Assembly: GCF_015500095.1 (NCBI RefSeq)
Contig: NZ_CP062983.1
Span: 372,001 to 436,000 of the forward strand
Direction: 5' to 3'
DNA length: 64,000 nt
Source: Phototrophicus methaneseepsis
GTDB lineage: Bacteria; Chloroflexota; Anaerolineae; Aggregatilineales; Phototrophicaceae
The position numbers and the translations under genes were made by a program. Shown in pieces: positions 1 to 64,000 of the stretch. The notes beneath the pieces are model-generated. The model was not told where the DNA came from, made no database searches, and saw only the letters and a list, made by a program, of their open reading frames with translations. The number at the start of each line of letters is the position of its first letter. Position 1 is the first letter of the stretch.

Positions 1-12
1 AAGGTATTTCAT
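1..12 (-). CDS. Possible start of a further downstream gene (partial)
   Basis: On the minus strand an ATG at 12-10 follows a purine-rich AGAGG stretch at about 10 bases distance and reads M-K-Y-L before the window ends. It lies about 57 bases after the stop of the TlpA-like gene, so it may be the next gene of the same operon. Four codons cannot identify it. Confidence 0.25.
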
Positions 13-69
13 CGTAATCGTGCCTCTCTTTTGACGAATGGTAAAAGCTGTAACCTGCGGATTTCATGT

Positions 70-642
70 TCAAGGTTCAAGTAAGCGTTCCAAAATACGA
101 TCAAGTTGCCCCGCAGTGATTGGGGCAATAATGGCTTCAACAACATCCCCATTTTGGTCAACAACGAAGGTTTCCGGAACCCCCGTGATACGATACTCTT
201 CTGAGATAATGGTACCGATATCGGGTCCATTGAAATAGGTAATGCCAAATTCTTGAATAAAATCAAGGGAAGCACTTTCCGAATCGAGATAAGTCACACC
301 GACCAGAATGACTCCTCGTTCCCGATAACGCTCCCAGACACTTTGTAAGATGGGAGCCTCATCGCGGCAGGGGACACACCAGCTTGCCCAGAAATTAATT
401 ACCACGACTTTGCCCCGATGATCGGATAGGCGGAAGGACTCGCCATCAAACGTTCTTAAAGTGAAATCCAGTGCAGGTCCAGATGTAGGTTGGGTAGCAC
501 TTCCATCCACATAAGCCCAGCCAATCACAGTCATGAATAGAACAAGACCGATCAACAAAACAATAGACCCCAAACCCAGCTTTTGTTTGGTTGGTGGTGA
601 ATCGCTTAGAAATTTTTCAATACTTTCACCTGTATCTTCCAC
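70..642 (-). CDS. TlpA/ResA-like membrane-anchored thioredoxin
   Basis: 190 residues: a short cytoplasmic N-terminus, one membrane anchor (about residues 24-44), then a TlpA/AhpC-TSA thioredoxin fold facing the outside. The redox-active pair is C89-V-P-C92 inside FWASWCVPC, and the cis-proline loop is in TGVPETF. Family members reduce disulfides of apocytochrome c, Sco proteins or other exported copper proteins, using electrons passed through CcdA. The gene is last in a run with a CcdA, a Rieske protein and a second TlpA, 19 bases behind the Rieske gene. That context fits cytochrome or copper-centre maturation. Family assignment is firm; the exact client is not known. Confidence 0.9.
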   Translation of the reverse strand: MEDTGESIEKFLSDSPPTKQKLGLGSIVLLIGLVLFMTVIGWAYVDGSATQPTSGPALDFTLRTFDGESFRLSDHRGKVVVINFWASWCVPCRDEAPILQSVWERYRERGVILVGVTYLDSESASLDFIQEFGITYFNGPDIGTIISEEYRITGVPETFVVDQNGDVVEAIIAPITAGQLDRILERLLEP

Positions 643-661
643 ACGTGCCTGCCCTTCTCAC

Positions 662-1246
662 CTATATACGCCCGTTACGCAATATGCGCTTGCTCGTATC
701 AATCTGCACTTCGCTGACTTCACGACCTTCTAGGGGAATGGGATCGCCCGCCTCATTGCTACTAAGTGTTGTTCTGTCTGTAAAAACCAGTGTCGTAAAA
801 AAGCGATCCAGACTGCGTGGCGCTGGTCCCTCAATCCACTTGCCATTGAGTTCGTATTTCGAGCCATGACAGGGGCATTCAAAACGCTGGTTGCTGGGCA
901 CCCACTTGGGAATGCAACCCAGATGGGTACAAACCTGATACAACACTACCAACGAATCATCGGCGAGATGGGAGACATGAAAGCGTCCTGTGGGGACTGA
1001 AAAGGGTGCGGCACCCGCGCTTGGGATCTCAGCGGGGTCAAAGCTAAAAGTCCCCCCGAATTCACCGACCCGAAAACGCGGATAGGCAAACCACAGCCCG
1101 ATGCCTACGAACTCCCATAACAACATGAACATCGAGGCACTCCAAATGTAATAGAGAAATTCACGACGGTTGGGTGGGCTGATTGCCACTTCTGTTATTT
1201 CGACGTTTGACGTTACTCTCCTTTGCGATACACTTGCCGTAGCCAT
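662..1246 (-). CDS. Rieske [2Fe-2S] protein
   Basis: 194 residues. A single membrane segment (about 34-54) follows a 30-residue N-terminus, then comes a Rieske domain. The two cluster boxes are C106-T-H108-L-G-C111 and C124-P-C126-H127-G-S. C106, H108, C124 and H127 are the expected iron ligands, and C111/C126 form the family disulfide, so this is a high-potential bc1/b6f-type or QcrA-like domain rather than a dioxygenase ferredoxin. No cytochrome b gene is adjacent, so it may serve an alternative complex or act as a stand-alone electron carrier. It starts 21 bases after the L,D-transpeptidase and belongs to the same operon. Confidence 0.92.
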   Translation of the reverse strand: MATASVSQRRVTSNVEITEVAISPPNRREFLYYIWSASMFMLLWEFVGIGLWFAYPRFRVGEFGGTFSFDPAEIPSAGAAPFSVPTGRFHVSHLADDSLVVLYQVCTHLGCIPKWVPSNQRFECPCHGSKYELNGKWIEGPAPRSLDRFFTTLVFTDRTTLSSNEAGDPIPLEGREVSEVQIDTSKRILRNGRI

Positions 1247-1267
1247 AGTTTAATTCCTCCCAAGTTT

Positions 1268-2332
1268 CTAGTTGATATAGATGTCACTGCTGTAGACATA
1301 AACATAGGTCACAATGTCTCCGTTTTCGTCAGGGGTTGCTGCCCCGGTCCATTCAAAGAGATAGCGTGCATCACTGATACTCAGGTTGACACAGCCATGA
1401 CTGCGGCGATAGCCAAACAAATCATGCCAATAGGCACCGTGAAAGCTAATATCACCGTCAAAATACATAATCCACGGGACACTCTCCAGAGCATAGCTAT
1501 CGGGTGCGCCTGTGGCTCCTGACTGGTTGCCAACCGCCAACCGCGCCCAGACCGTAAAGATGCCCTCATTGGTGTCCCAACCGGGCAGTCCCGTTGCAAC
1601 TAAAGTCGCAAAAACGGGTGTATCGTCTTCATACGCTACAAGAGTTTGTTCGTAGAGGTCAACAGCGGCCCAACGTCCCTCTACACCCTCTGGTCGCTCA
1701 ACGGGCTTGACGACGGCAACAAAGCGTTGATTCACCCACTGGTTCGGGCCAATCAGATACCAGAGCCAGCCCTCGTTATCAGGCACTTCGGCAAAGATGT
1801 TGACGAGTTCGTAACGATGGGGGATGCGCCCGGTCGCCGCAGAGGACGGCCCGCCCGGATATTCTGAAGTGTAGATTCCCGTTGTATCTACGACCCAAGC
1901 GAAAGGATGCTCAAGGGTATCGGACAAAAGCACCCCCCGGAAGTGCGAGGCTTGTGCCATTTGCGCCTCGCTGCGAAGCAACCATAAACCACTGGCTGCC
2001 TGTATCCAACCCTCTACACTGGTGTCAACCGCTCGGACAAAATTGAAGCCCTCAGCGATTTGCCCCGCACCACTGCCATTGGGCGTATCATACAGATTGA
2101 CCGCTTGTGGACCGACACGCCAGAAATCGTAGGCGTTGAGCGTCACCCTATCGAGGGGGATTTCTTCCAGAAGCGGTGCGGGAAAAGTTGCTATCCACGC
2201 CAGACAGTCCGCATCGGGAATCGGGTTTTCAGTGGTAACTGTTTCACAAGGATTGTTCGCATAAACAATCGAGGTGAAGCCGAAAGTTAGTAAGAAAAGA
2301 GCGAGACTCAACAGGAGCAACCAGTGTTTCAT
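1268..2332 (-). CDS. Secreted L,D-transpeptidase (YkuD domain)
   Basis: 354 residues with an N-terminal signal peptide (about 1-25). The middle region (about 50-215) looks like SH3-type modules. A C-terminal YkuD catalytic domain carries the motif S-H312-G-C314-V-N, preceded by the conserved H298-G. Such enzymes make 3-3 peptide cross-links or attach proteins to peptidoglycan. The start overlaps the stop of the DUF2085 gene by four bases (ATGA), implying coupled translation. A cell-wall enzyme inside a redox operon is odd. It may reflect envelope remodelling under metal stress, but that is inference. Confidence 0.88.
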   Translation of the reverse strand: MKHWLLLLSLALFLLTFGFTSIVYANNPCETVTTENPIPDADCLAWIATFPAPLLEEIPLDRVTLNAYDFWRVGPQAVNLYDTPNGSGAGQIAEGFNFVRAVDTSVEGWIQAASGLWLLRSEAQMAQASHFRGVLLSDTLEHPFAWVVDTTGIYTSEYPGGPSSAATGRIPHRYELVNIFAEVPDNEGWLWYLIGPNQWVNQRFVAVVKPVERPEGVEGRWAAVDLYEQTLVAYEDDTPVFATLVATGLPGWDTNEGIFTVWARLAVGNQSGATGAPDSYALESVPWIMYFDGDISFHGAYWHDLFGYRRSHGCVNLSISDARYLFEWTGAATPDENGDIVTYVYVYSSDIYIN

Positions 2333-3120
2333 GATGTTGAACCCTCATCAAATGTTTGCATAGGTGACCTATTTTGTACTTGAGATGTTTTGCTTGAAAG
2401 CACTGCCAATGTAAGCGAAATGGGGCGATCCAGATAGGGAAATGCAAACCAGACACAAGCAAACCCGAAGCCCAACCCACTGATAAGGCGCATCCAAGAA
2501 TTGAATGAACCCAGCGCATCACCTCGATAAAACCAGGAGGGCAGCGCATGGCCTGTCAAATCCGCTAACCATAGGTTGGAATAGCGAAAGCCTTCTACTA
2601 AACCATAGTTCATATCGCTGAGCATATGGCTTGTGCCGTCAACGACAAGTGGAATCAGTAGCAGAGTAGCAAAGAATAAGCCAAGCGGACGAATCGGGCG
2701 GCGGTGTCTGAGCAAGACATAAGCGATTGATACCAAAAGCACTGCGCCGTACATATACACCATCCGGTCTGACCATGCGACTTTCCAGCCCATGTCAGGA
2801 TTACCGATAAAGGAGCGTAGAGCAACCATATCGCTCACTGTGTTACCTGAAATCGGGACTGGCAATTCAGCGATGTTGTACATAGCTTGCTCACCAAACA
2901 AGAAGAAGGAGCGTTGCGCCATCTGATGACACAGGGGACTGTAGATGATATAAATTACTCTGGCTGGTACTGTCCATCCAAGCTGCATGAATATCGGTGC
3001 CATAAAAGGCAAGAGATTCATAAGTGCAAACAGCAGGCAGAACAATAAAACCCAACGCTCAAGACACCAGCGCAACAGGCGACTTATTCTATTCAGCTTA
3101 GCGTGTCTCTGCTCAAGCAT
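2329..3120 (-). CDS. DUF2085 multi-pass membrane protein
   Basis: 263 residues with several membrane helices. The first third carries the DUF2085 hallmark C-H-Q-M-A-Q-R-S-F after 'YSPLCH'. The family has no established function. The conserved Cys-His pair at the outer face suggests metal or haem interaction, but this is speculation. It starts 9 bases after the CcdA-like gene and overlaps the transpeptidase start by four bases, so all three are cotranscribed. The C-terminal tail (about 235-263) is polar and without motif. Confidence 0.75.
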   Translation of the reverse strand: MLEQRHAKLNRISRLLRWCLERWVLLFCLLFALMNLLPFMAPIFMQLGWTVPARVIYIIYSPLCHQMAQRSFFLFGEQAMYNIAELPVPISGNTVSDMVALRSFIGNPDMGWKVAWSDRMVYMYGAVLLVSIAYVLLRHRRPIRPLGLFFATLLLIPLVVDGTSHMLSDMNYGLVEGFRYSNLWLADLTGHALPSWFYRGDALGSFNSWMRLISGLGFGFACVWFAFPYLDRPISLTLAVLSSKTSQVQNRSPMQTFDEGSTS

Positions 3121-3129
3121 CAGATCACC

Positions 3130-3900
3130 TCATCCATCATTTGCCATGTGTCCGGTGAGATATCCAACATAGGCGGGAACAAGCGGCAAAACGCAGGGGG
3201 AGAGAAAAGAAATGAGACCTGCAAGCACCGCGACAAAATAGGTTGGTGCGCTTGCCCCACCCAATGGCACATCAAGATAGAGACCATTGCGCTGTGCCCA
3301 GATCGCAATGAGGGTCATCTGATTCATCAATAACATCACACCAATGACAATTAGGAACAGACCACTGGCGATTTGCACCTTGCGGACGTGACGGCGGAAG
3401 CGTCGCACAAAATGACTGGCTCGATCAACACCTGCACCGATGATGAGGAATGGAATACCCAGCCCCAGGGCATAACCACTCGATAACAACATGGCTTGAG
3501 CAGAGGATTCCTGGCTAAAACCCATTGTCAGGATCGCACCCAGCGTTGTCCCGATACAGGGTGTCCAACCGGCAGCGAAGAATACGCCCATGAATGCTGA
3601 AGATAGGAGACCACCCTGTCGCTTCACGTTCCATTCAGGGCGGGTATCATATGCCAGCCATGGGATGCGGATTATCCCCAGATTATAGATGCCAAACAGG
3701 ATCACGACGATGCCGCCCAATTGGGCTATCTCACGCTTATAATCCCGGAATATCTGCCCGGCGACAGTCGCAGCACCACCCCACCCGACAATGAATACCA
3801 GTGAGAAGCCCAGAACAAATAGAAGGGCATGTGTAAATGGGGTAGTTCGTTTCAAATGATGTGTAACGACTGGTTTGGCTGTGCCATGATCAAAGTCCAT
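3130..3900 (-). CDS. ccdA: CcdA-like thiol-disulfide transporter with circularly permuted helix order
   Basis: 256 residues from the ATG at 3900, which has a GGAG ribosome site 7 bases upstream (the longer frame would start at TTG). Six membrane helices. The protein opens with the helix that is normally CcdA helix 2 (FTHALLFVLGFSLVF, about 23-37). The helix-4 cysteine motif G-W-T-P-C115 follows mid-protein. The protein ends with the helix that is normally the N-terminal one, including S-P-C236-V-L-P-L-V-P-A-Y and Y-L-T-G. Both redox cysteines are present, but helix 1 has moved to the C-terminus. With an even helix number the topology can be preserved, and the N-terminal K/R cluster fits a cytoplasmic start. 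It would pass electrons to the two TlpA proteins of this operon. Confidence 0.85.
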   Translation of the reverse strand: MDFDHGTAKPVVTHHLKRTTPFTHALLFVLGFSLVFIVGWGGAATVAGQIFRDYKREIAQLGGIVVILFGIYNLGIIRIPWLAYDTRPEWNVKRQGGLLSSAFMGVFFAAGWTPCIGTTLGAILTMGFSQESSAQAMLLSSGYALGLGIPFLIIGAGVDRASHFVRRFRRHVRKVQIASGLFLIVIGVMLLMNQMTLIAIWAQRNGLYLDVPLGGASAPTYFVAVLAGLISFLSPCVLPLVPAYVGYLTGHMANDG

Positions 3901-3947
3901 CAAGTTACTCCATGAAGATGCTGTTATTCATTACAGGTAAGCCACAA

Positions 3948-4640
3948 TTAGCTGTGCTGATGTCCCTCTCCCCCGCAGCCATCGGTCAACGTCCAGAGAT
4001 CAGCCAATTCTTGGGCATCCCAATTCTGTTCAGTGATGAGATACTTCCCCATGCCTTCAAAGGCATACCAGCGCCAGCAACGGCAGCAGCAAGAACCACC
4101 TTCGTCCGAGAGACTCATGGCTTCATCATATATAAGCTGCTGTTCGGCGGTTAATTGAATGTCAGTCTGATAAGCGAGTAGTTCCTGGACGAGTGGGACT
4201 GGCATATCGTAGGGGTCTACGGGTATCTGGCGGATGTCTGCATATTGCCGGAGTCCTTCAACCTGCTCTTGATAGCGATGCAAATCCATCGGTGAACAGC
4301 AAGACCCTTGCAGACGCATCTCATCTGCGTAGACCAAAACAGCTTCAGGTTGCAATCCACAGATATTGCTCCGCTGATTGGATAGATGGTTGAATGCCAC
4401 TTCCGAACCAGGTGGCAAGCCAGACATCAGTTGCTCAGAACTGCCGAAATCCAATGATTGAGAAGCGTCGGATGAATGTCCATAAATTGCTGTAAAGGCA
4501 AAGATCATACCTAATATCAGTACAGTCAGTGCGACAAGCATTCTAAACGCGGTTTGCGAGACAAAACTTTTAAACGCAGTTCGCATGGATGGCTGATCGA
4601 CATTGTGACCTGTGCCCGATTTTTCGTTTGGGTTCGCCAT
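3948..4640 (-). CDS. Cys-rich single-pass membrane protein, unknown function
   Basis: 230 residues with one membrane segment (about 34-52) and an exported C-terminal domain. Cysteines are clustered: C94; C114-C115; C184-C185-C186-x-C188; C222. The tail G-C-G-G-E-G-H-Q-H-S also looks metal-binding. I do not recognise a named family. The pairs of cysteines and the His tail suggest a copper or other soft-metal binding protein, or a substrate of the TlpA/CcdA thiol relay whose genes flank it. It sits between the CcdA-like gene (47 bases) and a small two-helix membrane protein (56 bases) in one operon. Confidence 0.75.
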   Translation of the reverse strand: MANPNEKSGTGHNVDQPSMRTAFKSFVSQTAFRMLVALTVLILGMIFAFTAIYGHSSDASQSLDFGSSEQLMSGLPPGSEVAFNHLSNQRSNICGLQPEAVLVYADEMRLQGSCCSPMDLHRYQEQVEGLRQYADIRQIPVDPYDMPVPLVQELLAYQTDIQLTAEQQLIYDEAMSLSDEGGSCCCRCWRWYAFEGMGKYLITEQNWDAQELADLWTLTDGCGGEGHQHS

Positions 4641-4696
4641 AGTTACTCTCTATCTGCTTGAATTGTGAATGATTTAATTTGCTTACCGTTTTTATG

Positions 4697-5047
4697 CTAT
4701 ACTTCCAGTTCTGTGATTTCGTCATCTAGTAACTGTCGTTGCAGGCGTAACTGCATCAGGTAATCCTCTAAATCGGATGGCAACTCCTTGTTTTTCCGCA
4801 GATTATCTGTGCTTTGGTTCATGTTCTTATTCATCATCCACATCATCAGTCCCATGCCAACAGGACACGCTAAACCGACCAGTAGTAAAAAGAGGGTGTT
4901 TAAATCCATAATGGGTCTCCTTAACAAAGCTATACTCATTATTCCGATGCCGACGGCAATTAGTCCGGGCGTACAACACAGGGCGATTGGTAGCCAGTGA
5001 GTCTTAGTACCCGGTTTGTTATGTGAACAACAGTTTTGTCTCATCAT
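4697..5047 (-). CDS. Small two-helix membrane protein with N-terminal Cys/His cluster
   Basis: 116 residues: N-terminal M-M-R-Q-N-C-C-S-H, two hydrophobic segments (about 18-41 and 50-72), and a charged, probably coiled C-terminal tail (about 75-116). The ATG overlaps the stop of the upstream TlpA gene (ATGA, 5044-5047), so the two are translationally coupled. The 'GLACPVGMGLMMWMM' helix is Cys/Met-rich and resembles the small DUF2933-type proteins common in metal-resistance islands, but I cannot place it firmly. Function unknown. Confidence 0.65.
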   Translation of the reverse strand: MMRQNCCSHNKPGTKTHWLPIALCCTPGLIAVGIGIMSIALLRRPIMDLNTLFLLLVGLACPVGMGLMMWMMNKNMNQSTDNLRKNKELPSDLEDYLMQLRLQRQLLDDEITELEV

Positions 5048-5727
5048 GACTCCATAAGCTCATTCACAAATTCGTCAACCTGTCCGGCAGTCATAATGCC
5101 AATGTGGATGCGTGTAATAATGCCCTCGCGGTTAACAAAGACACTCATCGGTAGCCCGAACAAGTGATATAGCTCATCTGAGGCTGTGCCTGTTTCATCC
5201 AGAAGGACCGGAAAATTCATCTCAAATTCTTCAACGAATGCCTCGACATCCTCAATCGAATCCTGATGAGTTAAATCCACTGCCAGAATGACGAAACCCT
5301 CGCCTCTACGTGCATTGTAGATACGCACCAACTCCGGCATTTCGATACGACAGGGACCACACCACGTTGTCCAGAAGTTAATCAAGACAGGCTGACCAGA
5401 AAAATCGCTTAATGAAACGGCATCTCCTGCGAGCGTTCTGATGGTAAAGTCGGGAGCGGGTTGTCCAACCAGTACATCGCCTACAAATTGTTGCGAACCC
5501 AATACTGAATTCGTGGTATCTGCACCATAAACGGTGACAGGTGTGATGTCCGATGGGAACGGGATTAAGCCTCTCGTCGACTCCCGACTCGATTGTTCCC
5601 CCCGTAAGGCAATCCCTGCAAAAACGAGTATCAACCCTATTCCGTTGAGAGCCATCAATAGCACAAACCAATTCACCCTTCTGCCATGATTTGGTCGCTC
5701 CTCAAGCGATTGTGTTTCCGATTCCAT
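5044..5727 (-). CDS. TlpA-like membrane-anchored thioredoxin, second copy
   Basis: 227 residues. One membrane anchor (about 20-41), a 45-residue linker, then an AhpC/TSA-thioredoxin domain with active site W-C123-G-P-C126 in FWTTWCGPC and the cis-Pro loop in FGLPMSVFV. It is longer than the first TlpA because of the linker and has the canonical CGPC rather than CVPC, so the two may have different clients. It is the first gene after a 95-base gap from the propeller gene, and the small membrane gene overlaps its stop. Confidence 0.9.
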   Translation of the reverse strand: MESETQSLEERPNHGRRVNWFVLLMALNGIGLILVFAGIALRGEQSSRESTRGLIPFPSDITPVTVYGADTTNSVLGSQQFVGDVLVGQPAPDFTIRTLAGDAVSLSDFSGQPVLINFWTTWCGPCRIEMPELVRIYNARRGEGFVILAVDLTHQDSIEDVEAFVEEFEMNFPVLLDETGTASDELYHLFGLPMSVFVNREGIITRIHIGIMTAGQVDEFVNELMES

Positions 5728-5822
5728 GCTGATTTTCGCTAACTACTTATTGACTTATGTTAAGCACATTTTCCGTGCGTATATTTACTACCTTACATAC
5801 CAAATCTAAATGTAGGATTACG

Positions 5823-6761
5823 TCAGTTTTTACCAATCCCGCCCTCAGCAATGGTTTCCCAGGATTGACCGCTATCTGACGAGAGATAAATGTCCTTATT
5901 GAAGGTTGCAATGGCAATTTGCTCGGACACAGGATTAATAGCAATGTATCCCAGTGCATCTTGATTGCTGATTGTGGGTGTCTCTGATGGTGATATCTGA
6001 GCATCCGCGAGGGTATAAGAAAAGAGACTCTGATAGCCGAAGAGCAGACGCTCGCCGTTCGGGTCAAAGCTGACGGCACTAACAGGGACAAGGTTGCCAA
6101 TCTGTACAAAGCTGTCTCCGTAATCATTTGAGAGGAATAAGCCGCCTTCCGTTGCAAGGGCTACGGTGTTCGCTTCAGTCGGGTGAACGGCTAATTGTAG
6201 GGGGTTGCCACTGACACCACGTCCCGCACTTTGCGTCCAGGTTTGACCCTCATCCAGCGTGTAGTGCAAGCCCGGACTTAATTGAGAATTCTGTCTTGGG
6301 TTGAGAACATACACTGCATGACTCTCATAACTGGCGCTCATGAGATGGAAGTCTGTCTCCCCGGCAAACGCCAGCGTTTGGATACTCTCACCTCCATCGC
6401 CACTCCGAACCAGACCCAGAGGATTGATTAGGTTTGAGCCGGGACCGGGATGACCACTGCTATAAAATCCCGCATCCGTTCCCGAATAACCCATGTAATC
6501 ATGCACAGGCACATCTGGTACGTGCCACTGACCATTTTCGTAGGTTCGCAATCCATCATGCGCCGGGACGATAAGTTGGTTTCCATCCGCAGAGAAACTC
6601 AGTCCATGAATGTCTCTAAATGCCACCGCATTACCGGCTAATTGACGTGTCAGATACAGTAGCCCGAAAATTACGATACTGACCACGGCAATGATGATTA
6701 TTTGTTTGGGACCAAACGTTGATTTCGATTGTTTTTTGCGACCAGCGCGAGATTTTGCCAT
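5823..6761 (-). CDS. F510_1955-type exported beta-propeller protein, copy 1
   Basis: 312 residues: a basic N-terminus, one membrane anchor (about 22-40), then a repeat-rich beta-propeller with BNR/sialidase-like blades (repeated 'S-x-D-x-G-x-x-W' type motifs, e.g. DEGQTW and DSGQSW). The segments D-I-H-G-L-S-F and G-Y-S-G-T-D-A-G-F-Y-S-S-G-H-P match the family NCBI calls F510_1955 glycosylhydrolase. The glycosidase role is not proven; members often sit in metal and redox loci. It is 28 bases behind the Sco gene, in the same operon. A second full copy lies at 17079-18029 and a relic at 44257-44339. Confidence 0.8.
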   Translation of the reverse strand: MAKSRAGRKKQSKSTFGPKQIIIIAVVSIVIFGLLYLTRQLAGNAVAFRDIHGLSFSADGNQLIVPAHDGLRTYENGQWHVPDVPVHDYMGYSGTDAGFYSSGHPGPGSNLINPLGLVRSGDGGESIQTLAFAGETDFHLMSASYESHAVYVLNPRQNSQLSPGLHYTLDEGQTWTQSAGRGVSGNPLQLAVHPTEANTVALATEGGLFLSNDYGDSFVQIGNLVPVSAVSFDPNGERLLFGYQSLFSYTLADAQISPSETPTISNQDALGYIAINPVSEQIAIATFNKDIYLSSDSGQSWETIAEGGIGKN

Positions 6762-6789
6762 CAGTTAGCTATCCTTTGCGATGAAATAC

Positions 6790-7419
6790 TCAGTTATTCA
6801 ATATTTGCTCAATCCGAAGCAGCAACAATTCATGTAAGGGGCGCGAGGGTGCAGGGGTACCAGGTGTCACAAAAGGGGTTGAAATATACCAGCGTAGTTG
6901 TCCCTGTGGATCAATCATATATACGCCGGGTGTATGAGTAATATCCTCTTCTGATGGAACAACGTCAATGTGGTACGCCGCCCAAACAGGCTCAAGTTTT
7001 TCTGCTTGCCCTGTTAAGAAGTGCCAATTAGGGATTTCATCTAAGCTCCAATGCTGGCTTGCAGCACTGAGATCTTCGAGCGTGTTGGCCTCGAGGTTGA
7101 CATTGATAGCCATTAACACAACCGAGTCTGTATAATCTCCAAGTGCTTGATATGTCTGCACAAATTGATAACCGGTGAGCGGGCAAACATCTTCACAGCG
7201 GCTGTCGAAGAAAGTCAGGACGACAACCTTACCCTGATATTCTGATAGGTGTATGACCTGCCCCGACTGGTCACTCAGTTCGAAATCGGGGGCGACTTCA
7301 TCCAGGGCTGTACCGCCATAACCTTCTATAACATCATTTGTTTCGGACGTATTAGAACAGGCGGTAATGGTGAAGACTATAAAGATTAAGATTGTGCCTC
7401 GAATAAGTGATGAAAGCAT
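6790..7419 (-). CDS. Sco1/SenC/PrrC-family lipoprotein
   Basis: 209 residues with a lipoprotein signal (T-I-T-A-C21). The thioredoxin-like Sco domain carries the copper ligands C75-E-D-V-C79 and H162 in 'THTPGVYMIDP'. Sco proteins deliver copper to the CuA site of cytochrome oxidase or reduce its cysteines. The gene heads the long redox operon. A perfect BlaI/CopY-like operator lies 23 bases upstream of the ATG, so expression is probably repressed by the BlaI-family protein encoded just upstream. Confidence 0.93.
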   Translation of the reverse strand: MLSSLIRGTILIFIVFTITACSNTSETNDVIEGYGGTALDEVAPDFELSDQSGQVIHLSEYQGKVVVLTFFDSRCEDVCPLTGYQFVQTYQALGDYTDSVVLMAINVNLEANTLEDLSAASQHWSLDEIPNWHFLTGQAEKLEPVWAAYHIDVVPSEEDITHTPGVYMIDPQGQLRWYISTPFVTPGTPAPSRPLHELLLLRIEQILNN

Positions 7420-7441
7420 CTTGTCCTCGAAATCAGAGTAA

Positions 7442-7461
7442 TTACTACATGAGTGTAGTAA
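7442..7461. promoter_or_regulatory. BlaI/CopY-type operator upstream of the Sco operon
   Basis: Perfect inverted repeat TTACTACA-TGAG-TGTAGTAA (8 + 4 + 8), 23 bases upstream of the Sco start. It shares the ACTACA-N4-TGTAGT core with the site in front of blaI. MecI, BlaI and CopY bind TACA...TGTA dyads, so this is the likely target of the repressor at 8284-8733. Confidence 0.85.
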
Positions 7462-7502
7462 TTGATTTGAGGAAAGTCAAGGGAGACGAAAAATCGGAAG
7501 TT

Positions 7503-8300
7503 TCAGGTCATCAGGATGAAACACAAGACCCAGAGGATAAACGTGGTGCTGATGATACTCCTGAGCGAGATACGCTCGGGGGTAGAGCGATTACCTAGCA
7601 ACGCTGCTACGCGCAGATTGTTAGCACTTAAGCCCGCCGCGACAACGCCTTTGTTATTAATCAGCGTCGGATGAGATGCGTGGCTGAGAAGTTGGTACAA
7701 TGCACCGGCAAGTGCGCCTTTACCTGTTAATTCCACGGCATACTGATCAGCATTCAACTCAAGCTGGATTTCAAACAACCTGCGCCATTCTTGAACAAAA
7801 GGCAAAAAGAACAGGGTTGAGCAGAGCGTGTTGAGCAACAAAATCCGTAACGGATCGCAGCGTTGTCGATGATAATCTTCATGCAACAAAACAGCTTGCA
7901 GTTGTTTTTTGGATAACAGGTTTACGAGACCTGTACTGAGGCATACCTGTGGGTTGAGGAATCCAAAACAAAAAGCTGTTGGTTCAGACGATTGCACGAG
8001 AACAACCTTCTCCGGGTCAATATTACGTCCGCTAATCAGCGTTCTAACATCCGCAGGCATATCTACTTTTACCAGGTTCAAAAGCTCTTTTGTACAGGAT
8101 TGTGTTCGCCAGATTTGCCACAACAAGATTACGATGCCAACAATGAGCAATATCCCGAGGAACAAAGGTCGTTTGACATTAGCACCATCCAAACACCAGG
8201 CAATCAACCAGCCACATAAGCTGAGGGTGCTGATACAGATAGTGGCAATTATCAAGATGCCCGTAAATAGATTGTGAGTGGATTTACTGGCTTTCATCAT
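7503..8300 (-). CDS. M56-family (BlaR1-like) membrane metallopeptidase
   Basis: 265 residues with two N-terminal membrane helices (about 12-36 and 46-64). A zinc-protease domain has the motif H140-E-D-Y-H144, and 'ELNADQYAV' downstream supplies the third-ligand region. A further hydrophobic segment lies at the C-terminus. It lacks the penicillin-sensor domain of BlaR1. It overlaps the BlaI-type gene by 17 bases, the usual repressor-protease pairing in which the protease triggers loss of the repressor. Whatever signal it senses (metal, redox or envelope damage) is not visible. Confidence 0.85.
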   Translation of the reverse strand: MMKASKSTHNLFTGILIIATICISTLSLCGWLIAWCLDGANVKRPLFLGILLIVGIVILLWQIWRTQSCTKELLNLVKVDMPADVRTLISGRNIDPEKVVLVQSSEPTAFCFGFLNPQVCLSTGLVNLLSKKQLQAVLLHEDYHRQRCDPLRILLLNTLCSTLFFLPFVQEWRRLFEIQLELNADQYAVELTGKGALAGALYQLLSHASHPTLINNKGVVAAGLSANNLRVAALLGNRSTPERISLRSIISTTFILWVLCFILMT

Positions 8301-8733
8301 TATCTTCGGAATCCTCTGCTAACTGTGCCAACTGTGCCAACTGCGCCAGCTGACCCGGATCAATCTCATCTAATTCTCTAACAAACTGTGCCACTGCAAC
8401 ATCACCAAAATCTTCCAACAAAGCACGCACAACCGAACTGACTGCGACAGCCTCCGCGTCTTGTTTTGAGTAAACAGCTTGATACACATACGCCCGACCT
8501 TTCTTCTCCGAAATCAACCAACCTTTTTCAGCCAGGCGACTCATGATGGTCATAACCGTTGTATAGGCAAGTTGTCGCTCTTTTTCTTGGTTCAATCGTT
8601 CCAAAACATCTGAGACGGTTGCGGATTCTAGATTCCAAACCAGATTCATTACCGCCAGCTCAAGTTCGCCAAGGAATTTTTCCAGCCCCCTAGCATTCTT
8701 ATTTTGTGCTTTGCGGTATAACTCATCTGTCAT
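8284..8733 (-). CDS. BlaI/MecI/CopY-family transcriptional repressor
   Basis: 149 residues with a winged helix at about 18-90 ('ELAVMNLVWNLESATVSDV', 'AYTTVMTIMSRLAEKGWL') and a dimerisation region. It should bind the two ACTACA-N4-TGTAGT sites at 7442-7461 and 8755-8770, repressing itself and the Sco operon. The C-terminus ends in a repeated L-A-Q stretch encoded by three 9-base tandem repeats (8321-8347). The M56 peptidase gene overlaps its 3' end. Confidence 0.9.
   Translation of the reverse strand: MTDELYRKAQNKNARGLEKFLGELELAVMNLVWNLESATVSDVLERLNQEKERQLAYTTVMTIMSRLAEKGWLISEKKGRAYVYQAVYSKQDAEAVAVSSVVRALLEDFGDVAVAQFVRELDEIDPGQLAQLAQLAQLAEDSEDNDESQ
8321..8347. repeat. Three 9-base tandem repeats in the repressor gene
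   Basis: AACTGTGCC occurs twice in tandem and then once as AACTGCGCC. On the minus strand this encodes a repeated L-A-Q tail of the BlaI-type repressor. Repeat number could change by slippage without breaking the frame. Confidence 0.8.
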
Positions 8734-8754
8734 GTGCTTACCTTTACATGGTTT

Positions 8755-8770
8755 ACTACAACATTGTAGT
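8755..8770. promoter_or_regulatory. BlaI/CopY-type operator upstream of blaI
   Basis: Inverted repeat ACTACA-ACAT-TGTAGT, 22 bases upstream of the repressor start. It has the same half-sites and spacing as the site before the Sco gene, so autoregulation is expected. Confidence 0.85.
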
Positions 8771-9160
8771 TGATATGGTAGTGTATTTCAAACATTCTTT
8801 TGAGATTTTCTAACATATGCCGTTAACATTATGGGCTATCGGAGACGTTTTGCGAAAGTTTAAGGTTTCTCGCTAAAGTTGTGTTAGTCGTAAACAGAGC
8901 AGGAGCGTTGTCGAGGCGTGTAGCTTAAGGTCCACTCGCAGATAGTTATGAGAAAGTTGCAAATCAATCAAGCTCGTTATGCCGTTTGGGTGACCTGCTC
9001 GAATGTTTACATGAGATGACAAGCTCGAATTGGTGTATGAATCTGCTTGACCTCAATTTCGCATGTCTCCCCTTTACTACAGGTTCGCGTAAAAGTTCTC
9101 AATGAGGATTTATACCATAAATTCAACATCCAGTCTGAAACGCAGCAACCGATAGCTTAG
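8771..9160. other. Intergenic stretch without recognisable gene
   Basis: About 390 bases with no frame of convincing length on either strand. I saw no strong hairpin and no copper-box motif. It separates the BlaI/M56 unit from the cytochrome remnant and the transpeptidase unit and is probably eroded sequence. Confidence 0.5.
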
Positions 9161-9307
9161 CCCCCAGTTTTTGATCGTCTCCTATATGCCAAGATACGAC
9201 GTGGTGGCATGGGGACGGATATGCCCAATTTTGGCACCCTGCTCACTCCAGAAGAAACATGGGCTTTGGTGGATTATCTGTGGCAACTCGCGCTAGAAGA
9301 TAATTGA
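9161..9307 (+). pseudogene. C-terminal remnant of a cytochrome c-like gene
   Basis: The plus-strand frame ending at the TGA 9305-9307 reads as the C-terminus of a class I cytochrome c: R-G-G-M-G-T-D-M-P-N-F-G, then L-T-P-E-E-T-W-A-L-V-D-Y-L-W. This is the usual Met-ligand loop and final helix. The CxxCH haem motif is missing: the frame meets a stop just upstream (TAG 9158-9160), so only about 48 codons survive. It runs opposite to its neighbours. Confidence 0.65.
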
Positions 9308-9349
9308 GCGTGTTTGTGAAATTGTTGTGCTTCAAGCCTCAAAAGATTA

Positions 9350-11029
9350 CTATAAATTGAAAGCTCGTCGGGCAAGTTCACTCTGTGGTGGATAGTCCCT
9401 TGAAATAATTTCAACAATCGTGCCGTGATCAGCCCACTCATAGAGTTGCCTTGCCTGATCGTCGCGCGACATGACACATCCCAGAGTGTATGGAACACCG
9501 ACATTATTTCCGCCGAGATAGGTCCCATTTGGCAAGAGAACAGCCCCATGAAAGCCATTGACTAATCCTGGCACAACTTCGTAAATACCCATAAACCAGT
9601 TAAGCTCCCATTGACCACACCCTGTATCGTCACATAAGGAATAACTGCTACCATAGGCAATCGGTTCATGGCTGAGAATCTGATAGATACCCGGTGATGT
9701 TGGAGCTTCTGAAATGCCCGATGAAATTTGCCAGTTGAAAACCTCTTGACCATTTTCATAAGCAAATAATGACTGAGTTTCAAGATTAACGATGATACGT
9801 TTGTTAGCAACCACAGGGAGTGGTAAGGTCACATCACGGGAGGGCAAATTGATAATATCACCCGGCGACAAAACACCGAGGTCTCGTTCAGGATTGGCTT
9901 CATCAATCAAGAAAAAAGGAATGCCTGTTTTACGAGAAATTCGGTAGCCTGTGTCTCCGGCGACAACTTCATAAGTTGTTGAATTAAATCGCACCAGTAC
10001 CTGTGCTGAGGTTGATTCTGTTGATAAGGATAAATTAATGGCATTAATCACTTCTTCAACATTCAGGTAACCGTCAGCTGGTAAGCCCGATTGAACACTG
10101 TTATTCAGGGTATCAATATAATTAAACACTGGATCATTTCTAGCTACTAAGCTACTTTCTCCTGCCTCAAGCCATGTGCTAAGCGTTTCAGGTGAAGCCG
10201 TAAAGCTTAGATAGCGATCTGCAAAAGGATCATAGACTGTCAACTCAAACGGTGCAGTTACGAACTGTGTTGCCGCATCCAGATAATCATCAGGATCATT
10301 GGTTAAAGAGGACAGTACGGTGGTGACTAAAGTGATCTCACCCTCTAAAACATCAAGTGGGGATTGGCTTATCTGGTGCAAGGTTGCTTCTACATCCAAC
10401 TGCATACCATCTTGACCATACACACCTGAAACGACACTATCATGCCATCTATATTGTGCGTTAACGGGTGCAATATAGATATCCTGCGACAATTCTTGGA
10501 GAAATTGTCGCATCCTAACTTCATCTATCGAAATCACAGGTTCCACCCGATAAGCAAATGGAATCCCAGCTAGACCGATACCTTCGGTAGCTTCTATAGT
10601 AGCCTGTGCATTCAGTAGCAAGCCTAAGCTAACAGGAGTAGCTATCCATTCCCGATTGTCTGCTCTCAAGGGAATCTGTGTACCCTGAGTCCAATTGGCT
10701 TCCAATTTTGCTACTGCATCATCAAATGGTAACCCACCTACCGACATATTGAGAACAAATACATTGGGTGGTACGCGACCGCCAAAAAACATACTGAATA
10801 AAAACAGTAGTGCGATCACTGCTATTGGAACACCAGCAATCTTCAAAGCATTCGGATACTTTCTTATAACATTTAAAATTGGAACGAGTATATCCACCCA
10901 CTCAACAGAGGCGGGTTGCCCCGCCTCAACGCTGGTTTTATGAACTGCCATAGGTTGTCGATTGCGCCGCCTTTGGCGTGCTTGTTGACGCTGTCGCGCT
11001 GAACCCTGTGTACCTCGTGACTCATCCAT
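9350..11029 (-). CDS. Membrane-anchored LysM/YkuD L,D-transpeptidase
   Basis: 559 residues from the ATG at 11029, chosen because it directly follows the SHOCT gene; a longer frame would overlap that gene. Layout: basic N-terminus, one membrane helix (about 60-80), a long exported region (about 90-370) probably holding the peptidoglycan-binding-like domains seen in this class, a LysM module (about 375-425, 'YEVVAGDTGYRISRKTGIP'), then a YkuD domain. The catalytic motif is L-G-C518-V-M-S with H494-G upstream. The usual S-H-G-C is replaced by T-L-G-C, a recognised subclass variant. It cross-links or modifies peptidoglycan outside the membrane. Confidence 0.85.
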   Translation of the reverse strand: MDESRGTQGSARQRQQARQRRRNRQPMAVHKTSVEAGQPASVEWVDILVPILNVIRKYPNALKIAGVPIAVIALLFLFSMFFGGRVPPNVFVLNMSVGGLPFDDAVAKLEANWTQGTQIPLRADNREWIATPVSLGLLLNAQATIEATEGIGLAGIPFAYRVEPVISIDEVRMRQFLQELSQDIYIAPVNAQYRWHDSVVSGVYGQDGMQLDVEATLHQISQSPLDVLEGEITLVTTVLSSLTNDPDDYLDAATQFVTAPFELTVYDPFADRYLSFTASPETLSTWLEAGESSLVARNDPVFNYIDTLNNSVQSGLPADGYLNVEEVINAINLSLSTESTSAQVLVRFNSTTYEVVAGDTGYRISRKTGIPFFLIDEANPERDLGVLSPGDIINLPSRDVTLPLPVVANKRIIVNLETQSLFAYENGQEVFNWQISSGISEAPTSPGIYQILSHEPIAYGSSYSLCDDTGCGQWELNWFMGIYEVVPGLVNGFHGAVLLPNGTYLGGNNVGVPYTLGCVMSRDDQARQLYEWADHGTIVEIISRDYPPQSELARRAFNL

Positions 11030-11036
11030 ACCAAAA

Positions 11037-11261
11037 TTACCGACGCTGCCAATTGGTTTCAATGTCCTCAAGCGTAGCCAGATATTCTTCACGCGAGATT
11101 TCGCTATTAGCATAGCGTTCATCAAGAATATCATGTGCCGTTTGTGGAATTGCTTTTCGTTTTTCTTTGTGAGCAGTCTTTGCTGGTGCATTATTTGCCA
11201 TCTGCTGCCAGACGATCATGCATAATACAATTAGCACAAACAGAGCGGGTAACATCATCAT
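11037..11261 (-). CDS. Small SHOCT-domain membrane protein
   Basis: 74 residues: one N-terminal helix (about 2-18) and a C-terminal SHOCT motif (I-L-D-E-R-Y-A-N-S-E-I-S-R-E-E-Y). SHOCT tails are found on many small membrane proteins and are thought to mediate oligomerisation. It ends 7 bases before the transpeptidase start, so the two form an operon. Function unknown. Confidence 0.8.
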   Translation of the reverse strand: MMMLPALFVLIVLCMIVWQQMANNAPAKTAHKEKRKAIPQTAHDILDERYANSEISREEYLATLEDIETNWQRR

Positions 11262-11337
11262 TTCATATTCCTTTCAATTTTTTCATGGTCTATTTTTTAT
11301 CCACTTGAAGTAGTTAACATTTACAATGATCCTTTGA

Positions 11338-12051
11338 CTAGGTGTGGATCAAGTCAGCATTTTCCTGGAGTTGACCGTCTTCTAGCCACAGAACACGATC
11401 TGCTATTTCTTGCAGGCGATGATCGTGCGTGACGATTACAATTGAGCGTCCTTCATCGCGCCCCAACCCACAACATAAAAGTTCCATCACTTCAAATCCC
11501 GTTTTGCTATCCAGATTGCCGGTTGGTTCATCAGCAAGAATCAATGGAGGGTCGTTGGCGAGTGCACGAGCGATAGCAACACGTTGTTTCTCTCCTCCCG
11601 ATAAGTCAGCAGGAAGATGATCAGCACGGTGTTCAATTCCTAATAGGGATAAAAGCTCCGATGATCGCTGATGCGCTTTGATACCCTTAGTTCCTGCCAG
11701 ATTCATAACCAGTTCAATGTTTTCGCGTGCAGATAGCGATGCGATGAGATTGTACGCTTGAAATACAAAACCAATAGTTCGCAGTCGCAGTGCTGCAAGT
11801 TGCTGTTCCTTCAACATCGACGCTTGTAGACCATTTACACTGACCATGCCGCTTGTTGGTTTAAGTAGCAAGCCAGCCATACTGAGTAGCGTTGTCTTCC
11901 CGCTACCAGAAGGCCCCATAATCAACACAATTTCACCGGGTTTAACCTGCATATCAACATTGTCTACGGCACGGACTTCTGTATTTCCAGTGCCATATAT
12001 CTTGCTTAATTTATTCAATTCAAGGCTATATTTTGTTTCCATCTCGGTCAT
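11338..12051 (-). CDS. MacB/LolD-type ABC transporter ATP-binding protein
   Basis: About 237 residues. Walker [10 protein letters not shown], signature [14 protein letters not shown], and Walker [13 protein letters not shown] are all intact. The ATG at 12051 (or the one at 12042) follows directly on the stop of the second permease gene, one base apart. It energises a mechanotransmission-type transporter with the two FtsX-like permeases upstream, extruding or extracting an envelope substrate. The operon carries a copper-box motif, suggesting a role in metal stress. Confidence 0.92.
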
Positions 12052-12052
12052 C

Positions 12053-13165
12053 CTATGCTTTGAAAACGACCAGCGGATCAACAGTTCTGATCTGTTGCAC
12101 TGGTAGTAGGGATGCAATGCCTGTAACGATCACCAATATCGGCAACTGGGACAGCCATAGATTGGGTTCAATAAAGATTAGAATTTCTGGCGAAATGCTT
12201 ATGACAAGTACAGATACCAGATAAGCTAGTACAACACCTGCGCCAAATCCAACCAATGCAATGATGAAGGACTGTGCGAATACTGTGCTTAGCAGTTGAA
12301 CGGTGTTTGCCCCTATTGCCTTCAGAACACCAAATTCACGCACGCGCTCTAACATCGCTGTATAAACTGTAATGCCAATGATCAATACACCGATAATGTA
12401 GGCGATCACATTCATCATTTGGAGAATGTCCGCTCCCATCTGGCGAATCATCTCCTGATCGCTGGCGATAAATTCCGCCTGAGTAAGGATATTAGCTTCA
12501 GGGATTGCTTGATTCAGTTCCTCAGCCAGCCGCTCTATATCGATTCCTGCTTCGGGTTGAATAAGCACATAACTGGCACTCTGCACGGAGACATCCATCA
12601 ATAATGCCATCGCAGTTTTATTGACAAATACAACATTAGTTGCAATGCCAAATGCCCCTTCACTCAGTCCGGTAATTGTCAAGGGAAATCCAAGTATGCT
12701 AATCGTGTCTCCGATAGTGAGTCCGTATCGCTGCGCCAGATCACGGTCAATCACAATCTCATTCAGACCTGGACTGCCATTCCCATCAGCTAATGCCCAG
12801 GGTCCACCAAAGGGTGCATCGGGTTCAATGCCAAAAACATAGCTATAAATCACGGTATCAGCAATCTCGACACCTGCACTGGCATAAAGAACACCAATTG
12901 CTTGTGCCACCCCCGGAAAATTCTGAACCTGCTGGACAACATCTGCTGATAACCTGGAAGAACTCATGTGGAGATTGGCGACACCGTTCTGCATACCCCA
13001 GAGTTCTGCGGGCTGATTACGCATGTACAGCACCGCATGTTCTTCTGAGCCAGCAAAAACACCTCCCATCACAAGGATCAGTAATACTGCCAGCCCTACC
13101 CCACCTGTGCTAATAATAAAATGCATTGGTTTCTGTATCAGATTTCGCCATGCTAACTTGATCAT
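12053..13165 (-). CDS. FtsX/MacB-like ABC permease, second of pair
   Basis: 370 residues from the ATG at 13165, which has a GGAG site 7 bases upstream; the longer frame would run into the previous gene. Topology: one N-terminal helix, a large exported domain (about 45-245), then three C-terminal helices, the FtsX fold with 'VREFGVLKAIGA' before the third helix. It has the same length and layout as its neighbour and probably forms a heterodimer with it. The ATPase gene begins one base before this gene ends. Confidence 0.9.
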   Translation of the reverse strand: MIKLAWRNLIQKPMHFIISTGGVGLAVLLILVMGGVFAGSEEHAVLYMRNQPAELWGMQNGVANLHMSSSRLSADVVQQVQNFPGVAQAIGVLYASAGVEIADTVIYSYVFGIEPDAPFGGPWALADGNGSPGLNEIVIDRDLAQRYGLTIGDTISILGFPLTITGLSEGAFGIATNVVFVNKTAMALLMDVSVQSASYVLIQPEAGIDIERLAEELNQAIPEANILTQAEFIASDQEMIRQMGADILQMMNVIAYIIGVLIIGITVYTAMLERVREFGVLKAIGANTVQLLSTVFAQSFIIALVGFGAGVVLAYLVSVLVISISPEILIFIEPNLWLSQLPILVIVTGIASLLPVQQIRTVDPLVVFKA

Positions 13166-13178
13166 GGGGTTACTCCAT

Positions 13179-14291
13179 CTAAGCTCTAAACACAACGGAA
13201 GGATCGACCTGAGCAATTTGCTGAATAGACCATAGTGCTGACAATAGCGACATAACAAGGGCTGCTAAACCGATAATCGGAATTAATTCAGGGCGAATGA
13301 TGACGGTAAACTGAGGCCATACATACTCGATGAGTTCTGCGACTAAATAAGAAGTGATGATACTGAGTACAAACCCCAAAAAAGTCTGAGACAGGGTTTC
13401 GCGTATAACAAGCCAGCGCAACCAGTTATTGCTGGAACCAATCGCCTTTAATGTACCAAATTCTGGCAATCGGTTGCTGATACTGGTGTAGACAATTAGC
13501 CCCATGACAGCCAGAGCAATGATGGTGCTGATGATTAACATGACTCCTATAGGGCGATCCAAAACAGTGGCAAGGAATTTACGATCTGTAGCTGCCATCT
13601 CATCTGGTGTGAATACATCTGTTCCTGCAAATTCGGTTGTAATGATGTTAGCTACCAGATCTCGATTAGCGTCTGGCGATAAGCTCAGTAAAAAGAAACT
13701 GGCATCTCCAGATAGTTGAAGAATATCCTCGGCTGAAACAAGGGACATAAAAAGATAGGGACTCATCCACGAAGCTGTTTCCCGGGTTAAGCCAACAACA
13801 GTAAAGTCATTTCCTAAAATAGAAACACTGTCGCCAACATCCAGTCCACTACGCCATGCCAACCAGGTGTCAATCAGGATTTCATCATCACCCTGTAGTG
13901 TGCGTCCGGCTCCTATGTTCCACGGACCACCAAAGCCTGTTTCCGGATTGTAACCAATGATAAGTACGGGCAACTTGATACTGGCATGAGAGAATATCGT
14001 ATCGCCTACGAGAATATGATCAATATCAGTGGTGCCAGGAATAGTTTCAATATTCTCATGGAGTGTGGCGGGTAATCCCGTATTCGCGTAGAATAGCCCA
14101 CGTGAGCCAATTTGTGAGACAATAAGATCTGCCCCGGTATGGTCAATATAGGCAGTGAGTGAAGTATACATCCCGTCACGAAATCCCAGGAGTAGACTGA
14201 TTAATGTGAGAGCAGCAGCAATACCTACAATATGAAGCGTGAGCTTTCCCCTGTCATGCCAAAGATTACGTTTTACTATTGGGACACTCAT
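13179..14291 (-). CDS. FtsX/MacB-like ABC permease, first of pair
   Basis: 370 residues with the four-helix FtsX layout: helix about 17-36, exported domain to about 245, then three helices, with the 'LPEFGTLKAIGSS' coupling segment. It is the first gene of a three-gene exporter operon. The palindrome ATGCGCTATTTGGCGGG at 14351-14367, about 68 bases upstream of the ATG, is one of the copper-box sites. Its substrate cannot be read from sequence. Confidence 0.9.
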   Translation of the reverse strand: MSVPIVKRNLWHDRGKLTLHIVGIAAALTLISLLLGFRDGMYTSLTAYIDHTGADLIVSQIGSRGLFYANTGLPATLHENIETIPGTTDIDHILVGDTIFSHASIKLPVLIIGYNPETGFGGPWNIGAGRTLQGDDEILIDTWLAWRSGLDVGDSVSILGNDFTVVGLTRETASWMSPYLFMSLVSAEDILQLSGDASFFLLSLSPDANRDLVANIITTEFAGTDVFTPDEMAATDRKFLATVLDRPIGVMLIISTIIALAVMGLIVYTSISNRLPEFGTLKAIGSSNNWLRWLVIRETLSQTFLGFVLSIITSYLVAELIEYVWPQFTVIIRPELIPIIGLAALVMSLLSALWSIQQIAQVDPSVVFRA

Positions 14292-14350
14292 CGTTTATCT
14301 CTTCAATATAATCATCTAATTTAAGCCTACTACACTGACTTGATTCAGTC

Positions 14351-14367
14351 ATGCGCTATTTGGCGGG
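14351..14367. promoter_or_regulatory. Copper-box palindrome before the ABC exporter operon
   Basis: ATGCGCTATTTGGCGGG, identical to the sites at 18263-18279 and 44411-44427. Its centre is about 68 bases upstream of the first permease ATG. Confidence 0.65.
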
Positions 14368-14377
14368 TTCTAAATAA

Positions 14378-14409
14378 AATAGCGACTGATGCTATCACCA
14401 GTCGCTATT
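14378..14409 (-). terminator. Hairpin after the multicopper-oxidase relic
   Basis: AATAGCGACTG and CAGTCGCTATT form an 11-bp stem around a 10-base loop, followed on the minus strand by a T-rich run. It is a near-copy of the terminator behind the intact oxidase gene (15285-15316), confirming that both 3' ends come from one duplication. Confidence 0.7.
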
Positions 14410-14431
14410 GAGAGTTGCTCAGAAGAAGCAT

Positions 14432-14577
14432 TTATTCGACGCGATAATTTCGCATCAGACCGATGTCTTCATGCGCTAGATTATGGCAGTGGTGGAATAC
14501 ATAAAGATCAGTGTCAACACTAAAACGGCTGATCAAGTTGCTTCGCTTGAGTTGTTGGGTACAAGGGATAATCTTAC
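14432..14577 (-). pseudogene. C-terminal relic of a second multicopper oxidase
   Basis: Read on the minus strand, this stretch ends in L-Y-V-F-H-H-C-H-N-L-A-H-E-D, then I-G-L-M-R-N-Y-R-V-E and stop. This is the fourth copper-binding segment and exact C-terminus of the oxidase encoded at 15339-16976. One extra His interrupts the motif. About 48 codons remain, directly behind the DUF305 stop codon. The flanking terminator is duplicated as well. A former oxidase gene here was probably lost except for its tail. Confidence 0.85.
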
Positions 14578-15129
14578 TTACGGGTTAGCCTCGAACTCAG
14601 GAACCGGACGATCTTCTGCCTCAGCCTGGGTTGATGCAATACCGTTTTCAGCAATATCAGCCAGTAGCCAGTCCATTTCCGCTATCTCGCGACGTTGCGC
14701 CTCGATAATTTCATCGGCAAGTTCTCGTACACGTACATCTTCAATCTGGGCATTTTCGCTGGTTAATATAGCGATGGAGTGATGGGGAATCATCGCCCGC
14801 ATATAAGATGAATCCTGAACTAGAGTCTGACTGCGGACGAGAAAGAGGGCAACTAAAAAGACCACAAGACTGCCCAGGTAGATTGCTAGATTGATCTTTG
14901 TATTGCTATACATACCCCGCATGAAACTCAGCATAATCACTGCCATCGCCGCGCCCATAATAAAGGTCATGTAAAAGCGTGTTTCGCTCCAGCGAACGTG
15001 CGAAAACTCGTAGGTATTAAGATACATCAACCCGAACATGACAATCATTGAAGTTCCAATCATTGCTGCGAATGTGCGGTAACTCATTTTCATTCCTTGT
15101 TGTGTAGGTGCGTGTGTTTCTTCCTGCAT
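14578..15129 (-). CDS. DUF305 membrane protein (copper-tolerance-associated)
   Basis: 183 residues from the ATG at 15129, which has AAGGAG 6 bases upstream. Three N-terminal hydrophobic segments (about 15-90) precede an exported helical DUF305/ferritin-like domain. Key motif: Y-M-R-A-M-I-P-H-H-S-I-A-I, the family's metal-binding M-x-x-H-H helix, and the second helix R-R-E-I-A-E-M-D-W. DUF305 proteins accompany copper-resistance genes and are thought to bind copper. The oxidase relic follows its stop; a weak copper box lies at 15211-15226. Confidence 0.85.
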   Translation of the reverse strand: MQEETHAPTQQGMKMSYRTFAAMIGTSMIVMFGLMYLNTYEFSHVRWSETRFYMTFIMGAAMAVIMLSFMRGMYSNTKINLAIYLGSLVVFLVALFLVRSQTLVQDSSYMRAMIPHHSIAILTSENAQIEDVRVRELADEIIEAQRREIAEMDWLLADIAENGIASTQAEAEDRPVPEFEANP

Positions 15130-15210
15130 GTTCATCTCCTTATTTCGTACTCACTTGTTTTGTGTTTACAGCAATCTGCCTATCTTACTTTGTGGCTTTT
15201 TGCCTTAACA

Positions 15211-15226
15211 TGAGCCAAATGGTTGA
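15211..15226. promoter_or_regulatory. Weak copper-box motif before the DUF305 gene
   Basis: TGAGCCAAATGGTTGA matches the GCCANATGG core of the copper-box family but has lost the outer GCG on one side. Its centre is about 90 bases upstream of the DUF305 ATG. Confidence 0.35.
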
Positions 15227-15269
15227 TTCTCAATGGGAAGCTCGGTCGTCTCTATGATACACAGGGCGT

Positions 15270-15316
15270 ATAAAATTTTAATAAAATAGCGACTGATGCT
15301 ATCATCAGTCGCTATT
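15270..15316 (-). terminator. Intrinsic terminator of the multicopper oxidase gene
   Basis: A 14-bp perfect stem (AATAGCGACTGATG with CATCAGTCGCTATT at 15285-15316, loop CTAT) is followed on the minus strand by TTTTATTAAAATTTT. It lies 23 bases behind the oxidase stop. Confidence 0.9.
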
Positions 15317-15338
15317 GAGAGTTGCTCGGAAGAAGCCT

Positions 15339-16976
15339 TTATTCGACGCGATAATTTCGCATCAGTCCAAGATCTTCATGTTCTAGATTATGGCAGTGGA
15401 AAACGTATAGACCCAAATCACTACCAAAACGCATAAGTAATTTAACCCGCTCACCCGGCATCAAGAGAACAGTATCTTTCCAACCCTCATCAACGTAACC
15501 AGCACTGATCGTCTCCCATCCTTCGCGGAAAGCATCATCAACTGTGCGTTCCAGAATCTGGAACTGAACGCCATGAACATGCATCGGGTGTGCCATCTGA
15601 TCTTCAGTCATTACATCATCGTTGCCACCCATGTTGCCCATATCGTGACCGGGCATATTTCCCATACCACCACCATTGACCACGTTGACGAACTCCCAGA
15701 CTTCCAGAGAATTCGCCTGAACAATCTCATCATCGGCTACTGCATCCATCTGGAAAGTACGCCCATTTAACGACCATGCTTCATTAATCATGGCAATTTC
15801 AAAGGTACGGGGCGCATCAGCATTGATAGCATCACTCAGAGCATAACGTTGAATAGTCGAAAGGCGTTCGGGAAGGGTCAATGTTTCGGTAGACTCCTGA
15901 ACAATATTGACCTTCAGCACCGTATATTCTTCCCCTTGTGGTAAAGTGGTGGTTTCTGGCATTTCCATACCGCCCATCATCATCCCACCCATCTCAACAC
16001 CGCTAAAGGGCAGGCTTTTCAAAAGAAGCTGGCTACCAATGGTTCGACCGTTAAAATCAGCCCAGAGTTCAACGCGCTCACCCGGACTGAGGGTCACATA
16101 AGGACGTTCAACAGGGGTTTCCAACAAACCACCATCCGTTCCGATGACTGTGAGTGGTGTACCATCTTCCCAACCGAGCTTGAGCATACGAAAATTTGAA
16201 CCATTGAGTAAGCGTAAACGATAGGCACGAGTCTCAACATCTAGCTCAAAATCTGCTTTCCCATTCACTAAGATGTTGTCACCAAGAAAACCCATCATCT
16301 CGGTCATCATTTGGGTCATCATGCCGCCAGAGATATAGACCAGCTGATTATCGGCATCAAAAGATCGGTCTTGAAATACCAATGGGATATCATAGCCATT
16401 CGCAGGGAGACTCAGCGTGGATTCCTCGTCATCACTGACAATAAATAGACCCGCTAGCCCGTTATAAACCTGAGTTGCGGTTGATCCATGTGGATGCGGA
16501 TGATACCAATAAGTGCCAGCCCGATTGACAACCTCAAAATCATAGGTATAGGTTTCACCGGAAGCAATCGCGTAACCAGGATGTGCATCCATCGCTTCAG
16601 GTAACAATAAGCCATGCCAATGAATGATAGATGCTTCGGAAAGCTCATTTACAAAATGGATACGAATATGTTGTCCCTGTCGAACCCGAAATATGGGTCC
16701 CAGATATGAATCCGGAATGGACTGCAAGGAGCTTGGATCACCCTGAAGGACTTCCCCCTGATACATCCATACCTGTGTTGGATTCCCGGAGAGGATAGAT
16801 ACTTCACTCTCGACTGCTCGTAACTGCACTTCAAGATCAGGGACTTCATCAGATTGAGCTAAAACCTTGCCAACAAACGGCAGTCCGGGTAACAGCTTAC
16901 TGGATGCCAGCCCGACTGCCCCAACACCTGCGATTTTCAAGAATTCACGGCGACTAACTGAATGAGACTTTCTCAT
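15339..16976 (-). CDS. Tat-exported multicopper oxidase (CueO/CopA-oxidase type)
   Basis: 545 residues from the ATG at 16976, with GGAGAG 9 bases upstream. A twin-arginine signal S-R9-R10-E-F-L-K opens the protein. All four copper segments are present: H-W-H-G (119-122), W-Y-H-P-H-P-H-G (157-164), H-P-M-H-V-H-G and V-F-H-C-H-N-L-E-H-E-D-L-G-L-M near the end. Three Met-rich patches (e.g. M-M-T-Q-M-M-T-E-M-M and M-G-G-M-M-M-G-G-M-E-M) resemble the Cu(I)-docking segments of CueO. It should oxidise Cu(I) outside the membrane. A perfect palindromic copper box lies about 74 bases upstream. Confidence 0.95.
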   Translation of the reverse strand: MRKSHSVSRREFLKIAGVGAVGLASSKLLPGLPFVGKVLAQSDEVPDLEVQLRAVESEVSILSGNPTQVWMYQGEVLQGDPSSLQSIPDSYLGPIFRVRQGQHIRIHFVNELSEASIIHWHGLLLPEAMDAHPGYAIASGETYTYDFEVVNRAGTYWYHPHPHGSTATQVYNGLAGLFIVSDDEESTLSLPANGYDIPLVFQDRSFDADNQLVYISGGMMTQMMTEMMGFLGDNILVNGKADFELDVETRAYRLRLLNGSNFRMLKLGWEDGTPLTVIGTDGGLLETPVERPYVTLSPGERVELWADFNGRTIGSQLLLKSLPFSGVEMGGMMMGGMEMPETTTLPQGEEYTVLKVNIVQESTETLTLPERLSTIQRYALSDAINADAPRTFEIAMINEAWSLNGRTFQMDAVADDEIVQANSLEVWEFVNVVNGGGMGNMPGHDMGNMGGNDDVMTEDQMAHPMHVHGVQFQILERTVDDAFREGWETISAGYVDEGWKDTVLLMPGERVKLLMRFGSDLGLYVFHCHNLEHEDLGLMRNYRVE

Positions 16977-17040
16977 ATGCTTGCACTCTCCATAACAGTT
17001 TATCAATGCTCATAGAATAACCAGCTTGAAGCACTCTGTA

Positions 17041-17057
17041 ACGCGCCATATGGCGTA
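17041..17057. promoter_or_regulatory. Copper-box palindrome before the multicopper oxidase
   Basis: Contains the perfect 12-bp palindrome CGCCATATGGCG (17044-17055), the most symmetric member of the motif family, about 74 bases upstream of the oxidase ATG. Confidence 0.7.
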
Positions 17058-17078
17058 TTATCCATACCGAACTGACGG

Positions 17079-18029
17079 CTAATTACTCATTCCATCCGTA
17101 GCAATTTGCTCCCATGACTGTCCCTCATCCGGGGAATAAAATATATCGCGGTCAGAGGTCGCAAACGCCAATGCGTCATCCAGGGGATTAAGGGCTATGT
17201 AAAGAATCGCCTGATCTGCATCTATATCAGGGCTTACAGCTAGCGATGTGATCTGTCCATCGCTGAGCGCATAGGAAAAAAGGCTGTCAAATCCGAACAA
17301 CAAACGTTCTCCGTCAGGATCAAATGCTACTGATGTGACAATGTTCGCGTCGCTAATTCGTGTGAATGTCGCACCAAAATCATTCGACAAAAATACACCA
17401 CCGCGTGTCGCTAATGCAAGCACACTCGCCTCACTTGGATGTACGGCAATCTGCATAGGAGGCTCTATCAAACCCTCCGCTGCGCTCTGTTCCCATGTTT
17501 GACCGCTATCAAGGCTGTAGTGTAATCCAGCAGATAGCAGAGAGTTGGGGGCCGGATTTAGCACATAAATCGTTTCACCGTAATAAGCTGCACCCATAAC
17601 ATGAAAGTCGGTTTCGCCGGAGAAGTTAATCGTGGTGATATTTGCACCGTGATCCCGACTTTCCACCAATCCGATGGGATTCACAAGCCGCGACCCGGCT
17701 CCGGGATGTCCACTACTGAAAAAACCGTTTTCAGTGCCGGAATAACCCATATAATCGTTAACCGGCAAATCAGGCTTAGACCAATTCCCATTCTGGTAAC
17801 CCACAATACCTGTATGAGTAGCCACCCGTAATTGTCCCCCATCACCCGTAAAGCTCATGCCATGAATATCGGGGAAAGCTACTGCTACACTACTAGTCCT
17901 ATTGATAAGGAATACAAGACCTATCACCAGTGTAATTGCGACTATGCCTACCCCAATCCACATCATCTGTTGCTGTCGTTTTTGCTGTGCTTTCACCTCG
18001 CGGCGATTGCGTGTGTTCTTTTTTGCCAT
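17079..18029 (-). CDS. F510_1955-type exported beta-propeller protein, copy 2
   Basis: 316 residues from the ATG at 18029 (a TTG further upstream gives the longer frame). Basic N-terminus, membrane anchor (about 22-42), then a propeller with BNR-type turns (D-S-G-Q-T-W, D-E-G-Q-S-W). It is closely similar along its whole length to the protein at 5823-6761, including D-I-H-G-M-S-F and G-Y-S-G-T-E-N-G-F-F-S-S-G-H-P. It stands next to the multicopper oxidase but has its own upstream box, now separated from the gene by a small MITE-like insertion. Function unproven. Confidence 0.82.
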   Translation of the reverse strand: MAKKNTRNRREVKAQQKRQQQMMWIGVGIVAITLVIGLVFLINRTSSVAVAFPDIHGMSFTGDGGQLRVATHTGIVGYQNGNWSKPDLPVNDYMGYSGTENGFFSSGHPGAGSRLVNPIGLVESRDHGANITTINFSGETDFHVMGAAYYGETIYVLNPAPNSLLSAGLHYSLDSGQTWEQSAAEGLIEPPMQIAVHPSEASVLALATRGGVFLSNDFGATFTRISDANIVTSVAFDPDGERLLFGFDSLFSYALSDGQITSLAVSPDIDADQAILYIALNPLDDALAFATSDRDIFYSPDEGQSWEQIATDGMSN

Positions 18030-18072
18030 CGTGTTCTGCCTCAATTGATTGTGAATACAAACGAATTAAATT

Positions 18073-18231
18073 AGACTTTATCGGAAACAATTTTTCAAAC
18101 AATTCGAGAGTTTGAACAGGTATGATGTTAAAACTCATTAGAAGCCTGATAAGCGGTTTTTTACTATTTTTGATATGCACAAGGCTTTAAATTCGCCAAA
18201 TCGCTACAATTTCTTATTACCGATATAGTCT
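18073..18231. mobile_element. 159-bp MITE-like insertion in the propeller promoter
   Basis: Terminal inverted repeats AGACTTTATCGG and CCGATATAGTCT match at 11 of 12 positions. The flanks carry a 3-bp direct repeat ATT (18070-18072 and 18232-18234). The relic at 44257-44427 has the same flanking sequence joined without the insert and with a single ATT, so the empty site is visible inside this window. It has no coding capacity. Inside it, 18192-18206 (TTCGCCAAATCGCTA) resembles the copper box by chance or design. Confidence 0.8.
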
Positions 18232-18262
18232 ATTGAGTGTAATTCATCAGGCAGGCTTAACC

Positions 18263-18279
18263 ATGCGCTATTTGGCGGG
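18263..18279. promoter_or_regulatory. Copper-box palindrome displaced from the propeller gene
   Basis: ATGCGCTATTTGGCGGG. It is now about 240 bases upstream of the ATG but would be about 80 without the 159-bp insertion, the same distance as in the relic copy at 44411-44427. Confidence 0.65.
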
Positions 18280-18291
18280 TGAGCGATGTAC

Positions 18292-18808
18292 TCAGATCAC
18301 AACGAACACTTCCGAACGCGTGCCGTCCAGCTCGGGGATCGCGTGAAAGCCAGGCGCGTTGATGACTGTGAATTCGGGGACATGCCCCGCCAATTCTTCG
18401 GGTGCGGACTGGATAAACATGTTGCGTGCGAAAAGGCTGTGCCACGCGGTTTCGGTGATGATGCGAATAGGCAGGCGATACGCCGGGCCAGCCCCTGCAA
18501 AACAATCTTGCACAAACACCTCTTTGCCTTGCAGGTACGCCAGAAGCCTCAGATGAAGCGTTTCAAACTTGTACAGATCCATGGGCTGGTTGACTTTACC
18601 CCACCAGATTTTGCTTTCGTTGGATGGCTTGCGCACAATGAATTTATCATTCGGCGAGCGGACCTAGGTGTGCCAGCCGCCCCTCACGGCGGCGGATAGA
18701 CTCCTCGCACAGCAGCGGCGTGGAAAGATTCCAGTAGACCATATTGACATTCTGGATTCCATGATTTTCAAGACCATATGAACTGTGAACTGCACCTTGC
18801 ACTTGCAT
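18292..18808 (-). pseudogene. pckA: Truncated and frameshifted ATP-dependent PEP carboxykinase
   Basis: Reading from the ATG at 18808 (GGAG 8 bases upstream) the sequence gives a PckA N-terminus: Y-G-L-E-N-H-G-I, V-Y-W-N-L-S-T-P, E-E-S-I-R-R-R-E-G. After 'AHLGP' about 30 bases are missing and the frame shifts. The next frame continues with S-P-N-D-K-F-I-V, K-I-W-W-G-K-V, F-V-Q-D-C-F-A-G-A, I-T-E-T-A-W-H and F-A-R-N-M-F-I, then stops after R-S-E-V-F-V. The C-terminal two thirds, including the P-loop, are gone. It cannot be functional. Confidence 0.88.
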
Positions 18809-18867
18809 ATTAGATACTCCTCTTCAGGCTCATAGCTATGGCGCTTTAGCCTCAGTTTTAGCTAGAT

Positions 18868-19929
18868 TCAGTTCGTAATAACCCGATGCCGTCCAACGAA
18901 ATCCCGCACCAGTCCCATCGCTTGATCCGTCTTAGCGATAGACCTCATACCATCCTGCTCGATGCCTGTGAGGGCACGGATGGCATCAATCGTCTCAGGG
19001 ACAACGATGGCTTGGTTATAAACCTGATAGTTGTAGAACAACTCATTTCCCTTGACAGTTAGGCTGTCCTCCCACAGACCCACCTCCCACATATCTCCTC
19101 GTGGACGACCTAGGTCAGCCATCATTTCCAGGGTGCTATTCAACGCGACAACACCGTCTGCCGCTTGAAGAAAAGCGATACGCGGAACAACGCGGAAGGC
19201 CGCCAGCACTTCGTCCTTGGTGGCGAGGTGGGTGAGTTCTACACTCCAAGTGTGTAAGTGACTGGTTGTGTGAGCCGCTACGACGGCAATGGTGACAACA
19301 TCCAGGTCAGGGACAACAGTCTGGGCATCAGGGCCCTGGTGTGATGGAATGGTGGTCTCAGGCACAATTGTGTTCATAACCCCGCTGTGATCTGATTCCC
19401 AGGGATCTGTAGCGCGGCGTATCAACACCCCTCGCGCCTTTTTAAGTAACCCAGCTTGCTTTAGCGCCCCCAAAGTACGGACGATGCTAGTAGTATTGCA
19501 GGATACCACGCGAGTCGTATCACGACCTATAGCAGAGTTGTAATTAGCCTGTGCGACAAACGAGTGACCAGTGAGGCTATGTTTCTCGCCACCCTGAAAG
19601 ATAGATTTCACGCCAGCAGCGCGGTATTTTTCTAGGTTAGCCGATGCAACTTTCTTTGGTGTGGCATCAGCTACAATATCAACCTGCTTGAGCAAATCGT
19701 CGAGTGTACCGACCAGCGGGATGCCAGCCGTCCGCATGTTGTCAACCGCTTCGGGATTCGAAGCAAATACGGGATAACCTTTCTCGACCGCGATTTTGAT
19801 ACGCCAATCGCTGACGACATCAGCGATGCCCACTAATTCCATATCGTCTTGGGCAACAACCGCGTCGGCGATGCGCTTGCCGATCACACCATAACCATTG
19901 ACTATTACTCGAACCTTCTGATTAGACAT
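18868..19929 (-). CDS. Type II (archaeal-type) glyceraldehyde-3-phosphate dehydrogenase, copy 1
   Basis: 353 residues. NAD(P)-binding N-terminus N-G-Y-G-V-I-G-K-R (11-19), catalytic C144 in S-C-N-T-T-S, and the conserved D-P-W-E-S-D-H-S-G segment mark the archaeal-type phosphorylating GAPDH, unlike the usual bacterial GapA (no S-C-T-T-N). It oxidises glyceraldehyde-3-phosphate to 1,3-bisphosphoglycerate. A very similar copy lies at 56323-57378. The pckA remnant follows it. A degenerate copper-box-like sequence (CACCAAACGGCG near 20016-20030) lies about 95 bases upstream, of doubtful meaning. Confidence 0.92.
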   Translation of the reverse strand: MSNQKVRVIVNGYGVIGKRIADAVVAQDDMELVGIADVVSDWRIKIAVEKGYPVFASNPEAVDNMRTAGIPLVGTLDDLLKQVDIVADATPKKVASANLEKYRAAGVKSIFQGGEKHSLTGHSFVAQANYNSAIGRDTTRVVSCNTTSIVRTLGALKQAGLLKKARGVLIRRATDPWESDHSGVMNTIVPETTIPSHQGPDAQTVVPDLDVVTIAVVAAHTTSHLHTWSVELTHLATKDEVLAAFRVVPRIAFLQAADGVVALNSTLEMMADLGRPRGDMWEVGLWEDSLTVKGNELFYNYQVYNQAIVVPETIDAIRALTGIEQDGMRSIAKTDQAMGLVRDFVGRHRVITN

Positions 19930-20058
19930 GCTTACTTACCTCCCAATAGCTAAATTTGGTCGAAATTCAGACAACAATAATCACAACCTTACTCATTTCT
20001 AGCCACTTGTAAAAGCACCAAACGGCGTAGACTGCAATGCACATTTTGGCGGAGAAGG

Positions 20059-20247
20059 CTATTTTCTCCCAGACCGCCAGATGTTCCACATCAGACTCGC
20101 GCCCAACGCCAGCGCAAACAGAAAGCCCAGCCCAAAGATCTAGCCGGCATACTGCTCCCAGCTAGGGGGATAATAGATGGTCATGACCAATCCTAGAGCC
20201 ACAATGGTTGCCGCAAGTAGGATGGTAAGTGCCAGGCGGTTTGTCAT
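20059..20247 (-). pseudogene. Two-helix small membrane protein interrupted by TAG
   Basis: From the ATG at 20247 a 63-codon frame encodes M-T-N-R-L, a first hydrophobic helix, 'YYPPSWEQYAG', a second helix and a basic end. Codon 36 is TAG (20140-20142). A single base change from TGG or CAG would explain it. The frame resumes cleanly after the stop with hydrophobic sequence, so this looks like a recently killed gene rather than a chance frame. Confidence 0.55.
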
Positions 20248-20294
20248 TCTGTGGAGTTGGTGTGTGAACTCAACGCCGAGTCCTACAGGCGGCA

Positions 20295-20325
20295 AGAGGC
20301 AGTCACCCATTCTCTGACCGCCTCT
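20295..20325 (-). terminator. Hairpin behind the YHS-domain gene
   Basis: AGAGGCAGTCA and TGACCGCCTCT form an 11-bp stem (one G-T pair) with a 9-base loop, 19 bases after the YHS stop codon. It lacks a T-run, so it is either a weak terminator or a 3'-end stabiliser. Confidence 0.5.
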
Positions 20326-20343
20326 GCATGTTACAACATGGGA

Positions 20344-20520
20344 TTAGTGGTGTTCGCCGTGATGATGGTGATCTGGACTCACATACTTCTCTGGCTCTTT
20401 ATCGAAGGCTTTCTTGCAGTCGGGCGAACAGAAATAGTAGGTTTGCCCTTTGTACTCCGATTTGCCAGCGGCCTCTTTGGGATCGATCTCCATACCGCAG
20501 ACCGGGTCTTTCACGTTCAT
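20344..20520 (-). CDS. Small YHS-domain protein with His tail
   Basis: 58 residues from the ATG at 20520, which has GGAGGTG upstream. One YHS domain: [10 protein letters not shown] at the N-terminus, '[12 protein letters not shown]' in the middle, then a D-H-H-H-H-G-E-H-H tail. YHS domains bind soft metals through these three cysteines and are found on copper ATPases. This one is a free cytosolic metal binder, last gene of an operon with an AAA ATPase and an HMA protein. Confidence 0.88.
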
Positions 20521-20546
20521 CTTTCTCACCTCCATATAGATAAATT

Positions 20547-21599
20547 TCAGTACAGACTTTCCAGGACCTCAACAGAGCTTGGAAACTGGCTCAGCGCTTC
20601 TTGTAACCGCCTTCGCAGTGTCTGGCTATCGCGGATTATTGCGCTGATGCGCGGCAAAAGTATTTGCACAATCGCCAGGTCGAGCGCTGTGGCGAGGTTG
20701 TTGGGTGTGACCTGATCAAAAAGACCGACCCCATCCTTCGACCAGGCGTTGGCAACATAAACCAGGGTCTCGCCTTTAACTGAGCCTGGCAATCGAATCT
20801 CCTGCTCATTCAATAGTCTTTCCGCTAAGAGCAGCGGGTGCAGAGCGGGTTGTTCATTTCCCAGGATATGGTGGAGTTTCAGGCGGGCCACTGCCTCATC
20901 GCGGATCAGCGAACGCAGAAACCCCGTTTCACCGAGGGTGATAGATTCCCACTTTCGTTGTGTAGTCGGTTTCATTTCGCCCTCCGACCATTGAATCATG
21001 GTGGTCTTCGAAAGCAGGTTCTCGTCGTCAGACCAGTCAAATCGGGTCGTGTCCATGGTCCCAATCAAGAATAGATTGGGCGGGTAAGGTATTGGCTCAG
21101 TCAGACGAGCACGGGGTAAGCGCATGATCTGCCCATGCTGGAGTTGGAAGGCTAGATCAGAGAAAAAGCTAATCACTTCAGCCGGACTTATGCGGGTCAA
21201 GCAGGCCACGAAGACACTGTTCGTATTTTCGGGCTGCCATGCTTCTTCGATAACGGCAAGCAGTTTAACGGTATTGAAGCGGGTTTGAGTCTCGATGAAG
21301 AAAGCTATGTCACGGGTTTTCTCAGCCCACCACGCATGACCGTTCATCATCTGGGATCGAATGGGATCGCCGTCCGTTAAATACTGAGCCAAACACCGAA
21401 CTACCTCACTCTTGCCGCTGTGTGCTGCTCCGGTCAGAATTGCCATCGGCTTGGATTTAAGCGATACGTACAAATTGACGATGGAGATAGGATCGACTGG
21501 ACTCGCCATCTGAATGAAGCGGGTGATCGCGTCGCACTCGGTAACAAGCTCTTCAGTGGTGTGGGTTTGTGTGATTGGACTGGTTGTCAAAACACTCAT
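20547..21599 (-). CDS. AAA+ ATPase in a copper-type operon
   Basis: 350 residues. Walker A G-A-A-H-S-G-K-S (57-64). A Walker B-like segment '[11 protein letters not shown]' and a sensor-1-like '[10 protein letters not shown]' resemble McrB/MoxR-type AAA+ domains. The C-terminal part (about 245-350) is helical and without motif. No nuclease or VWA partner is adjacent. It lies between an HMA-domain gene (33 bases upstream) and a YHS gene (26 bases downstream), which is unusual. It might remodel or load metal proteins. Family-level call only. Confidence 0.75.
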
Positions 21600-21632
21600 T
21601 GTAAATGATCTCCATCGATTTGAGCAGCAGTG

Positions 21633-21932
21633 TCACTCAATGAGTAGGACAGCGCTGTATGCATGTCGTCCATCGTTCCCTGCTTCCGCAACTGCGCCGA
21701 CCAGCGCCGGAATCGCAACCATGTGAGGGTTGAACTCCACTTCGGCTGTCCCCGTGGTATGATCCACGTAGGCATTAATCACACCTTTGAGCGCAACCAG
21801 ACTGTTGTGGACACGCATGGCACAATTGGGACATCCCATTCCCCACACGGTGAGCGATGTCTTCTTCACCATTTCCTGCTCTTCACCGGTGGCGATTTTT
21901 TCAATTGGATCCACGTGGCAGTTGTCATTCAT
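21633..21932 (-). CDS. HMA-domain metal-binding protein
   Basis: 99 residues from the ATG at 21932, with AGGAG 9 bases upstream. A 22-residue N-terminal extension contains C5-H6. Then follows one heavy-metal-associated domain with G-M-G-C34-P-N-C37. This is a CopZ-like fold with CPNC instead of the usual CxxC filler residues. Likely a cytosolic Cu(I) carrier. The start overlaps the end of the DUF2933 gene by 8 bases, so they are coupled. Confidence 0.85.
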   Translation of the reverse strand: MNDNCHVDPIEKIATGEEQEMVKKTSLTVWGMGCPNCAMRVHNSLVALKGVINAYVDHTTGTAEVEFNPHMVAIPALVGAVAEAGNDGRHAYSAVLLIE

Positions 21933-22263
21933 TTCTTGATGCTCCTTTTCGCAGGTGCGCCTTGTAGCAACTGCGTCTATGGTTTGTTTGATCGGCTTTG
22001 ACAGGTTGGGTAGCATAAACCCGATCACTTGCATCTGACGAGGGATTACTCTGTTGCCCGTAGCTGCTACCATGATTGCCATGACTGCCAGGCAAGAGGT
22101 GACTGCCGAACATGAGCGCAATGAAACTCAAGAACACGACGGTGCTGGCTGGCACGTTGAAAAAGATAATCGCCAGCAGTGCCACGAGCAGACCAACACT
22201 CACAATCCAGACAACAGATGGGATATGCCAAGGGCGATTTATATCAGCATGATTATGTTCCAT
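21925..22263 (-). CDS. DUF2933 small membrane protein
   Basis: 112 residues from the ATG at 22263 (AGGAG 7 bases upstream). M-E-H-N-H start, two hydrophobic helices (about 15-35 and 38-55) with the family ending 'MFGSHLLPGSHGNHG', then a longer polar tail than usual. DUF2933 proteins are frequent in copper islands, and the His/Gly loop may bind metal. It is the first gene of the DUF2933-HMA-AAA-YHS operon. Two copper boxes lie at 22331-22370. Confidence 0.8.
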   Translation of the reverse strand: MEHNHADINRPWHIPSVVWIVSVGLLVALLAIIFFNVPASTVVFLSFIALMFGSHLLPGSHGNHGSSYGQQSNPSSDASDRVYATQPVKADQTNHRRSCYKAHLRKGASRNE

Positions 22264-22330
22264 GATGGTTTCTCCTATGAAATTTGATGTTTCTAAGATA
22301 ATTGTATGCGGCTTCGGCTGAAAACCACCA

Positions 22331-22370
22331 GCGCTATTTGGCTTATACTGGAGTGCGCTGTTTAGCGGGG
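22331..22370. promoter_or_regulatory. Pair of copper-box motifs before the DUF2933-HMA-AAA-YHS operon
   Basis: GCGCTATTTGGCTTA at 22331-22345 and TGCGCTGTTTAGCGGGG at 22354-22370, centred about 75 and 99 bases upstream of the first ATG. The 24-base spacing places them on nearly the same helix face. Confidence 0.6.
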
Positions 22371-22675
22371 ATTGAGCCAACTCGGTTTGAAAGCACCCTG
22401 CAATAACCAGTCATTGCCTCCTAGTGCGAGAACGAGCCGGCTGCTCTCAGCATCTCATAGGGTACCGGCTAAGCAAATCCACTTGATGGACTTGATGCGT
22501 GTAATCGACTAGGCCAAATTAAGGGGCTTTACCGATCATGTTCTTGAGGATAGCTGCCATCCAAGCCAAATTCTTAGGCCAGAGTTTCAACCCTTTCTGT
22601 TAGAATTGAGGCTGCTCTAAATGTGTGGGCTGTTCACTGGCTGGTGATGAAAACTCAAGCCGTAGTTGCTTAATC
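22371..22675. other. Intergenic stretch without recognisable gene
   Basis: About 300 bases between the copper boxes and the IS701-type element. I see no coding frame of note, no hairpin and no motif. It is probably the remains of sequence displaced by the insertion. Confidence 0.4.
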
Positions 22676-24127
22676 TCTCTAAGCTCGACTTTGTACACTC
22701 AAGCAGCATAGGCGAGTGTCTCAATGAGCAAAGCAGCAAAGTCACGTGGGACTTTTATCATGTCGGGTTCAGACCCCGATGTTAGAAAAGTCGGTAGACA
22801 TGCCCAAAGCTGAAAACGAACGAGAGCGAGTGCATCACTAAAGGTTGGTAAAGTTTTGGAATACCAGGCAGACTGTCGTGGAAGGATGGCATGTCCAGCA
22901 AGTTGCAAAGCATGTGCCACAAGTGTAATCCACGAGAAGAGACCCAACAAGGCAGGTGTCGTTCGGTCAATTGCCTTGTCCGACCATTGCCTTTGGGTTT
23001 CAAGTCCCAGATGCCGCCGCGTTTCTTCAAAGGTCACTTCCATCTGCCAACGGGTCACGAACCATTCAACAATTTGCTCAGGTGAAACAAGAGGGTCTGT
23101 ACTCAACAGGCAACCGGGTTCGTATTGATCTTGTGGGTCACGTAGCAAGTCCCAACGAATTGGCACGGCGGGTTTACCATAATGAAACCAAACTGCGCTA
23201 TCACTTGCGATTTCCATTGTACGTTTCTGTCCGTCATACCAACATAAGTCAACGCTTGTCCAGGTTGTAGTGTCAGCATCAAGATAGTGCTTGGGCAACC
23301 GCTTGCCTTTTTTACGAGGTCTACCTTTGCCAGCATAGGGTGGTGCCGGGTCATACAAAGCGGCATCCAAACGTAGCCTCGTCACGAAAGTAACGGGATT
23401 AGTCAATTTCTGACATGCAGACAATAAATCCAATGCAGCATAGGTGCTATCCCCAACAAAGACAAGTGGATGGTCTGGTAGCCAACGTCTGATTTGCATA
23501 ATTAACTGTTTACCACGCTCAATGAGGCTCTTTGCTTGCCGACCCTTCGCTTGATAATAGCGTTCCGAAGGAGCTAAGGCACTGAGAACAGGCAATCCCC
23601 AAATCCGCTCTGCCCACGGTATATGCACCATGAGCATGACACTCATCCAACGTAAACCACTTGTTTTTACAAAATGGCTTTTGCTGGAACGTACTGGATC
23701 CCGATAAATGCCTCGCGCACTAATCTTAGCCCCTCGGCGACGTTCAATCGTTTCATCAATCCCAAACACCAATGGGGTAGCCTCCCGATACCATGTTTTA
23801 ATCTGCAAGGTTTGGGCAACTGCTAAAGATGACCAGACCGCCCGATTCAGAACATGATGATATTTGGCATAATTCGCATCAGCTTTCAAGCCCATGACCC
23901 GTAATGCAGCACTCACAGTCCGTTTTCCAGGTGTTAAAATCGTGCCAACAACCAATTCTTTCGCTTTCTCCCACGTCGTTTCACCGTGAAACACTGGCGC
24001 AAATGGGTTAAAAAGTTCTATTATCTTGCCGGGCAGATTAAGCATCTTTTGACCTTTCGTCGCTGTTAGGTCTGTTTATTCTGCCTCATCTTTTCTTGTC
24101 ACGCATGTACAAAGTCGAGCTTAGAGA
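22676..24127 (-). mobile_element. IS701-type insertion sequence
   Basis: 1452 bp bounded by perfect 22-bp inverted repeats (left 22676-22697 beginning TCTCTAAGCTCGAC, right 24106-24127). It contains one transposase gene. I could not find a clear target duplication at the ends, so the flanks may have been rearranged since insertion. Confidence 0.9.
22699..24045 (-). CDS. IS701-family DDE transposase
   Basis: 448 residues, apparently intact. It has the DDE-superfamily pattern: D in 'VFGIDETIERR', D in 'PLVFVGDSTYAA' and E in 'WFVTRWQMEVTFEETRRHLG', with the family-typical 'LETQRQWSDKAI'. It begins about 60 bases inside the right inverted repeat. The protein should be able to move this element. 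Confidence 0.9.
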   Translation of the reverse strand: MLNLPGKIIELFNPFAPVFHGETTWEKAKELVVGTILTPGKRTVSAALRVMGLKADANYAKYHHVLNRAVWSSLAVAQTLQIKTWYREATPLVFGIDETIERRRGAKISARGIYRDPVRSSKSHFVKTSGLRWMSVMLMVHIPWAERIWGLPVLSALAPSERYYQAKGRQAKSLIERGKQLIMQIRRWLPDHPLVFVGDSTYAALDLLSACQKLTNPVTFVTRLRLDAALYDPAPPYAGKGRPRKKGKRLPKHYLDADTTTWTSVDLCWYDGQKRTMEIASDSAVWFHYGKPAVPIRWDLLRDPQDQYEPGCLLSTDPLVSPEQIVEWFVTRWQMEVTFEETRRHLGLETQRQWSDKAIDRTTPALLGLFSWITLVAHALQLAGHAILPRQSAWYSKTLPTFSDALALVRFQLWACLPTFLTSGSEPDMIKVPRDFAALLIETLAYAA

Positions 24128-24240
24128 CCATGCGGAAAGTGAGACATTAATATCGAAATTGGAGATTATAATGCAAACATTCGCCTCAAATAGGATTGAT
24201 TTTCATTATTACCAAACGGTATTACCATACAGTCTCTTAG

Positions 24241-24407
24241 AAGCCATTTGATAATTGGATTTGTAATATTGAAATTGTCTCAGATAGCCTTTTTGACATA
24301 GATTTAGTGTAATTTGAGAGCTTGGATTCGCCCATTTATACGCTAATTGGTCGGTTTTTTTGAGAAAATGATGTCAAAAATCCATGTTTTCTGAATATTC
24401 AAATGGC
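24241..24407. mobile_element. 167-bp MITE-like element
   Basis: Ends AAGCCATTTGATAATT and AATATTCAAATGGC form an imperfect inverted repeat, nearly the same as the ends of the element inside the IS4-type transposase at 27575-27720. The outer flanks CTCTTAG and CTCTAAA resemble a mutated 7-bp target duplication. It is non-coding and AT-rich. Its right end supplies the last codons of the neighbouring pseudogene, suggesting that it truncated that gene. Confidence 0.55.
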
Positions 24408-25471
24408 CTCTAAAATGTCGAGCGGCTGAAACAATTGTTCAATACGGAAAATGCCTGCTGGAAACGAAGACCGATATAAACGCTCAGCAACGTGGGCTGT
24501 GACCAAGCCTGTAACCCGCCCTTCTCCACGCCCAGTTATCAGGCATTCATATCCCAAAGTTTTACCGTCACCAGTTGTGCTTGCCTCGACTTTTATGCAA
24601 AAATCATCCGAACCGGGATGGAGCAGTCTCAATGCTCTTATGCCTATATCTTGGGCGAGTTTCAGGCGAAGCACGTTGGACAATCCAACTTTCCTCATCA
24701 TTGCGATGATCCGTGTAAAGAAGGGAGAGTCAAAACAGAACCACGTTGAGGCAGACTCGATCCCAAGTGTTTTCATAATGACGTGTTGATCGGCGAAGTT
24801 GAAACGGTAAGCGAGACGCATGCGATATGGCTCTGGAAATTCGACTGCTTTCGCTTCCGCGAAACTTCTCACCGTCTTCCGTCCATCATCCTCTTTGATC
24901 AGAAACTGCGCGTTCAAATTCTCAAGTGTCCAACGAATAGCCGCTTTGCCGTGCGCTTCCCCTAACCCTAGCACGATGTAAATATCGACGCGCTGCACCT
25001 CATTCAATACCGATTTACAGTAACTCGCTAACAGATTGGTCAACCCAGGAGCCAGTCCCACGCTCAATACGACGGTTGATCCGTGCTCTTTAGCTTTTGC
25101 CTCGAGCATCTCAACCTGAGAAAGGAGTTCGTAGCTGGCCGTGATGTCAATGTAGTGAATGCCTTGTTGGATGCATTTCTCAACAAAACGAGTGTCCGAC
25201 TGATCAAGGCACATGATAACAACAGCCACCTGGTCGAGCAGCTCATCATATTCATAAGCGTGGGAAATATCGAAAGCCATCGGCAGAACTTTCCCTTGAG
25301 TCTCGACAGATAATTGTCCTGCCTTTTCATAGCTCCTCCCGGCAACGATCACTTGCCCCGGAAAGAGGTCTCCGAGGGTCACAGAAATTGTCGCCCAACA
25401 CTCCCGTACCCACCGATGACGAGAATCTTGCCTTTTGTGGTTGCCTCACGAGGATTGTCGGTGGCCGCCAT
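24399..25471 (-). pseudogene. Frameshifted saccharopine-dehydrogenase-like oxidoreductase
   Basis: The main frame (24399 to about 25382) encodes a saccharopine-dehydrogenase-type protein: 'VIVAGRSYEKA', 'YIDITASYE', 'SVGLAPGLTNLLA' and so on. The Rossmann N-terminus lies in another frame from the ATG at 25471: G-K-I-L-V-I-G-G-Y-G-S-V-G-R, then a stop. One frameshift near 25385 separates them. The C-terminus runs into the MITE-like repeat and ends in I-L-E-A-I. Both lesions suggest a dead gene. A sequencing error could explain the frameshift but not the 3' end. Confidence 0.75.
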
Positions 25472-25718
25472 CAAATTCAATCCCTTCACTGCCGTTTTCG
25501 CTCCTTGAGTAGGAAAACATCACGTTACACACCTGAGACAGGTCCATTTTCTCGCTAGAAAAAGTCCTAAAGTGCTTAATTCGAATGTCCATCTTGCCCT
25601 CTCCTATCTATGACTCACACTGTACGACAGGCACGAAAGCGTGTGAAGCGCCAATTAGCGGCTTCCGAACGAGCAGATCAGCGCAACGGAGCGAACGCAG
25701 GCAAAATCGTTGCGATAC
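25472..25718. other. Intergenic stretch between two pseudogenes
   Basis: About 250 bases with no supported gene. Short plus-strand frames here have no recognisable similarity and run antisense to the adjoining broken gene. Confidence 0.4.
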
Positions 25719-26284
25719 TCATGATGTACCTGCTCCCGCTTCAACATACCAGCGCATATCACACACCTCGTCGCCCTGGGATAGGCAGCGGGGTCGTTCA
25801 AATCGTCTGTTCTGCGCCATAGCTTGGGCCGCTACATAATCAAACTGGCACCATGTCCTGTAGAAAAAGTCCACTTCGTCGGGCTTACCCTGTGTCTTAA
25901 CGTATTCCAGTGCTGGACAGCGATACCAGTGGGTGTAAAAGCCGTCCTGTGCCTTCCACGCTTTCCCCTGATACCCACCGGGTGTAGTTAAGCGGATAAA
26001 TCAGGAGCATACGCAGGATGAAATTCATCTGCTGCTGTGGGTCACGGAACAACAGTCGGCAAGAAACGAGGCACTTTCAGCATGGACTAATACACTCGCC
26101 AGCCCATATCAGCAAGCATCGTTGTGGCATCGCTTTTCTCAAAGCCGGCATCCAGCAGCGCACGATAGGCCACAATACTGAGAAGCGAGAGCATCACATT
26201 CTGGCGGTTGCCGAGGCTACCATACCGCTCCAAGTGTGCTTCAGGGAGTAGCTGGTCGAAGTTACGCCATGGTTGCTTGAGCAA
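25719..26284 (-). pseudogene. Broken L-2-amino-thiazoline-4-carboxylate hydrolase-like gene
   Basis: Fragments on the minus strand are collinear with the ATC-hydrolase-like family. The N-terminal piece has 'VAYRALLDAGFEKSDATTMLADMGW' in two parts. After a stop and frame changes the C-terminal piece resumes with W-K-A-Q-D-G-F-Y, W-C-Q-F-D-Y and C-L-S-Q-G-D-E-V-C-D-M-R-W, ending at the TGA 25721-25719. The middle (about 25980-26090) is degraded. Family assignment rests on the W-C-x-F-D and C-D-x-R-W motifs and is moderate. Confidence 0.55.
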
Positions 26285-26404
26285 GTCTTGGACATGGGCT
26301 TATTTCCCCCTCATGTTATCGCAGCTCGTGAAGACTGTAATGTGGCGTTTGGCTTATCAGTGGGCGCGCAAAATGACTTGCCAGATCATCAAACAGCCGA
26401 ATAA

Positions 26405-27331
26405 TCAACGACTCACCTGCCACATCCCATAGAGGGATAGGGCAATGCCAGCAACCTGAATCCACTGTAGACGCTCGGCGAAAAAGATGGCGCTGATCAC
26501 CAGGGCAAAAATGGGAGTCAGAAACGAAAAGGTGTTCAAGCGTGTGAGTTCTGCGCCGCGCAGAAGCCAGAACCACAGCAAAAGCGGTAGCGCAGTGCCG
26601 CCAAGTCCCAGCACGAGCAGGCTCATCGCAAACGACCAATTCCAATTCACCGAAGACGGCGCTTCAAACCACTGTGCCAGTGCCAGCAGAGGCAAGCTAC
26701 CCAGGATAAACTGCCAGCCCGTCGCCATCAAGGAATCAACCTGCCCCGCTATCCGCTTGAGTAGAATGTTCCCCACAGCGACACCGAGAGCGCCAAGCAC
26801 AATGAAACCCATTCCAGAGAAGCCCGCACCTAGTTCCTGAGCGCCAAAACCTGGCAGTGCGGTGAGCACGATGCCGAAAAAACCCATGAGCAGTCCTATG
26901 AGACTGTTTCGCTTTAATCGTTCGCCGAGTAGAAAGAAAGCCAGAATCGCCGCAATGAGTGGTTGCATGTTGGCAAGCACGCTTGCCAGTCCGGGACTGA
27001 CAACACCCCCTGCCAGGAACATCCCAGCAAAGCCCGCCGAGGTGTAACTCAAGCCAACCCCCAGAATACCCAACCACAGGCGCGGTAGGCGCGGGAGCGG
27101 ATGCCGCAGTGCCACTGCCGGGACCAGTAAGCCAATGCCAGCCACGAGTGAACGCAGAGCAGCGAAATAAAGCGGCGGCGAAGACGAAAGTCCGGTGGCG
27201 ATTAAGGGAAAGCAGAGTGCCCAGAGAAACATCACCAGTAACAGCAAGGCGAGATCGATCCACGACAAACGCTGGCGCACGCCAGCGTCCAATTCTACAG
27301 GTTTTTCCACGCGGCACTCCTCACGGGACAT
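26405..27331 (-). CDS. DMT-superfamily (EamA) transporter
   Basis: 308 residues from the ATG at 27331 with ten predicted membrane helices in two EamA repeats: 'LWALCFPLIATGLSS' near the start, 'LLGERL' closing the first repeat and 'FFAERLQ' the second. Such proteins export amino acids, drugs or metabolites; the substrate cannot be inferred. The IS4-type element inserted just upstream: its 11-bp target duplication includes the start codon region, so the native promoter and ribosome site are now on the far side of the IS, and expression is doubtful. Confidence 0.85.
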   Translation of the reverse strand: MSREECRVEKPVELDAGVRQRLSWIDLALLLLVMFLWALCFPLIATGLSSSPPLYFAALRSLVAGIGLLVPAVALRHPLPRLPRLWLGILGVGLSYTSAGFAGMFLAGGVVSPGLASVLANMQPLIAAILAFFLLGERLKRNSLIGLLMGFFGIVLTALPGFGAQELGAGFSGMGFIVLGALGVAVGNILLKRIAGQVDSLMATGWQFILGSLPLLALAQWFEAPSSVNWNWSFAMSLLVLGLGGTALPLLLWFWLLRGAELTRLNTFSFLTPIFALVISAIFFAERLQWIQVAGIALSLYGMWQVSR

Positions 27332-27574
27332 CCCCACTCTTTTCAGGGGTAGGTATTTAATAAATGGGACAAGATGCTAGTGTTGTGTTAATCATACAAC
27401 AATACTAGAGATAAAAATCTTGTCCCATCCAGAAGAATTAAAACGCTTAAATGCAGAAATAACAAGGCATATGCCCCATTTGGGAAAATGTGTCATCCAT
27501 GTGCTAAGCCTATATGTCTTGGGTATGGTCATCATGCAACATTGTGGTCAAAGCAGAATTGTGAGTTTTCTAAG

Positions 27575-27720
27575 AACCCATTTGGAAATTCCTGCTATAT
27601 GAGAAATCTGATAATAATGGGGAATTTACATTATTAAGACATGCTTGTAGGGGAGGGTTTGCAAACCCTCCCCTACGGACAATCCCCTAAAATCACAGAA
27701 TTTACTAATATTCAAATGGC
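27575..27720. mobile_element. 146-bp MITE inserted in the IS4-type transposase
   Basis: Imperfect terminal repeats (AACCCATTTGGAAATT and ACTAATATTCAAATGGC) are flanked by a perfect 7-bp direct repeat TTCTAAG (27568-27574 and 27721-27727). Removing the element plus one repeat restores the transposase frame. The middle holds a 30-bp perfect palindrome. The ends match those of the element at 24241-24407, so a family of these exists in the genome. Confidence 0.88.
27647..27676. repeat. 30-bp perfect palindrome inside the MITE
   Basis: GTAGGGGAGGGTTTG and its exact reverse complement lie back to back. This GTAGGGG...CCCCTAC type palindrome is a common dispersed repeat in cyanobacteria and Chloroflexota and would form a very stable hairpin. 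Confidence 0.9.
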
Positions 27721-28810
27721 TTCTAAGTGTATTAACAGGTAATTCCTTTGGGGCAATGAGGCAACGTTTACGTGAGTTGACCTATGAAGGCGAGAGCAAG
27801 CGGGGTCGAAATCGTCAAGAAGTGGATGTGAAAGCGAGCTTCGCTCCCTTATTGGCATGGGTCATCAGTAAGTTCAGAGGAGAGCATCGACAAGTGGTAT
27901 TAGCGATAGATGCGACCTATCTCACAGATCGTTTTGTGATTTTAGCGGTCAGTGTGGTGGTGTCAGGATGTGCGATTCCCGTGGCATGGCATATCCAAAA
28001 AGGGGACAGTAAGGGCGAGTGGAATCCCATTTGGTCTGATCTACTTAAGCGTTTGCAAGTTGCCATCCCTACTGATTGGCAGGTTTTTGTACTGAGTGAT
28101 AGTGGCTTGTACTCCAAAAAACTCTTTCAGCTTTTAAGTCAGGACATTCACTGGGCAACATTCATGCGAATTGGCTGGTCACAAGGGTTATTTCAACTAA
28201 AAGGCAAGACAGAGTGGTTGCCGATCCGTGATTTCGTCTACAAAGGCATGAGTCCACTTATTTTAGAAGGACGCTGTTTCAAAGGCAATCCAATTGCTTG
28301 TACACTCATTTTGCAGTGGGATGATGCCTACGAACAGCCTTGTGTTCTAGTTAGCAATCTTGAACCTGAGCAAGTTCAACATAATGTTTATGGCGTGCGC
28401 TACTGGATTGAATGTGGCTTTAAGGATGTCAAACGTGGCTTTTTTCACTGGGAACAGAGCAAAATGACCTGCCCCCAACGCGCTGAACGTCTATGGTTAG
28501 TCATCAGCATTGCTTTATTATGGCTCACTTCTGTCGGGGATGCTGCTTCTGACATGCCTCATTGGCAGACCTTACAGCAGGCTCGACCCAATCAACGCAT
28601 TCTTTCTGCCCCTCTTTTGGGCTGGATTAACATCATTGTCTCAATTTTGAAAGGGAAACCGCTTTCCTATGGCTATCTCAATCCCTATCCTTGGCTTCCT
28701 ATTCCTGAACAATAAAATACCTACCCCTGAAAACATCCCCACTCCCCCATCCATAGGTTAGGGTAATCGCATATGGATGCTTTAGGAACAGACAACTTTG
28801 AGTAAATAGT

Positions 28811-29610
28811 GGGAGTGGTGAAAGTGATGGACATAGTGTAAATTAGAGATATGAATGAATGTCCATATTGTCACGATACAGAAAATCAAGTGAAAGCAGG
28901 GATGACGGGAGCAGGCAGCCAGCGCTACAAATGCAAGCCTTGTAATCGTCGTTACACGCCAGAACCTCAGCAAATGTACAGCGATGAAATGCGTCAGCAA
29001 GCGGTCAAATGGTATGCAGACGGTGCTGGCTATCGCCAGATCGCGCGTCATTTGGGAGTGGATCATGTCACGATCATGAATTGGGTGAAAGCCCATAGTG
29101 ATCAGTTGCCACAAGCGCCTGTGCCTGATGAAACCCCTCTCCACATCGTTGAGATGGATGAGCTGTTCACATTTGTTGAGAAGAAAAAAACAGAGTCTAC
29201 CTGATCACCTTTGTTGAGCGTAAAACGAGCTGTATTATCGGGTGGTGTCTCACACAAGAACGCGATGAGAGTACACTGCAAGCGCTGCTGGATAAGAGTC
29301 CTCAAGCGGTCTGGTACTACAGTGATTTATTTGTGACCTATAAGTCCCTGATCTATACGCCCGGTACCCATACTCCCATGCCTGACAAGAGTGAAACCTT
29401 TCGTGTTGAAGGTGTCAACGCAGAACTACGACATTATCTCAAAAGGTTAGTTCGAAAAACGCGTTGTTTCTCAAAATGCATTCAGGCTTTACGGCGTACT
29501 GTGAAATTGTTTGTCTTTGCTTGGAATCGGCGTCAACTGTATCGACAACAGTATCCAGATTACCCAGCTTATCTCATTCAAATCGTTTATCCATGAAATT
29601 CACCACTCCC
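28811..29610 (+). mobile_element. IS1-type element nested in the ISAs1 element
   Basis: 800 bp with terminal repeats GGGAGTGGTGAA (28811-28822) and TTCACCACTCCC (29599-29610), flanked by an 8-bp duplication TAAATAGT (28803-28810 and 29611-29618). It inserted into the last codons of the ISAs1 transposase. Confidence 0.93.
28851..29596 (+). CDS. IS1 transposase with probable programmed -1 frameshift
   Basis: The first frame (28851-29204) encodes an InsA-like zinc ribbon (C-P-Y-C ... C-K-P-C) and helix-turn-helix, and runs out shortly after 'DELFTFVEKKK'. The -1 frame continues with N-R-V-Y-L-I-T-F-V-E-R-K and encodes the DDE part, ending in 'YLIQIVYP' at 29596. The switch lies on a run of seven A (about 29184-29190), the same arrangement as the classical IS1 InsA-InsB' frameshift. 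So this is normal for the family, not damage. Confidence 0.85.
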
Positions 29611-30720
29611 TAAATAGTCATTGTCCCAACCAGCCATTTTACATCTAGCAGCGATACCCACCTTGACCGAGGTTTCTTGTTTGAGCAAGTTTAAGGCTAA
29701 ATGTCGCAAAACAGCCATGTTTTGTGGGGCATGATCTTTACGAATGCGCGATTCATCTTCACGAAAGGCAATATCTAGCACCCAATGTAAGCCGTTCTCA
29801 ATTTGCCAATGCTCACGGATGGCTGTCATAAAATCTTGAGCGGAGGCTTGCCAACTACTAATGAAATAGCGGCTTGTCGTCTCGGTCTTGTTTGCTGTCA
29901 CCCGTACAGTCACTAATTTAATGAGGTTTTTCAAGCTTGCCCACAGCTTGCCGTGCCGCAAATACTGCTGATATTCAGGTTCAGATACGACCCAAATTTG
30001 GCGAAATTCTTGTCGGTCATGGCCTTCATTTTTGCTTTGGGCAGTTTCATAAATGACATCTTGGTAATGGTCATACTCGAACCCTGCGAACAGGTTCTCT
30101 AAATCTTCATACAAAGTGCCTTGATTCTTTTTTACGGCTAAAATGTAGTCGGCTTTCGCATCAACAATCTGCTTGGCTATCGCTGTTTGGGTATTGAGTG
30201 CATCCAGTGTCACAACGCAACCCGTGATGTCCAGTTGTGCCAATAACTCCGGGATTGCTGTGATTTCATTTGATTTCTCATCAACCTTCTTTTGTCCTAA
30301 AACCAGACGATTTTCACTCGACCACGCACTGACCATCCAAATCCCATCTCGACCCTTTCTGCGTTCCTGACTACGACGTAATTTCTTGCCATCCATTGCT
30401 ACTAAGTCACCCCCTGTCTGCTGACATAGACTGGCTGTCCACTTGACGAAACACTCTTGAAAAACAGTCTCATCTAACCAACGAAAAACCCGTCCAAAAC
30501 TGTCATGTAAAGGTATCCCTTTTTCTAAATCCAAAAAACTGCTTAACCAATCCTTCTTAGCATTTCCATAACGTTCTATATCGACCCATCCATCCGCGCC
30601 ACAAATCACTCCTAAAATGGCAATCGTCACAATATTTATGAGCGGATGTGTGATATTCTGACCCCTTCGTGGGTCATCCATATCTGCAAAGTAGGACATG
30701 ATATTCGTCTCAGGAAACAT
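29587..30720 (-). CDS. ISAs1-family transposase, C-terminus altered by IS1
   Basis: 377 residues: N-terminal 'YFADMDDPRRGQNITHPL', 'AMDGKKLRRSQERR', 'VTLDALNTQTAIAK' and 'ENGLHWVLDIAFREDESRIRKDHAPQN' are hallmarks of the ISAs1/H-repeat family. The native end was ...D-N-D-Y-L-L-K-V-V-C-S, still readable across the IS1 left junction (28781-28810). It now ends ...D-Y-L-G-S-G-E-F-H-G inside IS1. Only a few residues changed, so activity may survive, but the element's left end is 800 bp further away. Confidence 0.85.
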   Translation of the reverse strand: MFPETNIMSYFADMDDPRRGQNITHPLINIVTIAILGVICGADGWVDIERYGNAKKDWLSSFLDLEKGIPLHDSFGRVFRWLDETVFQECFVKWTASLCQQTGGDLVAMDGKKLRRSQERRKGRDGIWMVSAWSSENRLVLGQKKVDEKSNEITAIPELLAQLDITGCVVTLDALNTQTAIAKQIVDAKADYILAVKKNQGTLYEDLENLFAGFEYDHYQDVIYETAQSKNEGHDRQEFRQIWVVSEPEYQQYLRHGKLWASLKNLIKLVTVRVTANKTETTSRYFISSWQASAQDFMTAIREHWQIENGLHWVLDIAFREDESRIRKDHAPQNMAVLRHLALNLLKQETSVKVGIAARCKMAGWDNDYLGSGEFHG

Positions 30721-30922
30721 GGCAGCACCTTTTTAGCTACCATTATCCTCCATTAAGGTTTCATATGCGATTGCCCTAATCCATAGGTGGTCTCCAGAGA
30801 TTTCGATTTCAATGAAATATAAAGATTAATCATGTCAATCGGATCGATTTGTATACCTGTATGTGAAACGGCTTGAAGTAAGCAGGTTATAAGATGATTT
30901 TCCGAAAACATGGTAACATACC

Positions 30923-31171
30923 TCACTCAAGTAACCTCTGACTTTCTCTTCTTTTATTACGGTATAGTTTTACGACTAAAGGTATACAGAGACCCCAACA
31001 GATCAATAACATGGCAATTAGCAGAGCCACAGCGATACCTGCTCCTATTTGAGGACCAAACAACGGAACAACAATCAGAGCAATGAATGGCAAGGTACAT
31101 ATCCATAACATCAATACAATGCCCATCATATCGAAGCCCGGTAAGTGAATTTGCTTTAACAATTGCTTCAT
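30923..31171 (-). CDS. Small two-helix membrane protein
   Basis: 82 residues with two strongly hydrophobic helices (about 15-37 and 43-66) and a basic C-terminus. AAGGAG precedes the ATG by about 8 bases. No motif or family recognised. It stands alone between the insertion-sequence cluster and the Cfa gene. Confidence 0.6.
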   Translation of the reverse strand: MKQLLKQIHLPGFDMMGIVLMLWICTLPFIALIVVPLFGPQIGAGIAVALLIAMLLICWGLCIPLVVKLYRNKRRESQRLLE

Positions 31172-31369
31172 CTCGAATCTCCTTACAATTGATTGCTTGT
31201 TTTGGCTTTCGATAACTTGGTAGAATAAAATAGGCTATAATTTCCTTTATAGTTGGTGTATGCCCATCTGCCTTTACTTCAGTACAACACCAGATCGTGC
31301 CGATCTGTGGTAAGTTAAAAAGTAGCCGCTGTATTCAAATATGCTTTTATACATCGTTTGTTGTTGTCG

Positions 31370-32701
31370 CTATGTGGCTACACAGCATCGCTTTGCGTCA
31401 GCTACCGCAACTTTGCGAGCACTATTGTCCGGTTTACTCAGCAAAGTTTGATTGACCGCTAGATTGCCGATATCAAAACTATATGCCGCCATCGACATGT
31501 ATAGTTTCCAAATGCGGTAAACCGATTCACTACTCAGTTGGATTGCCTCAGATTGGTGATTTTCTAGTCGTTTGAGCCAGTGGCGTAAGGTACGAGCGTA
31601 ATGTTTGCGCCAATTCTCGACATGGTGAATATCAAAACCCGTTTGTTCTGCTATGATGTTAACTTCGCTCACTGGAATCAGTTCACCATCGGGGAAGATG
31701 TAGCGCTGAGTAAATGAGCCACTACCGACAATAGTCCGATCGAATAAAGTTGCTAGAAAAGAGCTTTTCTGGAGACTGTTTGCTGCAAGAGAAATGCCGT
31801 GATTCAAAAACAAACCGCCCGGTTTGAGGAGATTATATGCGTATCCGAAATAGTCCGGCAGATTTTGTCTCCCAACATGCTCAAACATACCGATGCTCAC
31901 AATTTTATCGAATGTTGTGCCTCTTATATCCCGATAGTCTAATGGTTTGACTATTGTTCCTTGAAGACCAGCAGCGGCGATCCGTATATTAGCCAGTTGA
32001 TGCTGTTCTTTACTCAAGGTGATACCCGTTGCCCGAACACCATATTTCTGTGCGGCATAGATAATTAACCCACCCCACCCACACCCAATGTCTAGCAGTG
32101 TCTCACCGGGTTTCAAGTCAAGCTTGCGGCATATAATGTCAAGCTTTTTTTCCTGTGCCGTATCTAAGTCTTCCGTCTCGGTAGAAAAATACGCACAAGA
32201 ATAAATCATTCGTTGATCCAACCAGAGCGCATAGAAGTCATTGCCAACATCATAATGATACTGGATAGCCTCACGATCACGTTTTCTGGAATGTTGTGAT
32301 CCAGCTAACTGTGCCGGACCACGCTCGATATTTTGCGTAAGTTCCTCTCCTTTTGGAAGAGCGAATCGCAATCGTAAAAGTTGTAGAGGTTGTGCTGTAA
32401 TCGTTTTTGCTAAAGTTTCAAAAGTCTGGAAGGCGACAATCAGATCACCTTCAATATCGAAGTCTTTGCGGATATACGCCTCAGCTATTGACAGTTCCAA
32501 GGGTATTTGAAACATGCGTCGTAATGCACCGGCATTATTGATTGCAAGCATGAACGCTTGTGGTTGAGTTGCTCCAAAGTAAGTACCATCCCACAAACGA
32601 ATCGCAAAATTACGTGGCTCTGGAAACAGACAATTCATAAACGACAAAATATTTTCTAAAGACGAACTTCCTGTCGCAGTCGATTTGGTGTTTTCGGTCA
32701 T
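31370..32701 (-). CDS. cfa: Cyclopropane-fatty-acyl-phospholipid synthase family methyltransferase
   Basis: 443 residues. N-terminal lipid-binding-like domain (about 20-125), then the class I methyltransferase with 'IQYHYDVGNDFYALWLD' (147-163) and the SAM motif L-D-I-G-C-G-W-G (203-210). Cfa adds a methylene bridge to unsaturated membrane lipids, an acid and solvent stress response. It is followed by nothing cotranscribed. Upstream, in order, lie an unknown gene, a methyltransferase and small membrane proteins, together a membrane-modification block. Confidence 0.93.
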   Translation of the reverse strand: MTENTKSTATGSSSLENILSFMNCLFPEPRNFAIRLWDGTYFGATQPQAFMLAINNAGALRRMFQIPLELSIAEAYIRKDFDIEGDLIVAFQTFETLAKTITAQPLQLLRLRFALPKGEELTQNIERGPAQLAGSQHSRKRDREAIQYHYDVGNDFYALWLDQRMIYSCAYFSTETEDLDTAQEKKLDIICRKLDLKPGETLLDIGCGWGGLIIYAAQKYGVRATGITLSKEQHQLANIRIAAAGLQGTIVKPLDYRDIRGTTFDKIVSIGMFEHVGRQNLPDYFGYAYNLLKPGGLFLNHGISLAANSLQKSSFLATLFDRTIVGSGSFTQRYIFPDGELIPVSEVNIIAEQTGFDIHHVENWRKHYARTLRHWLKRLENHQSEAIQLSSESVYRIWKLYMSMAAYSFDIGNLAVNQTLLSKPDNSARKVAVADAKRCCVAT

Positions 32702-32742
32702 AGCTCTTGTCTCCTAGTATTTCTGTAGTCTGGCAAATTGAG

Positions 32743-33171
32743 CTAATCGGTGTTATTTGCCGGAGCCTCGTTAAATACATAAAGCGCGTTTAAGCTGTAT
32801 TGTTGAACGATTCTTCGCACAACCGGATTTGCCACAACTGGCATTCGGAGTGATTTCTTCTCCGCATGATAGAGTATGAAATGATACATCTCCACGTGCC
32901 GATAACTTCTACAACGATGGACACAGATCTCAACGTCATCATCCAAACGCCAACCGTCGCGCAGATATTGCAGGAGAACGTCTGCGGGCGCATACCACTG
33001 GGATGCGGGCGACCAGTGACGGTCATCATTGTCCAATTCAAGCTCGCGATACTTTGCAGAAGGCTCTCGATTCTGACCTGCGTTCTCATTCACCAGAAGC
33101 GATTGTTGCTTCATTCTGTCAAGCACACGAGATTCAACTTTTTCCTCGAGTGTTGAAAAAGAAGTGTTCAT
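32743..33171 (-). CDS. Uncharacterised cytosolic protein
   Basis: 142 residues from the ATG at 33171 with AGGAAA upstream. No membrane helix. A basic, His/Cys-containing stretch 'VEICVHRCRSYRHVEMYHFILYHAEKKSLRMPVVANP' spans about 85-120 in two parts. I do not recognise the family. It ends 41 bases before the Cfa start and is probably cotranscribed with it. Confidence 0.65.
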   Translation of the reverse strand: MNTSFSTLEEKVESRVLDRMKQQSLLVNENAGQNREPSAKYRELELDNDDRHWSPASQWYAPADVLLQYLRDGWRLDDDVEICVHRCRSYRHVEMYHFILYHAEKKSLRMPVVANPVVRRIVQQYSLNALYVFNEAPANNTD

Positions 33172-33214
33172 GTGTGTTTCCTCCAGTTGTGTCATAATTT
33201 CAAATACCCGATAG

Positions 33215-33856
33215 CTAATTTGCCGTGGATATTCTTGGGAAGAACGCGGGTGTAATGCGGGCGTAGTCTACATACACTTCGCCAAACTCCAGCAACGAAG
33301 CTCGCTCCTCTTGACGTGCTAGACGGACATACATCACCACCAAAACAGGGAACATCGCTAAGGTCAAGATAGTGGGCCACTGAAGCAAGAATCCCAGCAT
33401 AATCAATATGAAGGCGGTATATTGTGGATGGCGCAACCGACGATAGGGTCCTGTTGTCGCTAGGTGATGTTCACGTTGTGCCTGATACAGCACCTCCCAT
33501 GCCTTGGATAAGAGGAAAAAGCCAGCACCGATAAAAATATAGCTCAGAATATGCAAAAGATTGAAATGCGGATCCCCTTGCCAGTTCAGAAGCGTTGACC
33601 ACAGATGACCGGTATCGTGAGATAAGAGTTCAAGATTGGGAAAGCGATTGCCGAGCCAACCCGATAGCAGATAGATCGTTAACGGAAAACCATACATCTC
33701 GGTAAACAATGCCACCAGAAATGCAATGAAGGTACCAAACGAACGCCAGTCGCGTGTTGTTCGTGGACGAGCAAAGCTAAAGGCAAAACTTGTGAAGATA
33801 GCCACATTGATGATGACGAGTGCCCATTGACCATAAGCAGACGGTTCACTATTCAT
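33215..33856 (-). CDS. Isoprenylcysteine carboxyl methyltransferase-family membrane protein
   Basis: 213 residues with five or six helices. The ICMT/PEMT signature is near the C-terminus: R-L-R-H-P-Q-Y-T-A-F, then R-L-A-R-Q-E-E-R-A-S-L-L-E-F-G-E-V-Y-V-D-Y. Bacterial members methylate lipids or small thiols; the substrate is unknown. The start overlaps the DUF2933 gene by 8 bases, a tight coupling also seen in other metal-resistance islands. Confidence 0.88.
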   Translation of the reverse strand: MNSEPSAYGQWALVIINVAIFTSFAFSFARPRTTRDWRSFGTFIAFLVALFTEMYGFPLTIYLLSGWLGNRFPNLELLSHDTGHLWSTLLNWQGDPHFNLLHILSYIFIGAGFFLLSKAWEVLYQAQREHHLATTGPYRRLRHPQYTAFILIMLGFLLQWPTILTLAMFPVLVVMYVRLARQEERASLLEFGEVYVDYARITPAFFPRISTAN

Positions 33857-34112
33857 AGTCGTCTCCTTCGTGCCTATGTTTGGGCTTTTCGTCTATCGTA
33901 TTTGAGCTATGACTATGACTGCCATGCTTACCATGCATAAACAGGTGTAAGAATGGACATAGTAACAATAGCGCGTAAGGCAGTAGTCCAAATACATGTG
34001 CAGTATGCTCGGTAATCAGGAAAAAGGCACTAATAGCGAGAAAAGTCACGAAGACCATGCGAGTAGGTGACCCGAGTAACTTATTGATGTTGATTTTCTG
34101 AATAGCATTCAT
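33849..34112 (-). CDS. DUF2933 small membrane protein, second copy
   Basis: 87 residues, two helices (about 18-35 and 40-58), and the diagnostic end of helix two 'LLLCPFLHLFMHGKHGSHSH'. The Cys and His/Gly loop may bind metal. Its 3' end overlaps the methyltransferase start by 8 bases. Confidence 0.85.
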   Translation of the reverse strand: MNAIQKININKLLGSPTRMVFVTFLAISAFFLITEHTAHVFGLLPYALLLLCPFLHLFMHGKHGSHSHSSNTIDEKPKHRHEGDDYE

Positions 34113-34193
34113 GATGACAACCCTTTCATTGACTTACTAGAGTGTAAAGAGGTGAGGCAAGCCAATTAATATTGAACTTGCCTTCGGAACCCG

Positions 34194-34481
34194 TTAACTC
34201 GACTTAACCGTCTGCTCTTCCTGTGAGGTACGGTGGACGAAAACGTTATAGATGGGTACAAACAAGACTGCTGTTAGAAATCCTCCAGCGAAACTTTCTA
34301 TCAGACCGATGAAAAAAGTCTCCCAGCTAACGAATGTAAAGCCCGGCAGTATCGTCTCCCAGAAGTGTTGCATGACCCACCAGTTGGGAAACAGTAAGCC
34401 AAGTGACACATCCAGGACAAAGACGACGGCGGTAAAAACTGCTAATGTCCATGCTATTGGCCAGAATGATGAAGTTTTCAT
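34194..34481 (-). CDS. DUF5676-type membrane protein
   Basis: 95 residues with two or three helices (about 8-30, 48-80): 'AVVFVLDVSLGLLFPNWWVMQ' in parts, and 'GLIESFAGGFLTAVLFVPIYNVF' is the conserved C-terminal helix. Members are small proteins of unknown function often next to copper and silver resistance genes. AAGGAGG lies 7 bases before the ATG. Confidence 0.8.
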   Translation of the reverse strand: MKTSSFWPIAWTLAVFTAVVFVLDVSLGLLFPNWWVMQHFWETILPGFTFVSWETFFIGLIESFAGGFLTAVLFVPIYNVFVHRTSQEEQTVKSS

Positions 34482-34519
34482 GTGATTTACCTCCTTGCAT
34501 CACTCTAAATGCGAAGTTG

Positions 34520-34810
34520 TCAGGTATTTACAACAGAATTGTCTGAACCGAAAGGATTGGGCTGATAGTCATCAGCATCGTTATCGTTGAGCCAATTACC
34601 ATTATCTGTATAGAAGCGATACTGATATACCTGTCCTTTATCCAGAGAGATCGTCAATGACCATGTGCCATCTTCAGCTTGCTTCATCGGATGCGACTGT
34701 GCATCCCATTCATTGAAGTCACCCACGAGATAAAGGCATTCACAATCATTGATGCTGGGCGATGTGAATGTTGCCCGAATTTTGTCTTTTGCTTTTTCCT
34801 TGACCACCAT
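34520..34810 (-). CDS. Isoamylase early-set (CBM48-like) protein
   Basis: 96 residues forming one carbohydrate-binding beta-sandwich: 'VYLVGDFNEWD'-type core (here L-V-G-D-F-N-E-W-D), 'DGTWSLTISL', 'YQYRFYTDNGNWLNDNDADDYQPN' in parts. Such single-domain proteins bind alpha-glucans such as glycogen. A GH57 enzyme is encoded just upstream. A copper-box-like palindrome lies about 71 bases before its ATG, so an alpha-glucan protein may be part of the metal regulon. Confidence 0.88.
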   Translation of the reverse strand: MVVKEKAKDKIRATFTSPSINDCECLYLVGDFNEWDAQSHPMKQAEDGTWSLTISLDKGQVYQYRFYTDNGNWLNDNDADDYQPNPFGSDNSVVNT

Positions 34811-34873
34811 TGGAATTTCCTTTGTTCTTTATAGTATTTATTTATAGATTACAGTTGAATGCCGATTTAGGTC

Positions 34874-34888
34874 AGCGCTGTATTGCGT
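34874..34888. promoter_or_regulatory. Copper-box-like motif before the CBM48 gene
   Basis: AGCGCTGTATTGCGT, centred about 71 bases upstream of the ATG at 34810, the spacing seen at the other boxes. A half-site CAGAATGGCGCA follows at 34902-34913. The match to the consensus is weaker than at the copper genes. Confidence 0.4.
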
Positions 34889-34926
34889 AGCTATATATAG
34901 GCAGAATGGCGCATAAGGCAGAAATG

Positions 34927-37206
34927 TCAATCAACTAATACAGTGTAATCTCGTGGTTCGCAACAAATATCTTGACCGCTACAATTGGGGTGTGTGCAGT
35001 GAAATCGGAAGCGCACAAGCCCCGGTTCCCAGATCGGTTGGAGAGTTAGCTGATAGCGACGAATGCCTGCCATGACCCCGCCCACTGGAACCAGAGGGGA
35101 TACAATTTCTACGTTATCGTTCCAATGCCATGTGAGTATACCCGGGCAGTTGGTGCGGATTGTCAACCTGTCTCCCACTTGTATTTGCTTTATTTGTCGG
35201 ACAAACGTCCATATCATGGCATGAGGTACAATGTTTTTATTCAGCTCATCCGGGGGATTCACACGAAGCTTACGATAGACATTCTTCAGATGGAGGCGAA
35301 AGAGATCGTCAAACTCGTCATCCCTGCCCGAATCTTGATCTTCACCAAACCACCAGAACCAATCACTGCCTTCAGCGATGTACAATGCTTCGAACGCATC
35401 GGGTGCGGTGTCAGGCGTTACACCTGCTTGACTAAGGAAATCCCGTGTCTGTCCCAATAGCTCCCAGCCGCGATTTTCCTCCTCTTCACCAATCCATGTA
35501 CCGAGATCCACACCCGATGTGGAACCATTTTCATCGATCCACGAACCAGTAAAGAGGTCATAGACTTTAGACTGTGTGTCTTCAGAATGTGGAGCAATTC
35601 CTCGCTCAGAATGACCCGTTAAATACTCGCTAAACATGACCGTCTGGATTTCAGCATCCGCTTCGAGCTGTTGATAGAGAGCATGGAGGAAGGGGCGGGC
35701 ATCATCACGATAAGCTCCCCAGGCATTTTCACCATCGAGAATAACGGTCAGGATACGATCTTGATTGCCAGAAAGATGTCGAGAGAAACGTTGTTTGATC
35801 TCTTCTATGAAAACTTTTGCTGCTAGATCATGATCGGAGTACCCTTGATAGTGAAAGCCAATCGCATCGGAAAGTTGTGTATCGCGGAAGAAAATACTGA
35901 TAGAAGTCCCATTCTCCTCTGCACGATAGGGTTGACATAGGACATCCACGTCATCTGTGTTATAGCCCCACTTACCAGAGCGTGCCAGAACGCCACGATC
36001 CGTTGCGATCCATGCAATGTTATACTCTGCGAAAATGGGTATCACAGACTGACTCACAGCACCCTCCGCTGGCCACATCCCGCGTGGCGGTTGTCCAAAG
36101 TGCTGCTGGTAATATTCGACAGCCTTGTTTACGTGATCATTGGCATCTTCTGGATAGGCAAAACGACGCGGATGAACTGTTTCAGGACGATCAATGGTAG
36201 CATGATCCGAGTCAATCAGGATTGGGAGGATTGGGTGGTAAAATGGTGTTGTGGTAACCTCAATTTGACCATGCTCCTGAAGTTGTCGATGGAGTGGGAT
36301 CACCGCCCGCATGATTTTGTACTGCTCAGCAAGCATTTCTGTAACATCGGTTGCACTGAAATCCCGTCCTTGCTCAACCAAGTGGTGTACTGAAACGGTT
36401 TCGCCCGTTACTAAATTAACATCACTCGCCCGGAACTCTTGACCAAACCATGCAAGATTGAACCACATTTGCAAGTCACGAATATCCTGTACTGTGAAAG
36501 GATGCCCCTCGCGACGCTGTATAAATAGTTCCTTGTAGCGAGGGTGCGGAAAGATCTGGTTATGCCAGTCAGCATCGAAAAAACTGCTTAGCAGTTGCTC
36601 ACGGTCATCATCGGTAAACAATTCAGCGGATTTCAGGGTCAATTCAAGTGCTTGATCAGTAGCATGACGCTCAGCGTAGTCTTCAATCTGCCAGATCAGC
36701 ACAGGTGTGAGGTTAACCGTCACATGAATATCGGTATGTTCAGCTACAAGTGCTACCATCGAATAGTAATCTCGAATAGCGTGCAGTCGCACCCAGGGCT
36801 GTAAATAACTACCCGCCTGGTTGGGGTGGGACGTATCTTTGTACATCGGTTGGTGTTGATGCCACATCAGTGCCAGATGAAGTTTGGGTCCGACCTGAAA
36901 AGAAGCCGATGAGTTAATCAGTTGTTGTCCAGTAGATTGACCTTGCACCCAATACGTCACAACGTCGCCATTAAGGAAAGGCTTGAATTCAGCTTCCCAG
37001 TAACTGTTGCTCCCTACATTGCGCTGCCAAATGGCCGCTAACTGGTCCTGGGTTTGGGTTCCATCTGCATGATCGACCCGATAACGTATCTGGACAACTT
37101 GTCCCGGTTCGATGGGCCAGGTACCGATTACGAGCCTGACCCTTTCACCAGGACTTACACGCCAGGGCAGACGTGGCGCATCTGTTGTGAGATGCCATAA
37201 ATGCAT
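34927..37206 (-). CDS. Glycoside hydrolase family 57 enzyme
   Basis: 759 residues. An N-terminal beta domain (about 1-105) precedes the GH57 catalytic barrel, which opens with the family motif H116-Q-H-Q-P120. The nucleophile is E381 in 'GMWPAEGAVS' and the acid/base candidate D491 in 'ILDGENAWGAY'. A C-terminal beta-sandwich (about 665-759) contains a Cys-rich patch (C-T-H-P-N-C-S-G-Q-D-I-C-C). GH57 enzymes cleave or transfer alpha-1,4/1,6-glucans. Here it is probably an intracellular amylopullulanase or glucanotransferase; there is no signal peptide. Confidence 0.92.
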   Translation of the reverse strand: MHLWHLTTDAPRLPWRVSPGERVRLVIGTWPIEPGQVVQIRYRVDHADGTQTQDQLAAIWQRNVGSNSYWEAEFKPFLNGDVVTYWVQGQSTGQQLINSSASFQVGPKLHLALMWHQHQPMYKDTSHPNQAGSYLQPWVRLHAIRDYYSMVALVAEHTDIHVTVNLTPVLIWQIEDYAERHATDQALELTLKSAELFTDDDREQLLSSFFDADWHNQIFPHPRYKELFIQRREGHPFTVQDIRDLQMWFNLAWFGQEFRASDVNLVTGETVSVHHLVEQGRDFSATDVTEMLAEQYKIMRAVIPLHRQLQEHGQIEVTTTPFYHPILPILIDSDHATIDRPETVHPRRFAYPEDANDHVNKAVEYYQQHFGQPPRGMWPAEGAVSQSVIPIFAEYNIAWIATDRGVLARSGKWGYNTDDVDVLCQPYRAEENGTSISIFFRDTQLSDAIGFHYQGYSDHDLAAKVFIEEIKQRFSRHLSGNQDRILTVILDGENAWGAYRDDARPFLHALYQQLEADAEIQTVMFSEYLTGHSERGIAPHSEDTQSKVYDLFTGSWIDENGSTSGVDLGTWIGEEEENRGWELLGQTRDFLSQAGVTPDTAPDAFEALYIAEGSDWFWWFGEDQDSGRDDEFDDLFRLHLKNVYRKLRVNPPDELNKNIVPHAMIWTFVRQIKQIQVGDRLTIRTNCPGILTWHWNDNVEIVSPLVPVGGVMAGIRRYQLTLQPIWEPGLVRFRFHCTHPNCSGQDICCEPRDYTVLVD

Positions 37207-37251
37207 GATGTTCTGCTCCTGTAATTTTTAAATCCTAAGCGTTTCGCCCAG

Positions 37252-37632
37252 TTAATCTTCAACAATGAGCTTGCCGCGCAACATACCCATCTGGCATTGA
37301 AACTCGTACTCACCAGGTTGATTGGGCATCAATTCGACGGCGACAGTCTCACCTTCCGGTAAGTGAGCACTCTTGTTAAAGTCAGGGAACATGACCATTT
37401 CTGAGCAGGCGGCTGATTCGGTTCGCAAGAAGTTGAGACGTACCGGCTTGCCTTTTTCAACGATAATAAGATCCGGGGTGTACCCACCTTTAACCAGCAC
37501 CATCGCTTCCTGGTAGCCGCTGCTGTTGACAGCGACTTTGACACCGAGACGTTTGCCGAGCCAGAAGAACCAGACAATAAAGGCAATTGCTGCTAGACCA
37601 ATTACTGTGACAACGATTTGATCGGGTGACAT
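37252..37632 (-). CDS. Membrane-anchored cupredoxin
   Basis: 126 residues. N-terminal helix (about 5-25), then one cupredoxin domain. Likely copper ligands lie in 'SAACSEMVMFPDFNKSAHLPEG' (C76, H90, in two parts) and in the final loop 'FQCQMGMLRG' (C113, M115 or M117). It is of the plastocyanin/NosZ-C-tail group that handles copper outside the membrane. It is encoded 110 bases behind the YHS-CopA gene and separated by a strong hairpin. Confidence 0.85.
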   Translation of the reverse strand: MSPDQIVVTVIGLAAIAFIVWFFWLGKRLGVKVAVNSSGYQEAMVLVKGGYTPDLIIVEKGKPVRLNFLRTESAACSEMVMFPDFNKSAHLPEGETVAVELMPNQPGEYEFQCQMGMLRGKLIVED

Positions 37633-37692
37633 ATTTTTTACTCCTGTTGACTTATATAGCTACAATTCATTTTGTTGTTTCAGCTAACTAAT

Positions 37693-37733
37693 GAGCTAAT
37701 GTCGGTAACCTTATAGGCAATCGACATTAGCTC
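37693..37733. repeat. 12-bp inverted repeat between copA and the cupredoxin gene
   Basis: GAGCTAATGTCG and CGACATTAGCTC are perfect arms around a 17-base loop. There is no T-run on the minus strand, so it is more likely an attenuator, RNA-processing hairpin or protein site than a classical terminator. Confidence 0.6.
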
Positions 37734-37742
37734 GCTTCCATC

Positions 37743-40502
37743 TCAATTGGCAGACTTCCAGCCCTTAAGCCGATTGGCATTCATGATGACAGTCACACTG
37801 CTAAATGCCATTGCAAGACCTGCCAGTAAAGGTGACAGCAGGATACCGAAGAAGGGATAGAGAACGCCCAGTGCAATCGGGATGCCGGTTGTATTGTAGA
37901 TAAACGCACCCACCAGGTTCTGGTAAACATTACGCATCGTTGCGCGACTGATTTGAATTGCTGTGACGACACCCGTCAGACTACCCTTAATCAGCGTAAT
38001 ATCTGAGGCTTCAATCGCCACATCTGTACCTGTCCCGATAGCGATGCCAATATCTGCCTGTGCTAGCGCCGGCGCATCATTAATACCGTCGCCGACCATA
38101 GCAACTTTTTTGCCCTCAAGCTGCAACTTCTGTATGTTATGGGCTTTGTCTTGTGGTAGGACTTCCGCCAGTACGCGATCGATACCGACCTGACGAGCGA
38201 TGGCATTTGCCGTCCGTTCGTTATCGCCAGTAATCATGACAACTTCGAGTCCCATCTTCTTCAAGGTTGCGATAGCATCTTTAGAGTCTTCCTTGACCGT
38301 GTCTGCTACTGCGATGATGCCTGCGGCATGTCCATCAAGGGCGATGAACATCGGGGTCTTGCCAGCGTCTGCCAGAGCCTGAGCATCTTGCTGGATACCA
38401 TTCAGGTCGATGCCTTCGCGCTGCATCAATTTCAGATTTCCGATCAGAATATGGCGACCATCAACAGTCGCCGAGACACCATGTCCGAGGATGGCATCAA
38501 AGTCCTCAACATGAGATAACTTAATTCCCCGAGTCTGTGCGCCTTCTACAATTGCCTGTGCGAGCGGATGTTCGGAGACATTCTCAACTGATGCAGCTAA
38601 ACGCAGGACATCAGTTTCATCCCACTCCCCTGCCAGTATGATGTCCGTCAAAGCGGGTTTGCCGTGTGTGATGGTCCCGGTCTTATCCAGCACAATCGTA
38701 TTGAGATTCTGTGCGGTTTGTAGCGCATCACCTGAACGAATGAGAATGCCGTTCTGGGCACCTAAACCAATTCCGGTGGTGAGGCTCATAGGTGTTGCCA
38801 TACCTAATGCACATGGGCAGGCAATGATCAATGTCGTTACCGCAACAATCATGGCGTAAGCTGGTGATGGAGCAGGTCCGAAGGTATACCACAGGACAAA
38901 ACCGAGAATAGCGAGAATCATAACGGTCGGGGTAAAGTAACCGGATACGCGATCAACAATCCGTTGAATCGGTACCTTGCTGCCTTGGGCATCCTGTACC
39001 AGTCGGATAATGTTTGCCAGAGCAGTATCTTTACCGACTTTTGTTGCGACAAATCGGAAACTACCTGTTTTATTGAGTGTTGCACCAATGACCTCATCGC
39101 CGATTTTTTTTGAAACAGGCAATGACTCGCCTGTAATCATGGATTCGTCAATTGTTGATTGACCTTCAACAACTTCCCCATCCACCGGGATTTTTTCACC
39201 CGGACGTACGATTACCACGTCATTAACCAGCACTTCCTCAACTGGAATATCGATCTCTTGCCCCGCCCGTAGAACACGAGCGGTCTTTGCCTGTAATCCC
39301 ACCAGTTTTCGGATAGCTTCTGAGGTACGTCCTTTGGCTTTGATTTCCATTGCCAGGCCGAGTACCACCAGCGCAGTAACCACGACCGAGACATCGTAAT
39401 ACACGTCGATGAATTGATCACCAGGGAAAAATTGCGGGAACAGCAATGCCACCGTTGAATAGACCCATGCGGTTGCTGTACCAATCGCAATCAGGGTGTG
39501 CATATTCGCAGAGCGATGTTTGAATCCATCCCACATCCCAACAAAGAACTGCCGCCCAGAGTAAGCCATTACCGCTAAACTGGCAACCGCCATCACCAAC
39601 CATAAAATACGCTGATTCGTGCTGCCATGCGGGAACCAATCGCGTAAGTACGGGAACCATGATGGATAGGATAAGATCATAGTCGGCAGCCCAACTGCCG
39701 CAGCAAACCACCATTTTCGCATCAGACTGCGATATTCACGTTCTGATTCCTGACTTTCGTTATCGATCTCTGTCTCTGATGCTTCTGTTGCACGGGTTGC
39801 CTTATAGGGACCAGCTTGTTCAATGGCTCGTCTGAGATTATCCAGATCCCCTATCGAGGATGAATACTCGACTTTGACTTCGCTGGTTGCGGCGTTCATC
39901 GTCGCGTCGTATACACCCGGAACAGCCCGCAGCGCATCCTCAATTGTATTCACACATGCGGAACAATATAAGCCATTCACCTTCAGGCGAAGCGATTGAT
40001 GACCTGTTGTGTATCCAGCGCTGCGAATTGTCTCCAGAAAATCCTTGATAGCAGACCGTGCGGGATCGTAATCGACAAAAACCGTTGTTCTGGTCGGGTT
40101 TACGAAGGCACGTTTAACACCCGGTAATTCCTTCAACGCCTGTTTCAATGCTGGTGCGCCAGCCCGACTCAAACCCATCACGGGTACTTCCACACGAGTA
40201 GGAGCCTCATCGCTTAGTTCATCATTATCTGGTAGGTGGCTAGGCATCATGTGGTCATGATGCTGATGATTATTTACATGGTGCAGTTTGATGTCTTCCT
40301 TGGAATTAGTCTGACTTTCGTTCCAATTGTTGAGCATAAGCTCATGAGCAACTTTTGGGTGAATATATCTACGAGGATCTGCATCGAATGTTTCGACGCA
40401 ATTCTCGGAACAGAAGTGAAATGTCTGTCCATCGTAATCACGATGGGCAACTGCTGAGTCAGTATCAATCTCCATTCCGCATACCGGATCTTTTGATTTC
40501 AT
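37743..40502 (-). CDS. copA: Copper-exporting P1B-1 ATPase with N-terminal YHS domain
   Basis: 919 residues. YHS domain (1-48: C8-G-M, C31, C35), a His-rich linker (about 70-92), a first HMA domain whose CxxC is lost (G-L-S-R-A-G-A, about 110-116), a second HMA with C180-S-A-C183, then the P-type core: T-G-E-S (457-460), C562-P-C564 in the sixth helix, D606-K-T-G-T and '[14 protein letters not shown]' near the end. It pumps Cu(I) or Ag(I) out of the cytosol. It is divergent from a NarL-type regulator operon, with two copper boxes between them. Confidence 0.95.
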
Positions 40503-40558
40503 AAGTGTCCTCCTTTTTCAGTATAATTTCATTGTAGGTTGAGGTTGTGTGTTAGGCA

Positions 40559-40599
40559 TAGCGCTGTACAGCCTGCCAGAAACACGCCGAATGGCGCAC
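40559..40599. promoter_or_regulatory. Two copper boxes in the divergent copA / regulator promoter
   Basis: TAGCGCTGTACAGCCTG at 40559-40575 is centred about 65 bases from the copA ATG. CACGCCGAATGGCGCAC at 40583-40599 is centred about 68 bases from the regulator ATG. Each direction thus has its own box at the usual distance. Confidence 0.65.
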
Positions 40600-40658
40600 G
40601 CCATTCCTCTAATCAAACGTATATAATGAGATCAAATACAGTGATTGGAGAAGCAGGA

Positions 40659-41312
40659 ATGGCAAATATACGGGTGATATTGGCTGATGATCATGCTGTG
40701 TGTCGGGAAGGCATTCACAGTTTTTTGGACGAAGTTGAGGATATCGAAGTTTTAGCGGAAGCCGTTGATGGTGAAACAGCAAAGGAGTTAATCACAGCTC
40801 ATCTACCGGATGTGGCAATTCTTGATATTCGGATGCCATATTTTAGTGGTATTGAGGTAACGAAATGGATCCGTGAACAATCTTTGCGAACGGCAATACT
40901 CATCTTGACAGCATTCGATGATGATCCGCTCATTATGGCAGCAGTGCAGGCAGGTGCAAATGGCTACATCCTCAAAAATGCGGATGCCGACGATATAGCC
41001 AATGCAGTACGAACCGTTCATCACAAACAATCTGCTCTCGATCCAATTATTGCTCAAAAGCTTATGGCACAGATGGCCCGAGCTACACAAACGAACACTT
41101 TTGTGGAGCAATTGAGTGAGCGCGAGTTGGAAGTTCTGGAGCTTGCCGCCGGGGGATTGACGAATCGTGGCATCGGACATGATCTGGGGATTAGTGATCG
41201 AACTGTTCAGGGGCACCTAGGCAATATTTATGCGAAATTGCAAGTTAACAGTCGGACTGAAGCTGTGACCAAAGGCATTCAACTTGGTCTGATCAATCCC
41301 GGAGATATCTAG
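40659..41312 (+). CDS. NarL/LuxR-family response regulator
   Basis: 217 residues from the ATG at 40659, with GGAG 8 bases upstream. The receiver domain (about 4-120) has acidic pocket D10-D11 and phospho-acceptor D56 in 'VAILDIRMP'. The LuxR-type helix-turn-helix (about 148-210) shows 'LSERELEVLELAAGGLTN' and 'SDRTVQGHLGNIYAKL'. The TAG stop shares its last base with the GTG start of the kinase gene. A copper box lies upstream, so autoregulation is plausible. Confidence 0.93.
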   Translation: MANIRVILADDHAVCREGIHSFLDEVEDIEVLAEAVDGETAKELITAHLPDVAILDIRMPYFSGIEVTKWIREQSLRTAILILTAFDDDPLIMAAVQAGANGYILKNADADDIANAVRTVHHKQSALDPIIAQKLMAQMARATQTNTFVEQLSERELEVLELAAGGLTNRGIGHDLGISDRTVQGHLGNIYAKLQVNSRTEAVTKGIQLGLINPGDI

Positions 41313-42724
41313 TGGAAGTGCGATTAAAAATTAGAAGATTTTTCACTGGACTATGGGGACAGGTGTTTTTATGGACCCTTTTACCCATTATGTCCTTATT
41401 GATGATATTTTCTTTCGTCTTCACAAACAACCATCAGGAAGCAATGCACAACCTTGCGATTGAGGATAACACGGAATTAGTACGAACATTAGCGCAAATG
41501 CTATCGATGCAAATTAAATACTCTCCCTCAAACCTATCTGATTCAACTGATGTTTTTTCTTTAGATGATGTACCACTGGAACAATTGCTTGAAGACATCC
41601 ACCCCGATATATCTACGGCACTTGTTGTGGTCGATTCAGATGGTCGTGTGCTGTTCAGCGATGGCTCTCTGGATCCCGGGGAAGATATTCTCAAATTGTC
41701 ATATCTTCCTCAGTCACATGGTAGTAACATATTTGTATCTACGACAGTGCAAGGTGACATCATTGCATCTGCTCCAATTATGGATACAGACTGGACACTG
41801 ATTCTCCGTGAAAATGGACGCTTATTTAATACACAATTTCTCCAGTTTGAGGAAATAATACCTATTATACTGATGGCAACGCTTGGTATTTCGTTCATGA
41901 CACTCTACTTCGGTTTAAATTACATCGCACGACCAGTGAACATACTTAAACAATATACACACCAGATTGCAGATGGTGAATTTGACGCAGCATCAAGGTC
42001 GGCTGGTGGTATCCGCGAAATTGAAGAGTTACGTTCAGCAATTAACCAGATGGCGGCACAACTTCAGCAAGATCAGATTGCTCTTCAAACGTATTTGGGG
42101 GCAGTGACGGGAGCACAGGAGGAAGAACGGGCAAGGCTCGCCCGCGAACTCCACGATGATACGGTCCAAGACCTAATTGCTCTGGATCATCGGGTGCAGC
42201 GCATACAACGCACCATAAAACAAAACCCTGATGATGCTTCTCAACATGCAAATGTACTGCGGCAGATGATCGACAAAGCCATTCGAGATGTTCGCCGGAT
42301 GTGTTTGGCTTTGCGTCCTCTGTACCTGGATGAACTGGGACTAGTGGCTTCACTCGAAACATTGGCTCACGAAACGAAGGCAACATTTCGACTGATTGGT
42401 TCGCCTATCCGATTGTCCTCAGAATATGAGACTACGTTATATCGTATCGTGCAGGAAGCGTTGAATAACGCTGTCAATCATGCTCAAGCCAAGCAAATAG
42501 ATGTTGAGATTCGTTTCGATTTTGAAAGCATCCAAATGATAGTGCGTGATAACGGAGTTGGCTTCAAAGTTCAAGACGATTTTGAAGTACTGGCTAAACA
42601 TCGTCATTTTGGTTTACTGGGTATGCATGAACGCGCACAGTTACTGAAGGGAAATCTTCAGATTCACTCCTCACCTGGGGTTGGCACATCAATTCTTATC
42701 ATAATGCCGATAAATGCTCAATAA
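41312..42724 (+). CDS. NarX-like sensor histidine kinase (HisKA_3)
   Basis: 470 residues starting at GTG 41312. Two membrane helices (about 17-37 and 182-203) enclose a 145-residue external sensor domain with a Cache/PAS look ('ALVVVDSDGRVLFSDG'). A HAMP linker follows, then the dimerisation helix with H281 in A-R-E-L-H-D-D-T-V-Q-D, and a HATPase domain (N box 'VQEALNNAVNHAQ', G box 'DNGVGF'). It is the partner of the adjacent response regulator. The external domain has no Met/His/Cys cluster, so its signal is unclear. Confidence 0.92.
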   Translation: MEVRLKIRRFFTGLWGQVFLWTLLPIMSLLMIFSFVFTNNHQEAMHNLAIEDNTELVRTLAQMLSMQIKYSPSNLSDSTDVFSLDDVPLEQLLEDIHPDISTALVVVDSDGRVLFSDGSLDPGEDILKLSYLPQSHGSNIFVSTTVQGDIIASAPIMDTDWTLILRENGRLFNTQFLQFEEIIPIILMATLGISFMTLYFGLNYIARPVNILKQYTHQIADGEFDAASRSAGGIREIEELRSAINQMAAQLQQDQIALQTYLGAVTGAQEEERARLARELHDDTVQDLIALDHRVQRIQRTIKQNPDDASQHANVLRQMIDKAIRDVRRMCLALRPLYLDELGLVASLETLAHETKATFRLIGSPIRLSSEYETTLYRIVQEALNNAVNHAQAKQIDVEIRFDFESIQMIVRDNGVGFKVQDDFEVLAKHRHFGLLGMHERAQLLKGNLQIHSSPGVGTSILIIMPINAQ

Positions 42725-43090
42725 ATAGCACCCGTTTTCCGATTTTAGATGACAATTTCAGTAAAATCTGAGCATAAGCAGGTGATTTCACCGCAATGTC
42801 ATGCCTAATAGACACATTATGAGTCACATGGACTACTATGCCAGTAGAAAACGGCGATTCCGAACAATATGGAAAACAACATAATTGCTCTGATCGCTGT
42901 ATTATTTTTTCTCGACTATTCATTGATTTTACTTTTGTTCTCTATGCTACAAGGCGACAGCTTGACACTCGATTTTTGTTGCAATAGCGCTATATGACAT
43001 TTAAATAGATAGATGTCTACTGTGTAGTATGGAAAACGGTGTACCTAAGCAATTAGAAGACATACTTGATAATAAATAGGAGAAGATATC
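42725..43090. other. Intergenic stretch with a copper box and a doubtful mini-ORF
   Basis: About 365 bases. A 42-codon plus-strand frame at 42869-42997 encodes a hydrophobic peptide but has no ribosome site. A short dyad CTAC-TGT-GTAG lies near 43017-43027. The only feature I would act on is the box at 42985-43000. Confidence 0.45.
42985..43000. promoter_or_regulatory. Copper-box-like motif before the Met-rich peptide gene
   Basis: TAGCGCTATATGACAT keeps GCGCTATATG but has lost the right-hand GCG. Its centre is about 99 bases upstream of the ATG at 43091. Confidence 0.4.
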
Positions 43091-43321
43091 ATGAAACAAT
43101 CTGAAACGACAAAACTTGGTGATGAAGGCAAGAAAAAAACTTCATGGATGATTGTTCTTGCCTTCACCCTGTTTGTAATTTGGATGATCTACATCAGTGT
43201 CCAAACGCTAACAATTGATTCACCATCAATGCCGGCAGACATGCCTGATATGAACTCTAGTAGCACAGAGGTTGCACCAACCGAAATGCCTGAAAGTATG
43301 CCCGATATGAATCATCCATAA
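43091..43321 (+). CDS. Small membrane-anchored Met/Asp-rich peptide
   Basis: 76 residues, AGGAG 8 bases before the ATG. One membrane helix (about 18-38) and an exported tail with repeated M-P-D-M-N / M-P-A-D-M / M-P-E-S-M motifs, ending M-N-H-P. Met-x-x-Met patterns bind Cu(I) or Ag(I) in CusF- and PcoC-like proteins, so it may be a copper buffer at the outer face. No database family recognised. An IS1 follows. Confidence 0.72.
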   Translation: MKQSETTKLGDEGKKKTSWMIVLAFTLFVIWMIYISVQTLTIDSPSMPADMPDMNSSSTEVAPTEMPESMPDMNHP

Positions 43322-43440
43322 GGCACATAACATTAAACACATGGAGTACATAACAGGTAATCGCTCAATTGGATGAACCAAGACGGAATAATAAAACTAC
43401 AAGATATGACGGCAACGCTGTACGTCGTCAAAAGAAATGA

Positions 43441-44256
43441 GGTAGTGGTAGAAGGTTGACTGATAAGCCATGAGAAGGAAATAAGAGAGAACTGTCAGGT
43501 AAACTCAAATTTCCTCTCATGATACAAACAATTATAACGCACGAATGTCCGCGTTGTGGAAGTCTCGATTTAGTCAAGAATGGACACGATTACAAAGGTG
43601 ATCAGAAATTTCATTGCAAGACCTGTGACCGCTATGGCACATTACAAGCGCAAAAAGGTTATGACAGAGAACGCCGTGCACAAGTGAAACGCGCCTTGCT
43701 AGAACGGGTGAGTATACGCGGAATCGGACGCATTTTTAAAATGTCACGGCATACCGTCGGCCAGTGCTTATCGCAGTGGCTGGAACAGCAAGTTCCTATC
43801 AGTCAAACGCTGCTGCCTGCTGATTGGGATGATGTGCTTGAATTGGACGAATTATGGTCATTCATGGGCAATAAGGAGCAAAAACGCTGGCTGTCGCTCG
43901 CCTTATGTCGTCGTACCCATCAGGTGATCGCCTACTGGATCGGGAATCGGAGTGAGACGAGTGCCGTACGTCTATGGGAGAGTATCCCAGAAGACTATCG
44001 ACACTGCGCCAGTTTCAGTGACCGCTGGCAAGCCTATGAGCATGTCTTTGATCGGCACAAACATCGTATGGTCGATAAAAGCGAAGGGGAAACCAACCAC
44101 GTCGAACGCTGGTTTAACACCCTGCGACAACGACTTGCCCGTTTCACCCGCAAGACACTCAGTTTTTCTAAACGCGATGACATTCACTAAGGCTTATTGC
44201 ACTTGTTCATTCAAGACTATAATTTATCTTGTATCAGTCAACACTAGACCACTACC
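43441..44256 (+). mobile_element. IS1-type element without target duplication
   Basis: 816 bp with imperfect terminal repeats beginning GGTAGTGGTAGAAGGTTGACTG (left, in two parts: GGTAGTGGT and GTTGACTG) and mirrored at the right end (CAGTCAACACTAGACCACTACC likewise). The flanks AAGAAATGA and GCCTGTCC do not match. This suggests that an adjacent deletion removed the original left or right neighbour. Confidence 0.85.
43519..44190 (+). pseudogene. IS1-family transposase with late nonsense codon
   Basis: 223 residues in one frame: zinc ribbon C-P-R-C ... C-K-T-C, helix-turn-helix, then 'LELDELWSFMGNKEQKRW' and 'ETNHVERWFNTLRQRLARF' as in InsAB'. The TAA at 44188-44190 interrupts the family C-terminus: the same frame continues with L-L-H-L-F-I-Q-D-Y-N-L-S to a TAG at 44248-44250. 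A GAA-to-TAA change would explain it. No frameshift is needed, unlike the IS1 at 28811. Activity is doubtful. Confidence 0.75.
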
Positions 44257-44339
44257 GCCTGTCCAATCCATATGGTCTGTTGCTGTCATTTTTGCTGTGC
44301 TTTCACCTCGCGGCGATTGCGTGTGTTCTTTTTTGCCAT
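44257..44339 (-). pseudogene. N-terminal relic of a third F510_1955-type propeller gene
   Basis: From the ATG at 44339 the minus strand reads M-A-K-K-N-T-R-N-R-R-E-V-K-A-Q-Q-K, the same N-terminus as the protein at 17079-18029, and is cut by the IS1 right end after about 28 codons. Its upstream region (44340-44427) is nearly identical to that of the intact gene, including the copper box, but lacks the 159-bp MITE. The rest of the gene is gone. Confidence 0.88.
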
Positions 44340-44410
44340 CATGTTCTGCCTCGATTTATTGTGAATACAAACGAATTAAATTGAGTGTAATTCATCAGGC
44401 AGGCTTAACC

Positions 44411-44427
44411 ATGCGCTATTTGGCGGG
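44411..44427. promoter_or_regulatory. Copper box before the truncated propeller gene
   Basis: ATGCGCTATTTGGCGGG, about 80 bases upstream of the relic ATG. This preserves the ancestral spacing that the insertion destroyed at 18263. Confidence 0.6.
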
Positions 44428-44456
44428 TATTCAACACACTGTCATACACATGATGA

Positions 44457-45533
44457 TTATTCAAGCACAGCAGTATTCGCTTTGGTCTTGTTGTGATATA
44501 AGTCAGGGTCTTTCTGGAAAGCGCCCTGACAGACCGGACAGCAAAAGTAATGGATTTCACCTTCGTATAAAACACTGCCATAAGCTTGATGCGGTTCAAT
44601 TGAGGCGCTACACACCGGATCACGCACACGGTCATCGGGTTGATCATAAGCGATAGTAGGCAAATAAATATTCAGGCTTGTTCCTTTGCCAACCTGACTA
44701 TCTATCTTGAATCGCCCATCCAGACTTGTCACCCGCTCCTGTATACCAAGCAAGCCATAATGATGTTGAAATGCAAGATCCCCAAGTTGCTGTGGTGGCT
44801 TAAACCCACAACCATCATCCTGTATCTGTAACGCTACCCCCTGTGATTGATAATCCACATCAATATGGATATGTCGCGCTTGCGTATGCCGTGTGATATT
44901 GCGGAGTGCCTCCTGTGCGGCACGAAACAGCGTTAATTCATGCTGTTCATCCAGACGACGTATTTCGCCATGAGTCCTTAGCTTGATCTCCGCTGGCTGA
45001 ATCACACTAAATTGCATTTCTAATGCGGGAATTAACCCGAGTTCTTCCAGTGCAGGTGGACGCAAATCGCCAATAAGATTGCGTAAACTATTGACAATTT
45101 CCACGCCCTGTTCACGAACAAGCTGAAGCATTTGAAGCGCACGATCCGGGTCTGTTTTGACCCAGTTTTTTGCCATATCAATACCCTGAGTAATGGCAAT
45201 GGTGGATTGCACTGCATCATCATGCAGTTCACGGGCAACACGTTTGCGCTCATTTTCTTGCCCATCAGCCAATTGTTCAGCATAGGCGCGGCTTTGTTCC
45301 TGTGCGCGTCTCACATGCCCGACCATGCCAGACATTGCCCGACGAAGATCACGAATTTCGGGGATGCCACCACATTGATGGTCAAAAGAGTCCATTTCGC
45401 CCTGACTTAATTGTACTGCCTGAAGCGATAATTTCTGAACAGGTCTTAGCACCCGTATGTAGAACCAGAGATTACTTGCCACAAATAAAGCCGCACCCAG
45501 ACAACAAAGCTCCCAGAAGCTACTATGAATCAT
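44457..45533 (-). CDS. HisKA_3 sensor kinase with C-terminal YHS metal-binding domain
   Basis: 358 residues. One N-terminal membrane helix (about 8-27) with almost no external domain, HAMP-like linker (28-80), dimerisation helix with H104 in A-R-E-L-H-D-D-A-V-Q-S, HATPase domain (about 195-292; 'AAQEALRNITRHTQA', 'DDGCGF'). A YHS domain follows (about 302-347): R-D-P-V-C308-S-A and Y-F-C331-C332-P-V-C335. Without an outside sensor, the fused cytosolic YHS domain is the likely metal input. The gene overlaps its response regulator by four bases. Confidence 0.93.
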   Translation of the reverse strand: MIHSSFWELCCLGAALFVASNLWFYIRVLRPVQKLSLQAVQLSQGEMDSFDHQCGGIPEIRDLRRAMSGMVGHVRRAQEQSRAYAEQLADGQENERKRVARELHDDAVQSTIAITQGIDMAKNWVKTDPDRALQMLQLVREQGVEIVNSLRNLIGDLRPPALEELGLIPALEMQFSVIQPAEIKLRTHGEIRRLDEQHELTLFRAAQEALRNITRHTQARHIHIDVDYQSQGVALQIQDDGCGFKPPQQLGDLAFQHHYGLLGIQERVTSLDGRFKIDSQVGKGTSLNIYLPTIAYDQPDDRVRDPVCSASIEPHQAYGSVLYEGEIHYFCCPVCQGAFQKDPDLYHNKTKANTAVLE

Positions 45534-46171
45534 GCCTCATTTGTCCCTTCCAGCGTAATAAATCCATGTTGCAAGGCAATCGCAACCGCTTCGGTGCGGG
45601 TTGTTACGCCAAACTTCTGATAGATATTTTTGAGATGTCCTTGAACAGTACGATCCGAGATGAACAATAATTTACCGATCTCTTTATTGGTTTTACCAAA
45701 ACCGGCATGAGATAACACTTCAAGTTCACGATCGGTTAAGCCCTCAATCTGAGCAGGCATATCGGCAATATGTTTCTCAGCACGTGCCAGTACATCGGCA
45801 TCAAATGCTTTGCGCCCTACAGCAACTTCATTCAGAGCTTTGTAGAGTTCCGCTAATTCCGCTGTTTTAAGGATAAAGCCATCTGCTCCCGCATCAAGCA
45901 GAGCATGTACATAAGCGGGTTCGTCGTAAGCGGTCAAAACTAGAATACGAATATCCGGGTAATCATGACGAATACGCCGTGTTGCTTCCACACCTGTCAA
46001 TTCCGGTAGATGAATATCCATTACGACAAGCTCAGGTTGCAGTTTACCCGCCAATTCAATCGCTTCGCGTCCATTGGTCGCCTCACCCACGACCTCAATC
46101 CCCATGCTTTCGAGGTACAGTCGTGTACCCTGACGTACCATTTTATGATCTTCTGCCAGTAAAACTTTCAT
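45530..46171 (-). CDS. NarL/LuxR-family response regulator, partner of the YHS kinase
   Basis: 213 residues. Receiver with E7-D8 and phospho-acceptor D52 in 'LVVMDIHLP'. LuxR helix-turn-helix (about 143-205) with 'LTDRELEVLSHAGFGKTNKEIGKLL' in two parts and 'SDRTVQGHLKNIYQKFGV'. The recognition helix region closely resembles that of the regulator at 40659 (S-D-R-T-V-Q-G-H-L), so both may bind the same DNA motif. A copper box lies 68 bases upstream of the ATG. The stop overlaps the kinase start (ATGA). Confidence 0.93.
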   Translation of the reverse strand: MKVLLAEDHKMVRQGTRLYLESMGIEVVGEATNGREAIELAGKLQPELVVMDIHLPELTGVEATRRIRHDYPDIRILVLTAYDEPAYVHALLDAGADGFILKTAELAELYKALNEVAVGRKAFDADVLARAEKHIADMPAQIEGLTDRELEVLSHAGFGKTNKEIGKLLFISDRTVQGHLKNIYQKFGVTTRTEAVAIALQHGFITLEGTNEA

Positions 46172-46230
46172 GATAATGACCCTGACTAGCTGGTTTTATA
46201 TTATGATACCCTGTTCTTCTGGCAAAAAGA

Positions 46231-46247
46231 CCCGCCAAATAGCGTAT
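46231..46247. promoter_or_regulatory. Copper box in the divergent regulator / copZ promoter
   Basis: CCCGCCAAATAGCGTAT, i.e. ATACGCTATTTGGCGGG on the other strand. Its centre is 68 bases from the regulator ATG (46171) and 73 from the copZ ATG (46312), so a single site could serve both directions. Confidence 0.68.
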
Positions 46248-46311
46248 GTTATCTAAAAGCAAATCCGCTAAAATAAAAATCAACGTGATAAAAATTCAAT
46301 TGGAGCAGAAA

Positions 46312-46521
46312 ATGGAAAGCAAAACCTTCAAGGTTCCGAATATGACATGCAATGGTTGTGTCAGCACCGTTCGTAGCGAAATTGAACAATTAGCAGGTAT
46401 CGTCAATGTAGACATCAATAAACCTGCCCAACTGGTTACTGTTGAATGGAACACCCCTGCATCCTGGGATTTGATTGAGAAAGCCCTGATTGAAATCGAA
46501 TACGCCCCCGAAGAAGCGTAA
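46312..46521 (+). CDS. copZ: CopZ-like copper chaperone (HMA domain)
   Basis: 69 residues from the ATG at 46312 with GGAG upstream. A single heavy-metal-associated domain with M-T-C13-N-G-C16 and the usual ferredoxin-like pattern. It should carry Cu(I) in the cytosol to the CopA ATPases or to YHS sensors. It is transcribed divergently from the YHS-kinase operon and ends in a good terminator at 46583. Confidence 0.9.
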   Translation: MESKTFKVPNMTCNGCVSTVRSEIEQLAGIVNVDINKPAQLVTVEWNTPASWDLIEKALIEIEYAPEEA

Positions 46522-46582
46522 ATGCTCGTTGCTTTAATCTGTTTGGAATTTACAGTATACCCAAACATGAAACAACAAAAAT

Positions 46583-46606
46583 GCTGGCGAACTGCCAGCG
46601 TTTTTG
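46583..46606 (+). terminator. Intrinsic terminator of the copZ gene
   Basis: GCTGGC-GAACT-GCCAGC stem-loop followed by GTTTTTGTTTT on the plus strand, about 60 bases after the copZ stop. Confidence 0.9.
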
Positions 46607-46643
46607 TTTTCAATTCTATCGTTGTTTTTCCAACAGAGTCGGG

Positions 46644-47216
46644 TCAGTTCCCACTCATACCATGACCGTGTCTGTTTCCCATCATCCCGAAACCTGCTTG
46701 CTCACCCATGCAGGGACCAAAACCGTTACCGGAGAACATTGGCATTGTGGCGATGTTTTCACGCATCCAACTCAGATGCTCATCAGCCTGTTCTTGAGTT
46801 ATTGTGCCTGCTTCGACAAGTGCAGTCATGTGTGCTTCGGCTTCAACAAACATGGCATCATATACGGTATCCAGATCAACGCCCTGTGTTTCAGCGATTT
46901 CAGCTAATGTTTGCCCTTCTTGAAGCGCAGTAAAGAGCGTATCCGGTTCAAGCCCTAATGCTTCAGCGACTGCCAACATCATCGGCTCACCGTCGCCCCA
47001 CATCATACCTTGCCCAAAACTATTACCCATCATGCCATGACCACCCATCATCATACCCGGACCCCAATTAGCATTATCTTGATTGTGCATCCAGCCATGT
47101 CCATAAGGGACGGTGGGAGGTGTATCATCCTGTGCAGATACGACAAAGGCACTAATAGCGATCAAGGCAATAGTGACCACCAGAATAATCATTGTTTTGC
47201 TCGAATTACGTGACAT
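46644..47216 (-). CDS. Exported Met/Gly/His-rich protein
   Basis: 190 residues. N-terminal signal or anchor (about 9-28), a Met/Gly/His-rich stretch (about 40-75: W-G-P-G-M-M-M-G-G-H-G-M-M-G), a central helical part (about 78-150) resembling DUF2680/YckD-type repeats ('LGLEPDTLFTALQEGQTLAEIA' in parts), and a second Met/Gly/His tail with one Cys. It is likely a periplasmic or cell-surface copper-binding protein. It lies 99 bases before the OmpR-type kinase gene on the same strand and may be cotranscribed. Confidence 0.8.
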   Translation of the reverse strand: MSRNSSKTMIILVVTIALIAISAFVVSAQDDTPPTVPYGHGWMHNQDNANWGPGMMMGGHGMMGNSFGQGMMWGDGEPMMLAVAEALGLEPDTLFTALQEGQTLAEIAETQGVDLDTVYDAMFVEAEAHMTALVEAGTITQEQADEHLSWMRENIATMPMFSGNGFGPCMGEQAGFGMMGNRHGHGMSGN

Positions 47217-47315
47217 CAGATAAACTCCTATGTGTCTTGTTTGATTTCTACTTAACTATAGGATGCCACAGGCGTTTATCGCTTCGATGTTGCTTATATA
47301 AAGTTTCTGTAAAGT

Positions 47316-48419
47316 TCAGACAGTTGGCAGCGTGAAGGTAAACTGACTGCCTTTGCCAAGTCCTGCACTAGTCACAGAAATATCACCACCCTGAGCTTCG
47401 ATTAGATGTTTAGCTAAGGTCAAGCCAATACCGCTACCACCGCTCGCACGCGAACGGGATTTATCCACCCGATAAAAACGTTGAAAAACACGGTCAAGGT
47501 CGGTTGCGGCGAGTCCGCAGCCCGTATCCGTCACAGAGAAACGTACAAAACCATGTTCAGAGAGGGCTGTTACGCGCACTTCGCCACCGGAAGCGGTGTA
47601 TTGTAAAGCGTTGCCAATCAAGTTGGTTAAGACCTGAGCAGTACGATCGCGGTCTGCACGCACTTCGGGTAAAGTTTGCGGAACATCAACATGGAGCTGG
47701 ATACCTTTTTCATGGAACTGAGGACGCATTCTTTCAATGACCGCTTGCACAATTTCATCAGGTTTATGGGTCTGGATATTCATTGAGACCTGTCCGGCTT
47801 CTGTGCGTGAAAGCTGTTGTAAGTCGTCTACCAGGCGCTGAAGTCGATCTGCCTCCTGATGAATGAGTTGGAAGGTCTCAGGTGTTACAGGGAGTACCCC
47901 ATCCTGCAAAGCCTCCATATAGCCTTTGATGCTTGCAAGCGGCGTTTTAAGTTCGTGCGACACATCACCGAGTAACTGTACCCGCATCGCTTCGGTGTTT
48001 GCAAGTGATTGGGTCATGCGATTAAAACTATCAACAAGTTCCCCTAACTCATCACGGGTATCCAGTTGCAGGCGTTGTTCGTAATGTCCGTTTGCTATGC
48101 GCTGACTGAGAACGACCAGTGAGCGAATCGGATTGATAATGCGCTGGCTCACAAACCAGCTGACACCCATCGCTGTCAGAATGGCGGCAATTCCGGCAAG
48201 TATCAAGGCATTGTTGACCGCATCCTGAAAGCCCACCTGCAATTCGGCTTCCAGTTCCACTATATGCTGCCCCATCATTCCCGCACCATTACCTTGCATG
48301 TGTGTCATTTGCTGTGCAAAGTTAGCCGGAGCAACAAAGGCGGTTGCTATCGCTAATACAAGAAGAGCTACAAGCACAACAAACACATAGGATAAGAACA
48401 ACTTATAAGACAGCTTCAT
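47316..48419 (-). CDS. HisKA-type sensor histidine kinase
   Basis: 367 residues. Two membrane helices (about 9-30 and 70-92) flank a short external loop with Met/His residues (H-M-Q-G-N-G-A-G-M-M-G-Q-H). HAMP (93-145), HisKA with H155 in V-S-H-E-L-K-T-P, HATPase with 'LIGNALQYTA' and 'DTGCGLAATD'. The layout is that of CusS/BaeS-like sensors. The Met-rich loop hints at copper sensing outside the membrane. Its start overlaps the regulator gene by four bases. Confidence 0.92.
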   Translation of the reverse strand: MKLSYKLFLSYVFVVLVALLVLAIATAFVAPANFAQQMTHMQGNGAGMMGQHIVELEAELQVGFQDAVNNALILAGIAAILTAMGVSWFVSQRIINPIRSLVVLSQRIANGHYEQRLQLDTRDELGELVDSFNRMTQSLANTEAMRVQLLGDVSHELKTPLASIKGYMEALQDGVLPVTPETFQLIHQEADRLQRLVDDLQQLSRTEAGQVSMNIQTHKPDEIVQAVIERMRPQFHEKGIQLHVDVPQTLPEVRADRDRTAQVLTNLIGNALQYTASGGEVRVTALSEHGFVRFSVTDTGCGLAATDLDRVFQRFYRVDKSRSRASGGSGIGLTLAKHLIEAQGGDISVTSAGLGKGSQFTFTLPTV

Positions 48420-49105
48420 AAGGGTTCATCCGCAAACTTGTAACCGACACCGCGCACGGTCTCGATAAATTGTGGATTCGTCGGGTCAACTTCCAATTTC
48501 TGCCGGATATGCCCGATATGAACATCCACAACGCGCACCTCACCGTAGAAATCATAGCCCCAGACACGTTCCAGCAGTTGTTCACGACTGAGTACCATCC
48601 CGGCATAAGTTGCTAATGTCGCCAGTAAGTTAAATTCCAACAGCGTGAGTTCAATCTGTTCACCGTCGCGCTCCACTTCATGACGGGCAATGTCGATTTT
48701 GAGATGTTTGAAGGTTAAAACCTGTCGTTCATCCTGTGCGGTGTTACGCCCGCGCCTTAAAATTGCTTTCACGCGGGCGGCTAGTTCACGTGGGCTAAAT
48801 GGCTTGGTGAGATAGTCGTCTGCACCAACCGTTAGCCCCATCACTCGATCAAATTCCTCGGACTTTGCGGTGAGCATCAGGACATACACATTGGACTCGC
48901 GTCGGATCTGTTGCAGTACCTCCATGCCATCCATTTCAGGGAGCATAATATCGAGAATGACAATATCCGGATTGTGACGGCGAAAAGCAGCAAGTCCACT
49001 CACGCCATCGCGTGCCAGATGAACCGTATTGCCATCTCCTTTTAAGTACGCCTCAACGACTTTAAGGATGCTATCTTCATCATCAACTACTAGAATTGTC
49101 GCCAT
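48416..49105 (-). CDS. OmpR/PhoB-family response regulator
   Basis: 229 residues. Receiver with D8-D9 and D52 in 'IVILDIMLP', then a winged-helix DNA-binding domain (about 130-226; 'VWGYDFYGEVRVVDVHIGHIRQKL' in parts, 'VRGVGYKF'). It is encoded 24 bases behind the cytochrome c gene and coupled to its kinase. It may act on the P-type ATPase-cytochrome-regulator run upstream, but no OmpR-type repeat was identified. Confidence 0.92.
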   Translation of the reverse strand: MATILVVDDEDSILKVVEAYLKGDGNTVHLARDGVSGLAAFRRHNPDIVILDIMLPEMDGMEVLQQIRRESNVYVLMLTAKSEEFDRVMGLTVGADDYLTKPFSPRELAARVKAILRRGRNTAQDERQVLTFKHLKIDIARHEVERDGEQIELTLLEFNLLATLATYAGMVLSREQLLERVWGYDFYGEVRVVDVHIGHIRQKLEVDPTNPQFIETVRGVGYKFADEPL

Positions 49106-49129
49106 TAATTCCTGACCATTCGTTTTACC

Positions 49130-49603
49130 TTACGGTTCTTGAGCGCGGACTGCCAATGTGCCTTCGCGTTGTGCTGTTTGCTGTTCGGATGTCCACATCG
49201 TCTTGATATAAGCAACTACCGCCTCGATTTCAGCATCCGAAAGAACTAACCCCAATGCTGGCATCACATAAAAGTTGACCGGATCGCCCATGCCACCTTC
49301 CCGAATGATACGCATCAGTAAATCATCATCGTGGTGCCAGGTATGCCCGCTCTCATCGTGCGGGGGTGCGCCATAACGTCCGGTTATATCGGGTTCCAAT
49401 GGTGCATCCGGGAATTGTCCATCACCGTTAACCCCGTGACAGCTTGCACACTGAGCATTGTAAACGCTTTGCCCTAAAAGATAGGTTTCTGATCCCGCGA
49501 TAGCAGGAGCAATGACACCATCTTCACCAACAGTGTCTCCCGCCGATGAACAGGCGGAAGACACTAGCGCAATGATGACAAAGGCGAACAACAGGTATCG
49601 CAT
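49130..49603 (-). CDS. Class I cytochrome c lipoprotein
   Basis: 157 residues from the ATG at 49603, chosen because the longer frame overlaps copA and has no signal. Lipoprotein signal with L-V-S-S-A-C18. The haem motif is C52-A-S-C55-H56 in 'QCASCHGVNGDG'; the distal ligand is Met in 'NFYVMPALGLVLSDAEIEAVV'. It is an electron carrier on the outer face of the membrane. It begins 13 bases after the copA stop, placing it in an operon with copA and the OmpR-type system. Confidence 0.9.
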   Translation of the reverse strand: MRYLLFAFVIIALVSSACSSAGDTVGEDGVIAPAIAGSETYLLGQSVYNAQCASCHGVNGDGQFPDAPLEPDITGRYGAPPHDESGHTWHHDDDLLMRIIREGGMGDPVNFYVMPALGLVLSDAEIEAVVAYIKTMWTSEQQTAQREGTLAVRAQEP

Positions 49604-49616
49604 CGTGTGTGAGTTT

Positions 49617-52121
49617 TTATGCGGATACAGCAACAGAACTGACCTCCCCAACTGGCGTAACGACCATAGCTTGATCTGCCTTGATTTTACGCCCCCGAAG
49701 TCGGAGACTGTTGCTTACAACGAAGACGGAACTGAAAGCCATAGCACCCGCAGCGAACATAGGAATTAACCATCCCATCATGGCAACCGGAATAAGAACA
49801 ATGTTGTAGACAAATGCCCAGAACAGATTCTGGTAAATGGTTCGTAGCGTCATCTGACTGAGTTGAATAGCACGCACCACGCCGCGTAGATCACCACTGA
49901 TAAGCGTCACATCGGAGGCTTCCATGGCAATATCTGTTCCTGTACCAATTGCAATTCCGACATCTGCCTGAGCCAGCGCAGGCGCATCGTTAACACCATC
50001 TCCAACCATACCGACACGTTTGCCTTCAGCCTGCAACTGTTTAACAACCGCTACCTTATCACCGGGAAGTACCTCGGCAAACACCCGATCAATGCCCACT
50101 TCACGGGCAATCGCATCGGCTGTCTGCTGATTGTCGCCCGTAATCATCACGACTTCCAAGCCCAATCCTTTTAATCCGGCAATCGCTTCTTTCGACCCTT
50201 CTTTGACCGTATCAGCAATGCCAATCACCCCTGCCAGAATGTCATCAATGACAATCAGTACCGCCGTGCGTGCCTTCGTCTGGAGGCTGGTAATAGCTGT
50301 ATCCAAAATCTCCGTATTGATACCCGACTCACGAATATAGCGAGGGCTACCAACCACCACTTGTTGCCCATCTATGCTCGCACGAATACCACGCCCGGAT
50401 TCTGCTTCAAATTGTTCTGGATTGAACAACTTAAGCTGACGATCTTTGGCAGCCCTTACAATCGCTTCACCTAGCGGATGTTCACTCCCCCGTTCGGCAC
50501 TTGCTGCCAGTGTCAAAACTTGTGTCTCATCAAAGCCATTGCCCGGCACGACATCAGTAACAGTGGGTTCACCGCGGGTGATTGTGCCTGTTTTGTCCAG
50601 TGTAATTACCTTAAGCCGATGAGCATTTTCGAGTGCTTCACTATTCTTGAATAAGACACCCATTTCGGCACCACGCCCGGTACCAACCATTACGGCTGTC
50701 GGTGTCGCTAGACCAAGCGCACAGGGACAGGCAATCACCAGTACCGCAATCGTGTTGAGCATCGCGGCTGTGAAGGAGACTTGACCCACAACTAGCCATC
50801 CGACAAATGTCAGTAATGCCAGCCCGATAACGACAGGCACGAAAACACCTGATACCTGATCGGCAATGCGCTGAATAGGGGCTTTTGATCCCTGCGCGTC
50901 CTGCACCAGCCGGATAATTTGCGCCAGTGCAGTTTCTGCACCGACGCGCGTTGCTTCCGCTACTAACCGCCCCTGTTTGTTGATCGTTCCGCCAATGACC
51001 TCACTGCCAACCGATTTATTCACCGGCATACTCTCACCGGTCAGCATCGATTCATCAATGGCTGATCGTCCCTCAATAACAACTGCATCAACTGGAACCC
51101 GTTCACCAGGACGCACAACAACGGCATCACCGATTTGAAGCCTATCTATAGCGATTTCATATTCTTCACCATCTCGTAAAACAGTGGCTGTTTTGGGGGT
51201 TAGCCCCATCAACTTTTTAATTGCTTCGCTGGTGCGCCCTTTGGCACGCGCTTCTAGCAGTTTACCCAGCGTGATCAATGTCAGGATAACAGCGGCTGTT
51301 TCAAAATAATCATCCTTGCCAACTGCATCGGAGAAGCCGAATACTATGCCAGCAAGCACAATCAAACCGTATCCATAGGCTGCCAGTGTCCCCATGGCGA
51401 CCAGCACATCCATATTCGCTGTGCCGTTTCGTAATGATTTGTACGCACCCACCAGATACTGTTTACCAACAATAAACTGTACCGGAGTTGCCATTGCCGC
51501 GAAAATAAACAGCCAGTAATCCTGCATCAACCATGGAAAAGTCTCCATCAAAAATGGAACACTGTGCATGAAATGGCGTGTCATGCCCAGAAGCACAAGG
51601 GGAACCGAGAAGATCGTTCCGATGATAACCAGCCGTTTCTGATGTTGAATTTCTGCCTCACGCGCTGCTTGCTCGGCATCTTCTGGTGCTTCGATATTTG
51701 ATGTGTCGATGACACCATAACCGGCGCGTTCGACAGCCTCGATTAAATCACGACGGGTGGTTACACCGGGTAGATAAGTTACGACAGCACGTTCCGTTGC
51801 CAGATTGACACTGACATCCAGTACACCATCCGGTTTTTTGAGTGCGCGGCTGACATTACGCTCACAGGTAGCACAGGTCATCCCGGTAATCGGTAGTTCC
51901 AGCTTCGCTGTTGCCACATCATAACCAGCATTTTGAACGCGGCTTATCAGCACATCCAGATTAACAAGCGCAGGGTCGTAGTGAACGCTGGCACGCTCAG
52001 TCGCAAAATTCACAGTTGTTTCTGTAACGCCATCAGCTTTGTTCAGAGCGCGTTCTACATTCCGTACACAGGCTGAACAAGTCATGCCGACGACAGGTAA
52101 ATCAATTTGCTGTATTGTCAT
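49617..52121 (-). CDS. copA: Copper-exporting P1B-1 ATPase with two HMA domains
   Basis: 834 residues from the ATG at 52121 with AAGGAT upstream (a GTG gives the longer frame). Two intact HMA domains (C15-S-A-C18 and C83-A-T-C86), eight helices, T-G-E-S (361-364), C465-P-C467, D509-K-T-G-T and '[14 protein letters not shown]'. It is a standard bacterial Cu(I) exporter, a paralogue of the YHS-linked CopA at 37743. A strong copper box is centred about 71 bases upstream. Cytochrome c and an OmpR-type two-component system follow in the operon. Confidence 0.96.
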   Translation of the reverse strand: MTIQQIDLPVVGMTCSACVRNVERALNKADGVTETTVNFATERASVHYDPALVNLDVLISRVQNAGYDVATAKLELPITGMTCATCERNVSRALKKPDGVLDVSVNLATERAVVTYLPGVTTRRDLIEAVERAGYGVIDTSNIEAPEDAEQAAREAEIQHQKRLVIIGTIFSVPLVLLGMTRHFMHSVPFLMETFPWLMQDYWLFIFAAMATPVQFIVGKQYLVGAYKSLRNGTANMDVLVAMGTLAAYGYGLIVLAGIVFGFSDAVGKDDYFETAAVILTLITLGKLLEARAKGRTSEAIKKLMGLTPKTATVLRDGEEYEIAIDRLQIGDAVVVRPGERVPVDAVVIEGRSAIDESMLTGESMPVNKSVGSEVIGGTINKQGRLVAEATRVGAETALAQIIRLVQDAQGSKAPIQRIADQVSGVFVPVVIGLALLTFVGWLVVGQVSFTAAMLNTIAVLVIACPCALGLATPTAVMVGTGRGAEMGVLFKNSEALENAHRLKVITLDKTGTITRGEPTVTDVVPGNGFDETQVLTLAASAERGSEHPLGEAIVRAAKDRQLKLFNPEQFEAESGRGIRASIDGQQVVVGSPRYIRESGINTEILDTAITSLQTKARTAVLIVIDDILAGVIGIADTVKEGSKEAIAGLKGLGLEVVMITGDNQQTADAIAREVGIDRVFAEVLPGDKVAVVKQLQAEGKRVGMVGDGVNDAPALAQADVGIAIGTGTDIAMEASDVTLISGDLRGVVRAIQLSQMTLRTIYQNLFWAFVYNIVLIPVAMMGWLIPMFAAGAMAFSSVFVVSNSLRLRGRKIKADQAMVVTPVGEVSSVAVSA

Positions 52122-52183
52122 TATCACATCCTTATCAGTGATCCAAGTCTATTCATATTTTAGATATTGCTAAACAAAGTAAC

Positions 52184-52200
52184 ATGCGCCAGATGGCGGG
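52184..52200. promoter_or_regulatory. Copper box before copA
   Basis: ATGCGCCAGATGGCGGG, centred about 71 bases upstream of the copA ATG. A second, shifted half-site pair (TGCCAGTGGCGCA) follows at 52207-52219. Confidence 0.68.
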
Positions 52201-52238
52201 ATTTCATGCCAGTGGCGCATGGAGCATATTTCAGATGG

Positions 52239-54323
52239 TTATACGGGCTTAGCAACTAGGTCTGTGCGTCTGAGCAGTTGTGCGTTGATTGCCACAACGA
52301 TTGTACTCACGGACATGAACACCGCACCCACCGCCGGAGACAGAATAAAGCCAATCGGAGCCAGCACCCCTGCCGCCAGTGGCAGCGCCACCACGTTGTA
52401 GCCTGTCGCCCAGATTAGATTCTGGATCATCTTACGGTAAGTCGCCCGGCTGAGTTCAAATATTTTCACCACGTCCAGCGGATTACTCTGCACCAGGATG
52501 ATGCCCGCCGATTCAATGGCTACATCGGTGCCGCTACCGATGGCAATACCAATATCAGCACGGGTCAGGGCTGGTGCATCATTGACACCATCACCTACCA
52601 TTGCCACCTTTTTACCCTGCTTTTGCAATTCAGCCACCTTCTTATCTTTATCTTCTGGCAGCACTTCGGCAAATACCATATCGATACCGAGTTCACGGGC
52701 AACAGCATCAGCCACATGCTGGCTATCTCCCGTTAGCATAGCGACTTCAATACCCATCTCATGCAGGCGTTGAACAGCCTGTTTACTCTCTTGACGGACA
52801 ACATCTGCCAGCGCAAATGCAGTGACTAACTGCTTTTCAACGATCATATAAACGACAGTCTGCGCGTTTTCATTGGCTTTGTTTGCGAAGGCTTCCATCT
52901 CACCCGATAGCTTGAGTTCCAGCATTTCGAGCAGGCGGGGTCCACCGACATAAACTGTTTTCCCCTCATGAGTTGCCTTGATTCCACGACCTTTGATGGC
53001 TTCAAAGTTGCTGATTACCGCAGGCTTAACCCCGGCTTCTTCCGCTTTCTGGCGAATCCCGCGTGCAATGGGATGTTCCGAATCGCCTTCCACAGCGAGT
53101 GCTAGAGCCAAAGCATGATCTTCCTGCCAATCCTCAGCGATTTGCATGTTGGCGACACCAAAACGACCTTCGGTTAAAGTCCCGGTCTTGTCAAAGATGA
53201 CCGTATTAATCAAGCGGGCTTCTTCCAATGCCAGACGGTTACGAACCAGAATGCCGTTCTGCGCACCAATAGAGGTGCTGATGGCAACCACTAAGGGGAT
53301 TGCTAACCCTAGCGCATGAGGACAAGCGATAACCAATACAGTGACAACACGCTCCAGCACTTCCACTTCAAAACCCACCGCAATAATCCACGCTACCGCC
53401 GTAAGTGCGGCAACCGCCAATGCAACATAGAACAACCAGCCTGCGGCTTTATCCGCAAGAATTTGTGTATTCGATTTACTGCCCTGTGCTTCCTCGACCA
53501 GGCGCATAATACCAGCGAGCGCTGTTTCATCGCCCGTGGCAATTACCCGTATCCGTAAGCTACCATCCCCGTTGATCGTGCCACCGATAACTTTATCGCC
53601 TTCGCCTTTCGTCACCGGTTGTGATTCGCCCGTAATCATCGCCTCATTGAGTTCGGATTGCCCTTCTATGATTTCACCATCCGTCGGGACACTCGCTCCC
53701 GGACGCACCAGCAGTAGGTCGCCTTTGCTCAGATCGCTTACAGCAATTTCTTCCGTAGAACCATCTTCACGAATACGATCCGCAGTATCCGGCATCAATT
53801 TTGCCAGTTCATTGAGCGCACCCGATGCCTGACGCACACTCCGCATTTCCATCCAATGCCCTAATAACATGATGTCAATCAGCGTTGCCATTTCCCAGAA
53901 GAAACCACTACCGGGAACCGCAAAAAGTGCGAAGAGACTGTAGACAAATGCCACTGTAATCGCCAGCGAGATAAGCGTCATCATGCCCGGTTTACGAGTT
54001 TGTATTTCAGGCACAGCCATTTGCAGGAAAGGAATACCCCCATAGAGAAAAATCGCAATGGCGAAGCCGGGTCCAATCAGGTTACTCCCCATAAATTCTG
54101 GCATGGAAAAACCGAACCACTCCTGAATCATCGGGCTAAACAACAGCACCGGAATTGTGAGAATTAAACTCACCCAGAAACGGTTACGAAACATCATCTC
54201 GTGTCCGCTATGATCGACTCCATGTCCACCATGTCCACCATGTCCCTGATGCGCTTTATGCTCATCCTGAGCGTGATCCATATGCTCATGATCGCTATGT
54301 TGATGTGTCATCTTGTGTTCCAT
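52239..54323 (-). CDS. copB: CopB-type P1B-3 ATPase with His-rich N-terminus
   Basis: 694 residues from the ATG at 54323 with GGAGGG upstream. The first 42 residues are His-rich (e.g. [13 protein letters not shown]) with no HMA domain. The membrane motif is C334-P-H336 rather than CPC, which marks P1B-3 pumps for Cu(II), or Cu(I)/Ag(I) in some studies. D378-K-T-G-T and '[14 protein letters not shown]' are intact. It begins 12 bases behind the rhodanese lipoprotein gene and is cotranscribed with it. Confidence 0.95.
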
Positions 54324-54335
54324 ATTCAATCCCTC

Positions 54336-54770
54336 CTATTGATTATCTACCAATTTTCGCCCACTGGATTGCCATGCATTCATACCACCCGGCACATCGT
54401 AAACCTGGGTATAACCTAAGTTGACCAACTCTCGAGTCGCCTGCTCACTCATGTTGCCGGAACGACAGTACAAAATGATGGGCGCATTCCTATCGGGCAG
54501 TGCGGATGTCAATGCGTCAATGTCATTAAATGCAATATTGGCATTGGTGCCTTCGATTTCCCCCTGATATGGAATATGTACGTTGATAACTGTATATGCC
54601 CCATCCGCTTCATCCATAATGTCCCCGAATTCATCAATTGAGAGTGTGCGATACACAGCAGCACCTTCAGTTTCGCTCAAAGTAGTTGTTTGATTTTCAT
54701 CACTGCCTGGTGAACAGGCACTAATAAAGATCGCCGTCCACACCCATAAAATGACCACGAGGATCCGCAT
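54336..54770 (-). CDS. Rhodanese-domain lipoprotein
   Basis: 144 residues. Lipoprotein signal F-I-S-A-C19, then a rhodanese domain (about 40-142) with active-site loop Y-C102-R-S-G-N-M-S and 'DVPGGMNAWQ' near the end. It handles sulfane sulfur or binds soft metal ions outside the membrane. It is the first gene of the copB operon, and a copper box lies about 75 bases upstream. Confidence 0.9.
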   Translation of the reverse strand: MRILVVILWVWTAIFISACSPGSDENQTTTLSETEGAAVYRTLSIDEFGDIMDEADGAYTVINVHIPYQGEIEGTNANIAFNDIDALTSALPDRNAPIILYCRSGNMSEQATRELVNLGYTQVYDVPGGMNAWQSSGRKLVDNQ

Positions 54771-54835
54771 AATATTTCTCCTTCAGAAAGTAACCTTCTG
54801 ATAGCTTTACCATAACCAGGTTTTCAGTTTAGAAC

Positions 54836-54914
54836 ATGAGCTATCTGGCGTGTTTATATTATTTAGAAGCGGTGAGAGTGGCACTACTTGCCAGAAATAC
54901 GCCAAATGACGGGG
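54836..54914. promoter_or_regulatory. Two copper boxes before the rhodanese-copB operon
   Basis: ATGAGCTATCTGGCGTG at 54836-54852 (about 75 bases upstream of the ATG) and ATACGCCAAATGACGGGG at 54897-54914 (about 136 bases upstream). Both keep the GC-YA/TGGCG arms with one or two substitutions. Confidence 0.55.
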
Positions 54915-55031
54915 ATAGGCGATAACCTTTATGAAGGATGTGGCCCGTACCTGATCCCATCTTGGGAAATCAGCAACCAGCTATGTCGAAGAGCTTTCTT
55001 TCACGGCTTTGAATTTTCGAATTCAGATACC

Positions 55032-56138
55032 TTAGACCTCTGCCTCTAGCGGGTCAACAACTCCTTCTTGAGGTATGAAATTCGGCAGGTCAAGGCGTGC
55101 CACGCCAATCCGGTTATCTGCCATCCCATAATAGATGTCGAAACGATCAGATAAGCCGATATCGCCGCGTTGGTCAATGCCAGTCGGGAACACGACATTG
55201 GAGACAATGCCAAGCCGTTCTTCTGGAAGTTGCGGGGTCATCACCGGCTCTGCTGAACGATAGCGGAGCGTGCGTGGATGGTTTTTTGAGAGGATCATTA
55301 CCCCTGCCGAGTAGCGTAGCTCTTGTCCGTCGCTACCATTCGCTAATTCGCTCACTCCATGATAGATGATTAGCCAACCGTGGCGGGTCAGAACAGGCGG
55401 AGTGCCGCCGCCGATTTTGAGCCGCTCCCAGGACGAAACTGGAGTCGCCAGACGATGATGCGAATTAAACAGTCCGAGGCGATGCGGTTCGAGTCCCTTC
55501 AATTCCATGGGACAGTAAGAAATCCAGATGCTCTCATGATCTAGGTCCACTACTCGGGGCACGCTTTGGCAAGCGGTTTCCTCAGGACGAGTACCCGCGA
55601 AAAGGGGACGATGGAGGATGGCGAGTTGCATCTTCCCGGCATGATTGGGAATGGCGATTGGGAAGATGCTAGCATCCTTATTGTCCACATGAACAAAATC
55701 AATGCCGTGATACGGAGCAAAGGTGGCAAGCCCTAAACGCTTCCAGCGAAACAAATCCTCCGATACCGCAAGCGCAATCCGTGGACCTAAGGGCGAATAC
55801 GCTGTGTAAGTCATTATGTAGCACTGAAGCGGTTTCAAGAACGTGATGCGAGGATCCTCGCAACCGCCGGTTCCGTCAGATCGTAATTCGTAATCAGTTT
55901 CAGGCTCCAACGCGATGCCAAGCCGCTCAACCCCCGTTGGATCACCAGCCTCATCAAACTTTACACGGGCAATGCCAATGCGCGAATAATTGCCCTGCGC
56001 GACGAGTCGCGGAAACAAATAAAGCAGGCCATCCGGCCCACGAACGACTGCTGGATTCAAGACACCCTCAACCTCAAGCGGATTGCCTGGCTCTGGCTCC
56101 ATGATCTGCCTCAGACGCTGCAATTGAAAGCCACTCAT
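55032..56138 (-). CDS. Glycoside hydrolase family 130 (mannoside phosphorylase-like) enzyme
   Basis: 368 residues forming a five-bladed propeller. GH130 hallmarks: 'NPAVVRGPDGLLYLFPRL', G-G-C-E-D-P-R-I-T, 'DFVHVDNKDASIFP' and 'IYYGMADNRIGVARL'. The family phosphorolyses beta-1,4-mannosides to mannose-1-phosphate. Most characterised members are near 330-390 residues, so this is full length. It stands downstream of the second type II GAPDH gene, on the same strand with a 184-base gap, and outside the copper-box set. Confidence 0.9.
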   Translation of the reverse strand: MSGFQLQRLRQIMEPEPGNPLEVEGVLNPAVVRGPDGLLYLFPRLVAQGNYSRIGIARVKFDEAGDPTGVERLGIALEPETDYELRSDGTGGCEDPRITFLKPLQCYIMTYTAYSPLGPRIALAVSEDLFRWKRLGLATFAPYHGIDFVHVDNKDASIFPIAIPNHAGKMQLAILHRPLFAGTRPEETACQSVPRVVDLDHESIWISYCPMELKGLEPHRLGLFNSHHRLATPVSSWERLKIGGGTPPVLTRHGWLIIYHGVSELANGSDGQELRYSAGVMILSKNHPRTLRYRSAEPVMTPQLPEERLGIVSNVVFPTGIDQRGDIGLSDRFDIYYGMADNRIGVARLDLPNFIPQEGVVDPLEAEV

Positions 56139-56322
56139 CAGATATTCTCCTCATGAAATTTAGGTGTTAAAAATATTCCAAACAGGTGAGAGTCGCCTCA
56201 ATCACTCTTTCGACTCATCAGGATATCTGATCTGCATAGAGACAACACCTGCTTCTTTAGTTGGATAGTCGTTACTATCAGGAATCCAATATCTCCGATA
56301 AAAATTATCTCTTAAATTCAGT

Positions 56323-57378
56323 TCATAACGATTTTGTATTTTCGACGAACATATGTACCAATCCAAGCGCCTGATCCGTCCTAGCAATAGACTTCATGCC
56401 ATCCTTCTCGATGCCTGTGAGTGCACGAATGGCATCAATTGTTTCTGGCACAACAATCGCCTGATTGTACACCTGGTAATTGTAGAATAGTTCATCATCT
56501 TGTACTGTAAGATTGTCTTCCCAGAGTCCAACTTCCCACATGTCACCACGCGGGCGACCTAAATCACTCATCATCTCCAGGGTGCTGTTAAGCGCCACCA
56601 TTCCCTCATCCATTCGCAAAAACGCAATACGAGGAGCTTTACGAAACGCTTCAAGCACTTCATCACGGCTAGCTGAGCGGGTTAATTGAACACTCCAGGA
56701 GTGTAAGTGACTTGTCGTATGCGCCGCCTTGACAGCAATGGTAATGACATCAAGATCAGGAATGACAGTTTGTGCGTCGGGTCCTTGATGGGAAGGAATA
56801 TCTTTTTCAGGGACAACTGTATTCATCACACCGCTATGATCGGACTCCCAGGGGTCGGTGGCACGTCGAACCAACACCCCACGAGCCTTCTTGAGTATTC
56901 CCGCACTTTTGAGGGCACCCAGTGTACGAACAATGCTGGTCGTATTGCACGAAACAACACGTGTGGTATCACGACCGAGGGCAGTTTCGTAATTAGCCTG
57001 TGCGACAAAAGAGTGCCCGGTAAGACTGTGCTTTTCGCCACCCTGAAAGATAGATTTCACACCTGCGGCACGATACTTCTCCAAGTTGGACGAGGCGACT
57101 TTCTTCGGCGTAGCATCGGCAACTACATCAACCCGCTTGAGCAGATCATCAAGTGTACCCGCCAGCGGGATACCAGCAATACGCATAAGATCAGCCGCTT
57201 CGGAATCCGAAGCAAATACAGGATAACCTTTCTGGACGGCGACTTTGATACGCCAATCACTGGAAATATCGACAACACCCACTAACTCCATATCTTCCTG
57301 GGCGACAACCGCATCAGCGATGCGCTTGCCGATGACACCGTAGCCATTGACTGCTACACGAACCTTCTGACTATACAT
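56323..57378 (-). CDS. Type II (archaeal-type) glyceraldehyde-3-phosphate dehydrogenase, copy 2
   Basis: 351 residues, nearly collinear with the protein at 18868-19929 and clearly a recent paralogue (same N-G-Y-G-V-I-G-K-R, catalytic C144 in S-C-N-T-T-S, D-P-W-E-S-D-H-S-G). The C-termini differ over the last ten residues. Two copies of a rare bacterial GAPDH class on one accessory segment is notable. No copper box is found at its promoter. Confidence 0.93.
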   Translation of the reverse strand: MYSQKVRVAVNGYGVIGKRIADAVVAQEDMELVGVVDISSDWRIKVAVQKGYPVFASDSEAADLMRIAGIPLAGTLDDLLKRVDVVADATPKKVASSNLEKYRAAGVKSIFQGGEKHSLTGHSFVAQANYETALGRDTTRVVSCNTTSIVRTLGALKSAGILKKARGVLVRRATDPWESDHSGVMNTVVPEKDIPSHQGPDAQTVIPDLDVITIAVKAAHTTSHLHSWSVQLTRSASRDEVLEAFRKAPRIAFLRMDEGMVALNSTLEMMSDLGRPRGDMWEVGLWEDNLTVQDDELFYNYQVYNQAIVVPETIDAIRALTGIEKDGMKSIARTDQALGLVHMFVENTKSL

Positions 57379-57443
57379 GTTGACCTCCTAATAGAGACTT
57401 TGATCGAATTTCATACCGCCGTAATTTCTACCGGTCGGACAAC

Positions 57444-57659
57444 TTACTTTTTCCCGAAAATTGCCCATCCGAGTAGAATGCCGATGCCGAGCGTAAGCAA
57501 GGTGGGTATCCACATCCAACTGATACCACCCATACTTCCACTCCCCATCATACCGCCGCTCATCGTTGCACCGCTCATCGCCCCACCGCCAAAGAGTAGG
57601 AAAAGTCCCACAACAATGAAAAATGCGATGATGAGGCTAGTTCTATTTGTTTCGTCCAT
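57444..57659 (-). CDS. Small Gly/Met-rich membrane protein
   Basis: 71 residues from the ATG at 57659 (AGGAG upstream). Two hydrophobic segments (about 8-25 and 42-66) separated by a Gly/Met/Ser-rich loop (M-S-G-G-M-M-G-S-G-S-M-G-G). Such loops occur in small proteins of metal islands. No named family recognised; function unknown. Confidence 0.62.
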   Translation of the reverse strand: MDETNRTSLIIAFFIVVGLFLLFGGGAMSGATMSGGMMGSGSMGGISWMWIPTLLTLGIGILLGWAIFGKK

Positions 57660-58029
57660 AAGATTATTCTCCTTGTCCATAAAACATCAGCCAATAATGC
57701 TCTGGCGAATATTTTCGAGTTCAAAAACGTGTTCTGGCGAACTAAAGGGGATACTAAGGGAGCTTGTGATCTTTGCCAACACTACCGTCTCTATATAGTA
57801 TAAAACCTGACTTTGATCGACACATCCTTCTTAAGCAGGATTTGTATGTAGTACTAATGAACGCCTTCCAATTTAATTTTTCACGCTCTTTTTCAACCCT
57901 GTGTGCCATAATAAATTACAAACATCCTTTCTCTATTTCATGATGGTTACCATTTAGACTTTCTTGATACCCGTTTTTACTACACAGTATTGTAGTTAAG
58001 CCTATATTTGGCAGAACATCTTTTCCAGC
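57660..58029. other. Intergenic region with a CopY-like dyad
   Basis: About 370 bases between the small membrane protein and the replication module. It holds ACTACA-N6-TGTAGT at 57979-57996, the same half-sites as the BlaI operators but with a spacer two bases longer, so it may not bind. TCTGGCGAA occurs twice (near 57701 and 57733). No gene seen. Confidence 0.4.
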
Positions 58030-58485
58030 TTATGACGCTATCTCCTCCTCAAATACACCTTCTAGTTGCTCAATAACTCTATACTTCAACATCGATAGCA
58101 TCTGTGAAAGCTGATTGCGCTCGTGTTCCAGATTTTTGACACGAGCCTCATATTGTTCTCGAATACGCCTATTCTCCGAACGTAATGCAAGCAGTTCAGC
58201 ACGCAACATTGAAAAATCACATTCATTGGGAACTTGTTTCCCTATCACATCATAAGCGGGTGCCATTAGAATCATGCCACGAGATACTTCGCCCACCTTA
58301 TTGATGTACCCTAATCGCACAAGGCGATTGATCTGGTAGCTCACTGCTGAGGTCGAGCGAATGCCGGTAGCCTCACAAATTTCACGGATGCTGGGAACAA
58401 AACCATAATCCGTCTGGTAATCATAGATAAAGGACAGAATTTCAATCTGACGATCTGTTAATTCATGGTCATGGATTTTCATCAT
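58030..58485 (-). CDS. LexA-type DNA-binding protein without peptidase domain
   Basis: 151 residues. The first 70 match the LexA winged helix: 'LTDRQIEILSFIYDY', 'YGFVPSIREICEATGI', 'STSAVSYQINRLVRLGYI'. The S24 self-cleavage domain is replaced by a predicted coiled coil (about 90-135) and an acidic end. It therefore cannot be inactivated like LexA. Its ATG overlaps the stop of the primase gene by four bases, so it may regulate or assist the plasmid-type replication genes. Confidence 0.82.
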   Translation of the reverse strand: MMKIHDHELTDRQIEILSFIYDYQTDYGFVPSIREICEATGIRSTSAVSYQINRLVRLGYINKVGEVSRGMILMAPAYDVIGKQVPNECDFSMLRAELLALRSENRRIREQYEARVKNLEHERNQLSQMLSMLKYRVIEQLEGVFEEEIAS

Positions 58486-59489
58486 TTCTCATTATCTCCA
58501 ATAAGCTCAATAATCCAACTGTGTACGGTGTCGTGCCCTGCAAGTAGGTAAAAATCATTCACATCCTTGCCTTGAGGAACCTGTATACATTGTGTTGCTT
58601 GCGATAACCTCGCAATTTTTTCTGAAGCTCCCTGGCCCGCTTGGTCATCATCCATCCGAATGAAGATGCTAGGTGCGGTGATAAATTTTGGGAACCAACG
58701 TGAATTGATACGTTTATTCGCCGCACTTCCGATAGCTACTGATGCCATCAGCCCTGTAGCAGCCTGTCTTGCGATTAGTGCGTCGAACTCCCCTTCGATG
58801 ATTAGGATTGGCAGCCCGGGTTCAATGGTATCCGCTAAATAGAGACCGCCTTTGATATTTCCGCCGCTAACCTGATGATAACGTTGCTCACCCGTAGCAC
58901 GGCGAACTTTGATACCCCAGATAGCTCCCGATGCGAACCATGGAATCGTAATTCCGCACGGGACATTCAATCCTTCTATTGTTTTCCATTCACGATAGTC
59001 ACCCGGAATATAACCTAGCCCTGACGCAACAATAGTATCTTCGGTTAAACCACGTTCTTCTTCCAGATAAAGCCAGGCACGTTTACCTTCCTTCCCCCAC
59101 AAGGTATCCATCGCTTGTTGAGCCACTTTACGAGCAGCTTTTTGCCAATTTGTATCTGGTGGCTCGGATATAGGCTCGCTCTTGGGTTGCTGAGGGCGAC
59201 TAACCTGATCGATAATCGGTAGATCACCCGATGTAAGTCGTTCACATGCTTCCTGAAATGACAAGCCATGATATTCTTGAAGCCATGAAATGGCATCCCC
59301 ACCATGACCACACTTGCCAAAACAAATCCAGTGGTCATCATAAACAACAAAGGAATAGCCCTTCTCTTCATTATGAAGCGGGCATTTGTATGTGCTGTAG
59401 TTTCTGTTGCGATATTTTGGTTTACCCAAATCCCGTTCAATTAGGTCACGGCAATCAATATTCTGTTTAATTTGTTCAACATCAATCAT
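58482..59489 (-). CDS. CHC2 zinc-finger / Toprim primase-like protein
   Basis: 335 residues from the ATG at 59489. N-terminal CHC2 zinc finger: C36-P-L-H39 ... C56-F-G-K-C60. Then a linker and a Toprim domain with 'ILIIEGEFDALIARQAA' and 'IFIRMDDDQAGQGASEKIA' (the D-x-D site). There is no DnaB-binding or helicase part. It resembles the short DnaG-like primases encoded by plasmids and integrative elements. The LexA-like gene overlaps its 3' end. Confidence 0.88.
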   Translation of the reverse strand: MIDVEQIKQNIDCRDLIERDLGKPKYRNRNYSTYKCPLHNEEKGYSFVVYDDHWICFGKCGHGGDAISWLQEYHGLSFQEACERLTSGDLPIIDQVSRPQQPKSEPISEPPDTNWQKAARKVAQQAMDTLWGKEGKRAWLYLEEERGLTEDTIVASGLGYIPGDYREWKTIEGLNVPCGITIPWFASGAIWGIKVRRATGEQRYHQVSGGNIKGGLYLADTIEPGLPILIIEGEFDALIARQAATGLMASVAIGSAANKRINSRWFPKFITAPSIFIRMDDDQAGQGASEKIARLSQATQCIQVPQGKDVNDFYLLAGHDTVHSWIIELIGDNEK

Positions 59490-59586
59490 GCTCTTTTGCC
59501 TTTCATAAAAACTTTCGGCAGTGGAAATGCCAAATGTCACATGTCAAAAGTTTTAACTTTCGACAAATCCACTGCCACAAGTTGAT

Positions 59587-61221
59587 TTACATTTCGTTCA
59601 GTCGATAAACACGGGCAGAACGCCCACCTGTCTTGCGTTCAAACTCTTCGATTACCCCGGAATCCAATAGCGCATCGACAGCCACATATGCCTCTTTACG
59701 GTTCTTAATACCAGTTCCACGATGGATTTCACGCTTGGTGGGTGGCTGCTCCTTTTGTACACGGGCAATGAAGTCAAGAATTTTCTGTTCATTCTTCACA
59801 TCCTGACTGACATTGAGTTCTGCCAGCAGCCGATGCGCGGATGCCCGATATTCTTCTACGAGTAACTGTGCTTTTGCCCAGTGTGCTAACGAAATACGCG
59901 GTGAATCCTTTGCACCATCCTCAACCCAATCCATAGCGGTGAGAATCAGGGCAATTTTCATCGCCATTACAGGAAAACGTCCGTAATTGCCACGTAAACG
60001 CTCATCCAAACCCCGGCGTGGGTCTGTCAGTTCGTGCATCGCCTCTGAGTAAGCGTTGAAGCGTTGCATCACTTCTGCGTCGATCATGGCTTCTACCATT
60101 GGCAAGTGGACGGGTTCGTCAACACTGTAGAGGGCTTCCCATTCGGGTGGTGAAGGAAAGGCATTGTGGATACGTAGTAAACGTGATTTCAAAGCCTCCA
60201 TCTTTTGGACAAGTTCCGGGGATGGATCACTGACCACGTAGGGCACATCTTTCTCCGATGGTGTTAGGGGCAGGATGCGTGCAATCAGACCACTTTCCCA
60301 TTCGGAATCGCTCAGATAACGTGCCAGCATCGCTGGGGTTGTCGCGCCAATTAACGAAAGCGCAGGGTTATAGATGATGAGTTTACCGTCGCCACGCAAT
60401 TCACGTTCCATCCGATCTGGTGCGTCAAACAACTGCATGAGTGCTTCGGCATGTCCTTCCATGTATTTCTTAGGGATGAGAATCTTGCTCGCCTCATCAA
60501 TACTCATACCTCGCTGACCTGCAAAGCGGATACCCTGATCTTCCAGCTTCTTTTCATTGGGGAGAAGTTGTTCGTAGTTAGCGGGTTTCTGACCCGCTAG
60601 TTTCGCCATAAGCATTTCAGGCGTGGTGGTTTCAGGTAGTAAAAGATGTTGGAGCGTACTACGAACCAGCTTTGTGATTGCCTTCAGTCCAGTGCTTTTG
60701 TGATAGTAGGTTGTTGGCGCGACCCACAGAAAATAGAGGTTGGGATGAATATCATCGAAGCTCAAGCGAAGCACACAGCGACGAGCAATCGCTAAGCCAA
60801 CAGCCCATAGCGGTGCGGATTCCAGAAAGATACGCGGAGTCATGGGTGATTTTTGGTTCAGCCACTCGGCACAATCTCGATGAAAGTGTCCAACATGCTT
60901 GGCACTTTCCATTAGTTCATCAGTGAGTTGAGCATTTGTGGGTAAGGGCGGAACATAGAGTTCATCATTGCACTTCGCCTCCGGTTTTGGTGGAGGGCTT
61001 TTAGGGTCAATGTACATGATCTGTTGCATAATCTCATGATTCTGTGTGGCAATATCTTGCAGGGTTTGCCAACCAGCAGGGTTATTCTGTGGATCGAGTG
61101 ATTTAAGCAATAAGCTGGCAAGTGGACTCAATACCAGATCATCAGGCACATCCATCTTAGACAGCACTCGTCTAAAGGCATAAGCATCATTCGGGGTTAG
61201 TTGCAATAGATTGGTGTTCAT
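59587..61221 (-). CDS. DUF3987-type replication-associated protein
   Basis: 544 residues from the ATG at 61221 with GGAG 9 bases upstream. An ATPase-like middle region lies around 160-330, with a loop 'TYYHKSTGLKAITKL' where a Walker A might sit, and 'LIGATTPAMLARYLSDSEWESGLIARILPL' in parts. This is the DUF3987 pattern seen next to primases on mobile elements. The C-terminal 80 residues look like a winged helix ('PPTKREIHRGTGIKNRKEAYVAVDALLDSG' in parts). It probably works as a helicase or replication initiator partner. It ends 97 bases before the primase start. Confidence 0.75.
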   Translation of the reverse strand: MNTNLLQLTPNDAYAFRRVLSKMDVPDDLVLSPLASLLLKSLDPQNNPAGWQTLQDIATQNHEIMQQIMYIDPKSPPPKPEAKCNDELYVPPLPTNAQLTDELMESAKHVGHFHRDCAEWLNQKSPMTPRIFLESAPLWAVGLAIARRCVLRLSFDDIHPNLYFLWVAPTTYYHKSTGLKAITKLVRSTLQHLLLPETTTPEMLMAKLAGQKPANYEQLLPNEKKLEDQGIRFAGQRGMSIDEASKILIPKKYMEGHAEALMQLFDAPDRMERELRGDGKLIIYNPALSLIGATTPAMLARYLSDSEWESGLIARILPLTPSEKDVPYVVSDPSPELVQKMEALKSRLLRIHNAFPSPPEWEALYSVDEPVHLPMVEAMIDAEVMQRFNAYSEAMHELTDPRRGLDERLRGNYGRFPVMAMKIALILTAMDWVEDGAKDSPRISLAHWAKAQLLVEEYRASAHRLLAELNVSQDVKNEQKILDFIARVQKEQPPTKREIHRGTGIKNRKEAYVAVDALLDSGVIEEFERKTGGRSARVYRLNEM

Positions 61222-61430
61222 AATTTTGTCTCCAGGCAAAGTTAAACTAGAGTCATGTGAAAACATGACAAAAAAGCGGTGTGATTCGGTTGCAGACGGC
61301 TGGAGACTGTGATAAAGTTTAGGTGTTCAGATTAAACATTATCATCAGCCCCCAGCCCACCCGCACATTTCGAGTGGGCATTTCCATTTTTATGGGGGAG
61401 AGCGATTTCTACTAAACATAGTTTCCTCCA
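61222..61430. other. Intergenic gap between partition and replication genes
   Basis: About 210 bases. GCCCAC and GTGGGC near 61351-61375 can form a 6-bp hairpin with a purine-rich tail. Nothing else recognised. Confidence 0.4.
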
Positions 61431-61456
61431 AAAAGGTCGCCCTAGGGCGACCTTTT
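61431..61456 (-). terminator. Perfect 26-bp palindromic terminator behind parB
   Basis: AAAAGGTCGCCC and its mirror image around CTAG-type centre form a 13-bp perfect dyad ending in TTTT on both strands, two bases after the parB stop. It would stop transcription from either side. Confidence 0.9.
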
Positions 61457-61458
61457 CA

Positions 61459-62652
61459 CTAATCTGCCATAAATTGTTCTGCTTGATCCAATAATTCGCG
61501 AAGAGTCTGTATTCTGGCTCGTGCGAGGTTTACATTTTGTTCCTGTGAAATGAGATATGTTGCGAGACTTTGCGGGTCAGGTAAATCACGGGTTTTCATG
61601 ACTTTTGCCAGTTGCATCAGTGGTCGCGAGATTGTCTCATTATCCGAAGTCGCTTCAGCCTCGACGCTACCTTTTTCAATGAGATCTTTTACCTGTTTCC
61701 TAGTCAAGTCAAACTGGATAATTTGACGCATCATCTCGATCTGATCCGGTGGTTCCAACTGAATGATGTAGCGTAATCGCGCTTCATCAACATTGTGTCT
61801 ATCAGCCATCTCAAATGCTTCATCACATAAACGGAGCAGTGCCTTGAAGCGACTGAATCGCTTCTTATCCAGCCCACCCATTGCTGCATATATTGCAACG
61901 GTGTACTCACGCTTTCCCCTAAGATCAAGTTCCAGTGCTTGTCGATAGAAATCGACTGGGACAGGTCCAAATGGCATTTCGTAGCCATGAACATAAAGCA
62001 GAAGCAGGGCGGCTTGTCTTGCCATTGCAATTGCGGACAATCCTGAGCGAGCAGTGTTTTCCTTTGCCTGACGAAATGCAGATGCAGATTCGTGTGGGAT
62101 GATGATGCAAGGAATCATGCCATCACTCTCATAACCAGAGATAAAATCACGCAATAGCCATGTGGCCCAATAGCGGCGTTCACCTGTTTCGATGCGGAAT
62201 TGTCTTGTCACACCTTCTGATACATCCACCACGGTCAAGGGGTTGACTTGCCCATCATCGCGGATAGTGATTGCGAGATTGACCAGATCATGAACGAGCT
62301 GTTCTTCAGGGGATAAGGGTTGTGATTCTTGTTCACTCTCATCATCAGGATTCCCCAATAAATCCAGCACATTATTGAAAGGTCGTCCCTGCTGGCGTGC
62401 TGCAAGTTGAGCAGTCTGGATTAACTCACGTAATGCCTGAGTGGGTGTCATCCGGTCACCATGAAAAGCCTGATAGATACGATCTGGCAAAACTCGTCGT
62501 GGTTGCAATGGATCAGGTCGCACAAGTTCTAGCAAGATACGTTCAACTCGCAGGCTGTCATCTTGAAAGAAGTCTACGTCATCACCACCGAGCATGTCGG
62601 CAGTGACGCTATCCAATAAACTGGTGTTAATTGCGCGTTTATTACGTGCCAT
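61459..62652 (-). CDS. parB: ParB-like partition protein
   Basis: 397 residues. The ParB/Srx-type nuclease-like N-domain shows 'VRPDPLQPRR', a long insert (about 60-115), 'QVNPLTVVDVSE' and 'IETGERRYWATWLL', i.e. the G-E-R-R motif. A helix-turn-helix region follows ('RDLRGKREYTVAIYAAMGGLDKKRFSRFKALLRL' in parts). The C-terminal part is helical. It is 50-100 residues longer than typical ParB because of the insert. It is encoded 3 bases behind parA and marks a plasmid or integrative-element segregation system. Confidence 0.88.
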   Translation of the reverse strand: MARNKRAINTSLLDSVTADMLGGDDVDFFQDDSLRVERILLELVRPDPLQPRRVLPDRIYQAFHGDRMTPTQALRELIQTAQLAARQQGRPFNNVLDLLGNPDDESEQESQPLSPEEQLVHDLVNLAITIRDDGQVNPLTVVDVSEGVTRQFRIETGERRYWATWLLRDFISGYESDGMIPCIIIPHESASAFRQAKENTARSGLSAIAMARQAALLLLYVHGYEMPFGPVPVDFYRQALELDLRGKREYTVAIYAAMGGLDKKRFSRFKALLRLCDEAFEMADRHNVDEARLRYIIQLEPPDQIEMMRQIIQFDLTRKQVKDLIEKGSVEAEATSDNETISRPLMQLAKVMKTRDLPDPQSLATYLISQEQNVNLARARIQTLRELLDQAEQFMAD

Positions 62653-62655
62653 GAG

Positions 62656-63483
62656 CTACACTGCCTTCCGACGTGCCATCTGACGCACGAGGTTGCTAAC
62701 CAGTTCGGCATACGCATTGCTTGCGGGTGCTTTGGGATCATAGTTGAACACACTCAGGTGATTATGATGCGAATAGGATACGGCTTCATTCTGGGGGATT
62801 ACACCGCAGAGAAGCTGTCCGAGAACACTATGTGATTTGAGTTCATTCAGAAGTTGATTGTGTCCCTTGATACGGCTATCCATCTTGGTCACGAGAATGC
62901 CACTCACACGCAGGTTGGGATGTCGCCAGCCCTCACGGATGTCATTGATTTTATTGATGACACTTAGCAAACCAACCGTTTCCAGATAACGGGGTTCGAC
63001 TGGCACGATAGCATCGGTGGCAGCCAGCAATCCCATTTCCGTCATCAGTGAGAACGATGGACGAGTGTCGATGACAATTGCCGCATAGTGTGGGGCGATC
63101 TTTGAAAGGGGATCCGCTATCCGATAAGGTGCGCCTGCTGTCCCTGTTAGTTCACGCTCTGCACCTTCCAACATCGGTGATGCAGGCAAAACATGCAAGT
63201 CAGCATCCCATTCACTCGGGACAATGCATTCTGCAAGTACACGTGATGCTTCTTTGCGATCTGCCATCAGGACGGTGTAGAGGCTGTTATCTGTGCCAAA
63301 GTCGTTACGTCCGGTAGTCACCAGCGACGCATGTCCCTGACTGTCTGTGTCGATTAGAAGCACACGAGAATTGTTCGCTTTGATATGGCGCAAAACATGC
63401 ACCAATCCCAAGGCAATATTCGTTGCAGATGTGGATTTCCCCACACCGCCTTTATGATTCGTTAGTACGATTGAACGAGTCAT
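62656..63483 (-). CDS. parA: ParA-family partition ATPase
   Basis: 275 residues. Deviant Walker A K11-G-G-V-G-K-S-T18, 'VLLIDTDSQGHASL' (A' box) and 'YAAIVIDTRPSFSLMTEMGLLAATD' in parts (B box). No N-terminal helix-turn-helix, so it is of the Soj/ParA Ib-like or chromosomal size class. With parB it partitions the replicon. AGGAAAT lies 8 bases before the ATG. Confidence 0.93.
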   Translation of the reverse strand: MTRSIVLTNHKGGVGKSTSATNIALGLVHVLRHIKANNSRVLLIDTDSQGHASLVTTGRNDFGTDNSLYTVLMADRKEASRVLAECIVPSEWDADLHVLPASPMLEGAERELTGTAGAPYRIADPLSKIAPHYAAIVIDTRPSFSLMTEMGLLAATDAIVPVEPRYLETVGLLSVINKINDIREGWRHPNLRVSGILVTKMDSRIKGHNQLLNELKSHSVLGQLLCGVIPQNEAVSYSHHNHLSVFNYDPKAPASNAYAELVSNLVRQMARRKAV

Positions 63484-63559
63484 GATAGATATTTCCTCCG
63501 CAGACTGAAGTTAATTGAACAAAACCGCTTGCGAAAACAAGGAACTGCCAACCCGTGAT

Positions 63560-63803
63560 ATGCTATGGGACGGGAGTGCCGTTTGCCTCCGCGACGGTAC
63601 TTCAAGGTGCGATGGGGGAGAGGTTTGCCTCCCTCATTTCACCGTAAAGCCAAATCAGCGTTTGTTCGAGAGACGCGCAAGGATTGCGCTCTGAGGAAAT
63701 GTCAGTTGCTGGAGAAAAAATGCGGTTTGATATTGTGGGGGATGTTCGGATTGGGTCTTATCAGGTTCACAAATGAAAGGCCCGCATGTGCGGGTCTTTT
63801 TGT
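63560..63803 (+). ncRNA. Candidate structured RNA upstream of parAB
   Basis: The 410-base gap between parA and the next regulator has no convincing protein gene on the plus strand. It contains two related GC-rich segments, each with GTTTGCCTCC (about 63579-63588 and 63633-63642). The second can fold as GGTG..ATG.GGGAG with CTCCC.CAT..CACC. The stretch ends at a strong intrinsic terminator. This suggests a short transcript, possibly a copy-number or antisense RNA, but I cannot name a family. Confidence 0.3.
63779..63803 (+). terminator. Intrinsic terminator between parAB and the last gene
   Basis: GGCCCGCA-TG-TGCGGGTC stem followed by TTTTTGTTTTG on the plus strand. No plus-strand protein gene precedes it, which is why a non-coding transcript is suspected. 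Confidence 0.85.
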
Positions 63804-63895
63804 TTTGTCCACGTTTGCTGGAGTATAGTATTAACAATGACTGCACATATACTGTGGTTATCTCGCTCACCTATCATTTAACACTGAAAACAATT

Positions 63896-64000
63896 ATGTT
63901 AAATCAGCCTCTGAATATCCTCGTTGTAGATGATGAACCGCACCTTCTTTCTGATATTGCTGAGGGTTTGGAAATAGAAGGTTACAATTGCCGTACAGCA
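63896..64000 (+). CDS. Response regulator, N-terminal part (runs off the window)
   Basis: From the ATG at 63896 the frame is open to the end and reads M-L-N-Q-P-L, then I-L-V-V-D-D-E-P-H-L-L, 'EGLEIEGYNCRTA': the start of a CheY-like receiver domain with its D-D-E acidic pocket. The output domain is outside the window. Confidence 0.85.
   Translation, partial: MLNQPLNILVVDDEPHLLSDIAEGLEIEGYNCRTA

Follow-up and report, generated by a model that had tools for sequence, protein, structure and literature searches.

A natural circular permutant of CcdA in Chloroflexota, with a helix order that appears to have changed more than once

In ordinary CcdA both termini lie outside the cell membrane, and DsbD possesses periplasmic alpha and gamma domains. 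Natural circular permutation is very rare in print for helical membrane proteins. In some organisms CcdA supplies a cytochrome c maturation pathway with reductant from across the membrane (PMC3601427), and an elevator movement has been proposed for TM1 and TM4, the two CcdA helices with the active-site cysteines (PMC7329351). Another pair of thiol-redox helical membrane proteins, DsbB and VKOR, is likewise related by circular permutation, with four helices in the order ABCD versus CDAB and a helix pair moved between very distant families; that paper calls the case a first report and its direction untellable (PMC4555120). A 2020 paper on helical membrane folds states that circular permutations in membrane proteins were unobserved to its authors' knowledge (PMC7162841). 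In the open-licence PMC literature, judged largely by title, we found no treatment of a permuted CcdA, nor a precedent for natural circular permutation recurring within one family of helical membrane proteins.

The protein described here is encoded in a 64-kb stretch of DNA from Phototrophicus methaneseepsis, the whole of which we call the window (Table 1). Its likeness to CcdA (PF02683; Thermus thermophilus CcdA, 5VKV) comprises homologous helices, six in number, and the cysteines of the SPCxxP and WTPC motifs, and it differs from 5VKV in that TM1 comes last, the termini are predicted to be cytoplasmic and a new linker joins TM6 to TM1. In contrast to DsbB/VKOR, a single helix has changed place, inside one family whose members of different order share up to 64% identity in the core; the termini are predicted to switch side, and more than one order change appears to have occurred. 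We consider it probable (about 0.87) that the window protein is a working thiol electron transporter of CcdA type and a natural circular permutant, in a family whose helix order would have changed at least twice within Chloroflexota; function and topology are deduced here from sequence comparison.

In the mechanism that we propose, the chain would have been cut between TM1 and TM2, and a new linker of about 28 residues, lying outside, would now connect TM6 to the old TM1. The termini would pass from the outside, where they lie in ordinary CcdA, to the cytoplasm, and each helix would keep its orientation. This is what moving one helix of a six-helix protein entails, since the orientations are kept and both termini switch side. 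TM1 would then be tethered outside instead of inside, in a protein that may do the same job as ordinary CcdA.

Table 1. Permuted ccdA, its parts and neighbouring genes, in window positions
Feature	Position	Strand	Remarks
Second TlpA/ResA-like thioredoxin-fold protein (WCVPC)	70..642	-	PF00578 E 5.5e-22; ResA model E 5.4e-31, below its cut-off
Rieske [2Fe-2S] protein	662..1246	-	PF00355 E 3.4e-10
DUF2085 membrane protein	2329..3120	-	PF09858; follows ccdA on its 3' side after 9 bases
Permuted ccdA	3130..3900	-	256 aa, order TM2-TM3-TM4-TM5-TM6-TM1-stop; PF02683 match
TM1 with C236, C-terminal here	3160..3240	-	residues 221-247, YFVAVLAGLISFLSPCVLPLVPAYVGY; matches ordinary N-terminal helix and 5VKV 7-34
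New linker from TM6 to TM1, predicted outside	3241..3324	-	residues 193-220, NQMTLIAIWAQRNGLYLDVPLGGASAPT
TM4 with C115 in GWTPCIG	3523..3609	-	residues 98-126
Cysteine-rich protein 5' of ccdA	3948..4640	-	without a match in Pfam or NCBIfam
TlpA/ResA-like thioredoxin-fold protein (WCGPC), likely electron acceptor	5044..5727	-	PF00578 E 1.8e-24; PRK03147 (ResA) E 8.4e-34, below its cut-off
SCO1/SenC-like thioredoxin-fold protein	6790..7419	-	PF02630 E 7.6e-18

The open frame starts with an ATG at 3900-3898, seven bases behind a GGAG, and ends with a TGA at 3132-3130; the mechanical ORF call begins at a TTG one codon earlier, and the numbers of C115 and C236 follow the ATG and the Pfam residues 15-192 given below the TTG. 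As the initial annotation had claimed, the frame reads from the second helix, with the N-terminus HALLFVLGFSLVF (TM2), to the SPCVLP helix, with SPCVLPLVPAYVGYL (TM1) and a short tail at the C-terminus. Its further claims, that the cysteines C115 and C236 are both present and that no other SPCVLP copy lies nearby, held up as well: the two positions are as given, and a search of all six frames of the 64-kb window for [SAT]PC[VILF][LF]P and for W[TSIG]PC[VIL]G gives a single hit each, both in the permuted ccdA frame; this absence of a second TM1 or TM4 motif goes against an ordinary CcdA being read in another frame. That a rearranged contig or a sequencing error had cut and rejoined an ordinary ccdA, a danger which the initial annotation had raised and to which the prevalence of metagenome assemblies among the relatives in the contig scan might lend something, is next to inconceivable, for the window genome (G000) is a single contig of 5.63 Mb, the same order occurs in the single-contig genomes G163, G179, G355, G369 and G476 and in the complete genome of Leptolinea sp. 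HRD-7 (L075), and the TM4 and TM1 motifs are spaced by 124 residues at 65 and by 123 at 10 of the 75 strict-motif loci.

Several comparisons bear on the helix order itself. Pfam DsbD_TM (PF02683) scores the window protein at 47.7 bits, over a curated cut-off of 27.1, and lays residues 15-192 on profile positions 37-215, with the start of the profile (TM1) absent from the front. The ordinary CcdA of genome G055 matches in two pieces: residues 6-197 are 43% identical to it (E 9e-46), and residues 217-255, which are 72% identical (E 6e-12), correspond to a segment that lies upstream in the G055 gene. When TM1 is put in front, the alignment score against the protein L010 rises from 406 to 535, where the top of 30 shuffles is 59, and a rotation scan, the kind of permutation-aware alignment that the initial annotation had suggested, was run on 13 pairs that involve 10 permuted proteins, some from distant groups; in all 13 the best cut falls between TM6 and TM1. 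Given the swapped two-piece matches and the rotation score against shuffles, the order is real, far beyond chance, and the claim of a circular permutation is borne out. A profile built from nine permuted proteins is swapped in the same way against the solved CcdA, with profile 230-257 (TM1) on chain residues 7-34 of 5VKV and profile 27-205 (the remaining helices) on 38-206. PF02683 was also surveyed in eight genomes, a few further weak matches being left unclassed, and the match begins at profile position 4 or 5 in three ordinary genes and at 37-45 in nine permuted ones; in the permuted gene of G355 the profile matches at 42-210 and then, downstream in the same gene, at 6-50, and in that of G476 at 44-217 and then at 7-52.

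Is the C-terminal helix indeed TM1? It might instead be a copy of TM4, its counterpart in the inverted repeat, or an unrelated helix that has converged on the SPC motif. CcdA is made of two inverted three-helix repeats (PMC7329351), so TM1 and TM4 are alike, but the C-terminal helix has 72-75% identity over 39-45 residues to the ordinary TM1 of G055, G037 and G044, and it is on this helix that residues 7-34 of 5VKV and the profile stretches 6-50 (G355) and 7-52 (G476) fall. In these searches the helix thus scores as TM1 rather than as TM4, and we regard either other origin as extremely improbable. Single contigs, swapped matches and single motif copies rule out a copied TM4 together with an assembly artefact and a split gene.

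A canonical CcdA runs collinear with PF02683 from TM1 to TM6, and in the window protein the start of the profile is found behind the rest, so we file it as a permuted variant and not as canonical CcdA. By homology it belongs with CcdA and probably works like CcdA, with a helix order that departs from the collinear one. The DsbD model NF001419 gives 20.8 bits against a cut-off of 330, and the 256-aa protein is without an extra domain. An ordinary-order CcdA is present in the same genome, in a 652-aa frame (match at C1:3005262-3006191; 42% over query residues 85-197 and 59% over TM1) with a long TM3-TM4 insert and a C-terminal TlpA-like part with a WCGPC of thioredoxin type. Two more weak PF02683 matches in G000 (C1:303458-304003 and 916269-916820) seem to be other DsbD_TM relatives.

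Residue conservation was assessed in an alignment of 53 rows, for which 52 of 78 proteins were kept after thinning above 88% identity, and L114, which a stop interrupts after TM6, and L121, at the edge of a contig, were left out. C115 and C236 are invariant in 53 of 53 relatives, as are the prolines beside both cysteines, G111, W112, P114, C115 and G117 of TM4, and Y244 and Y247 of TM1. The linker from TM6 to TM1 has a mean length of 27.8 aa with 1.28 K/R; within it P219 is invariant, and I198, I200, W201, A202 and G206 are at least 90% conserved.

The initial annotation had further held that all six helices are present and that each keeps its orientation. Six helices are found both in the structure model and as six hydrophobic segments nearly without charge, and the distribution of positive charge fits the second claim. 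Over the 53 rows the mean K+R count in the supposedly inside segments is 2.62 (N-tail), 3.26 (TM3-TM4), 5.75 (TM5-TM6) and 1.32 (C-tail), and in the supposedly outside segments 1.94 (TM2-TM3 loop), then 0.02, and 1.28 (linker). This pattern suggests that each helix keeps its orientation, with both termini predicted to be cytoplasmic. In four ordinary proteins the corresponding means are 0 for the N-tail and 1.75 for the C-tail, 1.00, 3.75 and 4.50 for the TM1-TM2, TM3-TM4 and TM5-TM6 loops, and 2.75 and 1.00 for the TM2-TM3 and TM4-TM5 loops, charges that point to the same orientation with a weaker contrast. The TM2-TM3 loop, supposed to lie outside, speaks against the predicted topology with its 1.94 K/R in the permuted and 2.75 in the four ordinary proteins. 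C-terminal extensions of at least 100 aa occur in none of 127 permuted ORFs and in 19 of 70 ordinary ones (the rows being related), and 17 of these 19 carry W[CS]xxC. Their confinement to ordinary ORFs agrees with a cytoplasmic C-terminus in the permuted form, as the C-terminal TlpA fusions of ordinary CcdA are in keeping with outside termini.

The AlphaFold model of the permuted protein has a pLDDT of 78.2 and a pTM of 0.75. Foldseek returned no match to it in the PDB at E<=0.001. By VIA, over 551 Foldseek chains, the best match is 5VKV with Z 6.7 and 4.3 A over 182 residues, in the range that VIA calls middling for helical bundles, and the next has Z 4.2. Model residues 17-215 lie on residues 35-224 of the 5VKV chain, as the permutation predicts, in a sequential alignment that is blind to the slot of TM1.

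What task might the permuted protein perform? We propose that electrons would pass from cytoplasmic thioredoxin through C115 and C236 to outside thioredoxin-fold proteins (TlpA/ResA, DsbA-like, CcmG/CcmH), a route that may serve the assembly of cytochrome c and perhaps of copper proteins. We infer electron transfer from the family to which the protein belongs, and its TlpA, DsbA-like and Ccm neighbours supply the context. Neighbourhoods were compared at 65 main-group loci, namely those of the 80 kept in the contig scan that were classed permuted and whose ORF was not identical to that of an earlier locus. At 35 of them a gene for a TlpA- or DsbA-like protein stands no farther than 5.5 kb away; the other 30, which tell against the proposed route, show no member of a TlpA- or DsbA-like cluster in that range. 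Clusters labelled from one tested representative each include DUF2085 (27 loci), rhodanese (21), DUF3105 (19) and multicopper oxidase (13); a cluster found at 45 of the 65 loci has an HMA-type P-type ATPase as its representative, and its sequences mix in sensor-kinase-like proteins. The ordinary plasmid-borne ccdA genes that were examined have thioredoxin-fold neighbours too, as the permuted gene does. On the same strand of the window, 10 kb apart, 5823-6761 and 17079-18044 encode exported-looking proteins of 312 and 321 aa that begin alike (VAFRDIHGLSF, VAFPDIHGMSF) and seem to be paralogues.

In G163, a genome in one contig and 98% complete, DsbD_TM matches the permuted gene alone, and an ordinary-CcdA profile finds nothing else either, matching this gene as two swapped pieces. 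Upstream of it on one strand lie genes for CcmF, CcmH, a TlpA-like protein, a cytochrome c protein in which CXXCH occurs twice, a fused CcmAB and CcmC, and directly downstream on the same strand lies a second TlpA-like gene; Pfam confirmed the latter and the cytochrome c protein. The NCBIfam scores of CcmC and CcmF are below their curated cut-offs, and those of Pfam PF01578, CcmH, CcmB and AhpC-TSA are above theirs. A CcmC-like gene also adjoins the permuted ccdA in G249 and G360. Neither PF02683 nor the ordinary-CcdA profile finds a second CcdA in G163, G249 or G360, and G369 has one additional weak PF02683 match.

An alternative is a permuted protein that is folded and retains both cysteines yet has another task, such as transport of metals or thiol metabolites, in place of the reduction of thioredoxin-fold proteins. 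The P-type ATPase, multicopper oxidase and rhodanese among the main-group neighbour representatives would suit such a role, as would a weak match to the ArsG permease model NF040495 (32.6 bits against an equivalog cut-off of 200). The TlpA- or DsbA-like neighbours at 35 of 65 loci count against it, as do the genomes that have System I genes and in which no CcdA but the permuted one was found, in G163 inside the Ccm cluster itself, and we think a different task improbable.

The permuted form is widespread in Chloroflexota beside ordinary relatives with TM1 first, which the initial annotation had not foreseen. A contig scan with one protein as query returned no relatives. With patterns fitted to the main permuted group, the scan kept 80 relatives of 181, and TM4 precedes TM1 in all 80 (75 by strict motif, four with a variant motif by reading, and L114 with its stop), the comparison with relatives that the initial annotation had suggested; for 77 of them a Chloroflexota or Anaerolineae-type group is named. 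L067 and L073 (JAPUDW010000327.1), labelled Bacteroidetes, and L072 (LAKY01000076.1), labelled Clostridiales, have Chloroflexota-type permuted ccdA genes and are perhaps misbinned; the L072 protein is near-identical to the Leptolinea protein L075. By hand count, an order-level sample holds 15 full-length permuted genes in 12 of 154 genomes, and a class-wide sample has a full-length match (query from <=30 to >=250) in at least 57 of 396 genomes, or at least 68 with 11 further genomes that by translation have inserts or a diverged TM2-TM3. Outside the class and inside the phylum, the permuted gene was verified in four genomes (G791, G848, G704 and G693).

Profile-based classing of 200 CcdA-like ORFs gave 127 permuted, 70 ordinary and 3 unclear (L114; L260, its TM1 unrecognised; L023, at a contig edge), numbers that are not frequencies because the loci were picked by similarity to permuted proteins. 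Tandem duplication followed by trimming is a plausible candidate route to the permuted order; an ORF with TM1 at both ends, the duplication intermediate, was found in 0 of the 200. A tblastn search for permuted forms outside Chloroflexota, which hit 367 plasmid records, gave no match past query residue 221, into the C-terminal TM1, among the matches listed (the 40 best and 60 evenly spread, in overlapping lists with one place per record).

How often, and in which direction, has the order changed? The tree of TM2-TM6 (63 rows, those more than 66% identical to a kept row thinned) needs five order changes, with permuted groups adjoining ordinary ones, and so does the tree of all six helices in a common order (52 rows, thinned above 62% identity to a kept row, with 3 of 197 classed ORFs omitted for a short core). 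These gene trees, on which the count leans, have many weak branches, and the well-supported ones alone force one change in the 63-row tree and two in the 52-row tree; with the same 52 rows reduced to the core, the number is again two. The AU test rejects a single permuted clade both with all helices (log-likelihood down by 75.0, p-AU 5.5e-5) and with the core alone (down by 67.8, p 2.6e-5). It does not reject the main group and the f11 group as one clade (p 0.26) or the three other permuted groups together (p 0.22), and it rejects the main group with two of those three (p 0.001). With one clade rejected and two clades compatible with the test, at least two order changes appear to be needed in Chloroflexota; five is the point estimate, and the direction is not fixed by these trees.

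Pairwise core comparisons agree with repeated change for one permuted group, that of L183, and decide nothing for the others. The permuted L183 core scores 561 (60%) with the ordinary L237, whereas its best score with another permuted group is 427 (46%); its top identity to a permuted protein, 53%, comes from an alignment that scores lower. L197 and L227, of the same group, likewise score best against ordinary proteins. In the other permuted groups the best matches are near-equal between ordinary and permuted proteins. The closest relation across orders is that of ordinary G178 to permuted L183, with 64% identity in the core and 71% in TM1.

A single old permutation, reverted to the ordinary order in part of the lineages later on, is a history that we hold to be unlikely, if still worth weighing. 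Parsimony counts changes without direction, and the two clades that the test does not reject each leave room for it, but all six rows from outside Chloroflexota in the 52-row tree, which are six only, have the ordinary order. A return would itself be a second permutation, so even then there would be at least two order changes. Repeated permutation can be put more specifically, and to this stronger form we give about even odds: several Chloroflexota lineages (five permuted groups in the best trees) would each have transferred TM1 to the end of the protein on their own, always by a cut between TM1 and TM2, with the termini going from the outside to the cytoplasm, the electron route kept and the ordinary form replaced for cytochrome c maturation in some species.

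With a close pair that differs in order, the route, the direction and the cost of moving a helix become directly testable, and with them a rare kind of event in the evolution of membrane proteins. The permuted CcdA bears on membrane insertion, since the moved helix would enter last and be tethered outside instead of inside, and also on the elevator model, in which TM1 and TM4 would move. For annotation, collinear profiles cover only part of a permuted CcdA and give low scores.

Some permuted loci show variations of their own. In L114, from about 7956 (+), a stop codon stands between TM6 and TM1 and TM1 follows in-frame, which may be a broken gene or an assembly error. The frame of L260 (G286:C1:722028-722591), in the f11 group, seems shifted before TM1, and its relatives have intact copies. 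L198, L199 and L224, of a permuted group, carry a TM3-TM4 insert of roughly 80-130 residues by eye, with hydrophobic stretches. Finally, six genomes (G364, G009, G024, G179, G093 and G289) have two or three permuted ccdA copies each.
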